DNA from: Flagellatimonas centrodinii | GTDB lineage: Bacteria > Pseudomonadota > Gammaproteobacteria > Nevskiales > Nevskiaceae | Length of the DNA stretch: 64,000 nucleotides | Direction of reading: 5' to 3' | Assembly: GCF_016918765.2 (NCBI RefSeq) | Contig: NZ_CP092104.1 | Span: 1,550,001 to 1,614,000 of the forward strand | In this document: positions 1 to 64,000 of the stretch, piece after piece | Numbering within the stretch: the first letter of the stretch is position 1 | Layout of the letters: every line of letters starts with the position of its first letter | Position numbers and translations under genes: made by a program | The notes under the pieces: model-generated | Seen by the model: only the letters and a program-made list of their open reading frames with translations | Told to the model about the DNA's origin: nothing | Database searches by the model: none

Positions 1-359
1 CCATTCCCGGCCGCCCGTCGCCCAAGCTGATCTCGAAGGCACAGATCGACGGCATGAAGGGTGGCAGCGTGATCGTCGACCTCGCGGCCGAGGGCGGTGG
101 CAACACCGAGTACACCCAGCCGGGCGAGACCGTCGTTGTAGGCCAGACCACCATCGTCGCGCCGCTCAACGTGCCGTCTCTGCTGGGCGAGCACGCCTCC
201 GAGCTGTATGCCAAGAACCAGTTCAACCTGGTCGAGCTGATGATCAAGGACGGCGCGCTCGCCATCGACTGGGAAGACGAAGTCCTCGCCAAGGCGTGCC
301 TCACGCACGACGGCGAGATCAAGAACGAAGCGGCCGCCAAGGCCGTTGAAGCGGCCTAA
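1..359 (+). CDS. pntAA: NAD(P) transhydrogenase subunit alpha part 1, C-terminal fragment
   Basis: The 5' end is cut by the window; the reading frame is open from base 3 to a TAA at 357-359 (118 codons visible). The visible part begins in a PGRPSPKLI segment and carries the VDLAAEGGGN stretch typical of the NAD(H)-binding domain I of the alpha subunit. Known role: domain I binds NADH and passes hydride to NADP+ on PntB while the membrane domain moves protons. The chain ends without a membrane domain; that follows as a separate gene 14 bp downstream, so this is the split-alpha (three-gene) form of the enzyme. Cytoplasmic face of the inner membrane. Identity is secure; the true start is outside the window. 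Confidence 0.93.
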   Translation, partial: IPGRPSPKLISKAQIDGMKGGSVIVDLAAEGGGNTEYTQPGETVVVGQTTIVAPLNVPSLLGEHASELYAKNQFNLVELMIKDGALAIDWEDEVLAKACLTHDGEIKNEAAAKAVEAA

Positions 360-373
360 TTCAGGAGCATCCC

Positions 374-682
374 ATGGACGCCACTACGGCCATCACGGGC
401 TTTGTCGCCCTCTATATCTTCATGCTTGCCGCCTTCACCGGCTACGAGATCATCGGCCGCGTGCCGTCGATCCTGCATACGCCGCTGATGTCGGGTTCCA
501 ACTTCATCCACGGCATCGTCGTGGTCGGTGCCTTGTGGGCGCTGGTCAACGCCAGCTCCACGCTGGAGCAGGCCATCGGTTTCTTCGGCGTACTGCTGGG
601 CGCTGGCAACGCCGCGGGTGGCTATGTGGTCACCGAGCGCATGCTTGAAATGTTCAAGCCGTCCGACAAGAAGAAGGGCTGA
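374..682 (+). CDS. pntAB: NAD(P) transhydrogenase subunit alpha part 2 (membrane domain)
   Basis: This 102-residue protein has three to four hydrophobic segments (about residues 6-26, 40-62 and 65-90) and contains the TGYEIIGRVPSILHTPLMSG stretch that is highly conserved in the alpha-subunit membrane domain. Together with PntB it forms the proton channel of transhydrogenase. The start ATG follows an AGGAG Shine-Dalgarno at 363-367. It sits between pntAA (14 bp upstream) and pntB (5 bp downstream), so all three are clearly co-transcribed. The length is normal for PntAB in organisms with split alpha subunits. Confidence 0.95.
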   Translation: MDATTAITGFVALYIFMLAAFTGYEIIGRVPSILHTPLMSGSNFIHGIVVVGALWALVNASSTLEQAIGFFGVLLGAGNAAGGYVVTERMLEMFKPSDKKKG

Positions 683-687
683 TCGTC

Positions 688-2109
688 ATGAATGCTCAAT
701 TCATCATTGATGCGTCGTTCATCGTCGCAACGCTGCTGTTCGTCTACGGCCTGAAGCGCATGAGTTCGCCGGTGACGGCGCGCTCGGGCATCGTCGTGGC
801 CGGGGTCGGCATGGTCATCGCCGTGCTGGCGAGCTTCCTCTACATCGCCGACGTCAACCCCAAGGCTGAACCCTTCCTCACCACCAACGTCATTCTGGCA
901 CTGGTGGCGCTGGTGATCGGCCTCGGCTGGGCCTGGTGGAGTGGCAAGAAGGTCGAAATGACCGCCATGCCGCAGATGGTGGCGCTCTACAACGGCATGG
1001 GTGGCGGCGCGGCTGCGGCCATCGCGGCGATCGAGCTGTTCGGCCACAAGGCGCACGGCAACATCATCCTTTCGATGGCAGTGCTGGGCGGCATCATCGG
1101 TGCGGTGTCGCTGTCGGGCTCGCTGGTGGCCTGGGCCAAGCTGGATGGCCGGGTCAACGGCACCTGGCGGTTCCCCGGCCTGCAGGCGGTGAACGGCCTG
1201 ATCGTGCTGACCATCCTCGGCATCGGTGCCTGGACCGTCTACCAGGGCGGCAATGTCGGCCCCGAGCTGATCGCTGCCTTCTTCGTCCTGTCGCTGGTCT
1301 ACGGCGTGATGATGGCCATGCCCATCGGCGGCGCCGACATGCCGGTGGTGATCTCCCTGTTCAACGCCTTCACCGGACTTGCCGTGGGCTTTGAAGGGTA
1401 TGTGATCGGCAACCCGGCGCTGATGGTGGCCGGCATGGTGGTGGGCTCCGCCGGCACCCTGCTGACGCTGCTCATGGCCAAGGCGATGAACCGCTCGGTG
1501 AGCAACGTGCTGTTCTCCAACTTCGGCGCCAGCGGCGGTGACGAACAGGGCGAGATCACCGGCAGCATGAAGCCGATCGAGGCCGGCGATGCCGGCATCA
1601 ACATGCGCTACGCCTCCAAGGTCATCATCGCGCCCGGCTACGGTCTGGCGGTGGCACAGGCGCAGCACAAGCTGTTCGAGTTCGTGAAGCTGCTGCAGGA
1701 TGCCGATGTCGAGGTGAAGTTCGCCATCCATCCGGTGGCCGGTCGCATGCCCGGGCACATGAACGTGCTGCTCGCCGAAGCCGGCGTGCCCTACGACATC
1801 ATTTACGACATGGAAGACATCAACAACGAGTTCAAGGAAGCCGATGTCGCCATCGTCATCGGGGCCAACGACACCGTGAACCCGGCAGCCCGCACCAACA
1901 AGAGCAGCCCGATCTACGGCATGCCCATCCTCAACGTCGACCAGGCCAAGCAGGCCTACGTGGTCAAGCGCGGGCAGGGCAAGGGCTACTCGGGCGTCGA
2001 GAACGAACTGTTCTTCGCCGACAACACCAACATGGTGTATGGCGATGCCCAGAAGGTGCTGGTGGCGATGATCCAGGCGGTCAAGTCGCTGGATGGTGGC
2101 GGTCACTGA
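688..2109 (+). CDS. pntB: NAD(P) transhydrogenase subunit beta
   Basis: A 473-residue protein. The first roughly 270 residues form eight or nine transmembrane helices (domain II); the last roughly 180 form the soluble NADP(H)-binding domain III, with a GYGLAVAQAQ dinucleotide fold near residues 313-323 and the conserved IGANDTVNPAA segment near residue 390. The enzyme couples proton re-entry to hydride transfer from NADH to NADP+, supplying NADPH for biosynthesis and redox defence. It is the last gene of the operon and is followed by a strong terminator at 2158-2187. The length matches the family and no anomalies are seen. Confidence 0.96.
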   Translation: MNAQFIIDASFIVATLLFVYGLKRMSSPVTARSGIVVAGVGMVIAVLASFLYIADVNPKAEPFLTTNVILALVALVIGLGWAWWSGKKVEMTAMPQMVALYNGMGGGAAAAIAAIELFGHKAHGNIILSMAVLGGIIGAVSLSGSLVAWAKLDGRVNGTWRFPGLQAVNGLIVLTILGIGAWTVYQGGNVGPELIAAFFVLSLVYGVMMAMPIGGADMPVVISLFNAFTGLAVGFEGYVIGNPALMVAGMVVGSAGTLLTLLMAKAMNRSVSNVLFSNFGASGGDEQGEITGSMKPIEAGDAGINMRYASKVIIAPGYGLAVAQAQHKLFEFVKLLQDADVEVKFAIHPVAGRMPGHMNVLLAEAGVPYDIIYDMEDINNEFKEADVAIVIGANDTVNPAARTNKSSPIYGMPILNVDQAKQAYVVKRGQGKGYSGVENELFFADNTNMVYGDAQKVLVAMIQAVKSLDGGGH

Positions 2110-2157
2110 CCCGCCATCCTGCCGCCGATACCGGCGGTAACAGCAGGCAATCAAGGG

Positions 2158-2187
2158 CCGGCGGGATGATCCCGCCGGTCTTTTTTT
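2158..2187 (+). terminator. rho-independent terminator of the pnt operon
   Basis: A GC-rich hairpin (CCGGCGGGAT paired with ATCCCGCCGG, tight turn) is followed directly by TCTTTTTTT. It lies 49 bp after the pntB stop and is read on the plus strand. Confidence 0.9.
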
Positions 2188-2342
2188 GTCTGGCGGACGT
2201 CATCGTCTCGTCATGCCGATCAGGATGCATGTGAGACGTGATGCACACACCGGCATCGCGTCTTGCGGATAAGCTCGACCCCGCCGTACTATCGGCACGA
2301 GGGTGAGGTTCACCCTTCTCTAGAACAATCGGGAGATACAAG

Positions 2343-2819
2343 ATGAAGAAATTTGTGGCGGGTGCCATTCTGTTGGCTGCCTCTTCCTCCGCGTTTGCGG
2401 AAGCCCCGGGCGGCCCCAACTGCGGCTGGGGCAACATGCTGTTCCAGGGCCAGTCGGGGATCGTGCCCCACTTCCTCGCCAGCACCACCAATGGTACTTC
2501 GGGTAACGCCACCTTCGGCATGACCTCCGGTACCAACGGCTGCTCCACGTCAGGCAAGCTGACCTATGGCGGCAAGGCCATGGTGTCGGCGATGCTCGAC
2601 GAGCTGACCGCCGACGTGGCCGTCGGTGAAGGCGATACGTTGACCGCCGTGGCCGTCGCCTACGGCGTCGCTGCCGAAGACCGCGCTGCATTTGCCGCCA
2701 TGGCGAATCAGAACTTCGAAGTGCTGTTCCCCAGCGAGAGCGTCACCGCTGATGAGGTGATTGCCAGCCTCGAAGCGCTGATGAAGGCCGACGCTGACCT
2801 CGCCAAGTACGTCAGCTGA
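2343..2819 (+). CDS. DUF3015 family secreted protein
   Basis: A 158-residue protein with a clear Sec signal peptide (MKKFVAGAILLAASSSAFA, cleavage after about residue 19). The mature part begins PGGPNCGWG, has a second Cys near residue 66, and carries the GTSGNATFGMTSGT-type Gly/Thr/Ser-rich stretch typical of DUF3015. These proteins are exported and their function is not known to me. The start is supported by a GGGAG Shine-Dalgarno at 2330-2334. It stands alone between two terminators, so it is probably its own transcription unit. Family assignment is by recognised sequence pattern; no role is inferred. Confidence 0.8.
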   Translation: MKKFVAGAILLAASSSAFAEAPGGPNCGWGNMLFQGQSGIVPHFLASTTNGTSGNATFGMTSGTNGCSTSGKLTYGGKAMVSAMLDELTADVAVGEGDTLTAVAVAYGVAAEDRAAFAAMANQNFEVLFPSESVTADEVIASLEALMKADADLAKYVS

Positions 2820-2828
2820 TCCTCGCGG

Positions 2829-2894
2829 CTGTCGCCCTCGGGCGACAGCGCGACGGTCGTTCGGGCCCGGCATCGCAGGATGCCGGGCCTTTCC
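2829..2894 (+). terminator. tandem hairpins after the DUF3015 gene
   Basis: Two consecutive hairpins are visible: CTGTCGCC/GGCGACAG at 2829-2848 and GCCCGGCATC/GATGCCGGGC at 2865-2888. The second is followed only by CTTTCC. The T-run is weak, so termination may be partial. Confidence 0.55.
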
Positions 2895-2916
2895 ATTTGC
2901 GGGTTTGACGTTTTCG

Positions 2917-4788
2917 ATGATGCGCACGGTTTTCCTGATACTGTCGCTCCTGCTGTTGCCGATGCCGACGTTGGCCGGGTCAGCCGAGGGTGTGTGGGCG
3001 CAGGCGCAGGCGCGCCAGCTGTGGCTGCACGATCAGTGGCTGAAGCTGGGGCACTACAAGGCCGGCGCTTGGCCGGGGTCGTGGCGCAGCCATGCCGATG
3101 ACGCCAGGTTCTTTCTCGCCGCCGACGGGGCGGTGAACCCCCGAGCTGAGCTGCAGGCCACGCTAGAGGCGCTGCTGGCGCCGGCGGACGCCGGCGATGA
3201 CCATGCGCAGTGTCGTTTCGTGGCACGTCTGGCCTGGTTGCGGACACAGCTACCGCTGGACGCCATCGCGCAGCCGGACTGTGCAGCGTACCGGGAGTTC
3301 CGCAGTGGGGTGCGCGCCGACCGCGCGGTACTGGTGTTCCCGTCCTACTACCTCAACAGCCCGTCATCGATGTTTGGCCATACATTGTTGCGTCTGGATG
3401 CCGGCGAACAGGGCGAGGGCGGCGAGTACCTGTCCTTTGCGGTGAACTTCGGGGCGTTGGTCGACCCGTCGGACAACGGGCTGTTCTATGCGTTTCGGGG
3501 TCTCACCGGGGGGTATCCCGGCCAGTTCGAGGTGGACCACTATTACAAGAAGATCCGCGACTACAACCGCGACGAGAACCGTGACATCTGGGAATACCGC
3601 CTCAATCTCACGGCGGAGGAGACCGAACGTCTCATCCAGCATCTGTGGGAGCTCAAGGGCATCAATTTCGCCTACTACTTCTTTGACGAGAACTGTTCCT
3701 ACCGGGTGCTCGAGCTGCTGGAGGTGGCCCGTCCGGGGGTGTCGTTGACCGAGCATTTTCCGCTGACCGCGATCCCCATCGACACCATCCGCGCCGTGCA
3801 GTCCGCTGGCATGGTCACCGGCCGCCAGTTCCGGCCGGCGCAGGGAACCGTGCTGAAGGCCCAGCTCGACGCGCTGCCGGCAGACCTGCACGATGACGTA
3901 CAAGCGCTGAGCCAGGATCCGCAGCGTCTGCTGGCCCCGCCGCTGGCGCAACAGGACGCCGCCATGCAAGCCGCCGCGGTGGCCACCGCCTATCGTTACC
4001 TGCGGTTCACGCAGACGGGCACCCAGCGGGACCCGGATGCCGCCCGCCGTAGCCTGACGCTGCTGCGGGAACTGCGCGCACGGGCTTCGGCGCTGCCGTC
4101 GGATTGGGGCACCCCTGATGCCGGGATTGCGCCGGACCTCGCCCACGGCAGCCGGCGTTTGTCAGTCGGGGTCGGACGTGAGGACGGGGTCCGCCATGCC
4201 AGTCTCGGATTCCGCATGGCCCTGCACAGCCTTCATGAAAACCGTGACGGCTTCCCCTTCGGCGCACAGATCAACCTCGGCAACCTGGAGCTGCGGCTGG
4301 AAGAGTCCGCCGGGCTCGAGCTGGATCGGCTGGACCTGGTGGACATCGTGTCGCTGAGCCCGCGGGACCGCTTCTTCACCCCCCTGTCATGGGCGGTGCA
4401 GACCGGCGTCGAGCGCCAGTGGGTGGCCGGGGATGTCCATCGGGCGGCGCAGGTTAACGGCGGTGTCGGTGCGACCGTCGCGTTGGCGCGTGGCCTGCGC
4501 ACGTATGCACTGGCGACGGCACGTGTGGAGCACAATCACGGGTTTCGTGACCCATTGCAGCCGGCGTTGGGCGTCCGTGGCGGCGTGCTTGCGGCCTGGG
4601 GCCGGCTGACGCTGCACGGCGAGGCGGGCGTCGAACAGTTTGCCAATGGTCGCAACCGCGTCCGCTGGCAGCTACGGCAGAATCTGACGCTGGCCCGGCA
4701 TCACGCTCTGCAGCTGTCGGTTGACGGTCATGACCAGCGTCTCGGTGAGCGGACGGCGCTGGGACTGCAGTACCACCTGTACTACTGA
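2917..4788 (+). CDS. DUF4105 (Lnb N-terminal-like) periplasmic/outer-membrane protein
   Basis: About 623 residues from the ATG at 2917 (a TTG at 2905 and a second ATG at 2920 are alternatives; the Shine-Dalgarno is weak for all). A hydrophobic signal peptide ends near TLAG. The central part has the hallmarks of DUF4105: a FPSYYLNSPSSMFGHTLLRL segment near residues 140-160 and an FDENCSYR motif near residue 255, which carry the Cys/His of a predicted papain-like fold. The last 220 residues read like alternating beta-strands ending in YHLYY, consistent with an outer-membrane barrel or repeat domain that often follows DUF4105. A peptidase-like role is an inference; no substrate is known. The gene is 15 bp upstream of a lipoprotein hydrolase and probably co-transcribed with it. 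Confidence 0.8.
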   Translation: MMRTVFLILSLLLLPMPTLAGSAEGVWAQAQARQLWLHDQWLKLGHYKAGAWPGSWRSHADDARFFLAADGAVNPRAELQATLEALLAPADAGDDHAQCRFVARLAWLRTQLPLDAIAQPDCAAYREFRSGVRADRAVLVFPSYYLNSPSSMFGHTLLRLDAGEQGEGGEYLSFAVNFGALVDPSDNGLFYAFRGLTGGYPGQFEVDHYYKKIRDYNRDENRDIWEYRLNLTAEETERLIQHLWELKGINFAYYFFDENCSYRVLELLEVARPGVSLTEHFPLTAIPIDTIRAVQSAGMVTGRQFRPAQGTVLKAQLDALPADLHDDVQALSQDPQRLLAPPLAQQDAAMQAAAVATAYRYLRFTQTGTQRDPDAARRSLTLLRELRARASALPSDWGTPDAGIAPDLAHGSRRLSVGVGREDGVRHASLGFRMALHSLHENRDGFPFGAQINLGNLELRLEESAGLELDRLDLVDIVSLSPRDRFFTPLSWAVQTGVERQWVAGDVHRAAQVNGGVGATVALARGLRTYALATARVEHNHGFRDPLQPALGVRGGVLAAWGRLTLHGEAGVEQFANGRNRVRWQLRQNLTLARHHALQLSVDGHDQRLGERTALGLQYHLYY

Positions 4789-4803
4789 GGCGGACGTCGA
4801 CCA

Positions 4804-5700
4804 ATGTCTGCGGCAGGCAACAGTGGGCGCGTCGCATCCGCGGCTGGTTGGCGGCGGCTGATCGGCGTTGGCATGCGGCTCGGCCTGCTGCTGCTGCTCA
4901 GCGGATGCACGGGGGTGTTCCTGCAGCCGGACCGCCACCTCTACTTCGCCGATCGTCCGCTCGGCACCCCGGCAGTGTCGGTCGAGATCCCGTCCGCCGA
5001 CGGCATACGGCTGCACGCCCTGTTTCTGCCGGCCACAACATCGCCCCGCGGACTGGTGCTATTTCTGCATGGCAACGCCGAGAATTTGAGCTCCCATGTG
5101 TTTGCGGTGAACTGGCTGCCCGCAGCCGGGTACGGGGTGCTGGTGCCCGACTATCGTGGCTACGGCCGTTCCGAAGGACGGGCCGACCTGGACGGCGCGC
5201 ACGCCGATGCCGATGCGGCCCTACGCTGGCTGCTGGCGCATGAGCCGCAGTTGCCGGTGGTGGTTTACGGTCAGAGTCTCGGTGCGTCAGTCGCGATCCG
5301 CCTGGTGGCGGCGGCCGATGATCGGGCCCGGTTGCGGGCCCTGGTGGCCGACAGTGGTTTCGCCAGCTATCGCGGTATCGCGCGGGAAAAGCTGGCACAG
5401 GCCTGGCTGACCTGGCCGTTTCAATGGCTGGCCGCGCCGCTGATCTCTGACCGCCACGCAGCCGTCGACGTGGTGGCGCAGGTCGCCCCGGTGCCTCTAT
5501 TGCTGATCCACGGCGAGCGTGACCGGGTGGTGCCGATTGCCCATGCCGAGACCTTGTACGCCGCCGCCCGCCCGCCCCGGCAGTTGTGGCGTATTGCGGA
5601 GGGCGGTCACATTGACGGACTGCGGCGCCCCCCGCTGCGGAAGCGACTGACGTCGTATCTGGATGAGATGACCGCCCGCCCGGTCGATCCGGTGCCCTGA
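4804..5700 (+). CDS. alpha/beta hydrolase lipoprotein (BEM46-like)
   Basis: A 298-residue protein. LLLLLSGC near residues 28-35 is a lipobox, so the mature protein is probably lipid-anchored at Cys35; a shorter start at ATG 4873 would give a compact signal MRLGLLLLLSGC. The hydrolase fold is shown by HGNAEN (oxyanion region, about residue 89), the nucleophile elbow GQSLGAS (Ser near 157), a DRVVP acid motif near 238 and the GGHIDG histidine near 264. All three catalytic residues are present. The natural substrate cannot be told from sequence. It lies 15 bp downstream of the DUF4105 gene. Confidence 0.85.
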   Translation: MSAAGNSGRVASAAGWRRLIGVGMRLGLLLLLSGCTGVFLQPDRHLYFADRPLGTPAVSVEIPSADGIRLHALFLPATTSPRGLVLFLHGNAENLSSHVFAVNWLPAAGYGVLVPDYRGYGRSEGRADLDGAHADADAALRWLLAHEPQLPVVVYGQSLGASVAIRLVAAADDRARLRALVADSGFASYRGIAREKLAQAWLTWPFQWLAAPLISDRHAAVDVVAQVAPVPLLLIHGERDRVVPIAHAETLYAAARPPRQLWRIAEGGHIDGLRRPPLRKRLTSYLDEMTARPVDPVP

Positions 5701-5760
5701 GTTGCAGCAGGAGATGCTTGACGGCGGGCGATAGCGGCGGGGATCGGGCATCCTCGAGCG

Positions 5761-7305
5761 ATGAACGCGGGTGCCTTCCAGGTGGTGTGGTTCAAGCGCG
5801 ATTTGCGCGTGATTGACCATGCGCCACTGGCCGAGGCCGCCCGCTGCGGACCGGTGCTGCCGCTCTACGTGATCGAACCCGGGTTGTGGGCCCAGCCGGA
5901 TGCCAGCGGGCGCCAGTGGGCCTTCGTGCGTGAGTCGCTGCTGGCCTTGCGTGAAGCGCTGGCGGCGCGCGGAGCGCCGCTGGTGGTGCGGGAGGGCGAG
6001 ATGCTGCCGCTGCTGCAGCGGCTGCGCCGCCGACACGGCCCCTTCACCCTCTGGAGCCACCAGGAAACCGGCAACGATTGGACCTTTGCGCGCGACCGCG
6101 CGGTCGCGGCCTGGTGTGCGGGGGAGGGTCTGCGCTGGGAGGAGCGCCGCCAGCAGGGGGTCGTGCGGGCGCTGGCAACGCGCGACGGCTGGGCCCGGCA
6201 GTGGCAGGCGCTCATGGCTGAACCCTGTGCCACCCTGCCGGCCCGGCTTCAGCCGCTGGCGGGCGTGTTGCCCGGCGAGATTCCCGACTGGCCGACAGGG
6301 CTGGCCGAGGACCCCTGCCCCGGCCGGCAGGCCGGTGGCCGGGCCGCGGCCGAAGCCACACTCCACAGCTTTCTGTACGAACGCGGCGCGGCCTATCCGC
6401 GCGCACTGTCGAGCCCGCTGACGGCGGAGCAGGGCTGCTCACGGTTGTCGCCTCATCTGGCCTGGGGCACGTTGTCGATGCGCGAGGTGTTGCAGGCTGC
6501 GGTGGCGCGCAAGGCGGCGCTGACGGCGGCCGAACACAGCACCTGGGGGCGATCGCTGAATGCTTTCATCGGCCGCTTGCACTGGCATTGCCACTTCATC
6601 CAGAAACTGGAAACCGCTCCCCGGCTGGAATTCGACAACACCCATCCCGCTTACGACGGTCTGCGGCCGGATGTCCCGGATCCGCAGCGGTTCCAGGCCT
6701 GGTGCGAGGGCCGCACGGGCTGGCCGTTCGTCGATGCCTGCCAGGCCTTTCTCGCGCATCACGGGTGGCTCAACTTCCGCATGCGCGCCATGTTGATGGC
6801 GGTGGCCAGCTATACCCTGTGGCTGCACTGGCGGGCACCGGCCCTGTTTCTGGCGCGCCGGTTCGTCGACTACGAACCCGGCATTCATTACCCGCAGGCG
6901 CAGATGCAGTCGGGCGTCACCGGTATCAATACCATCCGCATCTACAACGCCATCAAGCAGGGCCAGGACCACGATCCGCAAGGACGGTTCATCCGTACCT
7001 GGGTGCCGGCCCTGCGTGGTGTGCCGGACGAGCGGGTGCATATGCCGTGGAAGCTGGGTGCCGGCGAGCAGCGTCGGTTCTGCCCGGACTATCCGGCACC
7101 GCTGCTGGACCTGACGGCCGCCAACCGCGAGGCTCGCGACCGGGTCTGGGCGGTGCGGCGTGGTGAAGGTTTCGGACAGATGGCCGATGCCATCCAGGAG
7201 CGGCACGGGTCGCGCAAGTCCGGCTTGCCGAGCGGCGGCGCTCGCCGCTCACCCAAGCCGAAGAGCGCCGCTGATCCGCAGATCCCGATGTCCTTCGACG
7301 AGTGA
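5761..7305 (+). CDS. phr: deoxyribodipyrimidine photolyase / cryptochrome family
   Basis: A 514-residue flavoprotein. The N-terminal VVWFKRDLRVIDHAPL is the photolyase alpha/beta antenna domain; the C-terminal helical FAD domain shows WGTLSMREV, the FRMRAMLMAV segment and the signature INTIRIYN (near residue 388) followed by DHDPQGRFIRTWVP (near 402-415). Photolyases reverse UV-induced pyrimidine dimers using blue light. The spacing of motifs suits a photolyase-type repair enzyme, but a cryptochrome photoreceptor role cannot be excluded by eye. The last 40 residues are a basic, Ser/Pro-rich tail that looks disordered. The gene appears monocistronic. Confidence 0.85.
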   Translation: MNAGAFQVVWFKRDLRVIDHAPLAEAARCGPVLPLYVIEPGLWAQPDASGRQWAFVRESLLALREALAARGAPLVVREGEMLPLLQRLRRRHGPFTLWSHQETGNDWTFARDRAVAAWCAGEGLRWEERRQQGVVRALATRDGWARQWQALMAEPCATLPARLQPLAGVLPGEIPDWPTGLAEDPCPGRQAGGRAAAEATLHSFLYERGAAYPRALSSPLTAEQGCSRLSPHLAWGTLSMREVLQAAVARKAALTAAEHSTWGRSLNAFIGRLHWHCHFIQKLETAPRLEFDNTHPAYDGLRPDVPDPQRFQAWCEGRTGWPFVDACQAFLAHHGWLNFRMRAMLMAVASYTLWLHWRAPALFLARRFVDYEPGIHYPQAQMQSGVTGINTIRIYNAIKQGQDHDPQGRFIRTWVPALRGVPDERVHMPWKLGAGEQRRFCPDYPAPLLDLTAANREARDRVWAVRRGEGFGQMADAIQERHGSRKSGLPSGGARRSPKPKSAADPQIPMSFDE

Positions 7306-7660
7306 ACGCGGCCGCATTTCGCTACTGTGCTGCCCCCGGCGGTGGCACCCTCGTCGGGCGAAACCTGACCGCCAGCGGAATGCCCGCGCCATGGCGGTGG
7401 TGATGCAACCGGGCGCACCGCGGGATCGATTTCGCACCGTGGTGGTGCGCGAGGTCGCCGGTTATACACAATCGGGATGGACCGCACGGTGACGGGGGCG
7501 TCAAGGGACGGTTCAGTCACATTATCGACATATAGATGCAAGTAATTGAAAAAAATGATGTTTATATGTAATCCAAAGCGTACTTACGCTGCAGTGCAAC
7601 ACGAGGCCGTAAGGGCGCTTCCGCGCGGCGTGTTTTCATGCACAAGGTTATCCACAGGCC
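7306..7660 (+). promoter_or_regulatory. AT-rich intergenic region with DnaA-box-like sites before priA
   Basis: This 355-bp gap has no convincing gene. It holds three same-strand 9-mers of DnaA-box type: TTATACACA at 7462-7470, TTATCGACA (one mismatch) at 7522-7530 and TTATCCACA, the strong consensus, at 7648-7656. The last lies four bases before the priA ATG and overlaps its ribosome-binding region. Between them is a conspicuously AT-rich segment (about 7510-7580) in an otherwise GC-rich window. DnaA control of priA, or a DNA-unwinding site, are both inferences. Confidence 0.5.
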
Positions 7661-9802
7661 ATGAGTGAGGCCCGGGTGGCCGTGGCGGTATCAGCGCCGC
7701 TGTACAAGACGCTGGACTACCGATCACCGTTCGTCGGCGGGCTCAGCCCCGGCGTCCGGGTGCGCGTGCCGCTGGCCCGCCGCAGTGTCATCGGCGTTGT
7801 GATGGCCGGTCCGTTCACCGACGCGCGCCCCCCTGAGGGGCTGCGACCGGTTGCCGCCATCCTTGACGAAGCGCCGGTGCTCCCGGCCGAGTTGTTGCAA
7901 TTGCTGCGCTGGGCGGCGGCGTATTACCAGCACCCGGTCGGCGAGGTGGTGATGGCAGCGCTGCCGGCGCCGCTGCGTGCCGGTGCCGATGCCACCTGGG
8001 CGCCGCCAATGCGGTGGACCCTGACCGAGGCCGGGATTTCGGCGCGCACGACGCTGCCAGCCAATCGGCGGGCCCAGCGTGCCGTACTCGATGCGGTCGC
8101 CGCCGGCCTTGCACCGGCGGCCGGTGCGGCCCGTCGGCGCGCTGCCGATGAGGGCTGGATCGTCGAAACGCCCTGCGAGGCGCCGCCGGCACCTACGGTA
8201 GCGGCGCCGACCCTCACCGCGGATCAACAGCAGGCCTGGGCTGCCTTCGATGCGGCCGCGCCTGGCGTCACCTTGCTGCAAGGGGTGACGGGCAGCGGCA
8301 AGACCGAGTTCTACCTGCGCGCCGCCGCCGAGGTTTTGGCGCGGGGTGCGCAGGTGCTGGTGCTGGTGCCGGAAATCGGGCTCACACCACAGATCACAGC
8401 GCGCTTTCGCGAACGCTTCGGCGATGCGGTGGCCGGGTTCCATTCCGGCATGAGTGACGCCCAGCGGACGGAGACCTGGCAGCGGGCCCGCAACGGTCAC
8501 GCACGCGTCGTGGTGGGCACCCGTTCGGCGGTCTGGCTGCCGTTCCAGCGGCTTGGCCTGCTGGTGGTGGACGAGGAACACGACGTGTCGTTCAAGCAGC
8601 ACGAGGGGTTCCGCTACTCGGCTCGCGACGTGGCCTGCTACCGCGGCGCGCAGCTGGGCTGCCCGGTGCTGCTGGGCAGCGCCACGCCCGCACTGGAAAC
8701 CCTGCACAACGTCCGGCAGGGTCGCTACCGGCGGCTCGTGCTGGCCTCCCGGGTTCACGCCGCCGGGCCACCGCCGGTGGAATTGGTCGACCTGCGTGGG
8801 CTGCCCCTGTTCGAGGGGCTGTCGCCACCACTGCTGAAGGCGCTGGACCACTGTCTCGAACACGACGGTCAGGCGCTGCTGTTCCTCAATCGGCGCGGGT
8901 TTGCGCCGGTGTTGCTCTGCCATACCTGTGGCTGGAGCGCCCCGTGTCCCCAGTGCGACGCTCACCTCACCCTGCATCGGGGGCAGGCGCGGTTGCACTG
9001 TCACCATTGTGATTACCAGATGCGGGTGCCGCGCAGTTGCCCGTCATGCGGCGGCGCCAGTCTGATGCCGGTTGGACAGGGCACGGAGCGTATCGAGGCG
9101 GCGCTGGCGCAGCGCTATCCCGGGCGGCGGGTGGAGCGTCTGGATTCCGATCGTAGCCGCGGTACCCGTGCACTGGCGACCTTGCTGGACGATCTGCATG
9201 CCGGCCGGGTGCCGCTGCTGGTGGGGACCCAGATGTTGGCCAAGGGGCACGACTTCCCGCGGCTGAATCTGGTCGGCATCGTCTCGGCCGACCAGGCCCT
9301 GTATGGCAGCGACTTCCGCGCCATTGAGCGGATGGGGGCCCTGGTGACCCAGGTTGCCGGTCGGGCCGGCCGCAGTGGCCAGCCGGCGCGGGTGCTGTTG
9401 CAGACCCATGAGCCGGATCACCCGCTGTTGCAGACCCTCGTGCGCCGGGGCTATGACGGCCTTGCCGAGGCGGTGCTGGCCGAGCGCGAGGCGATGGCGT
9501 TGCCCCCGTTCAGTCATATGGCGGTGCTGCGGGCGGATGCCCCTGATGCCGCCGATGCGATGGCGTTCCTGCAGGCGGCCCACGGAAGTCTGCCGTTGGC
9601 GCCGGGAGTGCAGGCGGCGCCACCGATGATGGCGACCATGGAGCGGCGTGCCGGGCGTGCGCGGGCGCTGATCCTGTTGCAGGGGACGCACCGCAGTCAG
9701 CTACATCGGGTGCTGGCACCCTGGGTGCTGACACTCGACGGCCTGCCGGCGGCGCGTCGGGTGCGCTGGTCGATCGATATCGACCCCTACGACACCTTCT
9801 AG
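7661..9802 (+). CDS. priA: primosomal protein N', replication restart helicase PriA
   Basis: A 713-residue superfamily 2 helicase. The N-terminal 3' DNA-end-binding domain is followed by Walker A GVTGSGKTE (near residue 208), the DEEH box (near 303), the LLGSATPALE motif, and a zinc-binding insertion with paired cysteines in CHTCGW, CPQC, CHHC and CPSC (residues about 420-467). The C-terminal helicase motif GTQMLAKGHDFP and VAGRAGR are intact. PriA reloads DnaB at stalled forks. The length is normal. The stop overlaps the convergent uppP stop within a shared CTAG at 9799-9802. Translation starts right after a consensus DnaA box. Confidence 0.97.
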   Translation: MSEARVAVAVSAPLYKTLDYRSPFVGGLSPGVRVRVPLARRSVIGVVMAGPFTDARPPEGLRPVAAILDEAPVLPAELLQLLRWAAAYYQHPVGEVVMAALPAPLRAGADATWAPPMRWTLTEAGISARTTLPANRRAQRAVLDAVAAGLAPAAGAARRRAADEGWIVETPCEAPPAPTVAAPTLTADQQQAWAAFDAAAPGVTLLQGVTGSGKTEFYLRAAAEVLARGAQVLVLVPEIGLTPQITARFRERFGDAVAGFHSGMSDAQRTETWQRARNGHARVVVGTRSAVWLPFQRLGLLVVDEEHDVSFKQHEGFRYSARDVACYRGAQLGCPVLLGSATPALETLHNVRQGRYRRLVLASRVHAAGPPPVELVDLRGLPLFEGLSPPLLKALDHCLEHDGQALLFLNRRGFAPVLLCHTCGWSAPCPQCDAHLTLHRGQARLHCHHCDYQMRVPRSCPSCGGASLMPVGQGTERIEAALAQRYPGRRVERLDSDRSRGTRALATLLDDLHAGRVPLLVGTQMLAKGHDFPRLNLVGIVSADQALYGSDFRAIERMGALVTQVAGRAGRSGQPARVLLQTHEPDHPLLQTLVRRGYDGLAEAVLAEREAMALPPFSHMAVLRADAPDAADAMAFLQAAHGSLPLAPGVQAAPPMMATMERRAGRARALILLQGTHRSQLHRVLAPWVLTLDGLPAARRVRWSIDIDPYDTF

Positions 9803-10590
9803 AGTCCGAAGTACAGCAGCAGCCCGCCGCCGAGGGCGATGCGATACCAGCCGAAGGGGACAAAGCTGTGGCCGGCGATGAAGCCCAGCAGCCAGCGCAC
9901 TGCCAGAAAGCCGGTGGCCGCCGAGACCCCGAAGGCCAGCGCCAGCTGCCCCCACGGCTCGCGCGCCGCCGCCTCACCGTCGAGCAGCACCTTGAATAGC
10001 TCGAAGCCGGTGGCCGCGAACATGGTCGGGATGCCCACCAGGAACGCGAACTCGGCTGCGCGCGGGCGCGCCGTCAGCCCTGCCAGCATGGCGGCGAAAA
10101 TGGCCGCAGCCGAGCGCGAAGTGCCGGGAAACACGCCGGCCACCACCTGGGCCACGCCCACCGCCACCATCACCGCCCAGGTCACCTGATGCCGCTCCGG
10201 CTGGCGCCGCGCCCAGGCTTCCACGGCGAAGATCACCAGGCCGCCGACAATGAGCGCGATGGCGATCGGCTGCACCGTTTCCGGCAGCTCCGCTCCGGCC
10301 AGTTTGGCGCTCAGCCCGAGGACCGCGGTGATCAGGAAGGCGCCGCCGATCTGTAGTGCGTAGCGCCGGTGCTCGGCCACCTGCCAGCCGCGCAGCAGCT
10401 CGCTGATTCTGGCGCGATAAACCAGGCAGACGGCGGCAATGGCACCGGCCTGAATGGCGACATTGAACAGGTCCGAGCGCCGTCCCAGCCACTCCTGCGC
10501 GATCAGCAGGTGGCCGGTCGAGGAGATCGGCAGGAATTCGGTCAGACCCTCGATCACGCCCAACAGCAGCGCGGACAGCCAATCGTTCAC
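9799..10590 (-). CDS. uppP: undecaprenyl-diphosphate phosphatase
   Basis: An integral membrane protein of the UppP/BacA family, which recycles the undecaprenyl carrier for peptidoglycan and surface polysaccharide synthesis. Signature motifs are present: EGLTEFLPISSTGHL near the N-terminus and PGTSRSAAAI in the middle; seven or eight hydrophobic segments follow. I place the start at GTG 10590 (VNDWLSALLLG...), because family members begin at this point; the upstream ATG at 10623 adds 11 untypical residues and would overlap the divergent pteridine reductase start at 10614. The protein is then 263 residues, normal for the family. Confidence 0.93.
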   Translation of the reverse strand: MNDWLSALLLGVIEGLTEFLPISSTGHLLIAQEWLGRRSDLFNVAIQAGAIAAVCLVYRARISELLRGWQVAEHRRYALQIGGAFLITAVLGLSAKLAGAELPETVQPIAIALIVGGLVIFAVEAWARRQPERHQVTWAVMVAVGVAQVVAGVFPGTSRSAAAIFAAMLAGLTARPRAAEFAFLVGIPTMFAATGFELFKVLLDGEAAAREPWGQLALAFGVSAATGFLAVRWLLGFIAGHSFVPFGWYRIALGGGLLLYFGL

Positions 10591-10613
10591 GGCGATCTCG
10601 TTATGCTCGGAGA

Positions 10614-11372
10614 ATGACGACACAGAATACGGGAAACCCGGCAGCCGCTCCGGTGGTGCTGATCACTGGCGCCGGCGTGCGCATCGGCGCGGCAATCGCC
10701 ACCACCCTGCATGGCCAGGGCTGGCGGGTGGTGATCCACTGCCGGCACTCGCGGGCGGCCGCCGATGCCCTGGCGAGCCAGCTGAATGCACAGCGCAGCG
10801 ACAGTGCGCAGGTCTGTGTGGCGGACCTGCTCGACCCGGCGGCGCCCGCAGCCCTGGCCGCGCGGGCGCATGCGGCCTGGGGCCGGTTGGATGCCCTGGT
10901 CAACAACGCCTCCAGCTATTTCAAGACGCCGCTGGCGACGGTGTCGGCGGCACAGTTCGATGACCTGCTGGGCAGCAATCTGCGGGCACCGCTGTTTCTG
11001 TCCCAGGCCTGCGCGGCGTTCGAGGAACTGCGGGCCATCATCAACATTGTTGACGTTCACGCCCGCCGGCCGCGCGCGGGCTATGCCCCCTACCTTGCTG
11101 CCAAGGCCGGCCTGTGGACGCTGACCGAAGCCCTGGCGCTGGAGCTGGCGCCGCGGGTGCGGGTGAATGCGGTGGCGCCGGGGCACATGATCTGGGCGGT
11201 CAACTCCGCCATGACCGCCGCCGACAAGGCGGCCGAGACCGCGCGCATCCCGCTGGGCCGGCTGGGCGGGGGCAACGAGATAGCCCGCGCCGTTGCCTTC
11301 CTGCTCTCGGATGACGCTGACTACATGACCGGCGCGGTGCTACCGGTGGATGGCGGTTTGCGCCTGGGGTAG
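10614..11372 (+). CDS. folM: pteridine reductase, FolM-like short-chain dehydrogenase
   Basis: A 252-residue Rossmann-fold SDR. ITGAGVRIGAAIA near residues 17-29 is the NADP-binding glycine motif and matches the pteridine-reductase variant of that motif; VNNAS is the structural NNA element; the catalytic YLAAK sits near residues 159-163, and the protein ends in the usual TGAVLPVDGGLRL. An Asp (VDVHARR) occupies the position where classical SDRs have the active-site Ser, as in pteridine reductases. Probable role: NADPH-dependent reduction of dihydropterins or dihydrofolate. The gene is divergent from uppP with almost no spacer. Confidence 0.8.
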   Translation: MTTQNTGNPAAAPVVLITGAGVRIGAAIATTLHGQGWRVVIHCRHSRAAADALASQLNAQRSDSAQVCVADLLDPAAPAALAARAHAAWGRLDALVNNASSYFKTPLATVSAAQFDDLLGSNLRAPLFLSQACAAFEELRAIINIVDVHARRPRAGYAPYLAAKAGLWTLTEALALELAPRVRVNAVAPGHMIWAVNSAMTAADKAAETARIPLGRLGGGNEIARAVAFLLSDDADYMTGAVLPVDGGLRLG

Positions 11373-11404
11373 GGCGCAGCAGGCGGGCGATGGTGGGCCG
11401 GCGC

Positions 11405-12166
11405 TCAGGTCAGGCTCAGGGTGCTGTCGCCGGCCGCCACGCCGTCGGGCCCGAAGCGGCGCTCGCTGAAGTGCATCGTTCCGCCATCGCGCGGAATCGC
11501 CACCACGGTGCTGGCGCGGGTGCCGTAGTGGGGCCCGCGGATGAACGGGGGCGACAGGAAGCGTTCGGTTTCGATGCCGACGCCGGTGTCCGGCAGCTCG
11601 GCATCGGCTGCCGGGCGGTCGTCCGCCAGTGCCGGCCAGAGGCTGTCAACGGCCATGTCGGTGGCGCACACGGCTTCCACCCGGGCGCGCAGCCGACGCA
11701 GCTTCGGCCACGGCGTATCGAGTTGTGCATTGGAGACGGCGTGTACGCCCGGCGCCAGGCGCGTCACTGTGGGTTCCGGATGGTTGCTGAGGTAGAGCAG
11801 GGCAGCGCCGTCCCACAGCAGCAGATTGAAGCCCGAATAGCGCCCGGCGTCGGCCAGCAGCCGGTCGGCATGGGTGGCGGCATCAAGGTCACCGTTGACG
11901 AACTCGGCCACCAGCCGGCCGCGAGAGGGGGCGTCGGGTGCCGGCGGCTCCATCCGCCGCACGTTGGTCACCGCCGCCAACCGCCGGCGGGCCGAAAGGG
12001 CCAGCCAGCCACCCCCGTGCAGGCCATCCCGGCCGCCGATCACAGTGGGATTCTCGACCCAGGCGGCGGCGGCGAGGGTGGGACGCTGATGAAACTCGTC
12101 GCGGTTGGCGGCGAGCAGCAGTTCGTAGTCGGGATGGGCGCGCCAGGCGCAGGCGATCAGGCACAT
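11405..12166 (-). CDS. NRDE (TANGO2-like) family protein
   Basis: A 253-residue protein starting MCLIACAW with the family-defining ANRDEF motif at residues 20-25 and the [12 protein letters not shown] segment. The N-terminal Cys2 and the fold place it with TANGO2/NRDE proteins, which belong near the Ntn-hydrolases; eukaryotic relatives affect secretion and haem handling, but the bacterial function is not settled. It is complete. It lies convergent to folM with 32 bp between stops and no obvious terminator. Confidence 0.85.
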
Positions 12167-12245
12167 GGCGGGAGCCTGTGGCGCCGGCTAACCGCTGTCA
12201 ACACGGGCGGGTCTACAGCAGTTGCGAAGCACTACACTAGGTGCC

Positions 12246-13103
12246 ATGAGCAATGAACCGGTTCAGCCCGTGACTGCCGGGAGCCTCCCGGTGCTGCACG
12301 TTGCCGGCCTCGACGCCTACGAGGCCGAGGTGTTGGCGGCCTTTGAACGCTGGCGCGATGAGCCGCCCAGCTGGGGCACGCGGCTGCTGGCGCGGCCGTC
12401 GGGGCAGGCCGCCAAGGCGGTGCAGGCACTTGTGCCTGTGGACGCGCTGCGGGCGGCACTGTCGCAGGCCAACCGCCTTGCCCTGCGGCTGGATGACCGC
12501 AAGGCCATCCTGTCGCGCGCCGGGGTGCACGACCTGACGGCGCTGCGCGCGCAACCGCTGGAAGCGGCCGATGCTTTGGCGCAGCGCGTCCGCCGGCGGG
12601 CGATGCTACTGGGCGGCGCCGGTGGGGCCGCGTTCGGTGTCGGTGGCGCAGCGGGCATGGTGCTGGATATTCCCGCGCTGCTGACCTTGGCGCTGCGAAC
12701 CATCCATCGAACCGGCCTGTGCTATGGCGACAGTGATGACGACCGCGATCGAGAGCGCCTGGGGATCGGCATTTTCGCCCTGGCATCGGCCAACACGCTG
12801 GGGGAGAAGCAGGCGGCCCTGGCGGCGTTGGCGCACGGCGACTGGGTGGTCGACGACGCCTGGCGCGACGGCATCGAGCGCGTCGCCGAGCGGGAAATGG
12901 CCAAAGAGGCGACCGTGTTCAGTTTGCAGACCCTGGCATCACGGGTCGGCGTGCATCTCGGCAAGCGCAAGGCGGCCGGGGTGGTGCCGGTGCTGGGGGC
13001 GGTGGTCGGCAGCTCGATGAACGCCTGGTATCTCCATGACGTGGCGCAGACCGCTCGGCGGGTATTCCAGTGGCGGCGGATTGCCGCCGGACGGGGTCGC
13101 TGA
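12246..13103 (+). CDS. EcsC family protein
   Basis: A 285-residue protein with the EcsC-type pattern: a basic helical N-terminal half, the small-residue stretch LGGAGGAAFGVGGAAGM near residues 120-136, then DIPALLTLALRTIHRTGLCYG and a C-terminal KRKAAGVVPVLGAVVGSSMN segment. EcsC was named in Bacillus ABC-transport operons, but in Gram-negatives it is a stand-alone membrane-associated protein of unknown function. The ATG at 12246 is preferred over an in-frame TTG at 12222, since family homology begins after it. It is divergent from the NRDE gene. Confidence 0.8.
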   Translation: MSNEPVQPVTAGSLPVLHVAGLDAYEAEVLAAFERWRDEPPSWGTRLLARPSGQAAKAVQALVPVDALRAALSQANRLALRLDDRKAILSRAGVHDLTALRAQPLEAADALAQRVRRRAMLLGGAGGAAFGVGGAAGMVLDIPALLTLALRTIHRTGLCYGDSDDDRDRERLGIGIFALASANTLGEKQAALAALAHGDWVVDDAWRDGIERVAEREMAKEATVFSLQTLASRVGVHLGKRKAAGVVPVLGAVVGSSMNAWYLHDVAQTARRVFQWRRIAAGRGR

Positions 13104-13169
13104 GCCGGCGAGGCCGGGGGGCTCCATGATAAATTGTGCGCTGCAACACAATTCACATCGGGACCTGTC

Positions 13170-14501
13170 ATGAATCCTTCAGCCCATCGCGTGGTGATCG
13201 TTGGCGGCGGCTTCGCCGGCCTGCATACCGCCAAACACCTCGGCAAGACCGGCTACCAGGTGACGCTGCTCGACAAGCGCAACTTTCAGCTGTTCCAGCC
13301 GCTGTTGTATCAGGTCGCCACCGGCTCGCTGACCATCGGTGATATCGCCATCCCCCAGCGGGTGGTACTGCGGCGTGCCCGTAACGTTCAGTGTCTGACG
13401 GCCACCGCCTATGACATCGACCCGGCGCGCAAGGTGGTGCATCACGAGTTCGGCGAGATTGGCTACGACACCCTGATCGTCGCCACCGGCGTCAAGCACC
13501 ACTATTTCGGCAACGACGCCTGGCGCGCCTTTGCCCCGGGCCTGAAAACCGCCGAGCACGCCATCGAGATGCGGCGCAAGATCTTCGGCGCCTTCGAGCG
13601 CGCCGAGATCACCGAAGACCCGGCCGAACAGGCTGATCTGCTGACTTTCGTGATTGTCGGCGCCGGGCCCACTGGCGTGGAGCTGGCCGGCGCCATCGGC
13701 GAGCTTGCCCACAAGACGATGGTGCGCGACTTCCGGCGCATCGACCCGCAGCGCGCGCGGGTGCTGCTGGTCGAAGGCGCTGCCGACGTCCTGCCCTTGT
13801 ATGACGCCAAACTGCGCCGCGCCGCGCGCCGGCAGCTCGAAGCGCTGGGGGTGACGGTGATGACCGAAACCCTGGTCGAGGACGTCAGCGCCGATGGGGT
13901 TCGGGTCCGTCAGGGCGAACACCGCGAGACCATTCGGGCTCGGACCGTATTGTGGGCTGCGGGGGTGCGGGCCTCCCTGTTCGGCCAGATCCTTGCCGAT
14001 CGCACCGGGGTGGCACTGGACCGCGGTGGCCGTGTACGAGTGGAACCGGACTGCTCGCTGCCGGGGCACCCCGAGATCTTCGTGCTGGGCGATCTGGCGC
14101 GGATGACCGATGCCCGTGGTCGCGAGGTGCCCGGGTTGGCGCCAGCCGCCATCCAGCAAGGGCGCTACGTTGCCACCATTCTCAAACGGCGTGCTGCCGG
14201 CAAGGCATTGCCGGGGGCCTTTCGCTACGCTGACTGGGGCACCATGGCAGTGATCGGCATGAACCGCGCGGTCGGTGACCTGCGTGCGTTTCGAACGACT
14301 GGCGTCATCGCCTGGTACATCTGGGCGCTGGTGCACATCCGGGCGTTGATCGACGGCTCGCAGCGCCTGCGGGTCTTCGTGCAGTGGAGCTGGAAATACT
14401 TCACGCGGCACATCGGCGACCGGTTGGTGACCGGCAACCCGACCAGCACCCAGGCACTCCGCGAGGCGCATGGGTCGGACCGGGTCAAGGACGCGGCTTG
14501 A
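13170..14501 (+). CDS. ndh: type II NADH:quinone oxidoreductase (NDH-2)
   Basis: A 443-residue flavoprotein. VVIVGGGFAGLHTAKHL at residues 8-24 binds FAD; VIVGAGPTGVELAGAI near residues 158-173 binds NADH; VLGDLARM precedes the ATPAAIQQG-like quinone-side segment (here LAPAAIQQGRYVA). The C-terminal IAWYIWALVHI hydrophobic helix is the usual membrane anchor. NDH-2 passes electrons from NADH to quinone without pumping protons. The ATG at 13170 follows a GGGAC element; an upstream GTG at 13134 would add 12 unlikely residues. It lies 45 bp before ppk1, and an operon is possible. Confidence 0.88.
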   Translation: MNPSAHRVVIVGGGFAGLHTAKHLGKTGYQVTLLDKRNFQLFQPLLYQVATGSLTIGDIAIPQRVVLRRARNVQCLTATAYDIDPARKVVHHEFGEIGYDTLIVATGVKHHYFGNDAWRAFAPGLKTAEHAIEMRRKIFGAFERAEITEDPAEQADLLTFVIVGAGPTGVELAGAIGELAHKTMVRDFRRIDPQRARVLLVEGAADVLPLYDAKLRRAARRQLEALGVTVMTETLVEDVSADGVRVRQGEHRETIRARTVLWAAGVRASLFGQILADRTGVALDRGGRVRVEPDCSLPGHPEIFVLGDLARMTDARGREVPGLAPAAIQQGRYVATILKRRAAGKALPGAFRYADWGTMAVIGMNRAVGDLRAFRTTGVIAWYIWALVHIRALIDGSQRLRVFVQWSWKYFTRHIGDRLVTGNPTSTQALREAHGSDRVKDAA

Positions 14502-14546
14502 CAGACGTCCCTGCTTTCATCGAATCATCATGGTGGAGGCTGCACC

Positions 14547-16643
14547 ATGTTCGATCCGTCGACTGACAAAAGGAGTGCCGTGGACTACGCGGCCAACGAG
14601 CTGTACCTGAACCGGGAACTGTCGCTGCTGGAGTTCAACCGGCGGGTGCTGATGCAGGCGCGCGACGAGCGTGTGCCCCTGCTGGAACGACTGAAGTTTC
14701 TCTGTATTGCCAGCTCCAACCTCGACGAATTTTTCGAGATTCGCGTGGCCGGCCTGCAGCAGATGGCCGAACTGAACCCGAACACGCGCTCGGCCGACGG
14801 TCTGACCCCGGCCGAGGTGCTGTCGGCCATCAGCGAGCGGGCGCATTCGCTGGTCGCCGAGCAGTACCGCATCTTCAACGACGAGATCCTGCCGGCCCTG
14901 GAGCAGGAGCAGATCCGTTTCCTGCGTCGCTCGGAATGGACGCCGGAACAGGATGCCTGGCTCCGGAGCTACTTCCATAGTGATCTGCTGCCGGTGTTGT
15001 CGCCGATCGGTCTCGACCCGGCACACCCGTTTCCGCGGATTCTCAACAAATCGCTGAACTTCATCGTGCAGCTGTCGGGCAAGGATGCGTTCGGCCGCAA
15101 TACCGGGTTTGCCATCGTCCAGGCGCCGCGGGCACTACCGCGGTTGATCCAGTTGCCGCGCAACGTGCCGGGCACCGGGCCGCACGACTTCGTATTTCTG
15201 TCGAGCGTCATTCACGCCTACGTCGATGACCTGTTCCCCGGCATGGAGGCGGGCGGCTGCTTCCAGTTCCGGGTGACCCGCAACGCCGACCTGTTGGTGG
15301 ATGAAGAGGACGCGGAAGATCTGCTGGAAGCGTTGGAAGGTGAGCTCAGCCAGCGCCAGTGGGGTGACACCGTGCGGCTCGAGGTTGCGCACAACTGCTC
15401 CGAGGCGCTGTGGCAGTACCTGATGGATGAAACCCAGCTCACGGCGGCAGACGTCTATCAGGTCAACGGCCCGGTCAACCTCAGTCGACTGATGGCGGTG
15501 CCCGACCTGATTGACCGGCCGGAGCTGAAGTACCCGCCGCACACCCCGCGGGTTCCGAAGGCCCTGAGCGGCGATCTGTTCGCCGCGATCCGTGAACGCG
15601 ATGTGCTGCTGCATCACCCCTACGACGCGTTTCTGCCGGTGCTGGAGTTGTTGCGTCAATCGGCTCGCGACCCCAAGGTGCTGGCGATCAAGCAGACCCT
15701 CTATCGGACCGGTGCAAAGAGTCCGGTGGTCGATGCCCTCTGCGACGCCGCGCGCAATGGCAAGGAGGTCACCGTCGTCATCGAGCTGCGGGCACGGTTT
15801 GACGAGGCTGACAACATCGACCTCGCCGAGCGTTTGCAGGAGGTCGGCGCCCACGTGCTCTACGGCGTGGTCGGCTACAAGACCCACGCCAAGATGTGCC
15901 TGGTGGTGCGGCGTGAGGAGCCGGGGTCGGATGGCACCGGCGGCCTCCGCTACTACGCTCACCTCGGTACCGGCAACTACCACCCGAAGACCGCGCGCCT
16001 GTATACCGACTACGGTTTGTTCACCACTGACCCGGTGATGTGCCGCGATGTGCATGCGGTGTTTCTGCAACTCACCAGTCTCGGCAAGGTGATCAAGCTC
16101 AACCGCTTGCTGCAGTCACCGTTCACCCTCAACAAGGGCATGCATGACCGGATCGAGCGAGAGATCGCGCAAGCCCAGGCCGGCAAGCCGGCACGCCTGA
16201 TCGCGAAGATGAACGCGCTGGTCGAGCCGGAGATTATCCGCAAGCTCTACCAGGCGTCACAGGCGGGGGTACAGGTCGACCTCATCGTGCGTGGCATGTG
16301 TTCGCTGCGGCCGGGCGTTCCCGGCATGTCCGAGAACATCCGCGTGCGGTCCATCATCGGCCGGTTTCTGGAGCACCACCGCGTCTTCTACTTCCATAAC
16401 GGCGGCGCTGCCGAGGTCTGGCTGTCGAGCGCGGACTGGATGGAGCGCAACCTGTTCCGGCGGGTGGAAATCGCCTTCCCGGTGCTCGACAAGGCGCTTC
16501 GCAAGCGCCTGGTCGAGCATCTCGAAGCTTACCTTGCCGACACCGCGCAATCCTGGGTGCTGCAGTCCGACGGCACCTATGAACGCCCCGAAGCGGACGA
16601 CGTTCCGCCGGTGCAGTCGGTGATGATGGAGGGGGGGCTTTAG
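14547..16643 (+). CDS. ppk1: polyphosphate kinase 1
   Basis: A 698-residue enzyme with the full PPK1 pattern: N-terminal YLNRELSLLEFNRRVL and SSNLDEFFEIRVAGL, the catalytic histidine region GYKTHAKMCLV near residue 445, HLGTGNYHPKTARLYTDYG, and the second phospholipase-D-like half with VFYFHNGG and SADWMERN. PPK1 makes long-chain polyphosphate from ATP reversibly via a phosphohistidine. The length is typical. The stop TAG overlaps the convergent exopolyphosphatase stop in a TTAG at 16640-16643, so synthesis and breakdown genes lie tail to tail. Confidence 0.97.
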   Translation: MFDPSTDKRSAVDYAANELYLNRELSLLEFNRRVLMQARDERVPLLERLKFLCIASSNLDEFFEIRVAGLQQMAELNPNTRSADGLTPAEVLSAISERAHSLVAEQYRIFNDEILPALEQEQIRFLRRSEWTPEQDAWLRSYFHSDLLPVLSPIGLDPAHPFPRILNKSLNFIVQLSGKDAFGRNTGFAIVQAPRALPRLIQLPRNVPGTGPHDFVFLSSVIHAYVDDLFPGMEAGGCFQFRVTRNADLLVDEEDAEDLLEALEGELSQRQWGDTVRLEVAHNCSEALWQYLMDETQLTAADVYQVNGPVNLSRLMAVPDLIDRPELKYPPHTPRVPKALSGDLFAAIRERDVLLHHPYDAFLPVLELLRQSARDPKVLAIKQTLYRTGAKSPVVDALCDAARNGKEVTVVIELRARFDEADNIDLAERLQEVGAHVLYGVVGYKTHAKMCLVVRREEPGSDGTGGLRYYAHLGTGNYHPKTARLYTDYGLFTTDPVMCRDVHAVFLQLTSLGKVIKLNRLLQSPFTLNKGMHDRIEREIAQAQAGKPARLIAKMNALVEPEIIRKLYQASQAGVQVDLIVRGMCSLRPGVPGMSENIRVRSIIGRFLEHHRVFYFHNGGAAEVWLSSADWMERNLFRRVEIAFPVLDKALRKRLVEHLEAYLADTAQSWVLQSDGTYERPEADDVPPVQSVMMEGGL

Positions 16644-18163
16644 TCGAGCTTGAGTTTGAAGTCGGTGACCGCGAGGTAGTCGGCTTCCAGTTCCAGGTCG
16701 GCCTGTGTCAGCGGGCGTTGCGCCAGCCACTTGCCGCTGCGAAACCCGAGCTTCAGGCCCTTGCGTGCCACGGTGGTCACCACGGGGGGACGCAGGCCCG
16801 GCGAGCGGCTGCGGTGCAACAGGACGGCCAGGCGCAAGATGACGGCGAGTCGTCGCAGCGGCGTTTGCCAGTCGGCCGGAACATCGGCCAATGCCTGCAG
16901 CGAGAACTTGCCCCGGTGCAGACGGACCAGCGCCGCCAGCAATTGCTGGTCGGTTTGTGAAAAGCCCTGCAGGTCGCCGTGACGCAGTATGTACTCGCTG
17001 TGCTTGTGGTAACCGGCATGGGCGATCGTCAGACCGATTTCATGCAGCTGTGCCGCCCAGCGCAGCAGGGTGGCACAGGACCGCGGCTCCAGTTGCCAGC
17101 CGGCCTGTAACTGGTCGAGCAGCCGCAGTGCCGTCCGCTCCACATCGGCCGCCTGTCGCACGTCAACGCCAAAGCGCTTGGTCATGGCATTGACCGCTTC
17201 GCTGCGGACATCACGATTGGAAAGTCGGCCCAGCAGGTCATAGACCACGCCCTCCCGCAGGGCGCGGTCGGAGGTTTCCATGCGCTCGATGCCGAGAGTA
17301 TCGAAGACCCCTGCCAGCACCGCCAGCCCGCCCGGGAAGACCGGGCGACGATCGTCGCGGAGGGCCTCGAAGTCGAGCAGATCGACGTGACCGCGGGCGA
17401 TCACGAGGTCGATCACCTTCTCCAGGCCTTCGCGGGTGATGGCCTGGTCACACCAGCCCTGGCTCATCATCACGCGCCAGGTGCCGCGGATGGTGCCGGA
17501 AGCACCGATGGCGACGTCCCAGCCTGCCTGACGATACAGCCGTTCCAGAAATTCCAGTTCGACGCTGGCAGCCAGTCGGGCCTTGCGCATGCGGGCCCGG
17601 GTGATCACGCCATCGGCGAAGAAGCGCTGGGTGTGCACGACACAGCCGAGCGAGACCGACTCCATCAGCAGTGGCCGGGCCGCGCGGCCGATGATGACCT
17701 CGGTGCTGCCGCCGCCAATGTCGACCACCAGCCGCCGCGGGAGCTCGCGTCCCATCCCGTGGGTGACACCGCCGAAGACCAGGCGCGCTTCCTCCACGCC
17801 GGAGATGATTTCCAGCGGGTGCCCGAGCGCGGACTCGGCTGCCTCGATGAAATCAGCGCTGCGTTTCATTCGCCGAAGCGTGTTGGTGCCGACCACCCTC
17901 ACCTGTTCCGTCGGCAGGCCCTGCAGGCGCTGGCCGAATCGCTGCAGACAGGCGATGGCGCGCGCTGCGGCTTCGGGTTGCAGGCGTTTGTCGCGACCCA
18001 GGCCGGCCGCCAGGCGGACCGGCTCGCGCAGGCGGTCGATGACCCGCAGTTCGCCGTCGCCTTTGGCGCGGGCGACCATCATGTGGAAACTGTTGGAGCC
18101 CAGGTCGACGGCGGCGACATCGATACTGCCGCTGACCGGTGCGGGGGTGATGATCCGGGTCAT
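16640..18163 (-). CDS. ppx: exopolyphosphatase / guanosine pentaphosphate phosphatase
   Basis: About 507 residues from ATG 18163 (MTRIITPAPV...). An upstream in-frame start at 18268 gives 35 residues unlike the family. ASKHA-fold motifs are clear: AAVDLGSNSFHMMVA (phosphate 1), VVDIGGGSTEVIIG (phosphate 2), ISGVEEARLVFGGV and ASGTIRG. The C-terminal HD-like helical half (LHEIGLTIAHAGYHKHS) is present, as in full-length Ppx/GppA. It degrades polyphosphate from the end and may also hydrolyse pppGpp. It faces ppk1 with overlapping stops; the pair therefore cannot be one operon here. Confidence 0.93.
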   Translation of the reverse strand: MTRIITPAPVSGSIDVAAVDLGSNSFHMMVARAKGDGELRVIDRLREPVRLAAGLGRDKRLQPEAAARAIACLQRFGQRLQGLPTEQVRVVGTNTLRRMKRSADFIEAAESALGHPLEIISGVEEARLVFGGVTHGMGRELPRRLVVDIGGGSTEVIIGRAARPLLMESVSLGCVVHTQRFFADGVITRARMRKARLAASVELEFLERLYRQAGWDVAIGASGTIRGTWRVMMSQGWCDQAITREGLEKVIDLVIARGHVDLLDFEALRDDRRPVFPGGLAVLAGVFDTLGIERMETSDRALREGVVYDLLGRLSNRDVRSEAVNAMTKRFGVDVRQAADVERTALRLLDQLQAGWQLEPRSCATLLRWAAQLHEIGLTIAHAGYHKHSEYILRHGDLQGFSQTDQQLLAALVRLHRGKFSLQALADVPADWQTPLRRLAVILRLAVLLHRSRSPGLRPPVVTTVARKGLKLGFRSGKWLAQRPLTQADLELEADYLAVTDFKLKLD

Positions 18164-18302
18164 TCGGGCGTGGGCCGGGTGGGGGGCTGCACTATAACGG
18201 ATGCCCGCGGCATCCTTGCGCGCGTTGACCCGACCGACGGTTTCCCCGACAATTCCGCGTCCTGTCATTCGGGCTGGTGTCTGGCCCCATCGGAGTTATC
18301 GC

Positions 18303-18623
18303 ATGAAGTTCGCGCGTTGGGGTGTGATCGCCCTTGCCGCTGCGGTCATGGCTGACGCGTCTGCTGCCGGCGACGCCGATGCCGGCCGTGTCAAAGCCAA
18401 TACCTGCATGGGCTGTCACGGCATCCCGCTGTACAACAATGCCTACCCGACATACCGGGTGCCGAAGATCGGTGGCTTGCAAGCGGAATACATCGAAGCG
18501 GCCCTGAAGGCCTATCGCAGCGGCGAACGTCCGCATCCGACGATGCATTCGCAGGCCGCGACATTGAGCGATGCCGACATTGCCGATATCGCCGCATTCA
18601 TCGCCAATGCACCGAAGCACTGA
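18303..18623 (+). CDS. monohaem cytochrome c, class I
   Basis: 106 residues with a signal peptide (cleavage after ASA near residue 20) and one haem site NTCMGCHG (Cys-Met-Gly-Cys-His) near residues 35-42. The likely distal ligand is the Met in HPTMHSQA. Periplasmic electron carrier related to c4/c553-type domains. The start at 18303 is chosen because the signal peptide begins there. A second similar cytochrome follows after 10 bp; together they resemble the two halves of a dihaem cytochrome c4 made as separate chains. Confidence 0.85.
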   Translation: MKFARWGVIALAAAVMADASAAGDADAGRVKANTCMGCHGIPLYNNAYPTYRVPKIGGLQAEYIEAALKAYRSGERPHPTMHSQAATLSDADIADIAAFIANAPKH

Positions 18624-18633
18624 GGGGGCTGAC

Positions 18634-18963
18634 ATGAGCAACTATCTTCGCGTCGCCGCCATGACCCTGCTGATGAGCGTGGGCGTGGCGCAGGCCTCCG
18701 CCGATGCCCCCGCGCAGGCCGCCACCTGCGTCGCCTGCCACGGCGAAGCCGGCGCCAAGCCGATTCTGCCCACCTATCCCGTGATTGCTGGCCAGTACGC
18801 CAACTATATCGCCCACGCCTTGAAGGATTACCGCTCCGGAGCGCGCAAGAATGCGGTGATGGCAGGCATTGCCGGGGTTCTCAGCGATGAGGACATCAAG
18901 GTGCTGTCACAGTACTTTTCGCAACAGGAAGGACCGCTGTATACGCCGAGCGTCGGCCAGTAG
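18634..18963 (+). CDS. monohaem cytochrome c, class I
   Basis: 109 residues; a signal peptide (MSNYLRVAAMTLLMSVGVAQA) then haem site ATCVACHG (Cys-Val-Ala-Cys-His) near residues 31-38 and a candidate Met ligand in NAVMAGIAG. The ILPTYPVIAGQYANYIAHAL segment is the c4-type motif (compare KIGGLQAEYIEAAL in the neighbour). A GAGGGGG Shine-Dalgarno at 18622-18628 overlaps the upstream stop, so the two are translationally linked. A terminator follows at 18991. Confidence 0.85.
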   Translation: MSNYLRVAAMTLLMSVGVAQASADAPAQAATCVACHGEAGAKPILPTYPVIAGQYANYIAHALKDYRSGARKNAVMAGIAGVLSDEDIKVLSQYFSQQEGPLYTPSVGQ

Positions 18964-18990
18964 GCTGACCCGAGCTTCGAGGGTCCAAGA

Positions 18991-19017
18991 AAAGCCCCGC
19001 TACGGCGGGGCTTTTTC
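18991..19017. terminator. bidirectional terminator between cytochromes and a minus-strand barrel gene
   Basis: AAAGCCCCGC paired with GCGGGGCTTT around a short loop, followed by TTTTC on the plus strand and AAAA-rich on the other side. It lies between convergent genes and can serve both. Confidence 0.9.
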
Positions 19018-19029
19018 GTATGCGCAGCG

Positions 19030-19827
19030 CTACCACGCCAGCCCCAGGCCAGCAAAGGGCCCGGCGAAGCGTGCGCGGACGCGATCGTCACCGGCGCTGA
19101 ACCGATAGCGCTGCTGCGCCCAGCCGGCCTCGATGGCCACCGGTCCCTCCGCCGGCGACCAGCGGACTGCGGCCTCGAAGCCATCCGCCAGGCGCCCCGA
19201 GGCTTCGATCCATTCGCCGGTCAGGTGCAGCGCGAGCGCTGGCTGCGGCTGCCAGCGCAATGCGAGGTGCAGTTGTGGAAACCACTCGTCGATTCGTTCG
19301 TCATCCACCGCGATGTCATCGCCATCGCGAATTCGCACAACGCCGTCGATCTGGCGGAGCGTCAGGCCCGGCAACAGGCTGATCGCCGGCGACATCGTGA
19401 TGGTGTAGCGGGCGGTCAGGCTGTGGTTGTCGAGATCGGCGTCCACCAGCGCCTCTCGGGTCTGGGGCAATAGGGTGAGATCGCCGATCTGCAGGCCGGT
19501 TTGTCGGGTCTGCTGGCCGCTGACATCCAGGGGTGACCGGCGGTAGCCGAGTTCGGGCAGCCAGGCCGGGGATGGCCGCAGCCACAGCGCAAGCCCGATC
19601 CGGTCGTCGGTTCTGGCCGACAGGTCGCGCTGGAAGTCGAGGCGCTCGGTGTCGGTGGTGCCTCCCTCCAGCCGATAGTCCCAGTAGCGAATGCTCAGAT
19701 GGCCGTTGAGTGCGCTCGCCGGCAAGGGGGCGGTGATGAGCAGGGAGAGCAGCGCACCGCGCACCGCGTTGGTGCGTCGCCGCTGCACGCGTTCAGCGTA
19801 GGGCCAGCTTGTCACGGTAGTCTCCAT
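19030..19827 (-). CDS. outer-membrane beta-barrel protein (TIGR04219-like)
   Basis: About 265 residues from METT at 19827 (an in-frame ATG at 19839 adds four residues). A basic N-terminus precedes a hydrophobic stretch ending PASA, a signal peptide. The rest alternates aromatic/hydrophobic strands (HLSIRYWDYRL, LHLALRWQP, VAIEAGWAQQRYRF) and ends GPFAGLGLAW, with a terminal aromatic residue as in outer-membrane barrels. The pattern suits the TIGR04219 group of unknown function; this family call is tentative. It is convergent to the cytochromes across a shared terminator. Confidence 0.55.
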   Translation of the reverse strand: METTVTSWPYAERVQRRRTNAVRGALLSLLITAPLPASALNGHLSIRYWDYRLEGGTTDTERLDFQRDLSARTDDRIGLALWLRPSPAWLPELGYRRSPLDVSGQQTRQTGLQIGDLTLLPQTREALVDADLDNHSLTARYTITMSPAISLLPGLTLRQIDGVVRIRDGDDIAVDDERIDEWFPQLHLALRWQPQPALALHLTGEWIEASGRLADGFEAAVRWSPAEGPVAIEAGWAQQRYRFSAGDDRVRARFAGPFAGLGLAW

Positions 19828-19911
19828 CGGGTGATCCAAAACGGTGCATCGGAACCCAGTGGTCCCGGTTCACCCCAGCATCCTGTTTCAACTGTCGAAG
19901 GAGTACCTTGC

Positions 19912-20463
19912 ATGAAAAAGACGTCACTCGCGCTCGCTGCTGTCGCCTCATTGGGTCTGGCTGCCCCGGCCATGGCGCAGAACCTCAATTACAACTTCGT
20001 TGACGGCCGCTATCTGGATGGCGAAGTCGGAAATACGGATGTCGATGGCTTCGGCATCTCGGCGCAGGCGCTGATCAACCCGAACTTCTACGTCCTCGGC
20101 GGCTACTCCTCGGTTGAGCCCGACAATGGGCCCGGCGACTTGGACGTCATTCGTGCCGGACTGGGGTATCGTCATGGCCTTGCCGCTGCGACCGACCTCA
20201 ACGGTGAGGTGCTGTATCTGAACGCAGATGCAGGCTCCAATGATGATTCTGGCATCGAGCTGGGGCTGGGGCTGCGCCACCGTTTCACGGAAGTGTTCGA
20301 AGGCAAGGCGGGTGTCCGCTATGTTGACGTCTTCAATGACGACGACACCTTTGTCGAAGTGGGGGGTCTGGCCCATCTGACACCGCAGTTCGCAGTGGGT
20401 ATCGACTACACCTCTGGCGATATCTTCGACGGGTTCTCGGTGGGCGGCCGCTTCAACTTCTGA
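19912..20463 (+). CDS. small outer-membrane beta-barrel protein
   Basis: 183 residues with a textbook signal peptide MKKTSLALAAVASLGLAAPAMA and about eight predicted strands, ending in GRFNF with a C-terminal Phe, the usual outer-membrane insertion signal. A GAAGGAG Shine-Dalgarno at 19897-19903 fixes the start. The resemblance is to small OmpA/OmpW-like eight-stranded barrels; no specific function can be given. It has its own terminator at 20483 and is followed by another small barrel gene of similar design. Confidence 0.75.
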   Translation: MKKTSLALAAVASLGLAAPAMAQNLNYNFVDGRYLDGEVGNTDVDGFGISAQALINPNFYVLGGYSSVEPDNGPGDLDVIRAGLGYRHGLAAATDLNGEVLYLNADAGSNDDSGIELGLGLRHRFTEVFEGKAGVRYVDVFNDDDTFVEVGGLAHLTPQFAVGIDYTSGDIFDGFSVGGRFNF

Positions 20464-20482
20464 AGCCCGCTTTGGCATGACA

Positions 20483-20514
20483 GAGAAGCCCCACAGACCG
20501 TGGGGCTTCTTTTG
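20483..20514 (+). terminator. rho-independent terminator
   Basis: AGAAGCCCCAC pairs with GTGGGGCTTCT (11 bp) and is followed by TTTTG, 20 bp after the barrel-gene stop. Confidence 0.9.
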
Positions 20515-20573
20515 CCTATCGGTTGACATGCCGCTTTGCTAGAGTGCCCCGGTCACAACAGACGGGGGATAGC

Positions 20574-21188
20574 ATGTACAAGAAACTGGGTGCCGCGCTG
20601 GTGCTGGGGCCGTTGATGGCGACCGGAGCGTTGGCGCAGGAAAAAATCTTCAACGGATACGTCGACCTGTTCGCGATTCCGTATTCGTTTACGGAAGGCC
20701 AGGACGTCACAGGCGCGGACGCCGAAGACGACGGTTACGGTCTTGGTGCCCGGTCGATTGCGCTGGTCACCGACTGGTTGGCGATTTCGGCCGAGTATCA
20801 GACGGTGGAGCTGGATGCCACTGACGACAACATCAGCCAGTTGCGCGCCGGCCTCGGCTACATCGGGGCCTACGGCGGGATTTTCGTCGAGTACACCGAC
20901 TTCGATACGCTGGGCATCAGCAACGATGGCATCGGCATCCATGCGCGCACCAGCTACAACGCCTCGCGCGACATGAACTTCTATGGCGATATCGGCTATC
21001 TGATGCTGTCCAATGACTTTCAGGATGTCGAGGGCCTGGAGGCGACGCTCGGGCTCGACTTCCGTCTGACCGAAAGCTGGGTGGTGTTTGCCGATGTTCG
21101 CTACACCCACCTCAAGGGCGATACCGACGACGCCAAGATTGCGCCGCTGGATACCCGTGTGGGAATCCGCATTCCGCTCGGCGTCTGA
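20574..21188 (+). CDS. small outer-membrane beta-barrel protein
   Basis: 204 residues from ATG 20574, signal peptide MYKKLGAALVLGPLMATGALA, then strands rich in Tyr/Asp turns (EDDGYGLGARSIALVTDW, LRAGLGYIGAYGGIFVEYTD). It ends IRIPLGV. The architecture matches the preceding barrel protein and both may be paralogues, though similarity is in pattern rather than long identity. Acidic loops (DATDDN, GDTDDA) may bind cations, which is speculative. It is followed by an unusually long-stemmed terminator. Confidence 0.7.
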   Translation: MYKKLGAALVLGPLMATGALAQEKIFNGYVDLFAIPYSFTEGQDVTGADAEDDGYGLGARSIALVTDWLAISAEYQTVELDATDDNISQLRAGLGYIGAYGGIFVEYTDFDTLGISNDGIGIHARTSYNASRDMNFYGDIGYLMLSNDFQDVEGLEATLGLDFRLTESWVVFADVRYTHLKGDTDDAKIAPLDTRVGIRIPLGV

Positions 21189-21197
21189 TCCGCTGAC

Positions 21198-21237
21198 GGA
21201 ACGAAAAAGCCCCGCTTCGGCGGGGCTTTTTCGTTCC
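21198..21237. terminator. long bidirectional terminator between barrel gene and rpoD
   Basis: A perfect 18-bp inverted repeat with a TTCG loop (21216-21219). The core is GCCCCGC/GCGGGGC flanked by A5 and T5 tracts, so it terminates in both directions. It separates the plus-strand barrel gene from the minus-strand rpoD stop at 21266. Confidence 0.95.
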
Positions 21238-21265
21238 GCAGGGGTGCCGGAAGGCACTCGCGACC

Positions 21266-23146
<1,881 letters not shown>

Positions 23147-23211
23147 GCGGTGTCGGCCTGGACGGTATACGGGGAGGGTGAAAGCGGCGGGTGACCGGCG
23201 CTGAACCGTGC

Positions 23212-23217
23212 ATTATA
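23212..23217 (-). promoter_or_regulatory. candidate internal promoter -10 for rpoD
   Basis: A perfect TATAAT reads on the minus strand 65 bp before the rpoD ATG, in an AT-richer gap after dnaG. No good -35 hexamer is present at 16-18 bp, so strength is uncertain. Confidence 0.4.
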
Positions 23218-23282
23218 CAGCAGCCCCTGGCAAGTGCTACGAAGTGCCCGTAAATACGACGATATTTCAGCAAAAGCTGTCA

Positions 23283-25025
23283 TCATCGCGCGGGTCTGCG
23301 CTCCTTAAGCAGGGCCCCCAATTCACGAATTTCGGCCGCCGAGAGCTCCCGCTCGCGCGAGGCTTCCATCAGGTCATCCCGACGACGCGCCTGGCCGCCC
23401 TGCGCCAGGTGCTGGATGGTGTCATCGAACTCGCGGACCCGATCCTCCGCTGACAGGATTGGCGGTTCCGCCATCAGTCGCTGCAGGGCAGCGCCTGCCG
23501 GCGTGCCGCGCCAGGCCTCCACCAGATGGGCGGTATGGGCGTCCGGGTGGGCATGAAAGTAGTCCAGGGCGTCGATCAGCACCCGGATACCGGGAGCCGG
23601 GCTCTGCACCAACAGCGACATCTGTTCGACCCGCTGGGCCAGCGCCGGCTGCTCCAGCAGGGCTTGAATGGCGGCCTTGACGGCGCGGGTGGCGGCTGAC
23701 GGGCTGGATCGCGTCGCCGTCGGTGCCGAGGCCTCGGCGTTGCGGGCCGGCGCCTCCGGAGCAGCCATGCGCAGCACATCATCAGCAGACAGGCGGGTGA
23801 TCCGTGCCAGCTCGTCGACCAGCAGGGTCCGCAACGGGCCTTCCCGCATCTTGCCGAGGTACGGGCGGGCCAGCGCGGCCAGCTTGGCGCGACCGTCGAG
23901 CGAGCCCAGCTGGACCTGCTTCGACAGCTCGCTGATCAGGAACTCGGTGAGGGTCGGCGCGCGGTCGATGCGGGCACGGAAGGCGTCAGCGCCCTCCTCC
24001 TGGACCAGTGAATCAGGGTCGTGCCCGTCGGGCAGAAACATGAAAACGCATTCGCGGGTGTCATGAACTTCAGGCAGCGCCTGCTCCAGGGCGCGCCAGG
24101 CGGCGCTGCGGCCGGCGCGGTCACCATCGAAGCAGAACACCACCTTGCTGGTGGCCTTGTAGAGCAGTGTCAGGTGATCGCGGGTGGTGGCGGTGCCGAG
24201 CGTGGCCACCGCCTCGGTGATGCCGAACTGGTGCAGCATCACCACGTCCATGTAGCCCTCGACCACGATCAGGTAGGGCAGTGCGGCGCGGGTGGCGGTC
24301 TTCGCCTCGTACAGGCCGAACAGATTGCGGCCCTTGTGGAAGAGCGGCGTCTCGGGGGAGTTCAGGTACTTGGCCGGGTCGTCGCCAAGGGTGCGGCCGC
24401 CGAAGGCGATGACGCGCCCCCGGGTGTCTCGGATGGGGAACATGACGCGGTTGCGGAAACGGTCATAGACGCCGCCCTTGTCGCGTTCGATCAACAGCCC
24501 GGCGGTGACGGCGTGCTCCGGCGTCTTGAGAAAGTCACACAGCGCGTCCCAACGATCAGGGGCATAGCCGATGCCGAAGGTCTTGCCGGTGTCGCCGCTG
24601 ACGCCCCGGCGTTGCAGGTACTCGATTGCCGTCGGGTTGAGACGCAACTGCTCGCGGAAGAACCGCTGTGCGCCGGCCAGGGCATCGAGCGGGCCGTCCA
24701 TCACCACATGGGTGCTCGGTCCCCCCTCACGCGGGACCTCGACCCCCGCACGGAGGGCCAGTTCCTCCACCGCCTCGACGAAGCTCAGGCGGTCATATTC
24801 CATCAGGAAGGTGATGACAGTCCCGCTCTTGCCGGCACTGAAATCGAAAAACATCTGCTTGACCGGCGAGACGAAGAACGAGGGGCTCTTCTCGTGCGTG
24901 AACGGCGATAGACCCTTCAGCTCCTTGCCGGCCCGTTTGAGCTCCACCCGCGCGCCGATCACCTCGACGATATCGGTACGTGCGAGGAGATCCTGGATGA
25001 ACGCGTCGGGAATTCGGCCGGCCAC
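23283..25025 (-). CDS. dnaG: DNA primase DnaG with altered zinc-binding domain
   Basis: A 580-residue primase. The TOPRIM core is intact: LIVVEGYMDVV carries the catalytic Glu, and VFCFDGDRAGR the DGD metal site; the RNA-polymerase basic motifs (GYAPDRWDALCDFL, RVMFPIRDTRGRVIAFGGR) and a C-terminal DnaB-binding helical domain follow. The N-terminal CHC2-type domain keeps its fold motifs (KGLSPFTHEKSPSF, KQMFFDFSAGKSG), but all four zinc-ligand positions are changed: Ser40, Thr43, Asp61 and Ala64 stand where E. coli has Cys40, His43, Cys61 and Cys64. It therefore probably lacks zinc. Gene position in the operon is standard. Confidence 0.95.
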   Translation of the reverse strand: MAGRIPDAFIQDLLARTDIVEVIGARVELKRAGKELKGLSPFTHEKSPSFFVSPVKQMFFDFSAGKSGTVITFLMEYDRLSFVEAVEELALRAGVEVPREGGPSTHVVMDGPLDALAGAQRFFREQLRLNPTAIEYLQRRGVSGDTGKTFGIGYAPDRWDALCDFLKTPEHAVTAGLLIERDKGGVYDRFRNRVMFPIRDTRGRVIAFGGRTLGDDPAKYLNSPETPLFHKGRNLFGLYEAKTATRAALPYLIVVEGYMDVVMLHQFGITEAVATLGTATTRDHLTLLYKATSKVVFCFDGDRAGRSAAWRALEQALPEVHDTRECVFMFLPDGHDPDSLVQEEGADAFRARIDRAPTLTEFLISELSKQVQLGSLDGRAKLAALARPYLGKMREGPLRTLLVDELARITRLSADDVLRMAAPEAPARNAEASAPTATRSSPSAATRAVKAAIQALLEQPALAQRVEQMSLLVQSPAPGIRVLIDALDYFHAHPDAHTAHLVEAWRGTPAGAALQRLMAEPPILSAEDRVREFDDTIQHLAQGGQARRRDDLMEASRERELSAAEIRELGALLKERRPAR

Positions 25026-25081
25026 GGGGGGAGTCTAGCCGGGTCCGCCGCTGCCCGGCACCGGCGCGGTGGCGACGGCGG

Positions 25082-25528
25082 TCAGCCCAGACGCTGCTTG
25101 ATGCGGCCGGACAGCGCACCCATGTCGGCTTTGCCGGCCACCTTGGGCTTGAGCCAGCCGATCACCTTGCCCATGTCGCGGCCACCCTCGGCGCCTGTCG
25201 CCGCGATCGCCTCTTCGATCAGCGCGGCGAGTTCGGCGTCGCTCAGCGGCTGCGGCAGGTAGTCCTGCAGGACGGCGATCTCTGCGGCTTCCTTGGCGGC
25301 CAGCTCGGGACGGTCGCCGTCGCGGAACTGGCGTTCGGAATCGCGCCGCTGCTTGACCATCTTCTCGATGGCGGCGATGACCACCGCATCGGTGAGCTCG
25401 GTCGACTCCACTACCTCGCGCTGCTTCAGCTCGGCACTGAGCATGCGCAACACGCCCAGCCGGTCCTTGTCGCCCGCACGCATGGCTGTCTTGATGTCGT
25501 CAGCAACGCGGAGCTTGAGGTCGGTCAT
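25082..25528 (-). CDS. yqeY: GatB/YqeY domain-containing protein
   Basis: A 148-residue helical protein matching the YqeY family: KTAMRAGDKDRLGVLRML, the KQRRDSERQF motif, and a C-terminal tail domain GRDMGKVIGWLKPKVAGKADMG resembling the tRNA-binding tail of GatB. YqeY may bind tRNA or assist amidation, but no activity is firmly known. It lies between rpsU and dnaG, an arrangement I associate with Xanthomonadales and relatives rather than enteric bacteria. It is probably co-transcribed with both. Confidence 0.88.
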   Translation of the reverse strand: MTDLKLRVADDIKTAMRAGDKDRLGVLRMLSAELKQREVVESTELTDAVVIAAIEKMVKQRRDSERQFRDGDRPELAAKEAAEIAVLQDYLPQPLSDAELAALIEEAIAATGAEGGRDMGKVIGWLKPKVAGKADMGALSGRIKQRLG

Positions 25529-25557
25529 GGGAAGGTACCGGTCACGGTAAAACAGTA

Positions 25558-25576
25558 ACGGGCCCGAGGGGCCCGT
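25558..25576 (-). terminator. attenuator-like hairpin between rpsU and yqeY
   Basis: ACGGGCCC/GGGCCCGT (8 bp, 3-nt loop) lies after rpsU on the minus strand and is followed by TACTGTTTTACC, an imperfect T-run. A partial terminator here would let more S21 than DnaG/RpoD be made, as is known for the E. coli operon. Confidence 0.6.
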
Positions 25577-25597
25577 CAGCGAAACGACAGCAGGACT

Positions 25598-25813
25598 TCA
25601 GTACAGCCGAGTACGGCGATTGGCTTCGCGCGAGACCTTCTTGGCCTGACGCTTCACCGCCGCCGCGCGCTTGCGCTTGCGCTCCATGCTCGGCTTCTCG
25701 AAGGCTTCTTTCTTGCGGACATCGGTGAGGACGCCGGCCTTCTCGCAGGTGCGCTTGAAACGACGCAGCGCAACCTCAAACGGCTCATTATCACGAACGC
25801 GAACACTGGGCAT
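25598..25813 (-). CDS. rpsU: 30S ribosomal protein S21
   Basis: A 71-residue basic protein beginning [20 protein letters not shown] and ending EANRRTRLY, which is diagnostic of S21. The ATG at 25813 is the conserved start; the frame is open further upstream but without homology. S21 binds the 30S platform near the anti-Shine-Dalgarno and supports initiation. It is the first gene of the macromolecular synthesis operon, divergent from tsaD. Confidence 0.97.
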
Positions 25814-25874
25814 GCAAAAGTCTCTACGGTGTGCAGGCAGGCGGGACCAGCCCCAACTGCCAAAAGGGGCGCAG

Positions 25875-25903
25875 ATTCTATGCGTAGGCTTGCCGTAATG
25901 CAA
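25875..25903 (-). promoter_or_regulatory. sigma-70 promoter of the rpsU operon
   Basis: On the minus strand TTGCAT (25903-25898), a 17-bp spacer and TAGAAT (25880-25875) give a near-consensus housekeeping promoter, about 60 bp before the rpsU ATG. Confidence 0.7.
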
Positions 25904-25914
25904 AATAAGGCCTC

Positions 25915-26934
25915 ATGACTGTTCTCGCCATTGAATCCTCCTGCGATGAAACCGCCGTCGCGCTTTACGATGGCGCGGCCGGATTGCGTGCCCATCGGCT
26001 GCACTCGCAAATTGCCCTGCACGCCGAATACGGCGGCGTGGTGCCGGAGCTGGCGTCGCGCGATCATGTCGCCCGCGCGGTGCCGCTGGTGCGTGAAACC
26101 CTGGCGGACGCCGGCCTCGGCGTCGCCGATCTCAGTGGCATCGCCTACACCGCCGGCCCGGGGTTGGTGGGCGCGCTGATGGTCGGTGGGGCGGTCGCCG
26201 CCGGCATGGCAATGGCGCTCGACCGACCGCTGATTCCGCTACATCACATGGAAGGCCATCTGCTTGCGGCGATGCTGGAGGCTGATCCGCCCGCCTTCCC
26301 GTTCGTCGCCCTGCTGGTGTCCGGGGGCCATACCCTGCTGGTGGCGGTCGAGGGCATCGGGCGCTACCGGTTGCTGGGCGAGAGCCTCGACGATGCCGTC
26401 GGCGAGGCCTTCGACAAGACCGCCAAGATGCTTGACCTGCCCTACCCGGGCGGCCCGCATCTGGCGCGGCTGGCGGAATCCGGGCGCCCGGACGTCTACC
26501 GGTTTCCGCGGCCGATGACCGACCGCCCGGGGCTCGACTTCAGCTTCTCCGGACTCAAGACCGCGGTGCGCAGCCGCCTGCCCGCCGTCGCGGATGCCCA
26601 GGCCCGCGCCGATCTTGCCCATGCCTTTCAGGAGGCGGTGACCGAGACGCTGGCCATCAAATGCGCGCGGGCCCTGGAAGCCACCGGATTCCGGCGTCTG
26701 GTGGTGGCCGGCGGCGTCGGGGCCAACCAGCGCTTGCGCGACCGCCTGCGCAGCTGGTCCGAAGCCGAGGGCGTCGGCCTGTATTTTCCGCGGCAGGCGT
26801 TCTGCACCGACAACGCCGCGATGATGGCCTATGTCGGCTGGCAGCGACGCGCCGAGGGGCGACCGGCCCATGAGGGTCTCTTCGCCACGCCCCGCTGGCC
26901 GCTGACCGATTTGAGACCCCCATGCGCGACCTGA
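25915..26934 (+). CDS. tsaD: tRNA N6-adenosine threonylcarbamoyltransferase
   Basis: A 339-residue ASKHA protein. [15 protein letters not shown] at residues 5-19 is the nucleotide-binding start; HHMEGHL near residue 110 carries the metal-binding histidines; [14 protein letters not shown] and the late [13 protein letters not shown] are conserved. TsaD transfers threonylcarbamoyl to A37 of ANN-decoding tRNAs with TsaB and TsaE. It is divergent from rpsU across 101 bp, a conserved gammaproteobacterial arrangement, and overlaps folB by 13 bp. Confidence 0.97.
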
Positions 26935-27281
26935 TCTTTCTCGAAGGCCTCACCGTGCAGGCGCTGATCGGCGTCTACGACTGGGAGCGCACTGCCCGGC
27001 GACCGCTGGTGTTGGACCTGCAACTGGAAGTCGACCTGGGCCCTGCCGGTGCGTCCGACGCCGTCGCCGATACCGTCGACTACGCGGCGGTGACGGCGAG
27101 CATCGAGGCCGAGGTGGCGGCGGCCAGCCCGCAGCTGCTGGAATCGCTGGCGGCGACCATCTGCGACCGCCTGTTGCGGGAGTTCGGCCAGGTGACGGCG
27201 CTGACGCTGACCGTGCACAAGCCCGGAATCCTGCCGCAGGTGCGGGATGTCGGCATCCGCCTGCGGCGGGCGCGACGCTAG
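26922..27281 (+). CDS. folB: dihydroneopterin aldolase
   Basis: A 119-residue protein: [28 protein letters not shown] contains the conserved GVYDWER motif with the catalytic region Glu; [10 protein letters not shown] and the late TLTVHKPG (with the catalytic Lys) are also present. FolB cleaves dihydroneopterin to 6-hydroxymethyl-dihydropterin in folate synthesis. Its start overlaps the tsaD end by 13 bp, so translation is coupled. The expected folK partner is not found downstream; only a 21-codon open frame follows. Confidence 0.93.
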
Positions 27282-27291
27282 GGGGCCTCAC

Positions 27292-27357
27292 ATGAGCACT
27301 CTGCGCACCGCCGGCGCTCACGATGTCGGGCGCTGTAGTTGTGCAGAGGTTCCCTAG
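27292..27357 (+). other. 21-codon open frame after folB, doubtful
   Basis: ATG at 27292 is preceded by GGGGG seven bases upstream, and the frame runs MSTLRTAGAHDVG... to TAG. It stops in the same CTAG that ends the convergent gmhB-like gene. It could be a leader peptide, a remnant of a lost folK, or chance; the sequence does not match the FolK N-terminus. Confidence 0.2.
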
Positions 27358-27854
27358 GCGCCGCTGATCAGCGCGGCTGCCGCACTGGCGAGGTCGTCGA
27401 ACACGCGGACCCCCTGGAGGTCGGCTGATGCCGCGGTGGCGGTGCCGAGGCCGCTACGCACCAAGATTGGGTGTGCGCCGACCTGGCGGGCGCTGTCGAG
27501 ACCGTCGCTGTGATCGCTGACATACCAGACGTCGTCCAGGCCCATCTGCAGCCGCCGCGCCGCATCCTTGACCAGGTCGGCGGTTGGGCGGCCGTTACCG
27601 AACAGCACCGCCTCCAGTCGGCCGCCCATGGTCGCAAGGCGCTTCTGCAAGCGCTCGAAGCTGGCGATCTGGGTGTCGGGGTCGGCGGCCTCGGCAGGCG
27701 GCGCGGTGGTGGCAACGACCCGAAAGCCGGCCTGACAGAGCTTGGCGATCGCTTCGAGGCTGCCATTGAGCGGGCGACCTTCCACGGTGCCGCGTACGGC
27801 GCTACCGAGGCGTTCGAGGATGACGCCATCCCGCGCCACGATCACCATCTTCAT
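27354..27854 (-). CDS. degenerate GmhB-like HAD-family protein, probably not a phosphatase
   Basis: 166 residues, beginning MKMVIVARDGVI. In GmhB heptose-bisphosphate phosphatases this segment is a DRDG loop whose first Asp is the phosphorylated nucleophile; here it is Ala7, with only Asp9 kept. The next HAD motif (TNQSG) is replaced by TTAPP, the zinc-binding Cys/His loop is missing, and the late VGD motif reads VSDHSDGL. The overall fold (NGSLEAIAKLCQAGFRVV, DVWYVSDHSDGLDSARQVGAHPILVRSG) is still recognisable. It lies 28 bp after glyS, where gmhB stands in related genomes. It has a full, open frame, so it is a changed protein rather than a broken gene. Confidence 0.7.
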   Translation of the reverse strand: MKMVIVARDGVILERLGSAVRGTVEGRPLNGSLEAIAKLCQAGFRVVATTAPPAEAADPDTQIASFERLQKRLATMGGRLEAVLFGNGRPTADLVKDAARRLQMGLDDVWYVSDHSDGLDSARQVGAHPILVRSGLGTATAASADLQGVRVFDDLASAAAALISGA

Positions 27855-27882
27855 CTGTCGTCCTCCGCGCCCGGGTCAGTCC

Positions 27883-29958
27883 TCAGGGTAGCAGCGAGAT
27901 GTCGGCGACGGAACGGCACAGGCGGTCGATGCGGGCCAGCAACGCCAGGCGGTTGACCCGCACGACGGGGTCCTCGGCATTGACCATCACGGCCTCGAAA
28001 AAGGCATCGACCGGTTCCCGCAGGCTGGCCAGGTTGACCAGTTGGTCGGCGTAATCCGGGGTGTCGGGATTGCGCTCCTCGATCGCTGTGATGGTGGTCC
28101 ACAGCGCGTGCTCGGCGGTGTTGTCGAAGCGGCTCGGGTCGACCTCGGTGTCCGCAGTGTCGCCGGCCTGCCGCAACAGATTGCGGATGCGCTTGTGGGC
28201 AGCCGCCAGATCGGTCGCCGCTGGATGCGCGGCAAACCGATGGATGGCCTGCAGCCGTCGGTCGAAATCCAGCGGCACCGTTACCTCCAGCGCGCGCACC
28301 GCCTCGAAGGCCTCGCTGCTGATGGCGCGGCCGTCCAGGTCAGTGCCGACGCGATAGGCGCGCAGACGCTCCAGTACGAATGCCAGCAGGGCGTCGAGGG
28401 TGGCCTCGCCGCGGTCCCCGGCCGGTTGTGCCGAAAGGGCGGCTTGCAGCAGCGGACGCAGGTCCAGCGCCAGGTTGCCCTCGACACAGATCCGCAAGGC
28501 GCCCAGGGCGGCGCGACGCAGGGCATAGGGATCCTTGCTGGCGGTGGGCTTCTGGCCGATCGCAAAGATGCCGGCCAAGCTGTCGAGCTTGTCGGCCAGC
28601 GCGATGACCTGGCCGGTCACCGTCGCCGGGATCGGGGTGCCCTGCTGGGTTGGCAGATAGTGGTCACGAATCGCCGTGGCCACCGCATCGGCTTCGCCGG
28701 TCGCACGGGCGTAGTACCCACCCATCAGCCCCTGCAGTTCGGGGAATTCGAACACCATCTTGGTGATCAGGTCGCACTTGCAGAGCTGCGCGGCACGGGC
28801 CACCTCGGCCAGTGCGCGTGCCTCCGTCATCAGTGGTGCGGCGATCTCGGCCGCCAGCACCTGCACCCGATGGGCCTTGTCGGCGATCGAGCCCAGCGCT
28901 TTCTGAAAGGTGACCGCGGCCAGGCCGTCGGCATAGTCCGCCAGCGGCTGCTTGAGATCCTGTTCATAAAAGAACAGGGCGTCGCTCAGACGCGGGCGCA
29001 CCACCCGTTCGTTGCCGACGATCACCTGGCTGACGTCGCGGCTGGCGATGTTGGCGACGGTGATGAAGGCGTTGGTGAGGGTGGCCTGGGCGGCGTCGGC
29101 GAACACCGTGAAGTACCGCTGGTTGGTTTCGACGGTGGCGACGATCACCTCGGGCGGCAGCGTCAGGTAGCGGTCTTCGAAGTGGCCGGTAATGGCCGCC
29201 GGCCACTCCACCAAGGCCGTGACCTCGTCCAGCAGGTCTTCGGTGATGCGGGCGTGACCGCCGATACGGGCGGCCTCGGCTTCGATCTGTCGGCGGATAT
29301 CCGCCTTGCGGGCGTCGACGTCGGCGTTGACGAAGGCAGCCTTCAGGGCGGCCGCATAGTCGCCCGGCCGTGCCAGACTGATCGGTGCGGGCGCGTGGAA
29401 CCGGTGCCCGCGGGTCAGTCGGTCGGCCGTCAGTCCATAGGCATTCACCGGCACCACATCGTCGCCGAGCAGGCAGGTCAGCCATTGCACCGGGCGGACA
29501 AAGGTGGCGTCACCGCTGCCCCAGCGCATCCGTTTCGGCACCAGGGTGTCCATCTGCTTCAGGGTTTCGTCGAGCACGGCCTGCAGCAGACTGGCGGTGC
29601 TGGCGCCTGGGGCAGTCTCGCTGTAATGCAGTTTGCCGTCGCGCTCGCCAAGCGCCTCGAACGGCACGCCGCAGGAGCGGGCGAAGCCCAGCGCCGCCGG
29701 AGTCGGCTTGCCGTCCTTGAGGGCGGCGGCCATGGCCGGCCCGCTACGTTCGATCCGCTGCTCGGGTTGCTCTGGCGCGACCGAGGCGATGACCACGGCC
29801 AGTCGGCGCGGTGTGGCGAACCGGGCAACGCTGCCGTGCCACACGCCGCGGCGGTCGAGCCCGTCGGCGATGCCGCCACTCAGTGCGTCAGCGAGGGGCA
29901 GGACGTAGCGGGCGGGCAGATCTTCGGTGCCGATTTCCAGCAGCAGGTCGAGGGACAT
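27883..29958 (-). CDS. glyS: glycine--tRNA ligase subunit beta
   Basis: A 691-residue protein beginning LDLLLEIGTEDLPARYV, a GlyS signature, followed by RFATPRRLAV, the long tRNA-recognition helices and an anticodon-binding C-terminus (ISLLP end). GlyS pairs with GlyQ as an alpha2-beta2 enzyme and binds tRNA-Gly. The length is typical. It follows glyQ after a 107-bp gap and precedes the GmhB-like gene; all are likely one transcript. Confidence 0.97.
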   Translation of the reverse strand: MSLDLLLEIGTEDLPARYVLPLADALSGGIADGLDRRGVWHGSVARFATPRRLAVVIASVAPEQPEQRIERSGPAMAAALKDGKPTPAALGFARSCGVPFEALGERDGKLHYSETAPGASTASLLQAVLDETLKQMDTLVPKRMRWGSGDATFVRPVQWLTCLLGDDVVPVNAYGLTADRLTRGHRFHAPAPISLARPGDYAAALKAAFVNADVDARKADIRRQIEAEAARIGGHARITEDLLDEVTALVEWPAAITGHFEDRYLTLPPEVIVATVETNQRYFTVFADAAQATLTNAFITVANIASRDVSQVIVGNERVVRPRLSDALFFYEQDLKQPLADYADGLAAVTFQKALGSIADKAHRVQVLAAEIAAPLMTEARALAEVARAAQLCKCDLITKMVFEFPELQGLMGGYYARATGEADAVATAIRDHYLPTQQGTPIPATVTGQVIALADKLDSLAGIFAIGQKPTASKDPYALRRAALGALRICVEGNLALDLRPLLQAALSAQPAGDRGEATLDALLAFVLERLRAYRVGTDLDGRAISSEAFEAVRALEVTVPLDFDRRLQAIHRFAAHPAATDLAAAHKRIRNLLRQAGDTADTEVDPSRFDNTAEHALWTTITAIEERNPDTPDYADQLVNLASLREPVDAFFEAVMVNAEDPVVRVNRLALLARIDRLCRSVADISLLP

Positions 29959-30065
29959 GGACTCACGGGGCAGTCAACAGGGCGCGGCATTGTCGGCCAT
30001 CGGCGGGGGATCGCCAAATGGGGCACGGGCCGATTCGGGAATGGCGGGGTCCGGAAGCGGACGCC

Positions 30066-30968
<903 letters not shown>

Positions 30969-31102
30969 GTGGGGGCCGGCAAAAAGCGTTTGGAGACGCG
31001 AGTATAGCGAAGGGTCGGGGCGCGCTGGCCCTCGTCGGCCGGGGTTTCGGCTAGCATGCCCCCTGCGGTTGCACGGCGCTGGTTCGCGGTTTGACCTGCG
31101 CA

Positions 31103-31118
31103 TGGCATGTTTCATGCT
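31103..31118 (+). promoter_or_regulatory. sigma-54 promoter of glnA
   Basis: TGGCATGTTTCATGCT fits the -24/-12 consensus TGGCACG-N4-TTGCW with the obligatory GG and GC exactly ten bases apart and two mismatches. It ends 70 bp before the glnA ATG. Dependence on NtrC is expected because ntrBC follow glnA. Confidence 0.75.
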
Positions 31119-31187
31119 TCATTTTGGCGCACGCCCGGAACGGGCCATCGCATCTGTCACCCACCACTGACCAAGCAGGAGAACCCA

Positions 31188-32597
<1,410 letters not shown>

Positions 32598-32705
32598 TCG
32601 CTTCGCGATTTCATCGCGTAAGGCGGTTCGCCAAACCCGCCCGGCGGCGTTGCCGCCGGGCCGCCCCCGGACTTCGGGGGTGGGCGAGGCCAGCCGGTCG
32701 TGTTG

Positions 32706-32734
32706 CAAAAAACCCCGCGCAAGCGGGGTTTTTC
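32706..32734 (+). terminator. glnA terminator
   Basis: AAAAACCCCGC pairs with GCGGGGTTTTT across a CAA-type loop, 110 bp after glnA; two further GC hairpins lie between 32637 and 32690. Confidence 0.88.
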
Positions 32735-32743
32735 TGTTGGGGC

Positions 32744-32878
32744 GCACCAAAACGGCTCATTCTCAGGCGACCTGAACGAGGTTGCACCAAGTTGGACCGC
32801 CCGCTCAGGCCGCGAAACCTCGGTGCAGTCAGCGGCGGCCTCGGTCAGTAGCTGATTTGAATGCACCAAACTAGTGCG
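32744..32878 (+). promoter_or_regulatory. cluster of NtrC-type binding sites before ntrBC
   Basis: Three matches to the NtrC operator TGCACYA-N3-TRGTGCA occur: a good full dyad TGCACCAAACTAGTGCG at 32862-32878, a partial TGCACCAAGTTGGACC at 32783-32798 and a half site GCACCAAAACGGCTC at 32744-32758. The best one lies 66 bp before the ntrB ATG, where it could repress or activate ntrBC. The rest of the 346-bp gap holds the glnA terminator and no gene. Confidence 0.65.
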
Positions 32879-32943
32879 TCATGGTGGCGAATGGCGTAGC
32901 GTAGGCCGTGCTGCATTGGCGCAGCTTTTGCTTCGGCGTTCTC

Positions 32944-34010
32944 ATGAAATTGGTTCCCCGCCCGCGGCCCAAGCCGGATTGGATCCTCGACGGCCTCACC
33001 ACGGCGGTGATCGCGCTCGACGAGCGGTTGTGCGTCACCGCGCTGAACTCCGCCTGCGAGAGCATGTTCGGGGTGTCGCGGCGTTTGGCGCTGGGCCAGC
33101 CGGTGGCCGAGGGCGTGCCCCATTTCGGCCCGCTGCGGGAGCGCCTGCAGCAGTCGCTCGACCACGCGCTGGGCTTCATCGAACGCGAATTGCGGCTGAG
33201 CCGCAATGGCGACCCGCCGATCACGGTCGACTGCACGGTCACGCCTTACGTCGGCGGCAAGCTGCCCGGACTGTTGCTGGAGCTGCTGCCGCTGGATCGC
33301 CACATGCGGATCTCGCGGGATGAGCTGATGCTGGCCCAGCACCAGGCCAGCCGCGAGCTGATCCGCGGCTTGGCGCACGAGATCAAGAACCCGCTCGGCG
33401 GTATCCGCGGCGCAGCGCAGTTGCTGGAGCGCGAATTCCCCGATTCCGAGCATCGTGAGTACACCCGCGTGATCATCCGCGAGGCTGATCGGTTGCAGAA
33501 CCTGGTCAATCGCATGCTGGGCCCCAACCGCCTGCCGCAAAAGGCCTCACTCAACGTGCACGAGGTGCTGGAACATGTGCGCCAGCTGGTGCAGGCCGAG
33601 GCCCCCGAGGGCGTCAGTTTCCTCCGCGACTACGACCCGTCGATTCCTGAAGTGGTGGCCGATCGCGAGCAATTGATCCAGGCCACGCTCAACCTTGCCC
33701 GCAACGCGGTGCAGGCGCTGGCGGGGCAGGGGGTGGTGACCTTGCGGACCCGTACCCGGCGGCAGATCACCATCGGCCAGCAACGGCACCGGCTGGTGGT
33801 GCTGTTGGACATCGAGGACAGCGGTCCGGGCATCCCGCCGGCGCTGCTCGACAAGATTTTCTATCCGATGGTGACCACTCGTGCCGATGGCACCGGTCTC
33901 GGATTGCCGATTGCCCAATACCTCATCCACAGCCACGGCGGCCTGATCGAGTGCCGGTCACGTCCGGGTTGTACCGTCTTTTCGATGTATCTGCCTCTGG
34001 AAGCGCCGTT

Positions 34011-34014
<4 letters not shown>
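32944..34014 (+). CDS. ntrB: nitrogen regulation sensor histidine kinase NtrB
   Basis: 356 residues from ATG 32944 (a GTG at 32908 is possible). An N-terminal PAS domain (about residues 15-115) is followed by the dimerisation helix with the phosphorylated His in GLAHEIKNPLGGIRGAA, the N box (LNLARNAVQAL), the G1 box (EDSGPGIP) and GTGLGLPIAQ. It is soluble, with no membrane segments. NtrB phosphorylates NtrC under nitrogen limitation and is held in check by PII. Its stop overlaps the ntrC start (ATGA at 34011-34014). Confidence 0.95.
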
Positions 34015-35432
<1,418 letters not shown>

Positions 35433-35456
35433 CCGCAGAACGCCGGATTCTTGTGT

Positions 35457-35475
35457 TTCGATAATAATTCGATAA
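35457..35475 (+). promoter_or_regulatory. candidate ArsR operator before arsR
   Basis: Two direct copies of TTCGATAA begin 11 bp apart (35457 and 35468), in an AT-rich patch 10-30 bp before the arsR ATG. Position and sequence suit an autoregulatory ArsR/SmtB operator; this is an inference. Confidence 0.4.
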
Positions 35476-35485
35476 AACTAGAAAT

Positions 35486-35815
35486 ATGGAATCTGAAATC
35501 GCCGTCGAACGCCTGTCCGCGCTGGCCCAGCAGGGTCGCTTGGCCATCTTCCGTGCGCTGGTGGTCGCCGGCCCGACCGGCCGCTGTCCGTCTGATCTGC
35601 AGGAACAGCTCACGATCACGCCGTCGGTGCTGTCCTTTCATCTGAAAGCCTTGCGGCAGGCCGGGTTGGTGCAGGTCCGCCAGGATGGCCGTCACCTCTA
35701 CTACTCCGCGGACTTTGCCGCGATGAACGCACTGATCGCCTACCTCACCGAAAACTGCTGCGCCGAGGACCCCGGCTGCTGCGCACCTCCGGAGCGGGCA
35801 TGCGTGACGTCCTGA
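35486..35815 (+). CDS. arsR: ArsR/SmtB family arsenic-responsive repressor
   Basis: A 109-residue winged-helix repressor; the recognition helix region is TPSVLSFHLKALRQAGLV. It lacks the ELCVC site of E. coli ArsR in the DNA-binding helix. Instead the C-terminus has a CCAEDPGCC cluster at residues 91-99; the Cys-Cys-x5-Cys spacing matches the C-terminal As(III) site described for Acidithiobacillus-type ArsR. It is the first gene of an ars operon, and its end overlaps arsC by 16 bp. Confidence 0.9.
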   Translation: MESEIAVERLSALAQQGRLAIFRALVVAGPTGRCPSDLQEQLTITPSVLSFHLKALRQAGLVQVRQDGRHLYYSADFAAMNALIAYLTENCCAEDPGCCAPPERACVTS

Positions 35816-36294
35816 TCCTCTGCACCGGCAACAGTGCGCGGTCCATTCTTGGCGAAGCGCTGATCAATCACCTCGGCGCCGGCCGGGTGCGCGGCCACTC
35901 TGCCGGGTCACAGCCCAAGGCTGCGCCGCACCCCTTCGCGCTGGAGACGCTGGGCGCGGCCGGCATTGCGACCGCGGGACTGCACAGCAAATCCTGGGAT
36001 CGATTTGCCGGCGCCGACGCCCCCGCGCTGGACCTGGTGATCACCGTCTGCGATGCCGCCGCCCATGAAGCCTGCCCCTGGTTCCCGGGCCCGGCGATCC
36101 GTGCCCACTGGGGGCTGCCGGACCCGCCAGCGGCCGGTGACGCGGCGACCCAGCGCGCGCGCTTTGCGGCGGTCCGCGAGGCCCTGCGTGTCCGCATCGA
36201 GACCTTGCTGAGCTGGCCCGATGCGGACTGGGACGCGCCGGACTTCGCCGCGCGGGTGCAGGCCCTGCACGACGGGCTGCCGGTGCCGGCATGA
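35800..36294 (+). CDS. arsC: arsenate reductase, low-molecular-weight phosphatase fold
   Basis: A 164-residue protein with the P-loop CTGNSARS (Cys-x5-Arg) at residues 8-15 and a later Cys pair in TVCDAAAHEACPW, which suits the thioredoxin-linked ArsC type with a three-cysteine relay. It reduces arsenate to arsenite. The DPPAAGD segment carries the general-acid Asp. The start overlaps arsR and the stop overlaps the MFS gene by 4 bp, so the operon is tightly packed. Confidence 0.9.
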   Translation: MRDVLILCTGNSARSILGEALINHLGAGRVRGHSAGSQPKAAPHPFALETLGAAGIATAGLHSKSWDRFAGADAPALDLVITVCDAAAHEACPWFPGPAIRAHWGLPDPPAAGDAATQRARFAAVREALRVRIETLLSWPDADWDAPDFAARVQALHDGLPVPA

Positions 36295-37481
36295 GCGGCC
36301 ACCGCCTGGTGTGGGCGCTGGGGGCCGCGCAACTGCTGGCCTGGGCCTCCAGCTATTACCTGCTGGCGACTCTGGCGCGGCCAATGGCCGACCACTTCGG
36401 ACTGGCGCCGGTGTGGCTGTACGGCAGCTTTTCGGCGGCGCTGGTGCTGGCGGCCCTGATCGGCCCGGCCTCGGGCCATCTCATCGATCGCTTCGGCGGC
36501 CGTCGGGTGCTGATGCTGTCGAACGCGCTGTTCGCGCTGGCGTTGATCGTCATGGCCGCCGCCGCACATCCGCTGCAATTGTTCCTGGGTTGGCTGTTGC
36601 TGGGGGTGGCGATGCCACTGGGGCTGTATGACGCTGCCTTCGCCACCCTGGTGCGGCTGCGCGGCGCGCAGGCGCGCGGCGGTATCGTCGGCATCACGCT
36701 GATTGCCGGGTTTGCCAGTTCCGTGAGTTGGCCGCTGTCGGCCTGGGGTGAGGTGCAGTTCGGCTGGCGCTGGGTCTGTGCCGGTTGGGCGGTGCTGCAT
36801 CTCACGCTGGGGCTGGGCATTCACGCCTGGGCGGTGCCCAGTCTCAAGCGGGCCTTCGGTGTCGGTCAGTCGGACCCGGTCGGCAGTGAGGCGACCCATC
36901 GCGCCCCGCTGAGCGCCCTCATCCTGATTGCCGTGGCCTTCACCGCCAGCGGCTTCGTCTTCGCTGCCATGGCCACCCACTTGCCGGCGCTGCTGCGTGC
37001 CAGTGGCGCCGCCCCTGCCGTCGCCGTTGGCGCGGCCTCGCTGGTCGGTGTGGCGCAGGTGCTGGCACGGCTGGCCGAGGCCGGGGTGTTGCGACGCTGG
37101 CACCCCCTGGTGTCGGCGCATGTGGCGGCGGTGCTGCATCCCGTCGGTGCCGCGGTGTTGCTGGTCGCGGGCGCGCCCGCCGCCGTGCTGTTCGCCGTCT
37201 TTCATGGCGCCGGAATCGGCCTCATGACCATCGTCAAGGGCACGCTGCCCTTGGCGCTGTTCGGCGCCCAGGGGTTCGGTCGGCGCGGCGGCTGGCTGGA
37301 GGCGCCGGCGCGCGTCGCGCAGGCGCTGGCGCCGATTGCCTTTGGCCTCAGTCTCGACCGCTATGGCTTCGCCGCGCTGTGGTTGTCCTTCGGCATTGCG
37401 GTGGTGGGCGTGCTCGCCATCGGCCTTGCCGGTTTCATCGCCCATTCAACGAGCCGCGCCGATGCTGCGAACCCTCCCTGA
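36291..37481 (+). CDS. MFS transporter in the ars operon (probable arsenical efflux)
   Basis: 396 residues, about 12 transmembrane helices; the MFS loop motif after helix 2 is [14 protein letters not shown] (G-x3-D-R-x-G-x-R). It does not show the start or motifs I associate with ArsJ, ArsB or Acr3. Its place between arsC and arsH, with 4-bp overlap to arsC and 20-bp overlap to arsH, implies that it exports an arsenical, since the operon has no other efflux pump. Substrate is an inference from context. Confidence 0.75.
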
Positions 37482-38208
37482 TCCCCACCATCTGCCCGCC
37501 CTCGATCCCCGGGTGGTGCAGGCCGATCTCGCCGGCCGTTTGGGGGCTGCCCCCGGTCATCCGCCGCGGGTGTTGCTGCTCTACGGATCGCTGCGGCCGG
37601 TGTCCTATTCGCGGCTGCTGGTGGAGGAAGCGGCGCGACTGCTGATCCACTTCGGTTGCGAGGTGCGCATCTTCGATCCCGCCGGCCTGCCGCAGCCCGA
37701 CAGCCCGGAGGCGGCCGGCCATCCCGAAGTGGAAGAACTGCGCGCCCTGTCACTGTGGTCGGAGGCGCAGGTGTGGTGCAGTCCCGAGCGCCATGGCGCC
37801 ATCACCGCGGTGCTGAAGAATCAGATCGACCATATCCCCTTGGCGATGGGAGCGGTGCGGCCGACCCAGGGCCGCACGCTGGCGGTGATGCAGGTCAGCG
37901 GCGGCTCCCAGAGTTTCAACGCGGTGAACACGCTGCGGTTGCTGGGGCGCTGGATGCGCATGATCACCATCCCCAATCAATCCTCTGTGGCCCAGGCCTG
38001 GCAGGAGTTTGACGCCCAGGGGCGGATGAAACCCTCGGCCTACTACGAGCGGGTGGTCGACGTGATGGAGGAGTTGGTGAAGTTCACTTTGCTCACCCGC
38101 CACCATGACGAGGCACTGGTCGACCGCTACAGCGAACGCCGTGCGGCGCTGCTGAAGGCCGAAGCGGCCGCCAGCCGTCTGGCACGCGCGTCCGGGGCCG
38201 CGGCATAA
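37462..38208 (+). CDS. arsH: ArsH, NADPH-dependent FMN reductase / organoarsenical oxidase
   Basis: 248 residues from ATG 37462. The flavodoxin-like FMN site [19 protein letters not shown] and the [22 protein letters not shown] segment are hallmarks of ArsH, as is [19 protein letters not shown] near the C-terminus. Known ArsH proteins oxidise trivalent methylated or aromatic arsenicals, and reduce FMN/quinones. It overlaps the MFS gene by 20 bp and is the last gene of the operon. Confidence 0.93.
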
Positions 38209-38242
38209 GCGGGTTCGCGCGCCTTGCGTCTGCAGATGGCGC

Positions 38243-39067
38243 TCAGGCCTGCGCCAGCGCCATCAGCAACGCACGGCTGGCGTCGTCGGCCGGGAACAGG
38301 GCCTCCACCCGTAGTTCATCGGTGGTCACATCCAGCGGCGTGCCGAAGGTGGTCAGCGTGGTGAACAGGCGCAAGTCGTTGCCGCCCAGGCGGAAATGGG
38401 TGGGCAGCACCGGCAGCCGGCTGGCGGCGAGATCGATCTGGCGGAAGCGCCGCGGCAGGTCGGGATAGGCCAACACCTCGTCGAGTACCGGCTGGATCTC
38501 CGCGTGCTCCATGGCCTCCCGCGCGGTGCGTGCCAGCAGGGGCGGCACGATCTCGTCGAGGTTGAGAATCAGTGGGCGCAGGCCCTGTGGGTGCAGGGTG
38601 AGTTTGAGGATATTGCGCGGGCCATCGCCACAGGTGCGGGCCCACAGGGCGTCCACATCATCAATGGCCGCCAGCATGCGCTGCATGGCAGCATTGGCGG
38701 AAAACAGGTTCCAGGCGCGGTCCACCACGATGGCCGGGAAAGGCTCATGGTGTCGCAGCATCAAGTCCAGCGCCTCGCGGATCGGTGCCATGTCGGCAGC
38801 CTCCAGCATGCGTTGCGGATAGATGCCGGCAAAGCCCGCCGAATTGAGCAGCCGGTTGCGTTCGCGCATCGACAGGTCCAGCGCCTCTGCCAGGGCGGCG
38901 ACCATGCTGCGGCTGGGTTGTGCACGGCCGGATTCGAGAAAGCTCAGATGGCGCTGTGACACCTCGGCCTGCAGCGCCAGATCCAGCTGCGACAGATGCC
39001 GTAACCGGCGGGCTTCCCGTAGCAGCGGGCCGAAGGTGGTCTGGTCGGTTGCGGCAGCAGTGTTCAT
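38243..39067 (-). CDS. XRE-family regulator with MmyB-like ligand domain
   Basis: 274 residues. A helix-turn-helix at residues 14-70 (LLREARRLRHLSQLDLALQAEVSQRHLSFLESGRAQPS) is followed by an MmyB-type PAS-like domain (FPAIVVDRAWNLFSANAAM, PRNILKLTLHPQGLRP, LFTTLTTFGTPLDVTTDELRVEALFP). Such regulators are thought to bind fatty-acyl ligands, often controlling a neighbouring dehydrogenase or oxygenase; here the divergent gene codes for a small membrane protein. It is convergent to arsH with a 34-bp gap. Confidence 0.88.
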   Translation of the reverse strand: MNTAAATDQTTFGPLLREARRLRHLSQLDLALQAEVSQRHLSFLESGRAQPSRSMVAALAEALDLSMRERNRLLNSAGFAGIYPQRMLEAADMAPIREALDLMLRHHEPFPAIVVDRAWNLFSANAAMQRMLAAIDDVDALWARTCGDGPRNILKLTLHPQGLRPLILNLDEIVPPLLARTAREAMEHAEIQPVLDEVLAYPDLPRRFRQIDLAASRLPVLPTHFRLGGNDLRLFTTLTTFGTPLDVTTDELRVEALFPADDASRALLMALAQA

Positions 39068-39187
39068 GGTCGGAATTCTGGCACGGCCGGTTGCTGCCGC
39101 CGATTACGCAACAGGTAATTGAGCGCTTGACCTCGACAGCGCAAGGTGCCGGTGCGGCAATCGGCCGCATGCAAGCGGAGTTCCCCC

Positions 39188-39499
39188 ATGAATGCGCGAA
39201 CCCTCCTGGTGGCGGTGTTGTTCCTCGCCCTGAGTGCGGTCACGGTGGTGGCGTTGCGGGACCACGGCTATGTCGGCCTGTTCCAGTACCAACTCGCCAG
39301 CTCGGCCGGTTGGCAGGTGCTGCTCGATTTGGGCGTGGCCTGCGTGCTCGGCATCCTGTGGATGGTCGATGATGCCCGCCGGGTCGGCCGCAACCCCTGG
39401 CCCTATGCCGCCATTACCCTGGCCTTCGGTTCCTTCGGGCTGCTGTTCTACGTGCTGGTCGGCGCGTTCCGCCGCAGCCCCGGAGCGCAGTACGCGTGA
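39188..39499 (+). CDS. small membrane protein, DUF2834-like
   Basis: A 103-residue protein with three hydrophobic segments (residues about 4-22, 40-58 and 72-92). The LDLGVACVLGILWMVDDARR motif and the overall size resemble DUF2834. Function unknown. The start at 39188 follows GCGGAG 12 bp upstream. It overlaps the next membrane-protein gene by 4 bp (GTGA), so the two are a translational pair, divergent from the XRE regulator. Confidence 0.6.
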   Translation: MNARTLLVAVLFLALSAVTVVALRDHGYVGLFQYQLASSAGWQVLLDLGVACVLGILWMVDDARRVGRNPWPYAAITLAFGSFGLLFYVLVGAFRRSPGAQYA

Positions 39500-39873
39500 A
39501 GGACGCAGCCATCATCGTGATCCTGCTGGCCGCCGGCCTGGTGCACCTGTTGCCGGTGGCCGGCGTGCTGGGCGGCAGTCGACTGCAGGCGCTCTACGGG
39601 GTAACGGTGGACGACCCCGCGGTGGCGCTGCTGCTGCGCCATCGCGCGGTCCTGTTCGCGCTGGTGGGGGCTGCGCTGATTGCCGCTGCCGCCTGGCCAC
39701 CAGCGCGGGTCGCCGGTGCCTGCGTCGGCGTGGTCAGCCTGGGCAGTTTCCTGCTGTTGGCCTGGTTGACCGGTCCCACCACTCCGGCGCTGGCCCGCGT
39801 GTTCCGGATCGATGCCGTGTTGTTGCCGCTGTTGTTGCTGGCGCTCGTTGCAGTGCTGAGGGGTGAGCGATGA
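39496..39873 (+). CDS. four-helix integral membrane protein of unknown function
   Basis: 125 residues, GTG start overlapping the upstream stop. Four hydrophobic segments cover most of the chain (residues about 4-25, 48-66, 71-91 and 102-120). The short loops RLQALYG and LARVFRID are the only polar landmarks. I do not recognise a functional family. Context: the second gene of a two-gene membrane unit that may be controlled by the divergent XRE/MmyB regulator. Confidence 0.6.
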   Translation: MKDAAIIVILLAAGLVHLLPVAGVLGGSRLQALYGVTVDDPAVALLLRHRAVLFALVGAALIAAAAWPPARVAGACVGVVSLGSFLLLAWLTGPTTPALARVFRIDAVLLPLLLLALVAVLRGER

Positions 39874-39885
39874 GTGCCGAGCGCT

Positions 39886-40548
39886 TCACCGCTGCAGGAT
39901 CTTCTTCGCCGCATCCAGCAGCCGCTCTGGCGGCACATTGCCGGGGACAGCCAGCCCTTTCTGCACGGCTGGACGTTCGCGAATACGGTCGCGCCAGGCG
40001 ATGAGGGCGTCGAGCCCGGCCAGCGGCACGCCGGCCCAACTGTGGATGTTCACCCAGGGAAAGCTGGCGATGTCGGCAATGCTGTAGTCGTCTCCCGCCA
40101 GCCAGGGCGCCTGCTGCAGGCGCTGGTCGAGCACAGTGTAGAGACGGCGTGTCTCGTTCTGGTAGCGGTCGATGGCGGGCTGGATCTTCTCGGGGAAGTA
40201 GCGGAAGAACACATTGGCTTGCCCCTGCATGGGGCCGAGCCCACCCATCTGGAACATCAGCCACTGAATGGCGACCGAACGCGCTTTCGCCGCCGTCGGC
40301 AGAAACCGACCATGGCGTTCCGCCAGGTAGAGCAGGATGGCGCCACTCTCGAATACCGCGAAGTCGTCGTTGTCGCGGTCGACGATGGTGGGGATGCGGC
40401 CGTTGGGGTTGAGCGCGACATAGCCCGGCTGCTTCTGGTCGCCCTTCATCAGGTCAATCGGCACCACCTGGTAGGGCAGCGCCAGTTCCTCCAGCAGGAT
40501 GGAGACCTTGTGGCCGTTGGGCGTCGGGGCGGTGTACAGCTCGATCAT
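39886..40548 (-). CDS. gst: glutathione S-transferase family protein
   Basis: 220 residues from ATG 40548 ([22 protein letters not shown]). The thioredoxin-like N-domain has the [11 protein letters not shown] cis-Pro motif and [14 protein letters not shown]; the C-terminal helical domain has [26 protein letters not shown] and the N-capping [13 protein letters not shown]. This pattern fits the Ure2p/YfcG-like (Nu-class) GSTs, in which TPNGHK supplies the glutathione contact. It is translationally coupled to the upstream GDPD gene (TGATG overlap). Confidence 0.9.
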
Positions 40549-41279
40549 CAGAGCACTCCGGACATGGGGGCGTGGGGCACCGGAATCGGCAGAAAGCGTT
40601 CCGGGTGGTCGGTGAAGATGCCGCTGATACCGAGGTCCGTCAGCCGTTGCGCGGCGTCGGCGGTGTTCACCGTATAGGCCCAGCAACGGCCCCCCGCAGC
40701 CCGCACGGCGGCAACATAGTCAGCATCGACGAATTCGTCGGCGAGATGTGCCTGTCGGCTGCCCAGCGCACGCAGCTCCTCGGACCCGGCGAGCGGGATG
40801 CCGCAATAGAGCGCCGCCACCGGCACGGCCGGCAGTGCAGCGGTGAAGCGCAGCAGTTCCGGCAGGTGGAACGACGACACCAGAAACTGGTCGGCCGCCC
40901 AGCCGGCATCGAGGCGCTGTTGCAGCATTCGGGCGACGGCATCGGCACAGCCATTCCAGGTCTTCAGTTCGATATTGACCAGGCAGCGGCGGTCGATCAG
41001 GTCGAGGGTTTCGTCGAGGGTGGGGATCCGCTCGCCGTGACCGGCATCGAGCCGACGCAGCGCATCGAAACCCAGGGTGGTGGCGATACCACGTCCGTTG
41101 GTGGTTCGATCGAGTGTCAGGTCATGCAGCAGAAACAGCTCGCCATCTGGGTGCTGCTGAACATCGAACTCGATGCCGTCCACGCCCAATCGTAGTGCCG
41201 CTTCCATCCCCGCCAGGGTGTTCTCCGGGGCGACCCCACGGGCGCCACGATGGCCGATGATGGTGAGCGGCGTGGTCAT
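40548..41279 (-). CDS. ugpQ: glycerophosphodiester phosphodiesterase
   Basis: 243 residues in the TIM-barrel GDPD fold: [22 protein letters not shown] (catalytic His and Glu), [28 protein letters not shown] (metal ligands) and the C-terminal FTDHPERFL. It cleaves glycerophosphodiesters from phospholipid turnover to glycerol-3-phosphate and the alcohol. There is no signal peptide, so the cytoplasmic (UgpQ-like) form is expected. It overlaps pyk by 4 bp upstream and gst by 1 bp downstream. Confidence 0.93.
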
Positions 41280-42700
41280 TCGCCGACGGTGACGATCTTC
41301 ATGGTGTTGGTGCCCCCCGGCCCGCTGAAGTCGCCCTTGGTGACCAGCGCCCGCTGTCCGTTTTCCAGATCACCGCGGTCGACCAGCACCTGAATCGCCT
41401 CGCCCACCGGCTTCGAGGTGTCGAGGTTGGTGGGCGCGAAGTCAACCGTGAACACGCCGCGACACACCGTCATCCGAGCGCGGGTGCTGGGATGTCGGGT
41501 CATCGCATAGATCGGCGTGGTTGAATTGATCCGGCTCATCAACAGCGCGGTGGCGCCGGATTCCGTGAGGGCCACGATGGCATCGGCGTGCATGAAGCGC
41601 GCGGTGAACATGGTGGCCATCGCAATGGCTTCATCGGTCCGGCGGAAATGCTGGCTGATGCGGCTGTTGGCGCGCTCCGGCGTGAGCTGGCGCTCGGCAG
41701 CAATACAGATGCGCCCCATGTGTTCCACCGCGCGCACCGGGTGGCGGCCGGTAGCGGTTTCGGCCGACAGCATCACCGCGTCGGTGCCGTCGATGACCGC
41801 GTTGGCCACGTCCAGTACTTCGGCGCGGGTCGGGATCGGCTGGGTGATCATCGATTCCATCATCTGGGTGGCGGTGATCACCGCACGGTTGAGCTCGCGC
41901 GACAGGGTGATGATGCGCTTCTGCACCCCCGGCAGTTCGGCTTCGCCGATCTCGACCCCGAGGTCGCCACGGGCCACCATCGCGACGTCGGCAGCCTTGA
42001 GGATGTCTTCGAGATGCTCCAACGCTTCGGCGCGTTCGATCTTGGCGACGATCCAGGCGTCGCCGCCCGCGGCCTGCAACAGATCGCGGGCGCGGGTGAT
42101 GTCGTCGGCGGTACGCGGAAACGAGACGGCCAGAAAGTCGGCCTTCCACTCGGCGGCGTAGCGGATGTTCGCCAGGTCCTCGTCGGTCAGCGCCGGCGCC
42201 GACAGTCCGCCGCCGAGCTTGTTGATGCCCTTGCGACCCGAGAGCATCCCGCCCTGGGTCACAGTGCAATCCACCCGGCTGCCGCCCACCTTCTCCACCC
42301 GCAGCGCGATGGCGCCATCGTTGAGCAGCAGCGTGTCGCCTGCCGCCACATCGTCCGGCAGTTGCTGGTAGGCGCAGCCGACGACGCTGGCATCACCGGC
42401 CGCGGCACCCAGCGCGGTATCGAGCGCGAACGGTTGGCCCTCGACCAGTTCGACCGCGCCGTCAGCGAAGTTCTCGATACGGATCTTCGGCCCCTGCAGG
42501 TCGCAGAGGATGCCGACGTCACGCCCTTGTTGTGTCGCAATGGCGCGCGCTTGCTCGATGCGGGCCGCATGCTCGGCTGTCTTGCCATGCGAAAAATTGA
42601 TGCGAAAGACATCCACCCCGGCCGCGATCAGGCGTTCCAGCACGCCAGGCTGATCGGTGGCGGGGCCCATGGTGGCGACAATCTTGGTTTTGCGTTTCAT
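41276..42700 (-). CDS. pyk: pyruvate kinase
   Basis: 474 residues. KTKIVATMGPATDQPGVLERL, FRINFSHGK, LCDLQGPKIRIENF and the active-site signature IVAKIERAEALEHLEDIL are all present; DGTDAVMLSAETATGRHPV and the C-terminal regulatory domain follow, ending GGTNTMKIVTV. It converts PEP and ADP to pyruvate and ATP. Length and motifs are those of a normal type-II-like bacterial enzyme. It is the first of three overlapping genes (pyk, GDPD, GST). Confidence 0.97.
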   Translation of the reverse strand: MKRKTKIVATMGPATDQPGVLERLIAAGVDVFRINFSHGKTAEHAARIEQARAIATQQGRDVGILCDLQGPKIRIENFADGAVELVEGQPFALDTALGAAAGDASVVGCAYQQLPDDVAAGDTLLLNDGAIALRVEKVGGSRVDCTVTQGGMLSGRKGINKLGGGLSAPALTDEDLANIRYAAEWKADFLAVSFPRTADDITRARDLLQAAGGDAWIVAKIERAEALEHLEDILKAADVAMVARGDLGVEIGEAELPGVQKRIITLSRELNRAVITATQMMESMITQPIPTRAEVLDVANAVIDGTDAVMLSAETATGRHPVRAVEHMGRICIAAERQLTPERANSRISQHFRRTDEAIAMATMFTARFMHADAIVALTESGATALLMSRINSTTPIYAMTRHPSTRARMTVCRGVFTVDFAPTNLDTSKPVGEAIQVLVDRGDLENGQRALVTKGDFSGPGGTNTMKIVTVGE

Positions 42701-42876
42701 GATGGCAGCTGGTTGGTTCGAGCCTAGTGTAGTGCTTCGACATCCCCGAACACCCTCGGTGCGTTAATACCATTGATCTATTGCGGTCGATGGCATGTGG
42801 CCAACGCGACTCGGGCTGAAAGCGGGCCGCCTCCGTCGTACCATGCGCCCCCGCCCGTGGACCCAAGGACCGTCGC

Positions 42877-44073
42877 ATGACCCGTATCGGAACGCCGCTG
42901 ACCGGCACCGCCACCCGAGTGCTGCTGCTCGGAGCGGGCGAGCTGGGCAAGGAAGTCGTGATCGAGCTGCAACGGCTCGGTGTCGAGGTGATCGCCTGTG
43001 ACCGCTATGCCGACGCGCCGGCGATGCAGGTGGCGCACCGCTGCCATGTGTTCTCGATGCTCGATGGCGAGCGGCTGCGCGAGGTGATCGAAGCCGAACA
43101 GCCACACCTTATCGTGCCCGAGATCGAGGCCATCCACACCCCGACCTTGTTGGCACTGGAAGCTGAAGGTCATACCGTGGTGCCGACGGCCCGCGCCGCC
43201 CGGCTCACCATGGACCGGGAAGGCATTCGTCGGCTGGCGGCCGAAGAACTGGGCCTGCCGACTTCGCCGTATCGCTTTGCCGACACGCTTGCCGACTTCG
43301 AGCAGGCAGTCGCGGCCATTGGTATGCCCTGCGTGGTCAAGCCGGTGATGTCGTCGTCCGGCAAGGGCCAAAGCACGATCAAGTCCGAGGCGGACGTTCG
43401 CAAGGCCTGGGACAACGCCCAAAGCGGAGGTCGAACCGGTGCCGGCCGCGTCATCGTCGAAGGCTTCGTCGACTTCGACTACGAGATCACCCTGCTCACC
43501 GTTCGCCACCGGAGTGCCGAGGGTCAGGTGTTGACCCGCTTCTGCGCCCCCATCGGCCACCTGCAGGTGGACGGCGACTATCGCGAGTCCTGGCAACCGC
43601 AGCCGATGAGCACCAAGGCGCAGGCGGCGGCCGAGCGGGTCGGCGAGGCCGTCACCACTGCGCTGGGCGGGTTGGGGCTGTTCGGAGTGGAACTGTTCGT
43701 CAAGGGTGACGAGGTCATCTTCAGTGAGGTGTCGCCGCGGCCGCACGACACCGGGCTGGTGACGCTGATCTCGCAGGACCTGTCCGAGTTCGCGCTGCAT
43801 GCGCGCGCCATTCTCGGGCTGCCCATCCCCAACATCCGCGCTCGCGGGCCGGCGGCCAGTTGTGCGCTGTTGCTGGAAGGCGAGGGCCGCGGCCCGGTGT
43901 TCACCGGTATCGCCGAAGCGCTCACCGAGGCCGACACCCAGATCCGCCTGTTCGGCAAGCCGGAGATTCAGGGCAAGCGGCGCATGGGCGTCACCCTGGC
44001 GCTGGCCGACAGCCTGGAGGCGGCGCGGGACAAGGCTCGCCGCGCGGCGGCGGCGGTGCGTTTGACGGTGTAA
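42877..44073 (+). CDS. purT: phosphoribosylglycinamide formyltransferase 2 (formate-dependent)
   Basis: 398 residues, ATP-grasp fold. [20 protein letters not shown] at the N-terminus, [23 protein letters not shown] (P-loop-like ATP-grasp segment), and [16 protein letters not shown] are diagnostic of PurT. It makes formyl-GAR from formate, ATP and GAR in purine synthesis. It is divergent from pyk across 176 bp. The end of the coding region contains the -35 element of the following toxin-antitoxin promoter. Confidence 0.96.
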
Positions 44074-44089
44074 TAATCAACGTTATAAT
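44062..44089 (+). promoter_or_regulatory. sigma-70 promoter of the abrB-doc module
   Basis: TTGACG at 44062-44067 and TATAAT at 44084-44089 with a 16-bp spacer. The -35 lies inside the end of purT; the predicted transcript starts about 20 bp before the antitoxin ATG. An AACGTT core between the elements may be part of an antitoxin operator. Confidence 0.75.
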
Positions 44090-44115
44090 TGGCAAAAGCC
44101 AACCGGAGTAAGCCC

Positions 44116-44346
44116 ATGCAATACAGCACCAAGATCCGCAAGGTGGGGTCGTCCTGCGGAGTGATTCTGAGCAAGGAAGTGATGACGGCGATGAACGTCA
44201 AGGAGGGCGATGTGTTGTATCTCACCGAAGCACCGGGTGGATTCAAGGTGGGTCAGTACGACGACACCTTTGCGCGGCAGATGGCCGTGGCCGAAGAGGT
44301 GATGCATGAACATCGTGACGTGCTGAAAGCGCTCGCCAGCCGCTAG
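44116..44346 (+). CDS. AbrB/MazE-type antitoxin
   Basis: A 76-residue swapped-hairpin DNA-binding protein: MQYSTKIRKVGSSCGVILSKEV is the SpoVT/AbrB N-terminus, EGDVLYL the second strand; the C-terminal half (DDTFARQMAVAEEVMHEHRDV) would wrap the toxin. ATG 44116 follows a GGAG Shine-Dalgarno; the in-frame TTG at 44089 lies inside the -10 and is not a start. It is 7 bp upstream of a Doc-family toxin, so together they form a type II toxin-antitoxin pair, probably self-repressing. Confidence 0.88.
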   Translation: MQYSTKIRKVGSSCGVILSKEVMTAMNVKEGDVLYLTEAPGGFKVGQYDDTFARQMAVAEEVMHEHRDVLKALASR

Positions 44347-44353
44347 CGGGACG

Positions 44354-44734
44354 ATGGAGTTTCTCGAGCGGGAGACGGTGCTCGCCATTCATGATCTGCA
44401 GCTCGCGCGGCACGGCGGGCTGCCGGGCGTACGCGACGACAACATGTTGGAGTCGGCGCTGGCGCGGCCACGGCATTTGCATCACTACAGTGGGGGCGAC
44501 GTGTTTGCCCTTGCCGCCAGCCTGGCCTTCGGAATCGCCCGGAATCACCCGTTTTCGGATGCCAACAAGCGGACCGCCTGGAGTGCCTGTATCGCCTTTA
44601 TGAGGCTGAACCAGGCGACCATTCCGAAGCCTGCCCCCGACGTTGTGCTGACCGTGGTCGCCCTCGCCGAGGGCAGCCTCTCCGAAGACGATTTCGCGGC
44701 CTGGTTGCGACAATCGGCGGCTGCGGCGCCCTGA
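44354..44734 (+). CDS. doc: Doc-type (death-on-curing) toxin, Fic fold
   Basis: 126 residues with the Fic/Doc motif HPFSDANKRTAW near residues 67-78. Doc is a kinase-like Fic protein that phosphorylates EF-Tu and blocks translation. The N-terminal LAIHDLQLARHGGLPGVRDDNMLESAL stretch is typical of Doc homologues. All active-site residues are present, so it is probably active. Notably the antitoxin is AbrB-like rather than Phd. It ends 78 bp before typA, a translational GTPase. Confidence 0.92.
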   Translation: MEFLERETVLAIHDLQLARHGGLPGVRDDNMLESALARPRHLHHYSGGDVFALAASLAFGIARNHPFSDANKRTAWSACIAFMRLNQATIPKPAPDVVLTVVALAEGSLSEDDFAAWLRQSAAAAP

Positions 44735-44812
44735 GCGCCCTATCCCCGTCATCGCGAACCGCGTACAATCTGCGACCTTTTTAATTGCTGCAATGCAGCA
44801 CAATGTCGCGCC

Positions 44813-46651
44813 ATGAGCATCAAAAACCTCCGCAACATCGCCATCATCGCCCACGTCGACCACGGTAAAACCACCCTGGTGGACAAGCTCCTGCGTCAGT
44901 CGCAGACGCTCGACGCCCGCGAAAACCTCGGCGAGCGGATCATGGACTCCAACGATCTGGAGCGTGAGCGCGGCATCACCATCCTCGCCAAGAACACTGC
45001 CATCCGCTGGCTGGACAAGCGCGACGGCACCGAATACCGCATCAACATCGTCGACACCCCGGGCCACGCCGACTTCGGTGGTGAGGTCGAGCGGGTGCTC
45101 TCCATGGTCGACTCCGTCTGCCTGCTGGTGGACGCCGCCGATGGCCCCATGCCGCAGACCCGCTTCGTTACCCAGAAGGCCTTCGCTCTGGGCCTGAAGC
45201 CGATCGTGGTGGTTAACAAGATCGACCGCCCCGGTGCCCGTGCACATTGGGTGATGGACCAGGTGTTCGACCTGTTCGACCGCCTCGGCGCCACTGACGA
45301 ACAGCTCGACTTCACCACCGTCTTTGCCAGTGCCCTCAACGGCTATGCCGGGGACAACCCCGACATCCGCGAAGGCAACATGGACTTTCTGTTCCAGACC
45401 GTGGTCGATCAGGTGCGCCCGCCGCAGGTGGACGTCGACGGTCCGTTCCAGATGCAGGTGATCAGCCTCGCCTACAGCAGTTACGTGGGCGTGATCGGCA
45501 CCGGCCGTATCTCGCGTGGCCGTATCAAGCCCAACAGCCCGGTGTCGGTGGTCGGCCGTGACGGCACGGTCCGCCAGGCGCGGGTGCTGCAGGTGCTGGG
45601 GTTCATGGGGCTCGACAAGATGGAAGTCGACGAGGCCCAGGCGGGCGACATCATCGCCCTCACCGGTATCGACGAGCTCGGCATCTCCGAAACCGTCTGC
45701 GACGCCAAGGCGCCGGAAGGCCTGCCCACCCTGCAGGTGGACGAGCCGACCATGACCATGATCTTCGAGGTCAACAAGTCACCCTTCGCCGGCAAGGAAG
45801 GCAAGTTCGTCACCAGCCGCCAGATCTACGAGCGCCTGCTCAAGGAACTGAAAACCAATGTGGCGTTGCGGGTCGATCCGGGCGATTCTCCCGACCAGTT
45901 CCGGGTTTCCGGGCGCGGCCTGCTGCATCTGTCGGTGCTGCTGGAAAACATGCGCCGCGAAGGTTTCGAGATCGCCGTGGCGCGTCCGCAGGTCATCACC
46001 AAGACGGTGGATGGCGTGCTGCACGAGCCCTATGAAATTCTCGTTGCCGACGTCGAGGAAACCCACCAGGGGGGTGTCATCCAGGGGCTCGCCGAGCGCG
46101 GCGGCAAGATGGTCAACATGGTGCCGGACGGCAAGGGCCGCGTGCGCCTCGAATACACCATCAGCTCCCGCGGGCTGATCGGTTTCCGCACCGAGTTCAT
46201 CAACAACACCGGCGGCTCCGGCCTGCTGTTCCACAACTTCGACCATTTCGGCCCGGCCGGCGAGAACAAGGATGTCGGCCAGCGCTACAACGGCGTGCTG
46301 CTGTCCAACGAGCAGGGCAAGGCCGTCGCCTATGCGTTGTTCAACCTGCAGGACCGCGGCGCGATGATCGCCAGCCACGGCGACGAGGTCTACGAAGGCC
46401 AGATCGTCGGCATTCATTCCCGCGACAACGACCTCGTCGTCAACGTGCTCAAGGGCAAGAAGCTCACCAACATGCGCGCCTCCGGCTCGGATGAGAACGT
46501 GGTGCTGACGCCGCCCAAGACCTTCTCGTTGGAGCAGGCGCTGGAATTCATCAACGACGACGAGTTGGTGGAACTGACGCCGGAAAGCATTCGCCTGCGC
46601 AAGAAGTATCTCAAGGAACACGAGCGCAAGCGGGCCGATCGCGCGGCCTGA
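44813..46651 (+). CDS. typA: ribosome-associated GTPase TypA/BipA
   Basis: 612 residues; translational GTPase with G1 [10 protein letters not shown]2 RERGITI, G3 [13 protein letters not shown]4 NKIDRPGA; domain II, an EF-G-like domain III and V ([16 protein letters not shown]), and the BipA-specific C-terminus ending in a basic [11 protein letters not shown]. It acts in 50S assembly and stress adaptation. The length is typical. It is monocistronic: a terminator follows directly. Confidence 0.97.
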
Positions 46652-46656
46652 CACCC

Positions 46657-46688
46657 AAGGGGGCGCCATCGGCGCCCCCTTGTTTTTT
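46657..46688 (+). terminator. typA terminator
   Basis: AAGGGGGCGCC and GGCGCCCCCTT form an 11-bp stem with an ATC loop, followed by GTTTTTT, five bases after the typA stop. Confidence 0.95.
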
Positions 46689-46752
46689 GGCGTTGCCGAC
46701 GCCGACCATCGTCGCCGGTATGCTGCGCGTCTTGCCTGTTGCGAACCCCATC

Positions 46753-47277
46753 ATGAAAAAGCTTGCCCTTGTTGTCGTCGTCCTCTTGCTTGCCTGGGCG
46801 GTCGCCGCGCCCTACCTCACGGTGTACCGGATGAAGGTGGCCGCAGACGCTCGGGACGGTGAAGCCCTGTCCCAGCACATCGATTTTCCCAGCGTACGAC
46901 AGAGCTTCAAGGACCAACTCAACGCGCGCATGCTCGGCGAGGCGAAGCCGGGTGAGCAGGGCAGTGGCCTGAAGGCCTTGGGCGCCAGTTTTGCCGGCGT
47001 TGTGGTGGACCGCATGGTCGACGCTTACGTTACCCCTGCTGCCATCGGCGAGATGATGCGGGGTGCCCCCGCCGATGCCCCTGCGCCGACGCGCGACGAA
47101 TCGCCGTCGCCACCGCCGGACGCAGAGCAGGCGCCGCTTGCCGATGCCCGTATGGGGTACCGGGGGCTGAGTCGCTTCGTGATCGAAGTGGAAGAGCGTC
47201 AGAAGGGCGAGACCGCCCAGTTCGTCTTGCGCCGACGCGGCCTCGGCTGGCAGCTCACCGAGATTCTGCTGCCATAA
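46753..47277 (+). CDS. DUF2939 family membrane-anchored protein
   Basis: 174 residues from ATG 46753. A single N-terminal hydrophobic helix (KKLALVVVVLLLAWAVAAPYLTVYRM) is followed by the DUF2939 pattern DGEALSQHIDFPSVRQSFKDQLNARM, a Pro/Ala-rich linker near residues 118-138, and a C-terminal beta-rich part ending in WQLTEILLP. The function of the family is unknown. It converges on the flavoprotein gene with four bases between the stops and no terminator. Confidence 0.8.
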   Translation: MKKLALVVVVLLLAWAVAAPYLTVYRMKVAADARDGEALSQHIDFPSVRQSFKDQLNARMLGEAKPGEQGSGLKALGASFAGVVVDRMVDAYVTPAAIGEMMRGAPADAPAPTRDESPSPPPDAEQAPLADARMGYRGLSRFVIEVEERQKGETAQFVLRRRGLGWQLTEILLP

Positions 47278-47281
47278 GCCG

Positions 47282-48457
47282 TTATACCGCGTTGCCGGCT
47301 GCGCTTCCCGAGGCCCACGCCCACTGGAAATTGTGGCCCCCGAGGTGGCCGGTGACGTCGACCAGCTCGCCGATGAAATAGAGGCCGGGCACCGTGCGTG
47401 AGGCCATCGTTTGTGACGACAGGCTGTCGGTATCGACACCGCCCAGGGTGACCTCGGCGGTGCGATAGCCCTCGGTGCCACTGGCCACCACCGGATAGCG
47501 GTTGAGCTGCGAGCCAACGCTGGCCAGCGCGGGGTCGGTCCAGCCCTGAAGCGTCCCCTGCCAGCCCGCCGTCTCGCTCAGGCGCTGTGCCAGACGCCGT
47601 GGCAGCACGTCGGCCAGCACGCCATCCAGTCGCAGCGACGGGCGGTCCGCCTTCAGGCCCTGCAGCCAGTCGCCGGCCGCGCGACCGGGCAGCAGATCGA
47701 GATGCAGGGCATCACCCTCGCGCCAGTACGAGGAGATCTGCAGCACCGCTGGCCCACTGAGGCCGCGGTGGGTGAACAGCACGGCCGAGTCGAAGCACTG
47801 GTCGCCGCAGTGTGCGGCTGCTGGCAGCGCCACCCCGGCCAGACCCTCGATGGCTTCCAGTGGCCGACCACTGAGCGTGATCGGCACCAGCCCGGCGCGG
47901 GTCGGATGTACCGCATGGCCGAACTGTCGGGCCAGCGCAAAGCCGAAGCCGCTGGCCCCCATCTTCGGAATCGACAGCCCGCCGCAGGCCACCACCAGCG
48001 AGGGCGCCCGCAGGCTGTGGACGCCGGACCGCAGCTCGAAGCCGCTGCCATCGAGGCGGACCTCGTCCACCGGCATGTCGACGCTGATCTCGACGCCGGC
48101 GGCGGCACACTCATCCAGCAGCATCCGCAGGATCTGCTTCGACGACAGGTCGCAGAAGAGCTGGCCCTGCTCCTTCTCGTGGTAGGCGATGCCGTGGCGT
48201 TCCACCATGGCGATGAAGTCCCACTGGGTATAGCGTGCCAGTGCCGACTTGCAGAAATGCGGGTTGGCCGACAGGTAGTGCTCCGGCCCGGTGAAGTAGT
48301 TGGTGAAATTGCAGCGGCCGCCGCCCGACATGAGAATCTTCTTGCCCACCTTGTTGGCATGCTCCACTACCCGCACGCGGCGGCCGCGCCGGCCGGCGGT
48401 GAGCGCGCACATCAGGCCGGCAGCGCCGCCGCCGATGATGATGACGTCAGGGTTCAA
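47282..48457 (-). CDS. BaiN/HI0933 family flavoprotein (YhiN-like)
   Basis: 391 residues. DVIIIGGGAAGLMCALTAGRRG binds FAD; GKKILMSGGGRCNFTN is the family signature; LVVACGGLSIPKMGASGFGFALARQFGH and the C-terminal VDSLSSQTMASRTVPGLYFIGELVDVTGHLGGHNFQWAWASG are characteristic of this group. It is a cytosolic NAD(P)/FAD-dependent oxidoreductase with no firm substrate outside the bile-acid dehydrogenating BaiN. Complete, single gene. Confidence 0.9.
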   Translation of the reverse strand: MNPDVIIIGGGAAGLMCALTAGRRGRRVRVVEHANKVGKKILMSGGGRCNFTNYFTGPEHYLSANPHFCKSALARYTQWDFIAMVERHGIAYHEKEQGQLFCDLSSKQILRMLLDECAAAGVEISVDMPVDEVRLDGSGFELRSGVHSLRAPSLVVACGGLSIPKMGASGFGFALARQFGHAVHPTRAGLVPITLSGRPLEAIEGLAGVALPAAAHCGDQCFDSAVLFTHRGLSGPAVLQISSYWREGDALHLDLLPGRAAGDWLQGLKADRPSLRLDGVLADVLPRRLAQRLSETAGWQGTLQGWTDPALASVGSQLNRYPVVASGTEGYRTAEVTLGGVDTDSLSSQTMASRTVPGLYFIGELVDVTGHLGGHNFQWAWASGSAAGNAV

Positions 48458-48599
48458 CAGGGCTGTCCGGCGGAATGGGCTGCAGACGATACCGGGATGG
48501 CGGCGCCGGCGCAGCGGTGCCGCGGTTGTCGCTGCCGCCGATCAGCGGCATGCTGCAGTGGAACCGGGCCGTCACGGGCCCGTCCGGCAAGGAGCAGAG

Positions 48600-49049
48600 A
48601 TGAACTGGTATCTGGGTGTTCTCAAGCAATACGCGGTGTTCAGCGGGCGCGCGCGGCGCCGTGAATACTGGATGTTTACCCTGTTCAACATCATCGCCGC
48701 CGTGGTGCTCAGCGCTATCGACGGCGTGTTCGGCAGCTTCAGCGCCGAGGCCGGCGTGGGGCTGCTCAGCGGTCTCTACCTGTTGGCCGTGTTGTTGCCG
48801 TCGATCGGTGTGTCGATCCGCCGCCTGCATGACACCGGCCGCAGTGGCTGGTGGCTGCTGCTGGTACTGGTGCCGGTGGTTGGCCCCCTGATCGTGCTGG
48901 TGTTCATGGTGCTCGACAGCCAGGCCGGCAGCAATGACTACGGCCCCAACCCCAAGGCCCCTGCCGTCAGCGCGACCGCCGAGCCCACGGCGTCCGCAGC
49001 CCCGACGGCCGCCGCCGACAAGGACAACCCCGGGCTGTTCCGCGAGTAA
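48600..49049 (+). CDS. DUF805 domain membrane protein
   Basis: 149 residues: MNWYLGVLKQYAVFSGRARRREYWMFTLF is the DUF805 start, followed by IRRLHDTGRSGWW and three or four transmembrane segments. The last 35 residues (AVSATAEPTASAAPTAAAD) are a low-complexity Ala/Pro/Thr tail. An AAGGAG Shine-Dalgarno at 48589-48594 supports the start. DUF805 proteins are inner-membrane proteins of unknown function. Confidence 0.85.
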   Translation: MNWYLGVLKQYAVFSGRARRREYWMFTLFNIIAAVVLSAIDGVFGSFSAEAGVGLLSGLYLLAVLLPSIGVSIRRLHDTGRSGWWLLLVLVPVVGPLIVLVFMVLDSQAGSNDYGPNPKAPAVSATAEPTASAAPTAAADKDNPGLFRE

Positions 49050-49076
49050 GCGGTTGCGGGGGTGATCTCGGGCCAA

Positions 49077-49116
49077 CGCTGGCGGCTTTGCCGCTGCCGT
49101 GCGTCTCTAGTGCTGA
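49077..49116 (+). promoter_or_regulatory. putative ECF promoter of the fecI-like gene
   Basis: CGCTGGCG begins 25 bases before CGTCTCTAGTGCTGA (49102-49116). The same two elements with the same 25-base offset recur before the TonB receptor at 51974-52013. CGTCT is a common ECF -10 core. It lies about 87 bp before the sigma-factor ATG. Confidence 0.5.
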
Positions 49117-49202
49117 ATGGCAGCGGTATTGCCCGAGGCAGCCGGTTGCGGCGGCCACGAGAGGCAGGTGCGCAGACGCGGGCAGAGGAGACGAGACCCA
49201 TC

Positions 49203-49820
49203 ATGGCCGGACCGGTACCCATCACCCGCCCCGAGCGGGTTGCGCTCGCCGACTTCGGCGACGACCCCGTCAGCCAGTGGGACTGCATCTCCCGCCAGTA
49301 CGGTACCGCGCTGAAGCGCTACTTCGGCAACCGCGTCAACAACCCTTCGGATGTCGCCGACCTGGTGCAGAAAGTGTTTCTGCGGGTATTGCAGCGGGGC
49401 GAAGGCCCGCCCATCGAGCATGTGCAGCACTACCTGTTCCAGGTCGCCGCCAGCGTTCTGAATGATGAACTGCGGCGGTCGCAGGTGCGCCACGAGACTG
49501 TCCACGAAACCTACGACGAAGCCGCCCACGCACCCCTCACCGAACTGTCGCCCGAGCGCATCGCCATCGGGCAGGAAGCGCTCGAACGGGTCGCCGCCGT
49601 GCTGCGCCAGCTGCCCGAGCGCACCCGCGACGTCTACCTGCTGCGCGTGCACCAGGAATGCGAGTACCGCGACATTGCCCGACAGCTCGGCATCTCCGAA
49701 CGCGGTGCCCAACGTCACATGGCCCGCGCCCTGCAGCAGTTGGAAGAACAGGTCGGGGCCGACATGCCGGCCGAAGCCCTGCCCGACACCGCAGTGCATC
49801 GGCACGGGGACAGCGCATGA
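49203..49820 (+). CDS. fecI: FecI-like ECF RNA polymerase sigma factor
   Basis: 205 residues. Region 2: ALKRYFGNRVNNPSDVADLVQKVFLRVLQ; region 4: LRQLPERTRDVYLLRVHQECEYRDIARQLGISERGAQRHMARAL, a complete helix-turn-helix. This pattern belongs to the iron-starvation (FecI) group of ECF factors. It is followed by fecR with a 4-bp overlap (ATGA at 49817-49820) and, 2.2 kb on, by a TonB receptor with a signalling domain, so it should be the sigma factor of a cell-surface signalling system. ATG 49203 is chosen, as the longer open frame is not conserved in type. Confidence 0.92.
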   Translation: MAGPVPITRPERVALADFGDDPVSQWDCISRQYGTALKRYFGNRVNNPSDVADLVQKVFLRVLQRGEGPPIEHVQHYLFQVAASVLNDELRRSQVRHETVHETYDEAAHAPLTELSPERIAIGQEALERVAAVLRQLPERTRDVYLLRVHQECEYRDIARQLGISERGAQRHMARALQQLEEQVGADMPAEALPDTAVHRHGDSA

Positions 49821-50968
49821 GCGACACCCTGCAAAGCCCGCAGCCGCATCTCAATCATCCGGCCATTCGTGACCAGGCCGCCGCCTGGAGTGACCGGCTG
49901 CGCCATCGCGGCGGTGACCCCGCCCTGCGCGTCGCCTTCGAACGCTGGTATGCCGCGCACCCGGCCCATGCCGAGGCCTTCATCCGCATCGACCGCGCCC
50001 ATGGTCTGGCGCGGGCGGCGGCCAGCACCCCTGCCGTGGCCGCGCTGGAACGCGAGATGATGCAGCGGCTCACCCGCCGTCGGCGCCGCCAATGGGGCCA
50101 GCGCAGCCTCGCCCTGGCGGCCAGCCTGCTGTTGATGACGACCGTAGGCCTGCTCGCTGCCGGTGGCAACGGGTTCACCCTGCAGGCAGTACAGCACCTG
50201 CCCACCCAGGCCCGCCACCTGCTCGCCGGCGAGCGCTACTTCCACACCACCATCGGTGAACACCGCGCCATCGCCCTGGCCGATGGCAGCACGCTCACGC
50301 TCAACACCGGCAGCCGCGTCGTGGTGCGCTACCGCGATGATCGACGCAGTGTCAGCCTGCAAGCCGGACAGGCCCTGTTCGAAGTGGCCAAGGACCCGCA
50401 GCGGCCCTTCGTCGTCACCGCCCGCAACCGCACCATCACCGCCCTTGGCACCGCCTTCGATGTCCGCCTCACCGCCGACGATCTCGCTGTCACGCTCATC
50501 GAAGGCAAAGTCGAAGTCGCCGAAGTCGCCGTTGCAGCCGCCGAAGGCGCTGCCGCTACGATTCCCGATTCCCGATTCCCGATTCCCGGGGATGCCTCTG
50601 GCAGCCCCCGTCTCACCCCTCACCCCTCACGCCTCACCCCTCACGTCCTCTCCCCCGGCCAGCAGCTCCTGATCGCCGCCGCCAACCCGCAGCCCGTGCT
50701 GCGTGACGCCGACCTCAAACGCACCACCAGTTGGCGCAATGGTCAGCTCATCTTTCGCGAGGACCGCCTCGCCGACGCCATCGACGAGATCAACCGCTAC
50801 AGCACCCGCAAGGTGGAACTCGCCGACCCCGCCCTCGGCGACCTTCGCGTCAGTGGCATCGTCAACACCGGCAACACCGCCGTGTTTGTGGAAACCATGG
50901 TGAACTACTACCCGCTGCGCATCATCCAGACCAGCGACGAACGCGTGGTGCTGGCGCGGCGGGGCTAA
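49817..50968 (+). CDS. fecR: FecR-like transmembrane anti-sigma regulator
   Basis: 383 residues. The N-terminal cytoplasmic anti-sigma domain (AAAWSDRLRHRGGDPALRVAFERWYAAHPAHAEAF) precedes one membrane helix (SLALAASLLLMTTVGLLAAGG, residues about 95-116), the periplasmic FecR domain (GEHRAIALADGSTLTLNTGSRV) and a C-terminal STN-like segment (EDRLADAIDEINRYSTRKVEL). Residues about 249-277 are encoded by two 7-bp tandem arrays and read as a low-complexity insert (IPDSRFPIPG...RLTPHPSRLTPH). Change by one unit would shift the frame. Otherwise complete. Confidence 0.9.
   Translation: MSDTLQSPQPHLNHPAIRDQAAAWSDRLRHRGGDPALRVAFERWYAAHPAHAEAFIRIDRAHGLARAAASTPAVAALEREMMQRLTRRRRRQWGQRSLALAASLLLMTTVGLLAAGGNGFTLQAVQHLPTQARHLLAGERYFHTTIGEHRAIALADGSTLTLNTGSRVVVRYRDDRRSVSLQAGQALFEVAKDPQRPFVVTARNRTITALGTAFDVRLTADDLAVTLIEGKVEVAEVAVAAAEGAAATIPDSRFPIPGDASGSPRLTPHPSRLTPHVLSPGQQLLIAAANPQPVLRDADLKRTTSWRNGQLIFREDRLADAIDEINRYSTRKVELADPALGDLRVSGIVNTGNTAVFVETMVNYYPLRIIQTSDERVVLARRG
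50561..50588 (+). repeat. heptanucleotide tandem repeat ATTCCCG x4 inside fecR
   Basis: Four exact head-to-tail copies of ATTCCCG lie within the fecR reading frame. The unit length is not a multiple of three, so copy-number change would cause a frameshift. Confidence 0.95.
50612..50646 (+). repeat. heptanucleotide tandem repeat CTCACCC x5 inside fecR
   Basis: Five 7-bp units, three exact CTCACCC and two variants (CTCACGC, CTCACGT), 23 bp after the first array and also in the fecR coding frame. Confidence 0.92.
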
Positions 50969-51081
50969 TCCCCGCGCGCAACCCCTTTTCACCATCGTCA
51001 CCGCGCATTTGATGCGGGGTCCAGCGACAACGAGGCAACCCGGCACCCGATCATGCGGGCAATGGCAGGTTGCGGTCGGAC

Positions 51082-51495
51082 CTAGCCCTCAGCCGCCCGG
51101 CGCATCAACTCACACGCCGTCAGCAGGTCATCAAGGCCTCGGGTGATGATGGACTCCAGAATACCCAGGTCCATCGCTTGGTAGGCATGTACGGCGATGT
51201 TGCGGAAGCCCACCATACGAATCAGGCGGTCTGCCAATGCGCTCTCCAACAGTTTCGCGTTCGCCAATGCGCGAATCGCATCCGCACTGGTATTGGGTAC
51301 ACCCAGTTTGTGGAGGCGGACCAGGTGATTGGCCAGATCGAGTGTCGCTTCGCAGGCGCGCACGACATTCAGAATTGCCGCATCCTGCCGCGTGAAATCC
51401 GTGGAGAAATCAGCGCCTGCCGCCTGAAACTCATGGCGCGCGCGCAACACACTGCGTTGAACCGTCTGCACCTTGTTGACGGCGACATCGGTCAT
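51082..51495 (-). CDS. hepT: HepT-like ribonuclease toxin
   Basis: 137 residues, all-helical. RNIAVHAYQ near residues 99-107 matches the R-x4-H-x-Y active-site motif of HEPN toxins. HepT degrades RNA or tRNA ends until its Tyr is AMPylated by the partner MntA. Its start overlaps the mntA stop by 4 bp. The pair runs against the direction of the surrounding fec-like genes. Confidence 0.88.
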   Translation of the reverse strand: MTDVAVNKVQTVQRSVLRARHEFQAAGADFSTDFTRQDAAILNVVRACEATLDLANHLVRLHKLGVPNTSADAIRALANAKLLESALADRLIRMVGFRNIAVHAYQAMDLGILESIITRGLDDLLTACELMRRAAEG

Positions 51496-51908
51496 ACCGC
51501 GTACGCCTTACCTGTTTCGCGGAAGGCTTCCAGAATCGCTGCGCGCTCGCGGTTCAAGGCCTGGTAGAACGACAGCGTCATCGCCTCGAACTCATCCGCT
51601 GCGGCCATGTCCGGCGCAGCCAACCGCACCCCGTGCGCAATGATTTCCTTCGCGAACACGGTGGACACACGGCGGAGGTTGATCAGATCGACGGGCGTCA
51701 TCAGCACGCCCTCCAATGTCGTCTGCAGCGCGTAAAGGTCCAGGCTGCCTAACGACGCAGCCTGGGCATGCGGCAGAAGCAACGCGATATCAGTGTCACT
51801 ATCGGGCCGAGCGAGCGCTGAGGCTTGTGAGCCGAACAGGTACACCGCCTGCAGCGCCGGGTAGTGCGCGGTGCAGATATCAACGATAGCGAGGCGGTGA
51901 TCGGTCAT
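51492..51908 (-). CDS. mntA: MntA-like minimal nucleotidyltransferase antitoxin
   Basis: 138 residues. The nucleotidyltransferase signature G-S-x10-D-x-D appears as FGSQASALARPDSDTDIAL (residues about 25-43). MntA adds AMP to the Tyr of HepT and silences it. The C-terminal helices (FEAMTLSFYQALNRERAAILEAF) are the usual HepT-binding part. First gene of the pair, translationally coupled to hepT. Confidence 0.88.
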   Translation of the reverse strand: MTDHRLAIVDICTAHYPALQAVYLFGSQASALARPDSDTDIALLLPHAQAASLGSLDLYALQTTLEGVLMTPVDLINLRRVSTVFAKEIIAHGVRLAAPDMAAADEFEAMTLSFYQALNRERAAILEAFRETGKAYAV

Positions 51909-51973
51909 GGTCGTTGGCGCGGCTCAATGCGATGCCGGTCCCATTATGCGGGGATGGAACAAATTCCGCCGCC

Positions 51974-52013
51974 CGCTGTCGTTCCGGCCACTCCATCGCG
52001 TCTCCAGTACTAA
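51974..52013 (+). promoter_or_regulatory. putative ECF promoter of the TonB receptor
   Basis: CGCTGTCG begins 25 bases before CGTCTCCAGTACTAA (51999-52013), matching the element before the fecI-like gene at 12 of 15 positions in the -10 block and at equal spacing. It lies 45 bp before the receptor ATG. Confidence 0.5.
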
Positions 52014-52058
52014 GGCCGCGCCACATGCGGCCGTTCCAGAAGTCTGAGGAGACGCCTG

Positions 52059-55000
52059 ATGTCCGTAACTCATCGTTGGCCGGCCCCCGTGGTCGGCGCG
52101 CTACTCTTATTTGTCTGCCTGTTCGCTGTCAGCCTGTCGACGCATGCGCAGTCCGCTGTCGCTGAAGACCAGGTGAGCTTCGAGATTCCGGCGCAGCCGC
52201 TCGACCAGGCCCTGGTTGAATTCGGGCGCCAGAGTCGGCAAGAGCTGTTCTATAACGCGGAGGATGTGAGCGGCCTTACCGCCAATGCCATCAGCGGAGC
52301 CCTCAGCCGCAGCCACGCCATGGCGCGAATGCTCACCGGCACCGGAATGGAATTCGAGCAGACGCCCTCCGGCGGCATGATGGTGGCCGATCGCGCCACC
52401 CTCGATGCGCAGCGTGCCCAGCGGGAGGCCGCCAGTAACAGCCCCCCCGCTGAGGCTGCATCGGCCAAGGATGCCGGTGCAGCCGACATCGCTGCCGCGC
52501 GGCGGGCGGGTGTGGAAGAAATCATCGTCACCGGCCAGAAGAAGGAAGAACGGCTGCAGGACGTCCCGATCGCCATTTCAGCCTTTTCGTCGGAGGATCT
52601 GAACGCCTTCAAGATCGAAGGCGGCTTCGACTTGCTGAAGGCGATTCCCAACGTGACCTTCTCGAAGAACAACTTCACCAGCTACAACTTCTCGATTCGT
52701 GGTGTTGGCACCAAGGCGGTATCTGCTACGACAGACCCGGGTGTGGCCGTGGCGTTCAACAGCTCCACCATCATCCAGAACCGGCTGTTCGAGCAGGAGT
52801 ACTACGACATCGAGCGCGTTGAAGTGTTACGTGGCCCTCAGGGAACCCTATACGGGCGAAACGCAACTTCCGGCGTGATCAACGTGATCTCCAACAAGCC
52901 GGACCTGTCGCAGTTCGATGGTTCGATCAAGGGCGAGGTCGGAAATTTCAATACCAAGCGCCTGAATGCCATGCTCAACGTGCCGCTCATCGACGGTGTT
53001 TTGGGTGTCCGGTTGGCGGGGGCGCTGACGTCGCGTGATGGTTACGACTACAACAGCGTGACTGAGAATCCGGTCAACGGGCGTGATCTCTCATCGACCC
53101 GTTTGACGGTGGGGTTCCAGCCTAGTGATGCGGTTCAGGCCCACCTGATCTGGGAGCGGTTCACAGAGGATGACGACCGCCTGCGGACCGGCAAGCAGCT
53201 GTGTCACCGCGATGCCGGGCCGACGGTGGTTGGCGATACGCCGGTGTTCGTCGATGACCCCACCAACAGTTACAACGAGGCCAACAAGGTGCTTGGGCCG
53301 GCGTTGTTCAGTCAGGGCTGTCTGCCCGGTAGCCTCTATGCGGATAACGCATTCGGAACGCCCAATGGGTTGGCGCTTCCGATCGTGTTCGGCGTGGAGA
53401 TCCTCGGATACGGCGATGCCTTCCCGATCGGGCGGGATGCCGATGGCAACTCGGTTGCCTTGTTGGGGTTGCAAGATCCGTATGGCGGCATGATGCAGTC
53501 GCGTGATCTGCGGCAGATCGCGTCATTCAGGGACCCCCGCTATCGCGCCGAGGCGGATTTGCTGGAGCTGAACGTTGATATCGAGGTTTCGCCGACCCTC
53601 ACGCTGACCTCCCAGACCGCGTATGTCGATGATCAGGTCTACTCATTCCAGGATTTCAACCGGTTCAACACGGTGCCAGTGTTCACCGATACGTCACAGG
53701 TGACACCGGCGGACTTTGGTTTCGGCGAGTACGACTGGTCCGGGTTGGCACCCGGGGGGGTGTTCTGCGACCCTCAGCTCGGCTGTTCCGACACCATGGC
53801 GGGATTCGACATATCGCAGGCCACGGCAGAACAGTTCAGCCAGGAGCTGCGGTTGCAATCCGACTTCGAAGGACCGTTCAACTTCAGCATCGGCGCCAAC
53901 TTCACCCGCTTTGACGCGCTAGTCGATTACTACATCTTTTCGAACCTGCTCACCGCTCAGGCGTACATGGCGCCTTTCAATGCGCCAGTCAACGGCGTGA
54001 TTGACTTCGGTGTCTGCCATTGGCCCGGGTTCTATGGCCTGTTCCCGGGACCGGGGACGCCGGTGACCACCGACGCACCGGACTCATCCTGCCCTTACAT
54101 CGATCCTAATCCGATTGGCAGCATCAACGGCGAAGGGCACAACTACTTCCGCAGCAAGAATCCCTATGAGCTGGAGTCACGCTCGGCGTTTGGCGAGTTC
54201 TACTGGGAGGCGAGTGCGCAGACCAAGCTGACGCTTGGCCTGCGCTACACGGAGGACGAAAAGCGCTTCACACCTGTGCCCAGCCAGGCGTTGCTGTCCC
54301 CGAGCTTCATCGCGGGTGGAACGGTCAGCCGCGGATACCCCGAGAAGCCCGATATCGTACAGCGGTGGGGTGAGTGGACCGGACGCCTTGGGGTGGACTG
54401 GAAGCCAGAGTTCGCGTTCACCGATGAAACCCTGCTTTACGCGTTTTACTCGCGTGGCTACAAGGGTGGGGGGGCCAACCCGCCGCGCCCCGGCTTCGCC
54501 ACCGAGGAAGAGTTGCGCGCGATCGCGCCCGACGAGACCGACAACTTCGATCAGCAGGGCTTCCCGCTGCCCATTCTGCAGCTGACGGCGGTGGAGTACG
54601 CGCCGGTGTTCGAGCCCGAATTCGTCAACGCGTTCGAGATCGGCATGAAGAACACCGTGTGGGGCGGCGCGGCGACGATCAATGCGACGGCGTTCTACTA
54701 TGACTACACCGACTATCAGGTTTCGCAGATCCGCGATCGAAGCGCCGTCAACGAGAATTTCGACGCGAAGGTCTGGGGGCTCGAGCTGGAAACCCTGGTG
54801 GCTTTCTCCAACGATTTCCAGATGGTTGCCAACTTCGGCTACCTGAATACACGGATCGCTGACGGTGAGACCTCCATCGACATCATCAACCGCACCCAGG
54901 GCAATCCTGACTACACCCTCGCCAAGGCGTGGCTGCAGCTACCCTCCAACTGCGTGGTTCCGACGGCGGTTGCCGAACAAGTGCTACAGGACTCGCCCAA

Positions 55001-55526
55001 CGTCGTGCAAGGCCAGTACTGGCAGATCTGTGGCGGTCTCGGGGGTCTGTTGGGTGCGCCGGCTTTGTTCCCGCTGCCCACCGACCCCGCCACCGGGCAG
55101 GCCTATGACGTCGCCAACTATCCCGAATTGAATGGCGGCGCCGGCCTCAAGGCCGACCTGAGTGGCAACGAGTTGCCGAACGCGCCGCACTGGACGGCCA
55201 ATATCGGCGCCCAATATGGAATCGACCTGTTCCGCAATCAGTGGCGTGCCACCCTGCGGGGCGATGTCTACTGGCAGTCGGATTCCTACCACCGGGTCTA
55301 CAACTTCGAGCCCTACGATCGACTGAAGGGGTGGCATAACGTCAATCTCGCCGTGCGGATGGAGCGCCCCGAAGATGGACTGGCACTCGAGCTCTACGCC
55401 AAGAACCTGATTGACGATACGCCGATCACCGATGCTTTTCTCAACTCGGACGATACCGGCCTGACAACCAACGTCTTCGTGCTGGACCCACGACTGATCG
55501 GATTTTCGATCACCAAAACGTTCTAA
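52059..55526 (+). CDS. TonB-dependent receptor with N-terminal signalling (STN) domain
   Basis: 1155 residues. Signal peptide ends THAQ (about residue 31); an STN/secretin domain (VSFEIPAQPLDQALVEFGRQ) spans about 40-95; an Ala-rich linker leads to the TonB box region EEIIVTGQKKEERLQDVPIAI; the plug (IRGVGTKA, VEVLRGPQGTLYGRNATSGVINV) and a 22-strand-type barrel follow, ending FSITKTF with terminal Phe. STN plus the upstream fecI/fecR pair marks it as a surface-signalling transducer. The barrel is longer than most siderophore receptors and resembles the large IroN/CirA-like receptors of Sphingomonads and Nevskiales; the substrate is unknown. Confidence 0.93.
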   Translation: MSVTHRWPAPVVGALLLFVCLFAVSLSTHAQSAVAEDQVSFEIPAQPLDQALVEFGRQSRQELFYNAEDVSGLTANAISGALSRSHAMARMLTGTGMEFEQTPSGGMMVADRATLDAQRAQREAASNSPPAEAASAKDAGAADIAAARRAGVEEIIVTGQKKEERLQDVPIAISAFSSEDLNAFKIEGGFDLLKAIPNVTFSKNNFTSYNFSIRGVGTKAVSATTDPGVAVAFNSSTIIQNRLFEQEYYDIERVEVLRGPQGTLYGRNATSGVINVISNKPDLSQFDGSIKGEVGNFNTKRLNAMLNVPLIDGVLGVRLAGALTSRDGYDYNSVTENPVNGRDLSSTRLTVGFQPSDAVQAHLIWERFTEDDDRLRTGKQLCHRDAGPTVVGDTPVFVDDPTNSYNEANKVLGPALFSQGCLPGSLYADNAFGTPNGLALPIVFGVEILGYGDAFPIGRDADGNSVALLGLQDPYGGMMQSRDLRQIASFRDPRYRAEADLLELNVDIEVSPTLTLTSQTAYVDDQVYSFQDFNRFNTVPVFTDTSQVTPADFGFGEYDWSGLAPGGVFCDPQLGCSDTMAGFDISQATAEQFSQELRLQSDFEGPFNFSIGANFTRFDALVDYYIFSNLLTAQAYMAPFNAPVNGVIDFGVCHWPGFYGLFPGPGTPVTTDAPDSSCPYIDPNPIGSINGEGHNYFRSKNPYELESRSAFGEFYWEASAQTKLTLGLRYTEDEKRFTPVPSQALLSPSFIAGGTVSRGYPEKPDIVQRWGEWTGRLGVDWKPEFAFTDETLLYAFYSRGYKGGGANPPRPGFATEEELRAIAPDETDNFDQQGFPLPILQLTAVEYAPVFEPEFVNAFEIGMKNTVWGGAATINATAFYYDYTDYQVSQIRDRSAVNENFDAKVWGLELETLVAFSNDFQMVANFGYLNTRIADGETSIDIINRTQGNPDYTLAKAWLQLPSNCVVPTAVAEQVLQDSPNVVQGQYWQICGGLGGLLGAPALFPLPTDPATGQAYDVANYPELNGGAGLKADLSGNELPNAPHWTANIGAQYGIDLFRNQWRATLRGDVYWQSDSYHRVYNFEPYDRLKGWHNVNLAVRMERPEDGLALELYAKNLIDDTPITDAFLNSDDTGLTTNVFVLDPRLIGFSITKTF

Positions 55527-55538
55527 TCGACGCATGTC

Positions 55539-55578
55539 GCCAGGCAGCCACGCGTCGGCGTGGCTGCCTGGCTTGTTT
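55539..55578 (+). terminator. TonB receptor terminator
   Basis: A 15-bp stem (GCCAGGCAGCCACGC and its complement) with a GTCG loop is followed by TTGTTT, 13 bp after the receptor stop. Confidence 0.85.
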
Positions 55579-55639
55579 GGCGCTCCTTCATCGACATGTG
55601 CTTGCGGGCAACCACCTGCGCCGGCGTTCGGCTTATGCT

Positions 55640-55695
55640 TCACCCGTCACCCGTCACCCGTCACCCGTCACCCGTCACCCGTCACCCGTCACCCG
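55640..55695 (+). repeat. heptanucleotide tandem repeat TCACCCG x8
   Basis: Eight exact copies of TCACCCG in tandem, ending 47 bp before the hydroxylase start codon. The unit is one base different from the CTCACCC array in fecR. Copy-number change could alter promoter or leader spacing. Confidence 0.97.
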
Positions 55696-55742
55696 GGTGG
55701 CGGCACTGAGGCCATGCCACCCGTCACGGAGGAGAACACACC

Positions 55743-56354
55743 ATGATCGGCATCCCCCTGGGTCTGGTCACCGCCAATGCGGTGGAGTGGTTCATGCACA
55801 AGCATGTGCTGCACGAGATGGGCCGCAACCGGAAGAGCTTCTGGGCGTTTCATTTTCATGAGCATCACAAGGTGGTGCTGCAGCATGATTTTCTCGACCC
55901 CAATTACGAACGGTTTCCGTTGGGCCTGCACGCACAGGGCAAAGAGGCATGGGCCTTGATCGGGGCCAGTGCGGCGGTGGCGCCGATGTTTCCGGTGGCG
56001 CCGTTCTGGGTAGGTACGCTCTGGTATTGCGCGGCCAATTACTACGTGAAGCATCGTCGCGCCCATGAGGATGCCGAGTGGGCCAAGAACCACTTGCCGT
56101 GGCATTACGACCACCACATGGGGATGAACCCCAATGCCAACTGGTGTGTCACCAAGCCGTGGTTCGACTACGTGATGGGCACGCGCGAATTTCGCGACGG
56201 CGGCGAGCGTGAGACCAATGTGCTGGGCCTGGTGAAGCTGCCGAAGTGGTTGGCGAAGCGGCTGCCGGCGCCGGGGGCTCTGGGCAAGACAACGGCGCCG
56301 CGACGGGTGCGCCCGGTGCCGACGCTGGTGCGATCGCGGCAGGCCGCCGGTTAG
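55743..56354 (+). CDS. membrane di-iron fatty acid hydroxylase / desaturase-like protein
   Basis: 203 residues with the histidine clusters of this superfamily: HKHVLH near 19-24, HFHEHH near 37-42, HRRAH near 104-108 and HYDHH near 119-123. Two hydrophobic stretches lie between them. Size suggests a compact sterol-desaturase or CrtZ-like carotenoid hydroxylase; the substrate cannot be decided. A CGGAGGAG Shine-Dalgarno at 55728-55735 supports the start. The last 30 residues are basic and Pro/Arg-rich. The stop overlaps the convergent DUF4864 stop in a TTAG. Confidence 0.8.
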   Translation: MIGIPLGLVTANAVEWFMHKHVLHEMGRNRKSFWAFHFHEHHKVVLQHDFLDPNYERFPLGLHAQGKEAWALIGASAAVAPMFPVAPFWVGTLWYCAANYYVKHRRAHEDAEWAKNHLPWHYDHHMGMNPNANWCVTKPWFDYVMGTREFRDGGERETNVLGLVKLPKWLAKRLPAPGALGKTTAPRRVRPVPTLVRSRQAAG

Positions 56355-56839
56355 AGGGCCTGCTGTGGCGGCGCTTCCTCCGGGGCGATCAGGGCTTCGG
56401 GGGGCACCACGCCGTCGGTCATCCAGCAGCGGCGACAGCCGGGGAGCGTTTGTCGGCTCAGCAGGAAGACGTAGCGGAACGCCTTGCCATCGCGGTCGGT
56501 CAACGACACCGGCAACAGCGCCTCGTCGCCCGCCTGGTAGGTGGGGGCCAGCGTGGCGTCGCGATGACCGATCAGCTCGGGGTACTGCTCACGAATCATG
56601 GCGATGAAGCGCGGCGCCGGGCCGGTGGCCTCGCGGTTGCGGGGCGAGGCGAAGGCGTAGACCAGCTTGAGGTCGATGTCCTCGCCGGTCTTCAGCGCCG
56701 CCAGCTGGGTGCGCACCACATCTTCCGGACTCAGACTCGGTTGCGGCAGCCGGTATTGGGCTTGGGCATTGCCGAGCGGGCTCAAGGACATGATCAGGCC
56801 GAGGGCGAGGATGCCCAGTATCAGCGGAAGGGTGCGCAT
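56351..56839 (-). CDS. DUF4864 family secreted protein
   Basis: 162 residues with a signal peptide (MRTLPLILGILALGLIMSLSPLGNAQAQ). The mature part LSPEDVVRTQLAALKTGEDIDLKLVYAFASPRNREATGPAPRFIAMI is the DUF4864 pattern, followed by a compact beta domain with LPGCRRCWMTDGVVP, two Cys near residues 136 and 139. Function unknown; probably periplasmic. Confidence 0.85.
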   Translation of the reverse strand: MRTLPLILGILALGLIMSLSPLGNAQAQYRLPQPSLSPEDVVRTQLAALKTGEDIDLKLVYAFASPRNREATGPAPRFIAMIREQYPELIGHRDATLAPTYQAGDEALLPVSLTDRDGKAFRYVFLLSRQTLPGCRRCWMTDGVVPPEALIAPEEAPPQQAL

Positions 56840-57031
56840 GGCGATCTCCGGTGTCGTGCCACCACGCTACGCCGAATGCTGGCGCAAGCCCAGCCCGGTG
56901 GTGAATATCTGGACACCGGTATGGCCGCAACGATCAATCGTCTGACCCCTGCAGCTCTTTCCTGCGGGGCTCGACGGGCGTAGCGTTCATGCCATAACAC
57001 CAAAAAACCGTGCATTGCTGAAGGAGTTGTC

Positions 57032-58705
57032 ATGACATTCGACTACATCGTGGTCGGCGCTGGCTCAGCCGGCTGTGTGCTCGCCGCCCGGCTGAGTGAA
57101 GATCCCGAGGTGAAGGTCTGCCTGCTGGAGGCCGGTGGGCCTGATAGCAGTGTGCTGATCCATGCGCCGGCCGGGGTGGTGGCGATCATGCCGCGCGCCG
57201 GCAAGCTGAACTACGGCTATGAATCGACCCCGCAGGCGGCGATGAACGGTCGTCGTGGTTATCAGCCCCGGGGCAAGGGGCTGGGCGGGTCCAGCTCGAT
57301 CAACGCCATGCTCTATGTCCGCGGCGACCGTTCCGACTACGACGACTGGGCGGCCCTGGGCAATGAGGGCTGGTCGTATGCCGACGTGCTGCCGTACTTC
57401 CGCAAGAGCGAGCACAACGAAACCTACCGGGACGAATTCCATGGCCAGGGCGGCCCGCTCAACGTGGCCGAGCTGCGCAGCCCCAGCGCGCTGTGCGATG
57501 TGTTTGTCGACGCCTGCGAGGCCGACGGCATCCCGCGCAACCCCGACTACAACGGGGCGCAGCAGGAAGGTGCGTTCCACTACCAGGTCACCCACATCAA
57601 CGGCGAGCGTTGCAGTGCCGCCAAGGGCTATCTCACCCCCAACCTGGGGCGGCCCAATCTCACCGTGATCACCCATGCACTGACCGAAAAGGTGCTGTTC
57701 GAGGGCACGCAGGCGGTGGGGGTGCAGGTATTGGTGAAGGGCAAGCGCCAGCAGTTCCGCGCCCAGCGTGAGGTCATCCTCAGTGCCGGTGCCTTCGGCT
57801 CCCCCCAGTTGTTGATGCTGTCGGGTGTTGGCCCCGCAGCACACCTGCAGGCAAAGGGTATCGAGGTGGTTCACGATCTGCCGGGGGTGGGGGAGAACCT
57901 GCAGGATCACATCGACGTGGTGCACAGCTATCGCGCGCCGTCGTGGACCGATACCTTTGGTATTTCCATTCCATTTGTCGGCCGTTTCATCAAGGCGGTG
58001 GTGCAGTGGTGGCGCGCCCGCAGCGGGCTGCTCACCACGCCGTATGCCGAGGCCGGTGCCTTCTTCAAGAGCACGCCGGACCAGCCGCGACCGGACCTGC
58101 AGTTCGTGTTCGTACGCGCAGCCGTGGACGACCACGGTCGCAAGCTGCACCTGGGGCATGGGTTCAGTTGCCATTGCACGGTGATGCGGCCAAAGAGCCG
58201 CGGTACCGTCCGGCTGGCCAGTACCAACCCGGCGGATGCGCCGGAGATTGATCTGCGGTTCCTGACGGAACAGGCCGATGTCGATCTGCTGGTGGAGGGG
58301 GCCATCCGCCAGCGACGTGTTCTCGAATCGGCGCCGTTCGATCGCTATCGCGGCAAGACTCTGTATCCGTTTGATATCAACGACCGCAAGGCGTTCGAGG
58401 CTGACATCCGTCAGCGGGCCGATACCCAGTACCACCCGGTGGGCACCTGCAAGATGGGCAGCGCCAGCGACCCGATGGCGGTGGTGGATGCCCGGCTACG
58501 TGTGCATGGCGTGCAAAACCTGCGGGTGATCGATGGCGCCATCATGCCGACCCTGGTGGGCGGCAACACCAATGCGCCCATCGTCATGATCGGTGAGAAG
58601 GGCGCTGACCTCATCCGCGAGGATGCGCGGCGTCAGGCCGCGCCGGCCAAGGTGTCGAATTCCACCGGATCGTGGGCGCAGAACACCGAGATGGCGCCGG
58701 CCTGA
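57032..58705 (+). CDS. GMC family FAD-dependent alcohol/choline dehydrogenase
   Basis: 557 residues. [20 protein letters not shown] binds [19 protein letters not shown] and [17 protein letters not shown] are the two GMC PROSITE-type motifs; the catalytic His is in [10 protein letters not shown] and a second His/Asn in [18 protein letters not shown]. The protein is close in pattern to BetA/AlkJ-like alcohol dehydrogenases. No signal peptide. It starts after an AAGGAG at 57020-57025. Its 3' end overlaps the convergent metallo-hydrolase by 73 bp, an unusually long tail overlap. Confidence 0.93.
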
Positions 58706-59475
58706 TCGCGCACCAGCGTGCGCAACCGTTCCTGGTTGCGCACGCGCTCGCGCGGTAGCGTCTGCACCGCTTTTTCGAACAGCGCGATACCGCTGGGCGC
58801 CCAGGGGCGCTCCGGGTCCATCTCGCCGCGATGGAAGTAGGCATCGCCGGCATGAATCAACCAGCGGTCGCCGTCGCGGACCACCACGGCGGTGTGGCCG
58901 CGGGTGTGGCCGACCAGCGGCATCATGAACAGGTCCGACTTCAGGCCCGGAATCGGGTGCAGATGCTCGAAGCCGTTCCAGCGCTCACCGCCCAGCGGGT
59001 GCACCATCCAACGCGGTGAATGTGCCCACTGCCGCGGCAGGTAGCGCGGCCGTGCCAGCAGGCTGGGCTGCATTGCCGCCCGATGCTCCGGGGCAAACAC
59101 GTGGACCTGCGCATGGGGGAAGTCCGGCAGTCCCCCGGCATGGTCCAGGTCAAGGTGGGTGACGATGATGTGGCGGACATCGTCTACCGCAAAGCCCAGC
59201 GCCTGCACCTGGGCATGGGCCGTGGCCAGCGGGTCGGCGCGCGGGCGCATCAGCGCGGTGAAGGCCTGGCCTAGACGCTGGCCCGGGTTGGCCATGTCGG
59301 CGCGCCCGAGACCGGTATCGACCAGCACCAGGCCCTCGCTCGGGGTTTCGATCAACAGCACATGGCAGACCATGCGCGCCGGCGCGGTCCAACTGCCGTG
59401 GCCGGTGAGCAGGCGCTCGCAATACGGGCACATGGTGCCGCAATCGAGATGGTGGATTTTCAACGACATCGGCAA
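58633..59475 (-). CDS. MBL-fold metallo-hydrolase
   Basis: 280 residues (ATG 59475; a second ATG two codons later is also possible). The zinc site is THLDLDHAGGLPDF, with later His in GHTRGHT and Asp in IHAGDAYFHRG. The N-terminal HHLDCGTMCPYCERLL and the general layout resemble the lactonase-like (AttM/AhlS type) branch, but quorum-signal hydrolysis is only a guess. Its last 24 codons are antisense to the GMC gene end. A 17-bp gap separates it from the upstream epoxide-hydrolase-like gene. Confidence 0.88.
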   Translation of the reverse strand: MPMSLKIHHLDCGTMCPYCERLLTGHGSWTAPARMVCHVLLIETPSEGLVLVDTGLGRADMANPGQRLGQAFTALMRPRADPLATAHAQVQALGFAVDDVRHIIVTHLDLDHAGGLPDFPHAQVHVFAPEHRAAMQPSLLARPRYLPRQWAHSPRWMVHPLGGERWNGFEHLHPIPGLKSDLFMMPLVGHTRGHTAVVVRDGDRWLIHAGDAYFHRGEMDPERPWAPSGIALFEKAVQTLPRERVRNQERLRTLVRDQAGAISVFCAHDPVEFDTLAGAA

Positions 59476-59492
59476 CTCCGGCAGATCGGGGG

Positions 59493-60353
59493 TCAGGCGC
59501 GCAGCCAGTCGATCACGTGCGCGGTAAAGGCATCGGGGTCTTCAGCCTGCATGAAGTGGCCGTGCCCGGGCATTTCGCAAAGGTCCAGACCGAGCGGGAA
59601 CAGGGCATCCTGGCCGCTGAACATTTCGGGGCCGATGCAGCCGTCCCGGCCGCCAAAGATCATGCGCGTCGGGACCGGCACCGGCGCGAAGGCCACGCGG
59701 CGAATCGCCGGTGTCAGCACCGCACCTGGCAGCGCCCGGTAGTAGGCGAGGGCAGCCTGCAGGCCGCCGGGGGTGCCCAAGGCCGCCTTCAGGGGCGCCA
59801 ACGCGGCCGGGCTGGGGTGCCAGTCGGGCGACCACTGGTTGATCAGGTCGGTGACCCAGCGGAAGTCGTCATGCGGCAAGCGCCGCTCGGCCCACCCGGG
59901 GATCTGGAATTTGTAGATGTAATGCGAGCGCTGCAACTGCCGCAGGCTGGGGCGCAGCACGAAGCGCTTGAGGTGTGGCACTGCGCACAACACCAGGCGG
60001 CCGAATCGCCGTGGCGCCAGGCTGGCGGCGAACTGCGCGATGACATCGCCCCAGTCGTGACCGACCACATGTGCCCGTTCCACGTCCAGGGCGTCGATCA
60101 GTGTCAGCAGATCGCCGGCCAGTGCCGGCAAGCGGTAGTCGCTATCCGGTGCCAACCCGCTGGGCGCATAGCCCCGCAGAAACGGTGCCACCGCCCGATA
60201 GCCTGCCGCCGCCAGGCGATCCAGTACCGGCACGAAGGTCCAGGCGGTGTCGGGAAACCCGTGCAGGCAGACCACCAACGGACCCTCGCCCCGTTCCAGC
60301 CAGGCGAGGTCAATCCCGTTGAGGGTTCGGGTGCGAATGGATTCGGCGTGCAT
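59493..60353 (-). CDS. alpha/beta hydrolase, epoxide hydrolase-like
   Basis: 286 residues from ATG 60353. HGFPDTAWTF is the oxyanion HGxP motif; the nucleophile elbow VGHDWGD carries an Asp, as in epoxide hydrolases and haloalkane dehalogenases, not a Ser. The catalytic His is in MPGHGHFMQAE. Two cap-domain Tyr candidates lie in SHYIYKF and YYRALPG. Together with the adjacent MBL hydrolase and GMC oxidoreductase this may serve breakdown of an aliphatic or epoxide compound, an inference. The upstream region is a repeat ladder. Confidence 0.85.
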   Translation of the reverse strand: MHAESIRTRTLNGIDLAWLERGEGPLVVCLHGFPDTAWTFVPVLDRLAAAGYRAVAPFLRGYAPSGLAPDSDYRLPALAGDLLTLIDALDVERAHVVGHDWGDVIAQFAASLAPRRFGRLVLCAVPHLKRFVLRPSLRQLQRSHYIYKFQIPGWAERRLPHDDFRWVTDLINQWSPDWHPSPAALAPLKAALGTPGGLQAALAYYRALPGAVLTPAIRRVAFAPVPVPTRMIFGGRDGCIGPEMFSGQDALFPLGLDLCEMPGHGHFMQAEDPDAFTAHVIDWLRA

Positions 60354-60382
60354 GCCGCGATGATGACAGGGTTTTGATGTTG

Positions 60383-60510
60383 TTCGTTGCGAACCCAACA
60401 CGCCCACGGTCATTGCGGTCCCAACATCACCACGTCATGGGGGGCCAACATCACCACTTCATTGCGAGCCCAACGCGCCCACTGTCATTGCGACCCCGAC
60501 ATCACCATTG
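60383..60510 (+). repeat. ladder of five 24-27 bp degenerate tandem units
   Basis: Units start at about 60383, 60410, 60435, 60459 and 60485; each begins with a form of TCATTGCGAG and continues CCCAACATCACCAC. The ladder runs straight into the palindromic element at 60511, whose own first ten bases are the same TCATTGCGAG. No gene lies in 60354-60624. Confidence 0.85.
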
Positions 60511-60603
60511 TCATTGCGAGCCCCGAAGGGGCGCGGCAATCTCACGGGCATGGCAGTGCCGCCCGGAGGAGATCGCCGCGGGGCTACGCCCCTCGCGATG
60601 ACA
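60511..60603 (+). repeat. REP-like palindromic element, copy A (plus orientation)
   Basis: About 93 bp bounded by TCATTGCGAG and CTCGCGATGA, with two inner hairpins (GCCCCGAAGGGGC; GGGGCTACGCCCC) around a GGCAGTGCC centre. Copy B at 61858-61951 is the same element inverted, and a left-half copy is at 63082. The family resembles the widespread TCATTGCGAG...GCAATCTC repeats. Confidence 0.9.
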
Positions 60604-60624
60604 GCGGGGTTCGGTCACGCCGGC

Positions 60625-61182
60625 CTAGAAGCGGTACTGCAGCTTCACTGACGCCATGTCGACATCGGTATCGTCCAGCGCCATGCGGTCGTACTCGAGC
60701 CGCAGCTGAGGGCCGGGACCTTCACCAAAGCGGACCCCGAAACCGTAGAAGGTGTCATCCCCATCAGTTTGGGTCACTGATGAGGGCAGGAAGCCGGGGC
60801 CGTCAAGCTCCGCGTCCCACCACAGCTGGCCGATCTTGGCGAAAGGCGCGACGCCGCCCAGCGGAATATGGACGAGGGCGGCGGCAAAGGTGCCGTCGGC
60901 GCTCACCGAAAGATCCCCGTCGCGGGAATCACCGAAATCGACATAGCCGCCTTCAAGGCTGAAGACCGGGTTGAACTGGGCGCCGGCGTGGACATTCCAC
61001 GACCATCGGTTGTCCTTGAACTCGTCGTCGTTATTGAGAAAATCGTCTTCGTTCAGCCGGTAGTAGCCCGCGCCACCGCCGAAGTAGACGCCGGGGCCGT
61101 CGTTGGCCGAAACCACGGCGGGGAAGGCGGCGAGACTGCCGGCCAGGGCGATGCCGGGCGCGAGGATGCCAATCTTTTTCAT
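60625..61182 (-). CDS. outer-membrane beta-barrel protein (OmpA/OmpW-type)
   Basis: 185 residues from MKKIG at 61182 (an ATG four codons upstream is possible). Signal peptide ends VVSA; the mature chain has glycine/aromatic strands (GVYFGGGAGYYRL, WSWNVHAGAQFNPVFSLEGGYVDF, FYGFGVRFG) and ends VKLQYRF with terminal Phe. It is an eight-stranded barrel by appearance. Function unknown. Its stop lies 22 bp from repeat element A, whose hairpins could act as a terminator. Confidence 0.75.
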   Translation of the reverse strand: MKKIGILAPGIALAGSLAAFPAVVSANDGPGVYFGGGAGYYRLNEDDFLNNDDEFKDNRWSWNVHAGAQFNPVFSLEGGYVDFGDSRDGDLSVSADGTFAAALVHIPLGGVAPFAKIGQLWWDAELDGPGFLPSSVTQTDGDDTFYGFGVRFGEGPGPQLRLEYDRMALDDTDVDMASVKLQYRF

Positions 61183-61308
61183 TTTGCTCTCCATGTGCTT
61201 TCAAAGGCTTGAAACAACGGCTGAACCCTATCGCCGGCTGCCTGACGCCCACCTGAACGAAGCCCGGGACTATGATTCAGCCTTCATCAATAGAAGGGGA
61301 GAACAACC

Positions 61309-61734
61309 ATGCTCACCGCGCACGCCATGCTGCAACCCGTCGTCGCCCTGGTGCTCTGGTCCATGGTCATGTGGCTGTGGATGTATGTCACCCGCATTCC
61401 TGCCATCCAGGCATCACGAATGAAGCTCGATCCCGAGCTCCCCAACGGCCAGCAGATGAGCACCCTGCCGGCCCGGGTGCGGTGGAAGGCCGACAACTAC
61501 AACCACCTCATGGAACAGCCCACCATCTTCTACGCCGCCGCCCTGGTGCTGGCGGTTGTGGGCGATGCCAGTCAGGTCAGCCTCGGCCTCGCCTGGGCCT
61601 ATGTGGGGCTGCGGGTGGTGCACAGCGTATTCCAGGCCACCGTCAACAAGATCGAAGTGCGCTTCGCCATTTTTGCCCTCAGCTCGCTGGTGATGGCGGC
61701 GCTGGCTGTGCGGGCTGCGATGCAGGTGTTCTAG
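61309..61734 (+). CDS. MAPEG family membrane protein
   Basis: 141 residues, four transmembrane helices. KADNYNHLMEQPTIFYAAALVLAV is the conserved glutathione/eicosanoid-metabolism (MAPEG) core, with N, E and YAxxL residues, followed by WAYVGLRVVHSVFQATVNKIEVRFAIF. Members conjugate or reduce lipid hydroperoxides with glutathione; substrate here is unknown. A GGGGAG Shine-Dalgarno at 61296-61301 supports the start. It is followed by the large nested palindrome. Confidence 0.9.
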   Translation: MLTAHAMLQPVVALVLWSMVMWLWMYVTRIPAIQASRMKLDPELPNGQQMSTLPARVRWKADNYNHLMEQPTIFYAAALVLAVVGDASQVSLGLAWAYVGLRVVHSVFQATVNKIEVRFAIFALSSLVMAALAVRAAMQVF

Positions 61735-61745
61735 CCCGCCATTCG

Positions 61746-62060
61746 TCATTACGCGAAGGGCGGAACCCCTACCGTGTCATCGCGAGGGCTGCACCCTACT
61801 TTGTCATCACGAGGGCTGTACCCTGTTTTGTCATCGCGAGGGGCACACCCTACTTTGTCATCGCGAGGGGCCTAGCCCCGCGGCGATCTCGTCCGACCGG
61901 CACTGCCACGCCCATGAGATTGCCGCGCGCCCTGCGGGCGCTCGCAATGACAAAGTAGGGTGCGGTGCTCGCAATGACAAATGAAGGGTGCGGTGCTCGC
62001 GATGACAAATGAAGGGTGCGGTGCTCGCGATGACAACGGAAGGGTGTAGGGCGCGCAACG
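61746..62060. repeat. nested palindrome: inverted 27-bp ladders flanking a 94-bp REP-like core
   Basis: Left arm: units starting 61746, 61777, 61804 and 61831, each beginning TCATCGCGAGG and ending near CCCTACTTTG. Core (copy B, inverted relative to copy A): 61858-61951. Right arm: units starting 61951, 61978, 62006 and 62034, each of type CAAATGAAGGGTGCGG-GCTCGCGATGA, i.e. the reverse complement of the left units. The whole 315-bp gap between the MAPEG gene and the sigma relic is therefore one symmetrical structure, four units on each side, and holds no gene. Confidence 0.92.
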
Positions 62061-62130
62061 CCGGCGGGACTTCGGGTTTTCCGCCGTCGCGCGTATAGGC
62101 TGGATGACGCATCGTTCTGGAGGAAGCGCG

Positions 62131-62430
62131 ATGTCCGACCATCCCCGGGCAGAAGACCCGGTCACACCGGCAGCCGATGCTGCCGACGAGACCCCTCACG
62201 CCCGGGAGCGCGCCCATGCCGCCGTCGTCGCCAATCTGCTCCGCGAGCACAACAAGACGCTGGTGCGGTTTCTGGTCACCCGCCTCAACTCCGTGGCCGA
62301 GGCCACCGGGTGGCGCAGAACCTCGCCATCGACCGCCTGCGTCGGCGCACTGCCCACGGCATGGTGGTGTCGGCCGAGCCGGAGATCATCGAAGCGGCCG
62401 AAAACCTTTGCGACCGACTTCGGTGGTTGA
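62131..62430 (+). pseudogene. remnant of an ECF sigma factor gene
   Basis: The frame from ATG 62131 begins like an ECF sigma factor (VVANLLREHNKTLVRFLVTRLNSVAEA), then at about 62305 jumps: the continuation AQNLAIDRLRRRTAHGMVVSAEPEIIEAAENL is in the next frame. The segment that should hold regions 2.2-2.3 is missing between the two parts, and region 4 (DNA-binding) is absent altogether. So an internal deletion with frameshift and a 3' truncation have destroyed it. No FecR or receptor gene lies beside it. Confidence 0.8.
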
Positions 62431-62586
62431 GGGCGGGGTTTTTCCGCCGCCTTTTTTGCCACGATAGCGGGGCAGTCCGTTTCTCCTCGAAGGGGAGTCA
62501 ATCCTGCAGGGAAGCGTGGCAGTTCAGGCGCCGCTCAGGCGATGCCGGGCAAACTGGAAATTCGTTCTACTGCTTGGAGTCCGGTC

Positions 62587-63015
62587 ATGCATCATCCGTC
62601 CTGGTCGATACAGCTCGTCGCGGGTGTGGGTTTGGCGCTGAGCTTGGCGCTGGTAACTGCGGTGCAGGCGGCGCCGCCGGAAGGCAAAGGCAAGCCGCAT
62701 AAGCATCATGCTGATAGCGCCGTGCGTGGTGTCGACGTGTTGGTCCGTGCCGGGATCGGCGCCGGCGATGCGCGTGCGCTGGCGCTGCAGCATGGCCTGA
62801 CCGGCTATGGCGAGCTGCCGCCGGGTATCCGCAAGAATCTGGCGCGCGGCAAGCCGTTGCCGCCGGGGATCGCCAAGAAGGTGGGTTCGCCGACATTTAT
62901 TCAGGAATTGCCCCGCCACGATGGCTACGAGTGGCGGGTGGCCGGGAATGATCTGGTGCTAGTGTCCTTGGCCTCGCAGGTGATTGCCGACGTTCTGGTC
63001 GACATTTTTCGTTGA
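62587..63015 (+). CDS. CigR/RcnB-like secreted protein
   Basis: 142 residues from ATG 62587. A signal peptide ends VQAA near residue 30; a basic His/Lys patch (GKGKPHKHH) follows; the core GYGELPPGIRKNLARGKPLPPGIAKK is the repeat-like motif of CigR anti-virulence and RcnB-type proteins, and the end is a small beta domain (YEWRVAGNDLVLVSLASQVIADVLVDIF). Role unknown in free-living bacteria; envelope location is likely. Confidence 0.75.
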   Translation: MHHPSWSIQLVAGVGLALSLALVTAVQAAPPEGKGKPHKHHADSAVRGVDVLVRAGIGAGDARALALQHGLTGYGELPPGIRKNLARGKPLPPGIAKKVGSPTFIQELPRHDGYEWRVAGNDLVLVSLASQVIADVLVDIFR

Positions 63016-63081
63016 GGGTGGGGCTTGGCGGCATTCGTGACGGCGTCGCGTTGAAGTTTGGGGCGCGCCGTATGTGTTGTT

Positions 63082-63137
63082 GTCATTGCGAGCCCGCGTA
63101 GCGGGCGTGGCAATCTCGGCCGGTGGGCAGTGCAACG
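63082..63137 (+). repeat. REP-like element, left-half copy C
   Basis: TCATTGCGAGCCCGCG-TAGCGGGC-GTGGCAATCTC matches the left half of copies A and B, with its own hairpin arms, and fades out after a GGCAGTGC-like centre. The right half is absent. Confidence 0.8.
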
Positions 63138-63182
63138 GATACGCGGGGGAGTGCTGCGAATGAACCTTCGCACTGGCCATCG

Positions 63183-63380
63183 TGGCGACACGTCACTCTG
63201 TTAGTCCACCCCGGCCCCGGCTTTCATGCCGGGTCGTTCACCCCGCCTGCGAGCAGTGCTCGCAACAACGGCGGGGTTCACCCTGGCGACACGTTGCTTT
63301 GCTAATTCACTCCGGCCCCGGCATCCATGCCGGGTCGTGAGCCCCTCTTCGAGCTGTGCTCGAAGAGGGGCTCACCCAAA
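63183..63380. repeat. two tandem ~100-bp units, each with a variable hairpin
   Basis: Unit 1 (63183-63283) and unit 2 (63284-63380) share TGGCGACACG, a TARTYCACYCCGGCCCCGGC block and CATGCCGGGTCGT, then differ in a terminal hairpin. In unit 2 the hairpin is a perfect 17-bp stem with a TGT loop (63338-63374). In unit 1 it is a different palindrome (CCCCGCC...TGCGAGCA-TGCTCGCA...GGCGGGG). The 493-bp gap 63016-63508 holds only these repeats and copy C. Confidence 0.85.
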
Positions 63381-63508
63381 TGAATCAGGCGGGGTGGGGT
63401 GGGGGGCGGTAGGGTCTGGCGGACAATGCCGGGTGCTGCGCAAGGCGCGGTGGCGGTGGGGTGCGGAGGCGCCCTCGAGCCCATTCATTACAGATAAACA
63501 GGTGCGTT

Positions 63509-64000
63509 ATGGCGGGTGTATTCAAGGATCTGCAGGTGCTGGACCTGAGCTGGGGCATTGCCGGGCCGATGACCGGCATGCTGCTGGCCGACAACGGCGC
63601 CACGGTGACCAAGATCGAACCGCCGGGGGGCGACCCGTTTCGCGGCCAGCTGGGCTATACGGTATGGAACCGGGGCAAGCGCAGCGCGGTGCTGGACCTG
63701 AAGACGGCTGACGACAAGGCCGCGCTGCTGGCGCTGGTGCGTACGGCGGATGTGCTGATCGAGTCCTATGCGCCGGGGGTCACCGCCCGGCTGGGTATTG
63801 ACTACGACACGCTCAAGGCGCTGAACCCGAAGCTGGTGTACTGCTCCATCACCGGCTACGGCACCGACGACAACGAACACCGCGATCGCCCGGCCTACGA
63901 TGCGCTGGTGCAGGCACGCTCCGGCCTGATGTGGGAGCAACGCGGCTGGGCCGAGGGGGCGCTGAATCATCTAGCCGGTCGTGAAGATCCCTTCCCCGAT
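63509..64000 (+). CDS. CaiB/BaiF family CoA-transferase, N-terminal part
   Basis: 164 codons to the window edge, still open. LQVLDLSWGIAGPMTGMLLADNGATVTKIEPPGGDPFR is the class III CoA-transferase N-terminus; RGKRSAVLDLKTADDKAAL and ADVLIESYAPGVTARLGIDY follow, then LVYCSITGYG. The catalytic Asp, expected near residue 170, lies at or just beyond the edge. It moves CoA between organic acids; substrate unknown. ATG 63509 begins the homology; a clear Shine-Dalgarno is not seen. Confidence 0.93.
   Translation, partial: MAGVFKDLQVLDLSWGIAGPMTGMLLADNGATVTKIEPPGGDPFRGQLGYTVWNRGKRSAVLDLKTADDKAALLALVRTADVLIESYAPGVTARLGIDYDTLKALNPKLVYCSITGYGTDDNEHRDRPAYDALVQARSGLMWEQRGWAEGALNHLAGREDPFPD

Follow-up and report, generated by a model that had tools for sequence, protein, structure and literature searches.

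Half-REP ladders at the ends of a putative TGTC-tagged REP dimer in Flagellatimonas centrodinii

Downstream of a MAPEG-family gene of Flagellatimonas centrodinii lies a nested palindrome in which short units are repeated in tandem on both sides of a hairpin-forming core, the units of one side in mirror orientation to those of the other. The locus raises the questions of what kind of element the core is, how its ends came to be amplified and how the two sides came to mirror one another. It was analysed within a stretch of 64 kb (C1:1550001-1614000, hereafter the window) of a 3.6-Mb genome assembled in 2 contigs. The array at 61744-62060 is real, as seen by direct inspection of the sequence and by mechanical repeat finding, which revealed direct repeat families with a spacing of 27, 27 in the left arm and 28, 28 in the right arm and inverted arms of up to 46 nt. 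TRF reported arrays at 61767-61869 (period 27) and 61940-62046 (period 28). The fold of the array strand, -113.3 kcal/mol, was not equalled by any of 100 dinucleotide shuffles (-63.8 +/- 4.2; z -11.9), and the 12-mer GTCATYRCGAGG with at most one mismatch occurs 12 times in the window versus 1.7 times expected. Rfam gave no match on the array; its two miRNA-family matches, both at 63.3 kb, fall below the gathering scores.

The initial annotation described four units on each side of a 94-bp core. Repeated units do flank the core on both sides, but the clean rungs number three to the left and three to the right, the supposed fourth being either a decayed outer rung or the core's own end, and the core measures 97 bp (Table 1). 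The earlier statement that amplification is confined to the core's ends and runs as mirror images on the two sides was borne out, as was the identity of the MAPEG neighbour. The sigma-factor relic proposed for 62131-62702 found no backing, neither of the two ORFs tested there yielding a Pfam match at E<=0.1. Nor does the array quite fill the intergenic gap as had been stated, since the next ATG on the + strand lies at 62104, with another in frame at 62131. A second core of the same family is present in the window, and its left ladder was recorded by TRF at 60387-60523 with period 26 and 5.4 copies; a further end motif lies downstream at 63079-63092.

Table 1 Features of the array and its surroundings (positions within the window)
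Feature	Position	Strand	Remarks
MAPEG-family gene, upstream of array	61309..61734	+	PF01124, E 1.5e-25
Outermost left rung, decayed	61744..61774	+	31 bp; 3 mismatches in 12-mer
Left rung 3	61775..61801	+	27 bp, clean
Left rung 2	61802..61828	+	27 bp, clean
Left rung 1, innermost	61829..61855	+	27 bp, clean; linker end CACCCTACTT, same as that of right innermost rung
Core, predicted to join two different TGTC-tagged REP hairpins head to head	61856..61952	+	97 bp
Left REP monomer, predicted (ATCGC type)	61856..61887	+	TGTC tag; outer stem ATCGC/GCGAT; inner stem GGGGC/GCCCC; alignment columns 1-33
Right REP monomer, predicted (ATTGC type)	61919..61952	-	TGTC tag; outer stem ATTGC/GCAAT; inner stem; alignment columns 68-101
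Right rung 1, innermost	61953..61979	-	27 bp, clean
Right rung 2	61980..62007	-	28 bp, clean
Right rung 3	62008..62035	-	28 bp, clean
Decayed outer right rung	62036..62060	-	judged by eye; outside the rung finder's count
Second core of the same family	60509..60603	+	95 bp; two left rungs, at 60457 and 60483

The structure of the core was deduced from its relatives. A search of the whole genome for cores and for ladders at their ends, as the initial annotation had proposed, yielded at least 63 cores, and 44 of these entered a covariation alignment after removal of 18 that were at least 93% identical to another and of one that was 109 bp long. Under a model of two separate hairpins, 95.7% of the cells are paired versus 90.1% in shuffles, and 61 cells are changed on both sides versus 16.7, neither value being reached in 500 shuffles, although kinship among core copies can inflate such counts; further pair types (25 versus 24.6) are not raised. 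When partner columns were slid by 1-3 positions, at most 16 cells changed on both sides remained. One long hairpin across the core received no support, with 3 such cells versus 4.9 in shuffles. The seventh base illustrates the difference: it is C at one end and T at the other and pairs inside its own hairpin in 44/44 and 42/44 cores, respectively, whereas across the core the C opposes A in 43 cores and C in one. These data support a head-to-head heterodimer of two separate REP hairpins with outward TGTC tags, in agreement with the earlier description of the core as REP-like. A large cruciform, also suggested earlier, can be drawn from the strand fold, but the covariation favours two core hairpins over one long one.

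The ends of the core are inverted repeats of each other. TGTC stands at both ends of the cores in the alignment; the sole variation, in 3 of the 44, affects the outermost base of the right tag. This result is partly built into the search, which demanded TCAT and at most two mismatches to TGTCATYGCGAG. In the monomer model the tag is unpaired, and the stem opens with two A-T pairs, both present in 44/44 cores on the left; on the right the first is AU in 40, GU in 3 and unpaired in 1, and the second is found in 44/44, the outer A and T having been required by the search and the inner partners being free. The stems consist of 5 bp, an internal loop and 5-6 bp closed by a loop of mostly 3 nt (range 3-4 nt), and CTC follows the left stem in most of the 44 cores. 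An ATCGC-type and an ATTGC-type end with tags outward make up 62 of the 63 cores and ATCGC with ATGGC the remaining one, among pairs of the kind that the search sought, single hairpins being left uncounted.

The family is dispersed. The 315-bp array as a BLAST query matched 91 places in the genome (40 of 73 first-look candidates were scored in this survey), there are 117 occurrences of the 14-mer end motif at one mismatch and none of its reversed pattern, and the exact core pattern is found 52 times. The counted cores, taken from stretches fetched around matches, form 33 clusters separated by more than 2 kb; the counts exclude at least two other copies, located near 656.5 and 1306.7 kb. Rungs are attached to 62 of the 126 core ends, 1-6 per end and 127 in total, and the remaining 64 ends have none; in a false-positive control of the rung finder, 5 of 126 control anchors gave a rung.

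Several features of the distribution were observed in passing. Within approximately 173 kb around the contig ends (C1 0-66 kb and 3355-3462 kb), which would form one zone if the contig is circular, lie 40 of the 63 cores, and the zone begins inside what appears from its ORFs, by eye, to be an exopolysaccharide gene cluster. The interval from 1.612 to 3.355 Mb contains none of the 50 exact cores listed (of 52), though it has looser copies at 1617 and 1833 kb. Four ladderless cores (C1:960871, 969215, 980292 and 1405546) have flanks that look alike by eye, and in the three that were compared the similarity extends past the core for up to 400 bp at 85% identity, which places those compared within a larger imperfect repeat. 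A composite unit of approximately 161 bp (rung, core, rung, spacer) is itself repeated in tandem at C1:3383281-3384050, with 4 full copies and part of a fifth. At C1:20500-30000 two stretches are apart that lie next to each other, in divergent orientation, in both of the other genomes of the genus; the separating segment, which by eye holds a tRNA-like stretch, lies between the mutually opposite cores 25420 and 27444, an arrangement that fits an inversion between copies of the element.

A rung is half a hairpin: it comprises the tag and the 5' strand up to about the inner hairpin loop, followed by a pyrimidine-rich linker of mostly 4-14 bases as delimited by the extension rule. Rungs originate locally. 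In a sample of one ladder per cluster and side (33 of the 62 ladders), the innermost rungs matched their own core at 4.27 of the 6 positions 13-18, versus 3.47 with cores permuted (0/5000 as high), and the own core surpassed same-type cores elsewhere in 28 of 32 ladders and lost in 4, one ladder having no same-type partner. The locus-specific signal fades beyond about position 16 and is lost at 19, from where own and foreign cores are alike; the 5' arm of the inner hairpin ends at 16-17 in most core ends. Linkers and periods are likewise specific for the locus, linker similarity being 0.54 between adjacent rungs and -0.05 between loci and 43 of 65 pairs of adjacent rungs having the same period (expected 0.15). 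As certain linkers are shared by loci far apart, such as those at 416 kb and 920 kb, ladders may also travel with cores.

The linkers are unusual in composition. Their pyrimidine fraction is 0.79 versus 0.56 in the outer flanks and 0.57 in the flanks of ladderless ends, and position -1 of the rung is C or T in 97% of the 127 rungs. This bias, which recurs in contigs of a viral collection (0.86, see below), would be expected if the ladders were made by a nicking or transposition enzyme that recognises the pyrimidine tract or TGTC together with the adjacent hairpin and repeatedly adds or re-inserts half-REPs, by analogy with the RAYT enzymes that are thought to handle GTAG REPs. The dispersal of the element through the genome would suit such an enzyme, as would several single-rung ladders in which, by eye, the outer flank does not resemble the linker. 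However, rungs share the sequence of the core to which they belong, a result not expected from a master copy inserted independently at each site, and the REP-associated transposase whose presence had been considered did not appear: the genome contains no match to Y1_Tnp (PF01797), the one class searched, in a search whose control was positive in 5 of 14 known genomes. An enzymatic origin is considered unlikely.

The linkers also bear on the possibility that the ladders are deletion scars, that is, head-to-tail arrays of whole cores that lost the core interiors and retained end and spacer. Such whole-core arrays exist, with spacers of approximately 9-11 bp, and before ATTGC-type ends the spacers are as rich in pyrimidines (0.88, n=6) as the linkers there (0.82, n=38). 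Before ATCGC-type ends, by contrast, they are purine-rich (pyrimidine fraction 0.31, n=10) where the linkers reach 0.78 (n=48), the spacers having been separated from solitary flanks by a simple motif test that left some array spacers in the solitary class. As one spacer cannot be pyrimidine-rich towards both ends, 48 of the 86 rungs, those at ATCGC-type ends, are left unexplained, and this already disfavoured derivation is improbable.

The rungs decay outwards. In the 17 ladders of at least three rungs the mismatches in the 12-mer increase from the core outwards as 0.29, 0.76, 1.35, 1.67 and 2.0, and among the 26 ladders of at least two rungs the trend rises in 19, falls in none and is flat in 7, with the reservation that a rung finder that begins at the core may favour apparent outward decay. 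When the outermost rung was dropped the decay was weaker but persisted, 110 of 5000 permutations being as high for ladders of at least three rungs and 29 of 5000 for those of at least four. Rung number varies among close relatives: 23 of 39 pairs of neighbouring cores at least 88% identical differ in it, although there is dependence among the pairs and some may be influenced by array borders, and two identical neighbouring cores carry 3 and 2 rungs. In the ladder at 27870 rungs 2 and 3, and not the innermost ones, are most alike, which indicates that growth does not take place strictly at the core.

Do the two ends grow together? A single coordinated copying process for both sides had been envisaged, but the ends behave independently: 16 of the 63 cores have no ladder, 20 a right one only, 12 a left one only and 15 both, which corresponds to an odds ratio of 1.0 (p = 1), and in 14 of the 15 two-sided cores the left and right linkers are unrelated. 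As the ends acquire ladders independently, the mirror appearance does not call for a coordinated process. The exception is the array locus analysed here, where the two arms are identical at 11 of the 12 positions outside the core; the next best of the 62 other cores reaches 6 of 12, the mean is 3.6, and none of 194 cross-locus comparisons attained the linker similarity of this locus. Since the arm match is unique to the array locus, the mirror image is a local extra event, an unusual one, in an orderly structure. Most likely it was made by template switching between the arms, a process favoured here since it is known to render imperfect palindromes more perfect in E. coli (PMC7202029).

Similar arrays were then looked for elsewhere. 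The exact ladder step, which occurs 53 times in this genome, is absent from all 57 other genomes searched in the family and from all 397 others sampled from the phylum, in a search by exact patterns that would miss diverged ladders; the exact core pattern occurs once each in 2 of these 397. The plasmid collection gave no match to the search, nor did the 315-bp query match either of the other two genomes in the genus. These two did not yield an empty site either, as their matches to the MAPEG gene reach only 27-31% and the one alignable region is rearranged. In a collection of viral contigs, by contrast with the sampled genomes, the ladder step occurs in 38 stretches, 32 of which contain 43 sequence-distinct ladders, some of them near-copies of one another and some stretches lying on the same contig. 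Their period is mostly 24-25 bp (39 of 59 rungs) and the pyrimidine fraction over the last 8 bases of the linker is 0.86 (59 rungs). Half-REP ladders hence recur beyond this genome. Short repeats can be mis-assembled, but an assembly artefact is highly improbable in view of these independently produced contigs, of rungs that are mutually diverged and locus-specific across 33 clusters and of an assembly in so few contigs. Topic searches of the literature found no title or abstract describing half-REP ladders, most subscription journals and supplements lying outside their coverage so that absence from print is not established; exact-motif searches returned no title on bacterial repeats beyond PMC3733652 and papers citing its terms, and the available text of PMC12306157 does not mention tandem arrays.

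The array might also be functional and kept by selection, its rungs acting as an RNA control element or offering a host protein binding sites in phase. Compensatory changes preserve the core hairpins, and in other species REPs are bound by host proteins, gyrase among them (PMC3733652). The range of rung periods, 23 to 32 bp, keeps no fixed helical phase and argues against a phased protein array, and the outward decay of the rungs, the rungless half of the core ends and the lack of a match to the array in the two other genomes of the genus also speak against selection, so that a function of this kind has a low probability. The array probably arose as a side effect of replication at hairpins and would be neither a gene nor a switch.

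We infer that slippage is the copying step, and give a probability of about 0.55 to the combination of tandem duplication at each end through hairpin slippage with subsequent template switching between the arms at the array locus. According to this model, the core is a non-autonomous REP-type element of two TGTC-tagged hairpins head to head. At each end the terminal 23-32 bp, made up of the tag, the hairpin's 5' strand as far as approximately the loop and the short pyrimidine-rich linker, would sporadically be duplicated in tandem and so build a ladder. The likely cause would be a polymerase that stalls in the hairpin and slips back. Unequal exchange between rungs would follow, each end acting alone and the older rungs decaying at the outside. 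A second event would have produced the mirror image at the array locus: through quasipalindrome correction, in which the template is switched from one arm of the imperfect palindrome to the other, the innermost linkers of both arms would have become the same. Polymerases do slip in vitro at hairpins between short direct repeats, with deletions and not duplications as the outcome described in the available text of PMC4134008. After a simple tandem duplication a further linker copy would be expected beyond the outermost rung, and the weak signal found there (-0.114 versus -0.213 +/- 0.033 permuted) counts against slippage. No linker donor was accepted in seven comparisons (outer flank on both strands and at its near end, flank of the other side on both strands, own core on both strands), which gave weak signals at most, 32/2000 for the near end of the outer flank and 10/2000 for one orientation of the other-side flank as single-test values among the seven. 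The pyrimidine richness of the linkers is not explained by slippage alone; it is the main weakness of slippage and the main support for an enzyme. The slippage model is drawn from one strain.

The genome offers material for following the process. With at least 63 cores that carry 0 to 6 rungs at ends that vary independently, and with near-identical cores that differ in rung number, the birth of rungs can be tracked in long reads or on plasmids, and in the array locus a bacterial chromosome offers a natural candidate for template switching between arms. A wider proposal, which we regard as doubtful, is that TGTC-tagged REP dimers are edge-growing elements to which a process acting on hairpin and pyrimidine tract adds half-REP rungs singly, at either end, in unrelated bacteria and without a RAYT, the ladder being a replication record that ages outwards.

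Among known systems, MITEs have terminal inverted repeats, a target-site duplication and a parent transposase; of these features the present element shows inverted repeats at its ends, and the search for a parent covered the Y1 class. Quasipalindrome correction as studied by Klaric et al. (2020, PMC7202029) would make arms that differ agree, and agreement of that kind is confined, among the 63 cores, to the array locus; in that work it was followed with lacZ reporters, whereas here it is read from one static sequence. The REPIN/RAYT system (Bertels and Rainey 2011, PMC3116915) resembles the present family in being a dispersed two-hairpin element, some loci of which form ordered tandem arrays, including evenly spaced single REPs. 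It differs in its link to RAYT, no gene for which was found here, in its repeat units, which are REPs or REPINs with flanks rather than half-hairpins added at the ends of one element, and in the tag, which is GTAG (as given in PMC3733652) and not TGTC. By its sequence features, the nearest known kind is the superfamily of CGTC-tagged REPs (Di Nocera, De Gregorio and Rocco 2013, PMC3733652). The REPs described there have stems of 8-9 bp and loops of 4-5 nt, compared with the two short stems split by an internal loop and the smaller loop of the present element; their short unpaired tail is mostly CCA, in place of which CTC follows the left stem here; clusters are rare among them and common here; and the text of that paper, figures and supplements aside, does not describe half-REP ladders. 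Whether and how CGTC-type REPs without a known transposase still multiply was left open there. Stem, loop and tail unlike those of its four families place the element near the superfamily and inside none of them. The likeness extends to an unpaired tag at one end in which TGTC or CCTC is allowed for CGTC, a stem that opens with A-T pairs, head-to-head dimers including heterodimers, which predominate there, a patchy distribution and the lack of an associated transposase, which the PF01797 result parallels within the Y1 class.
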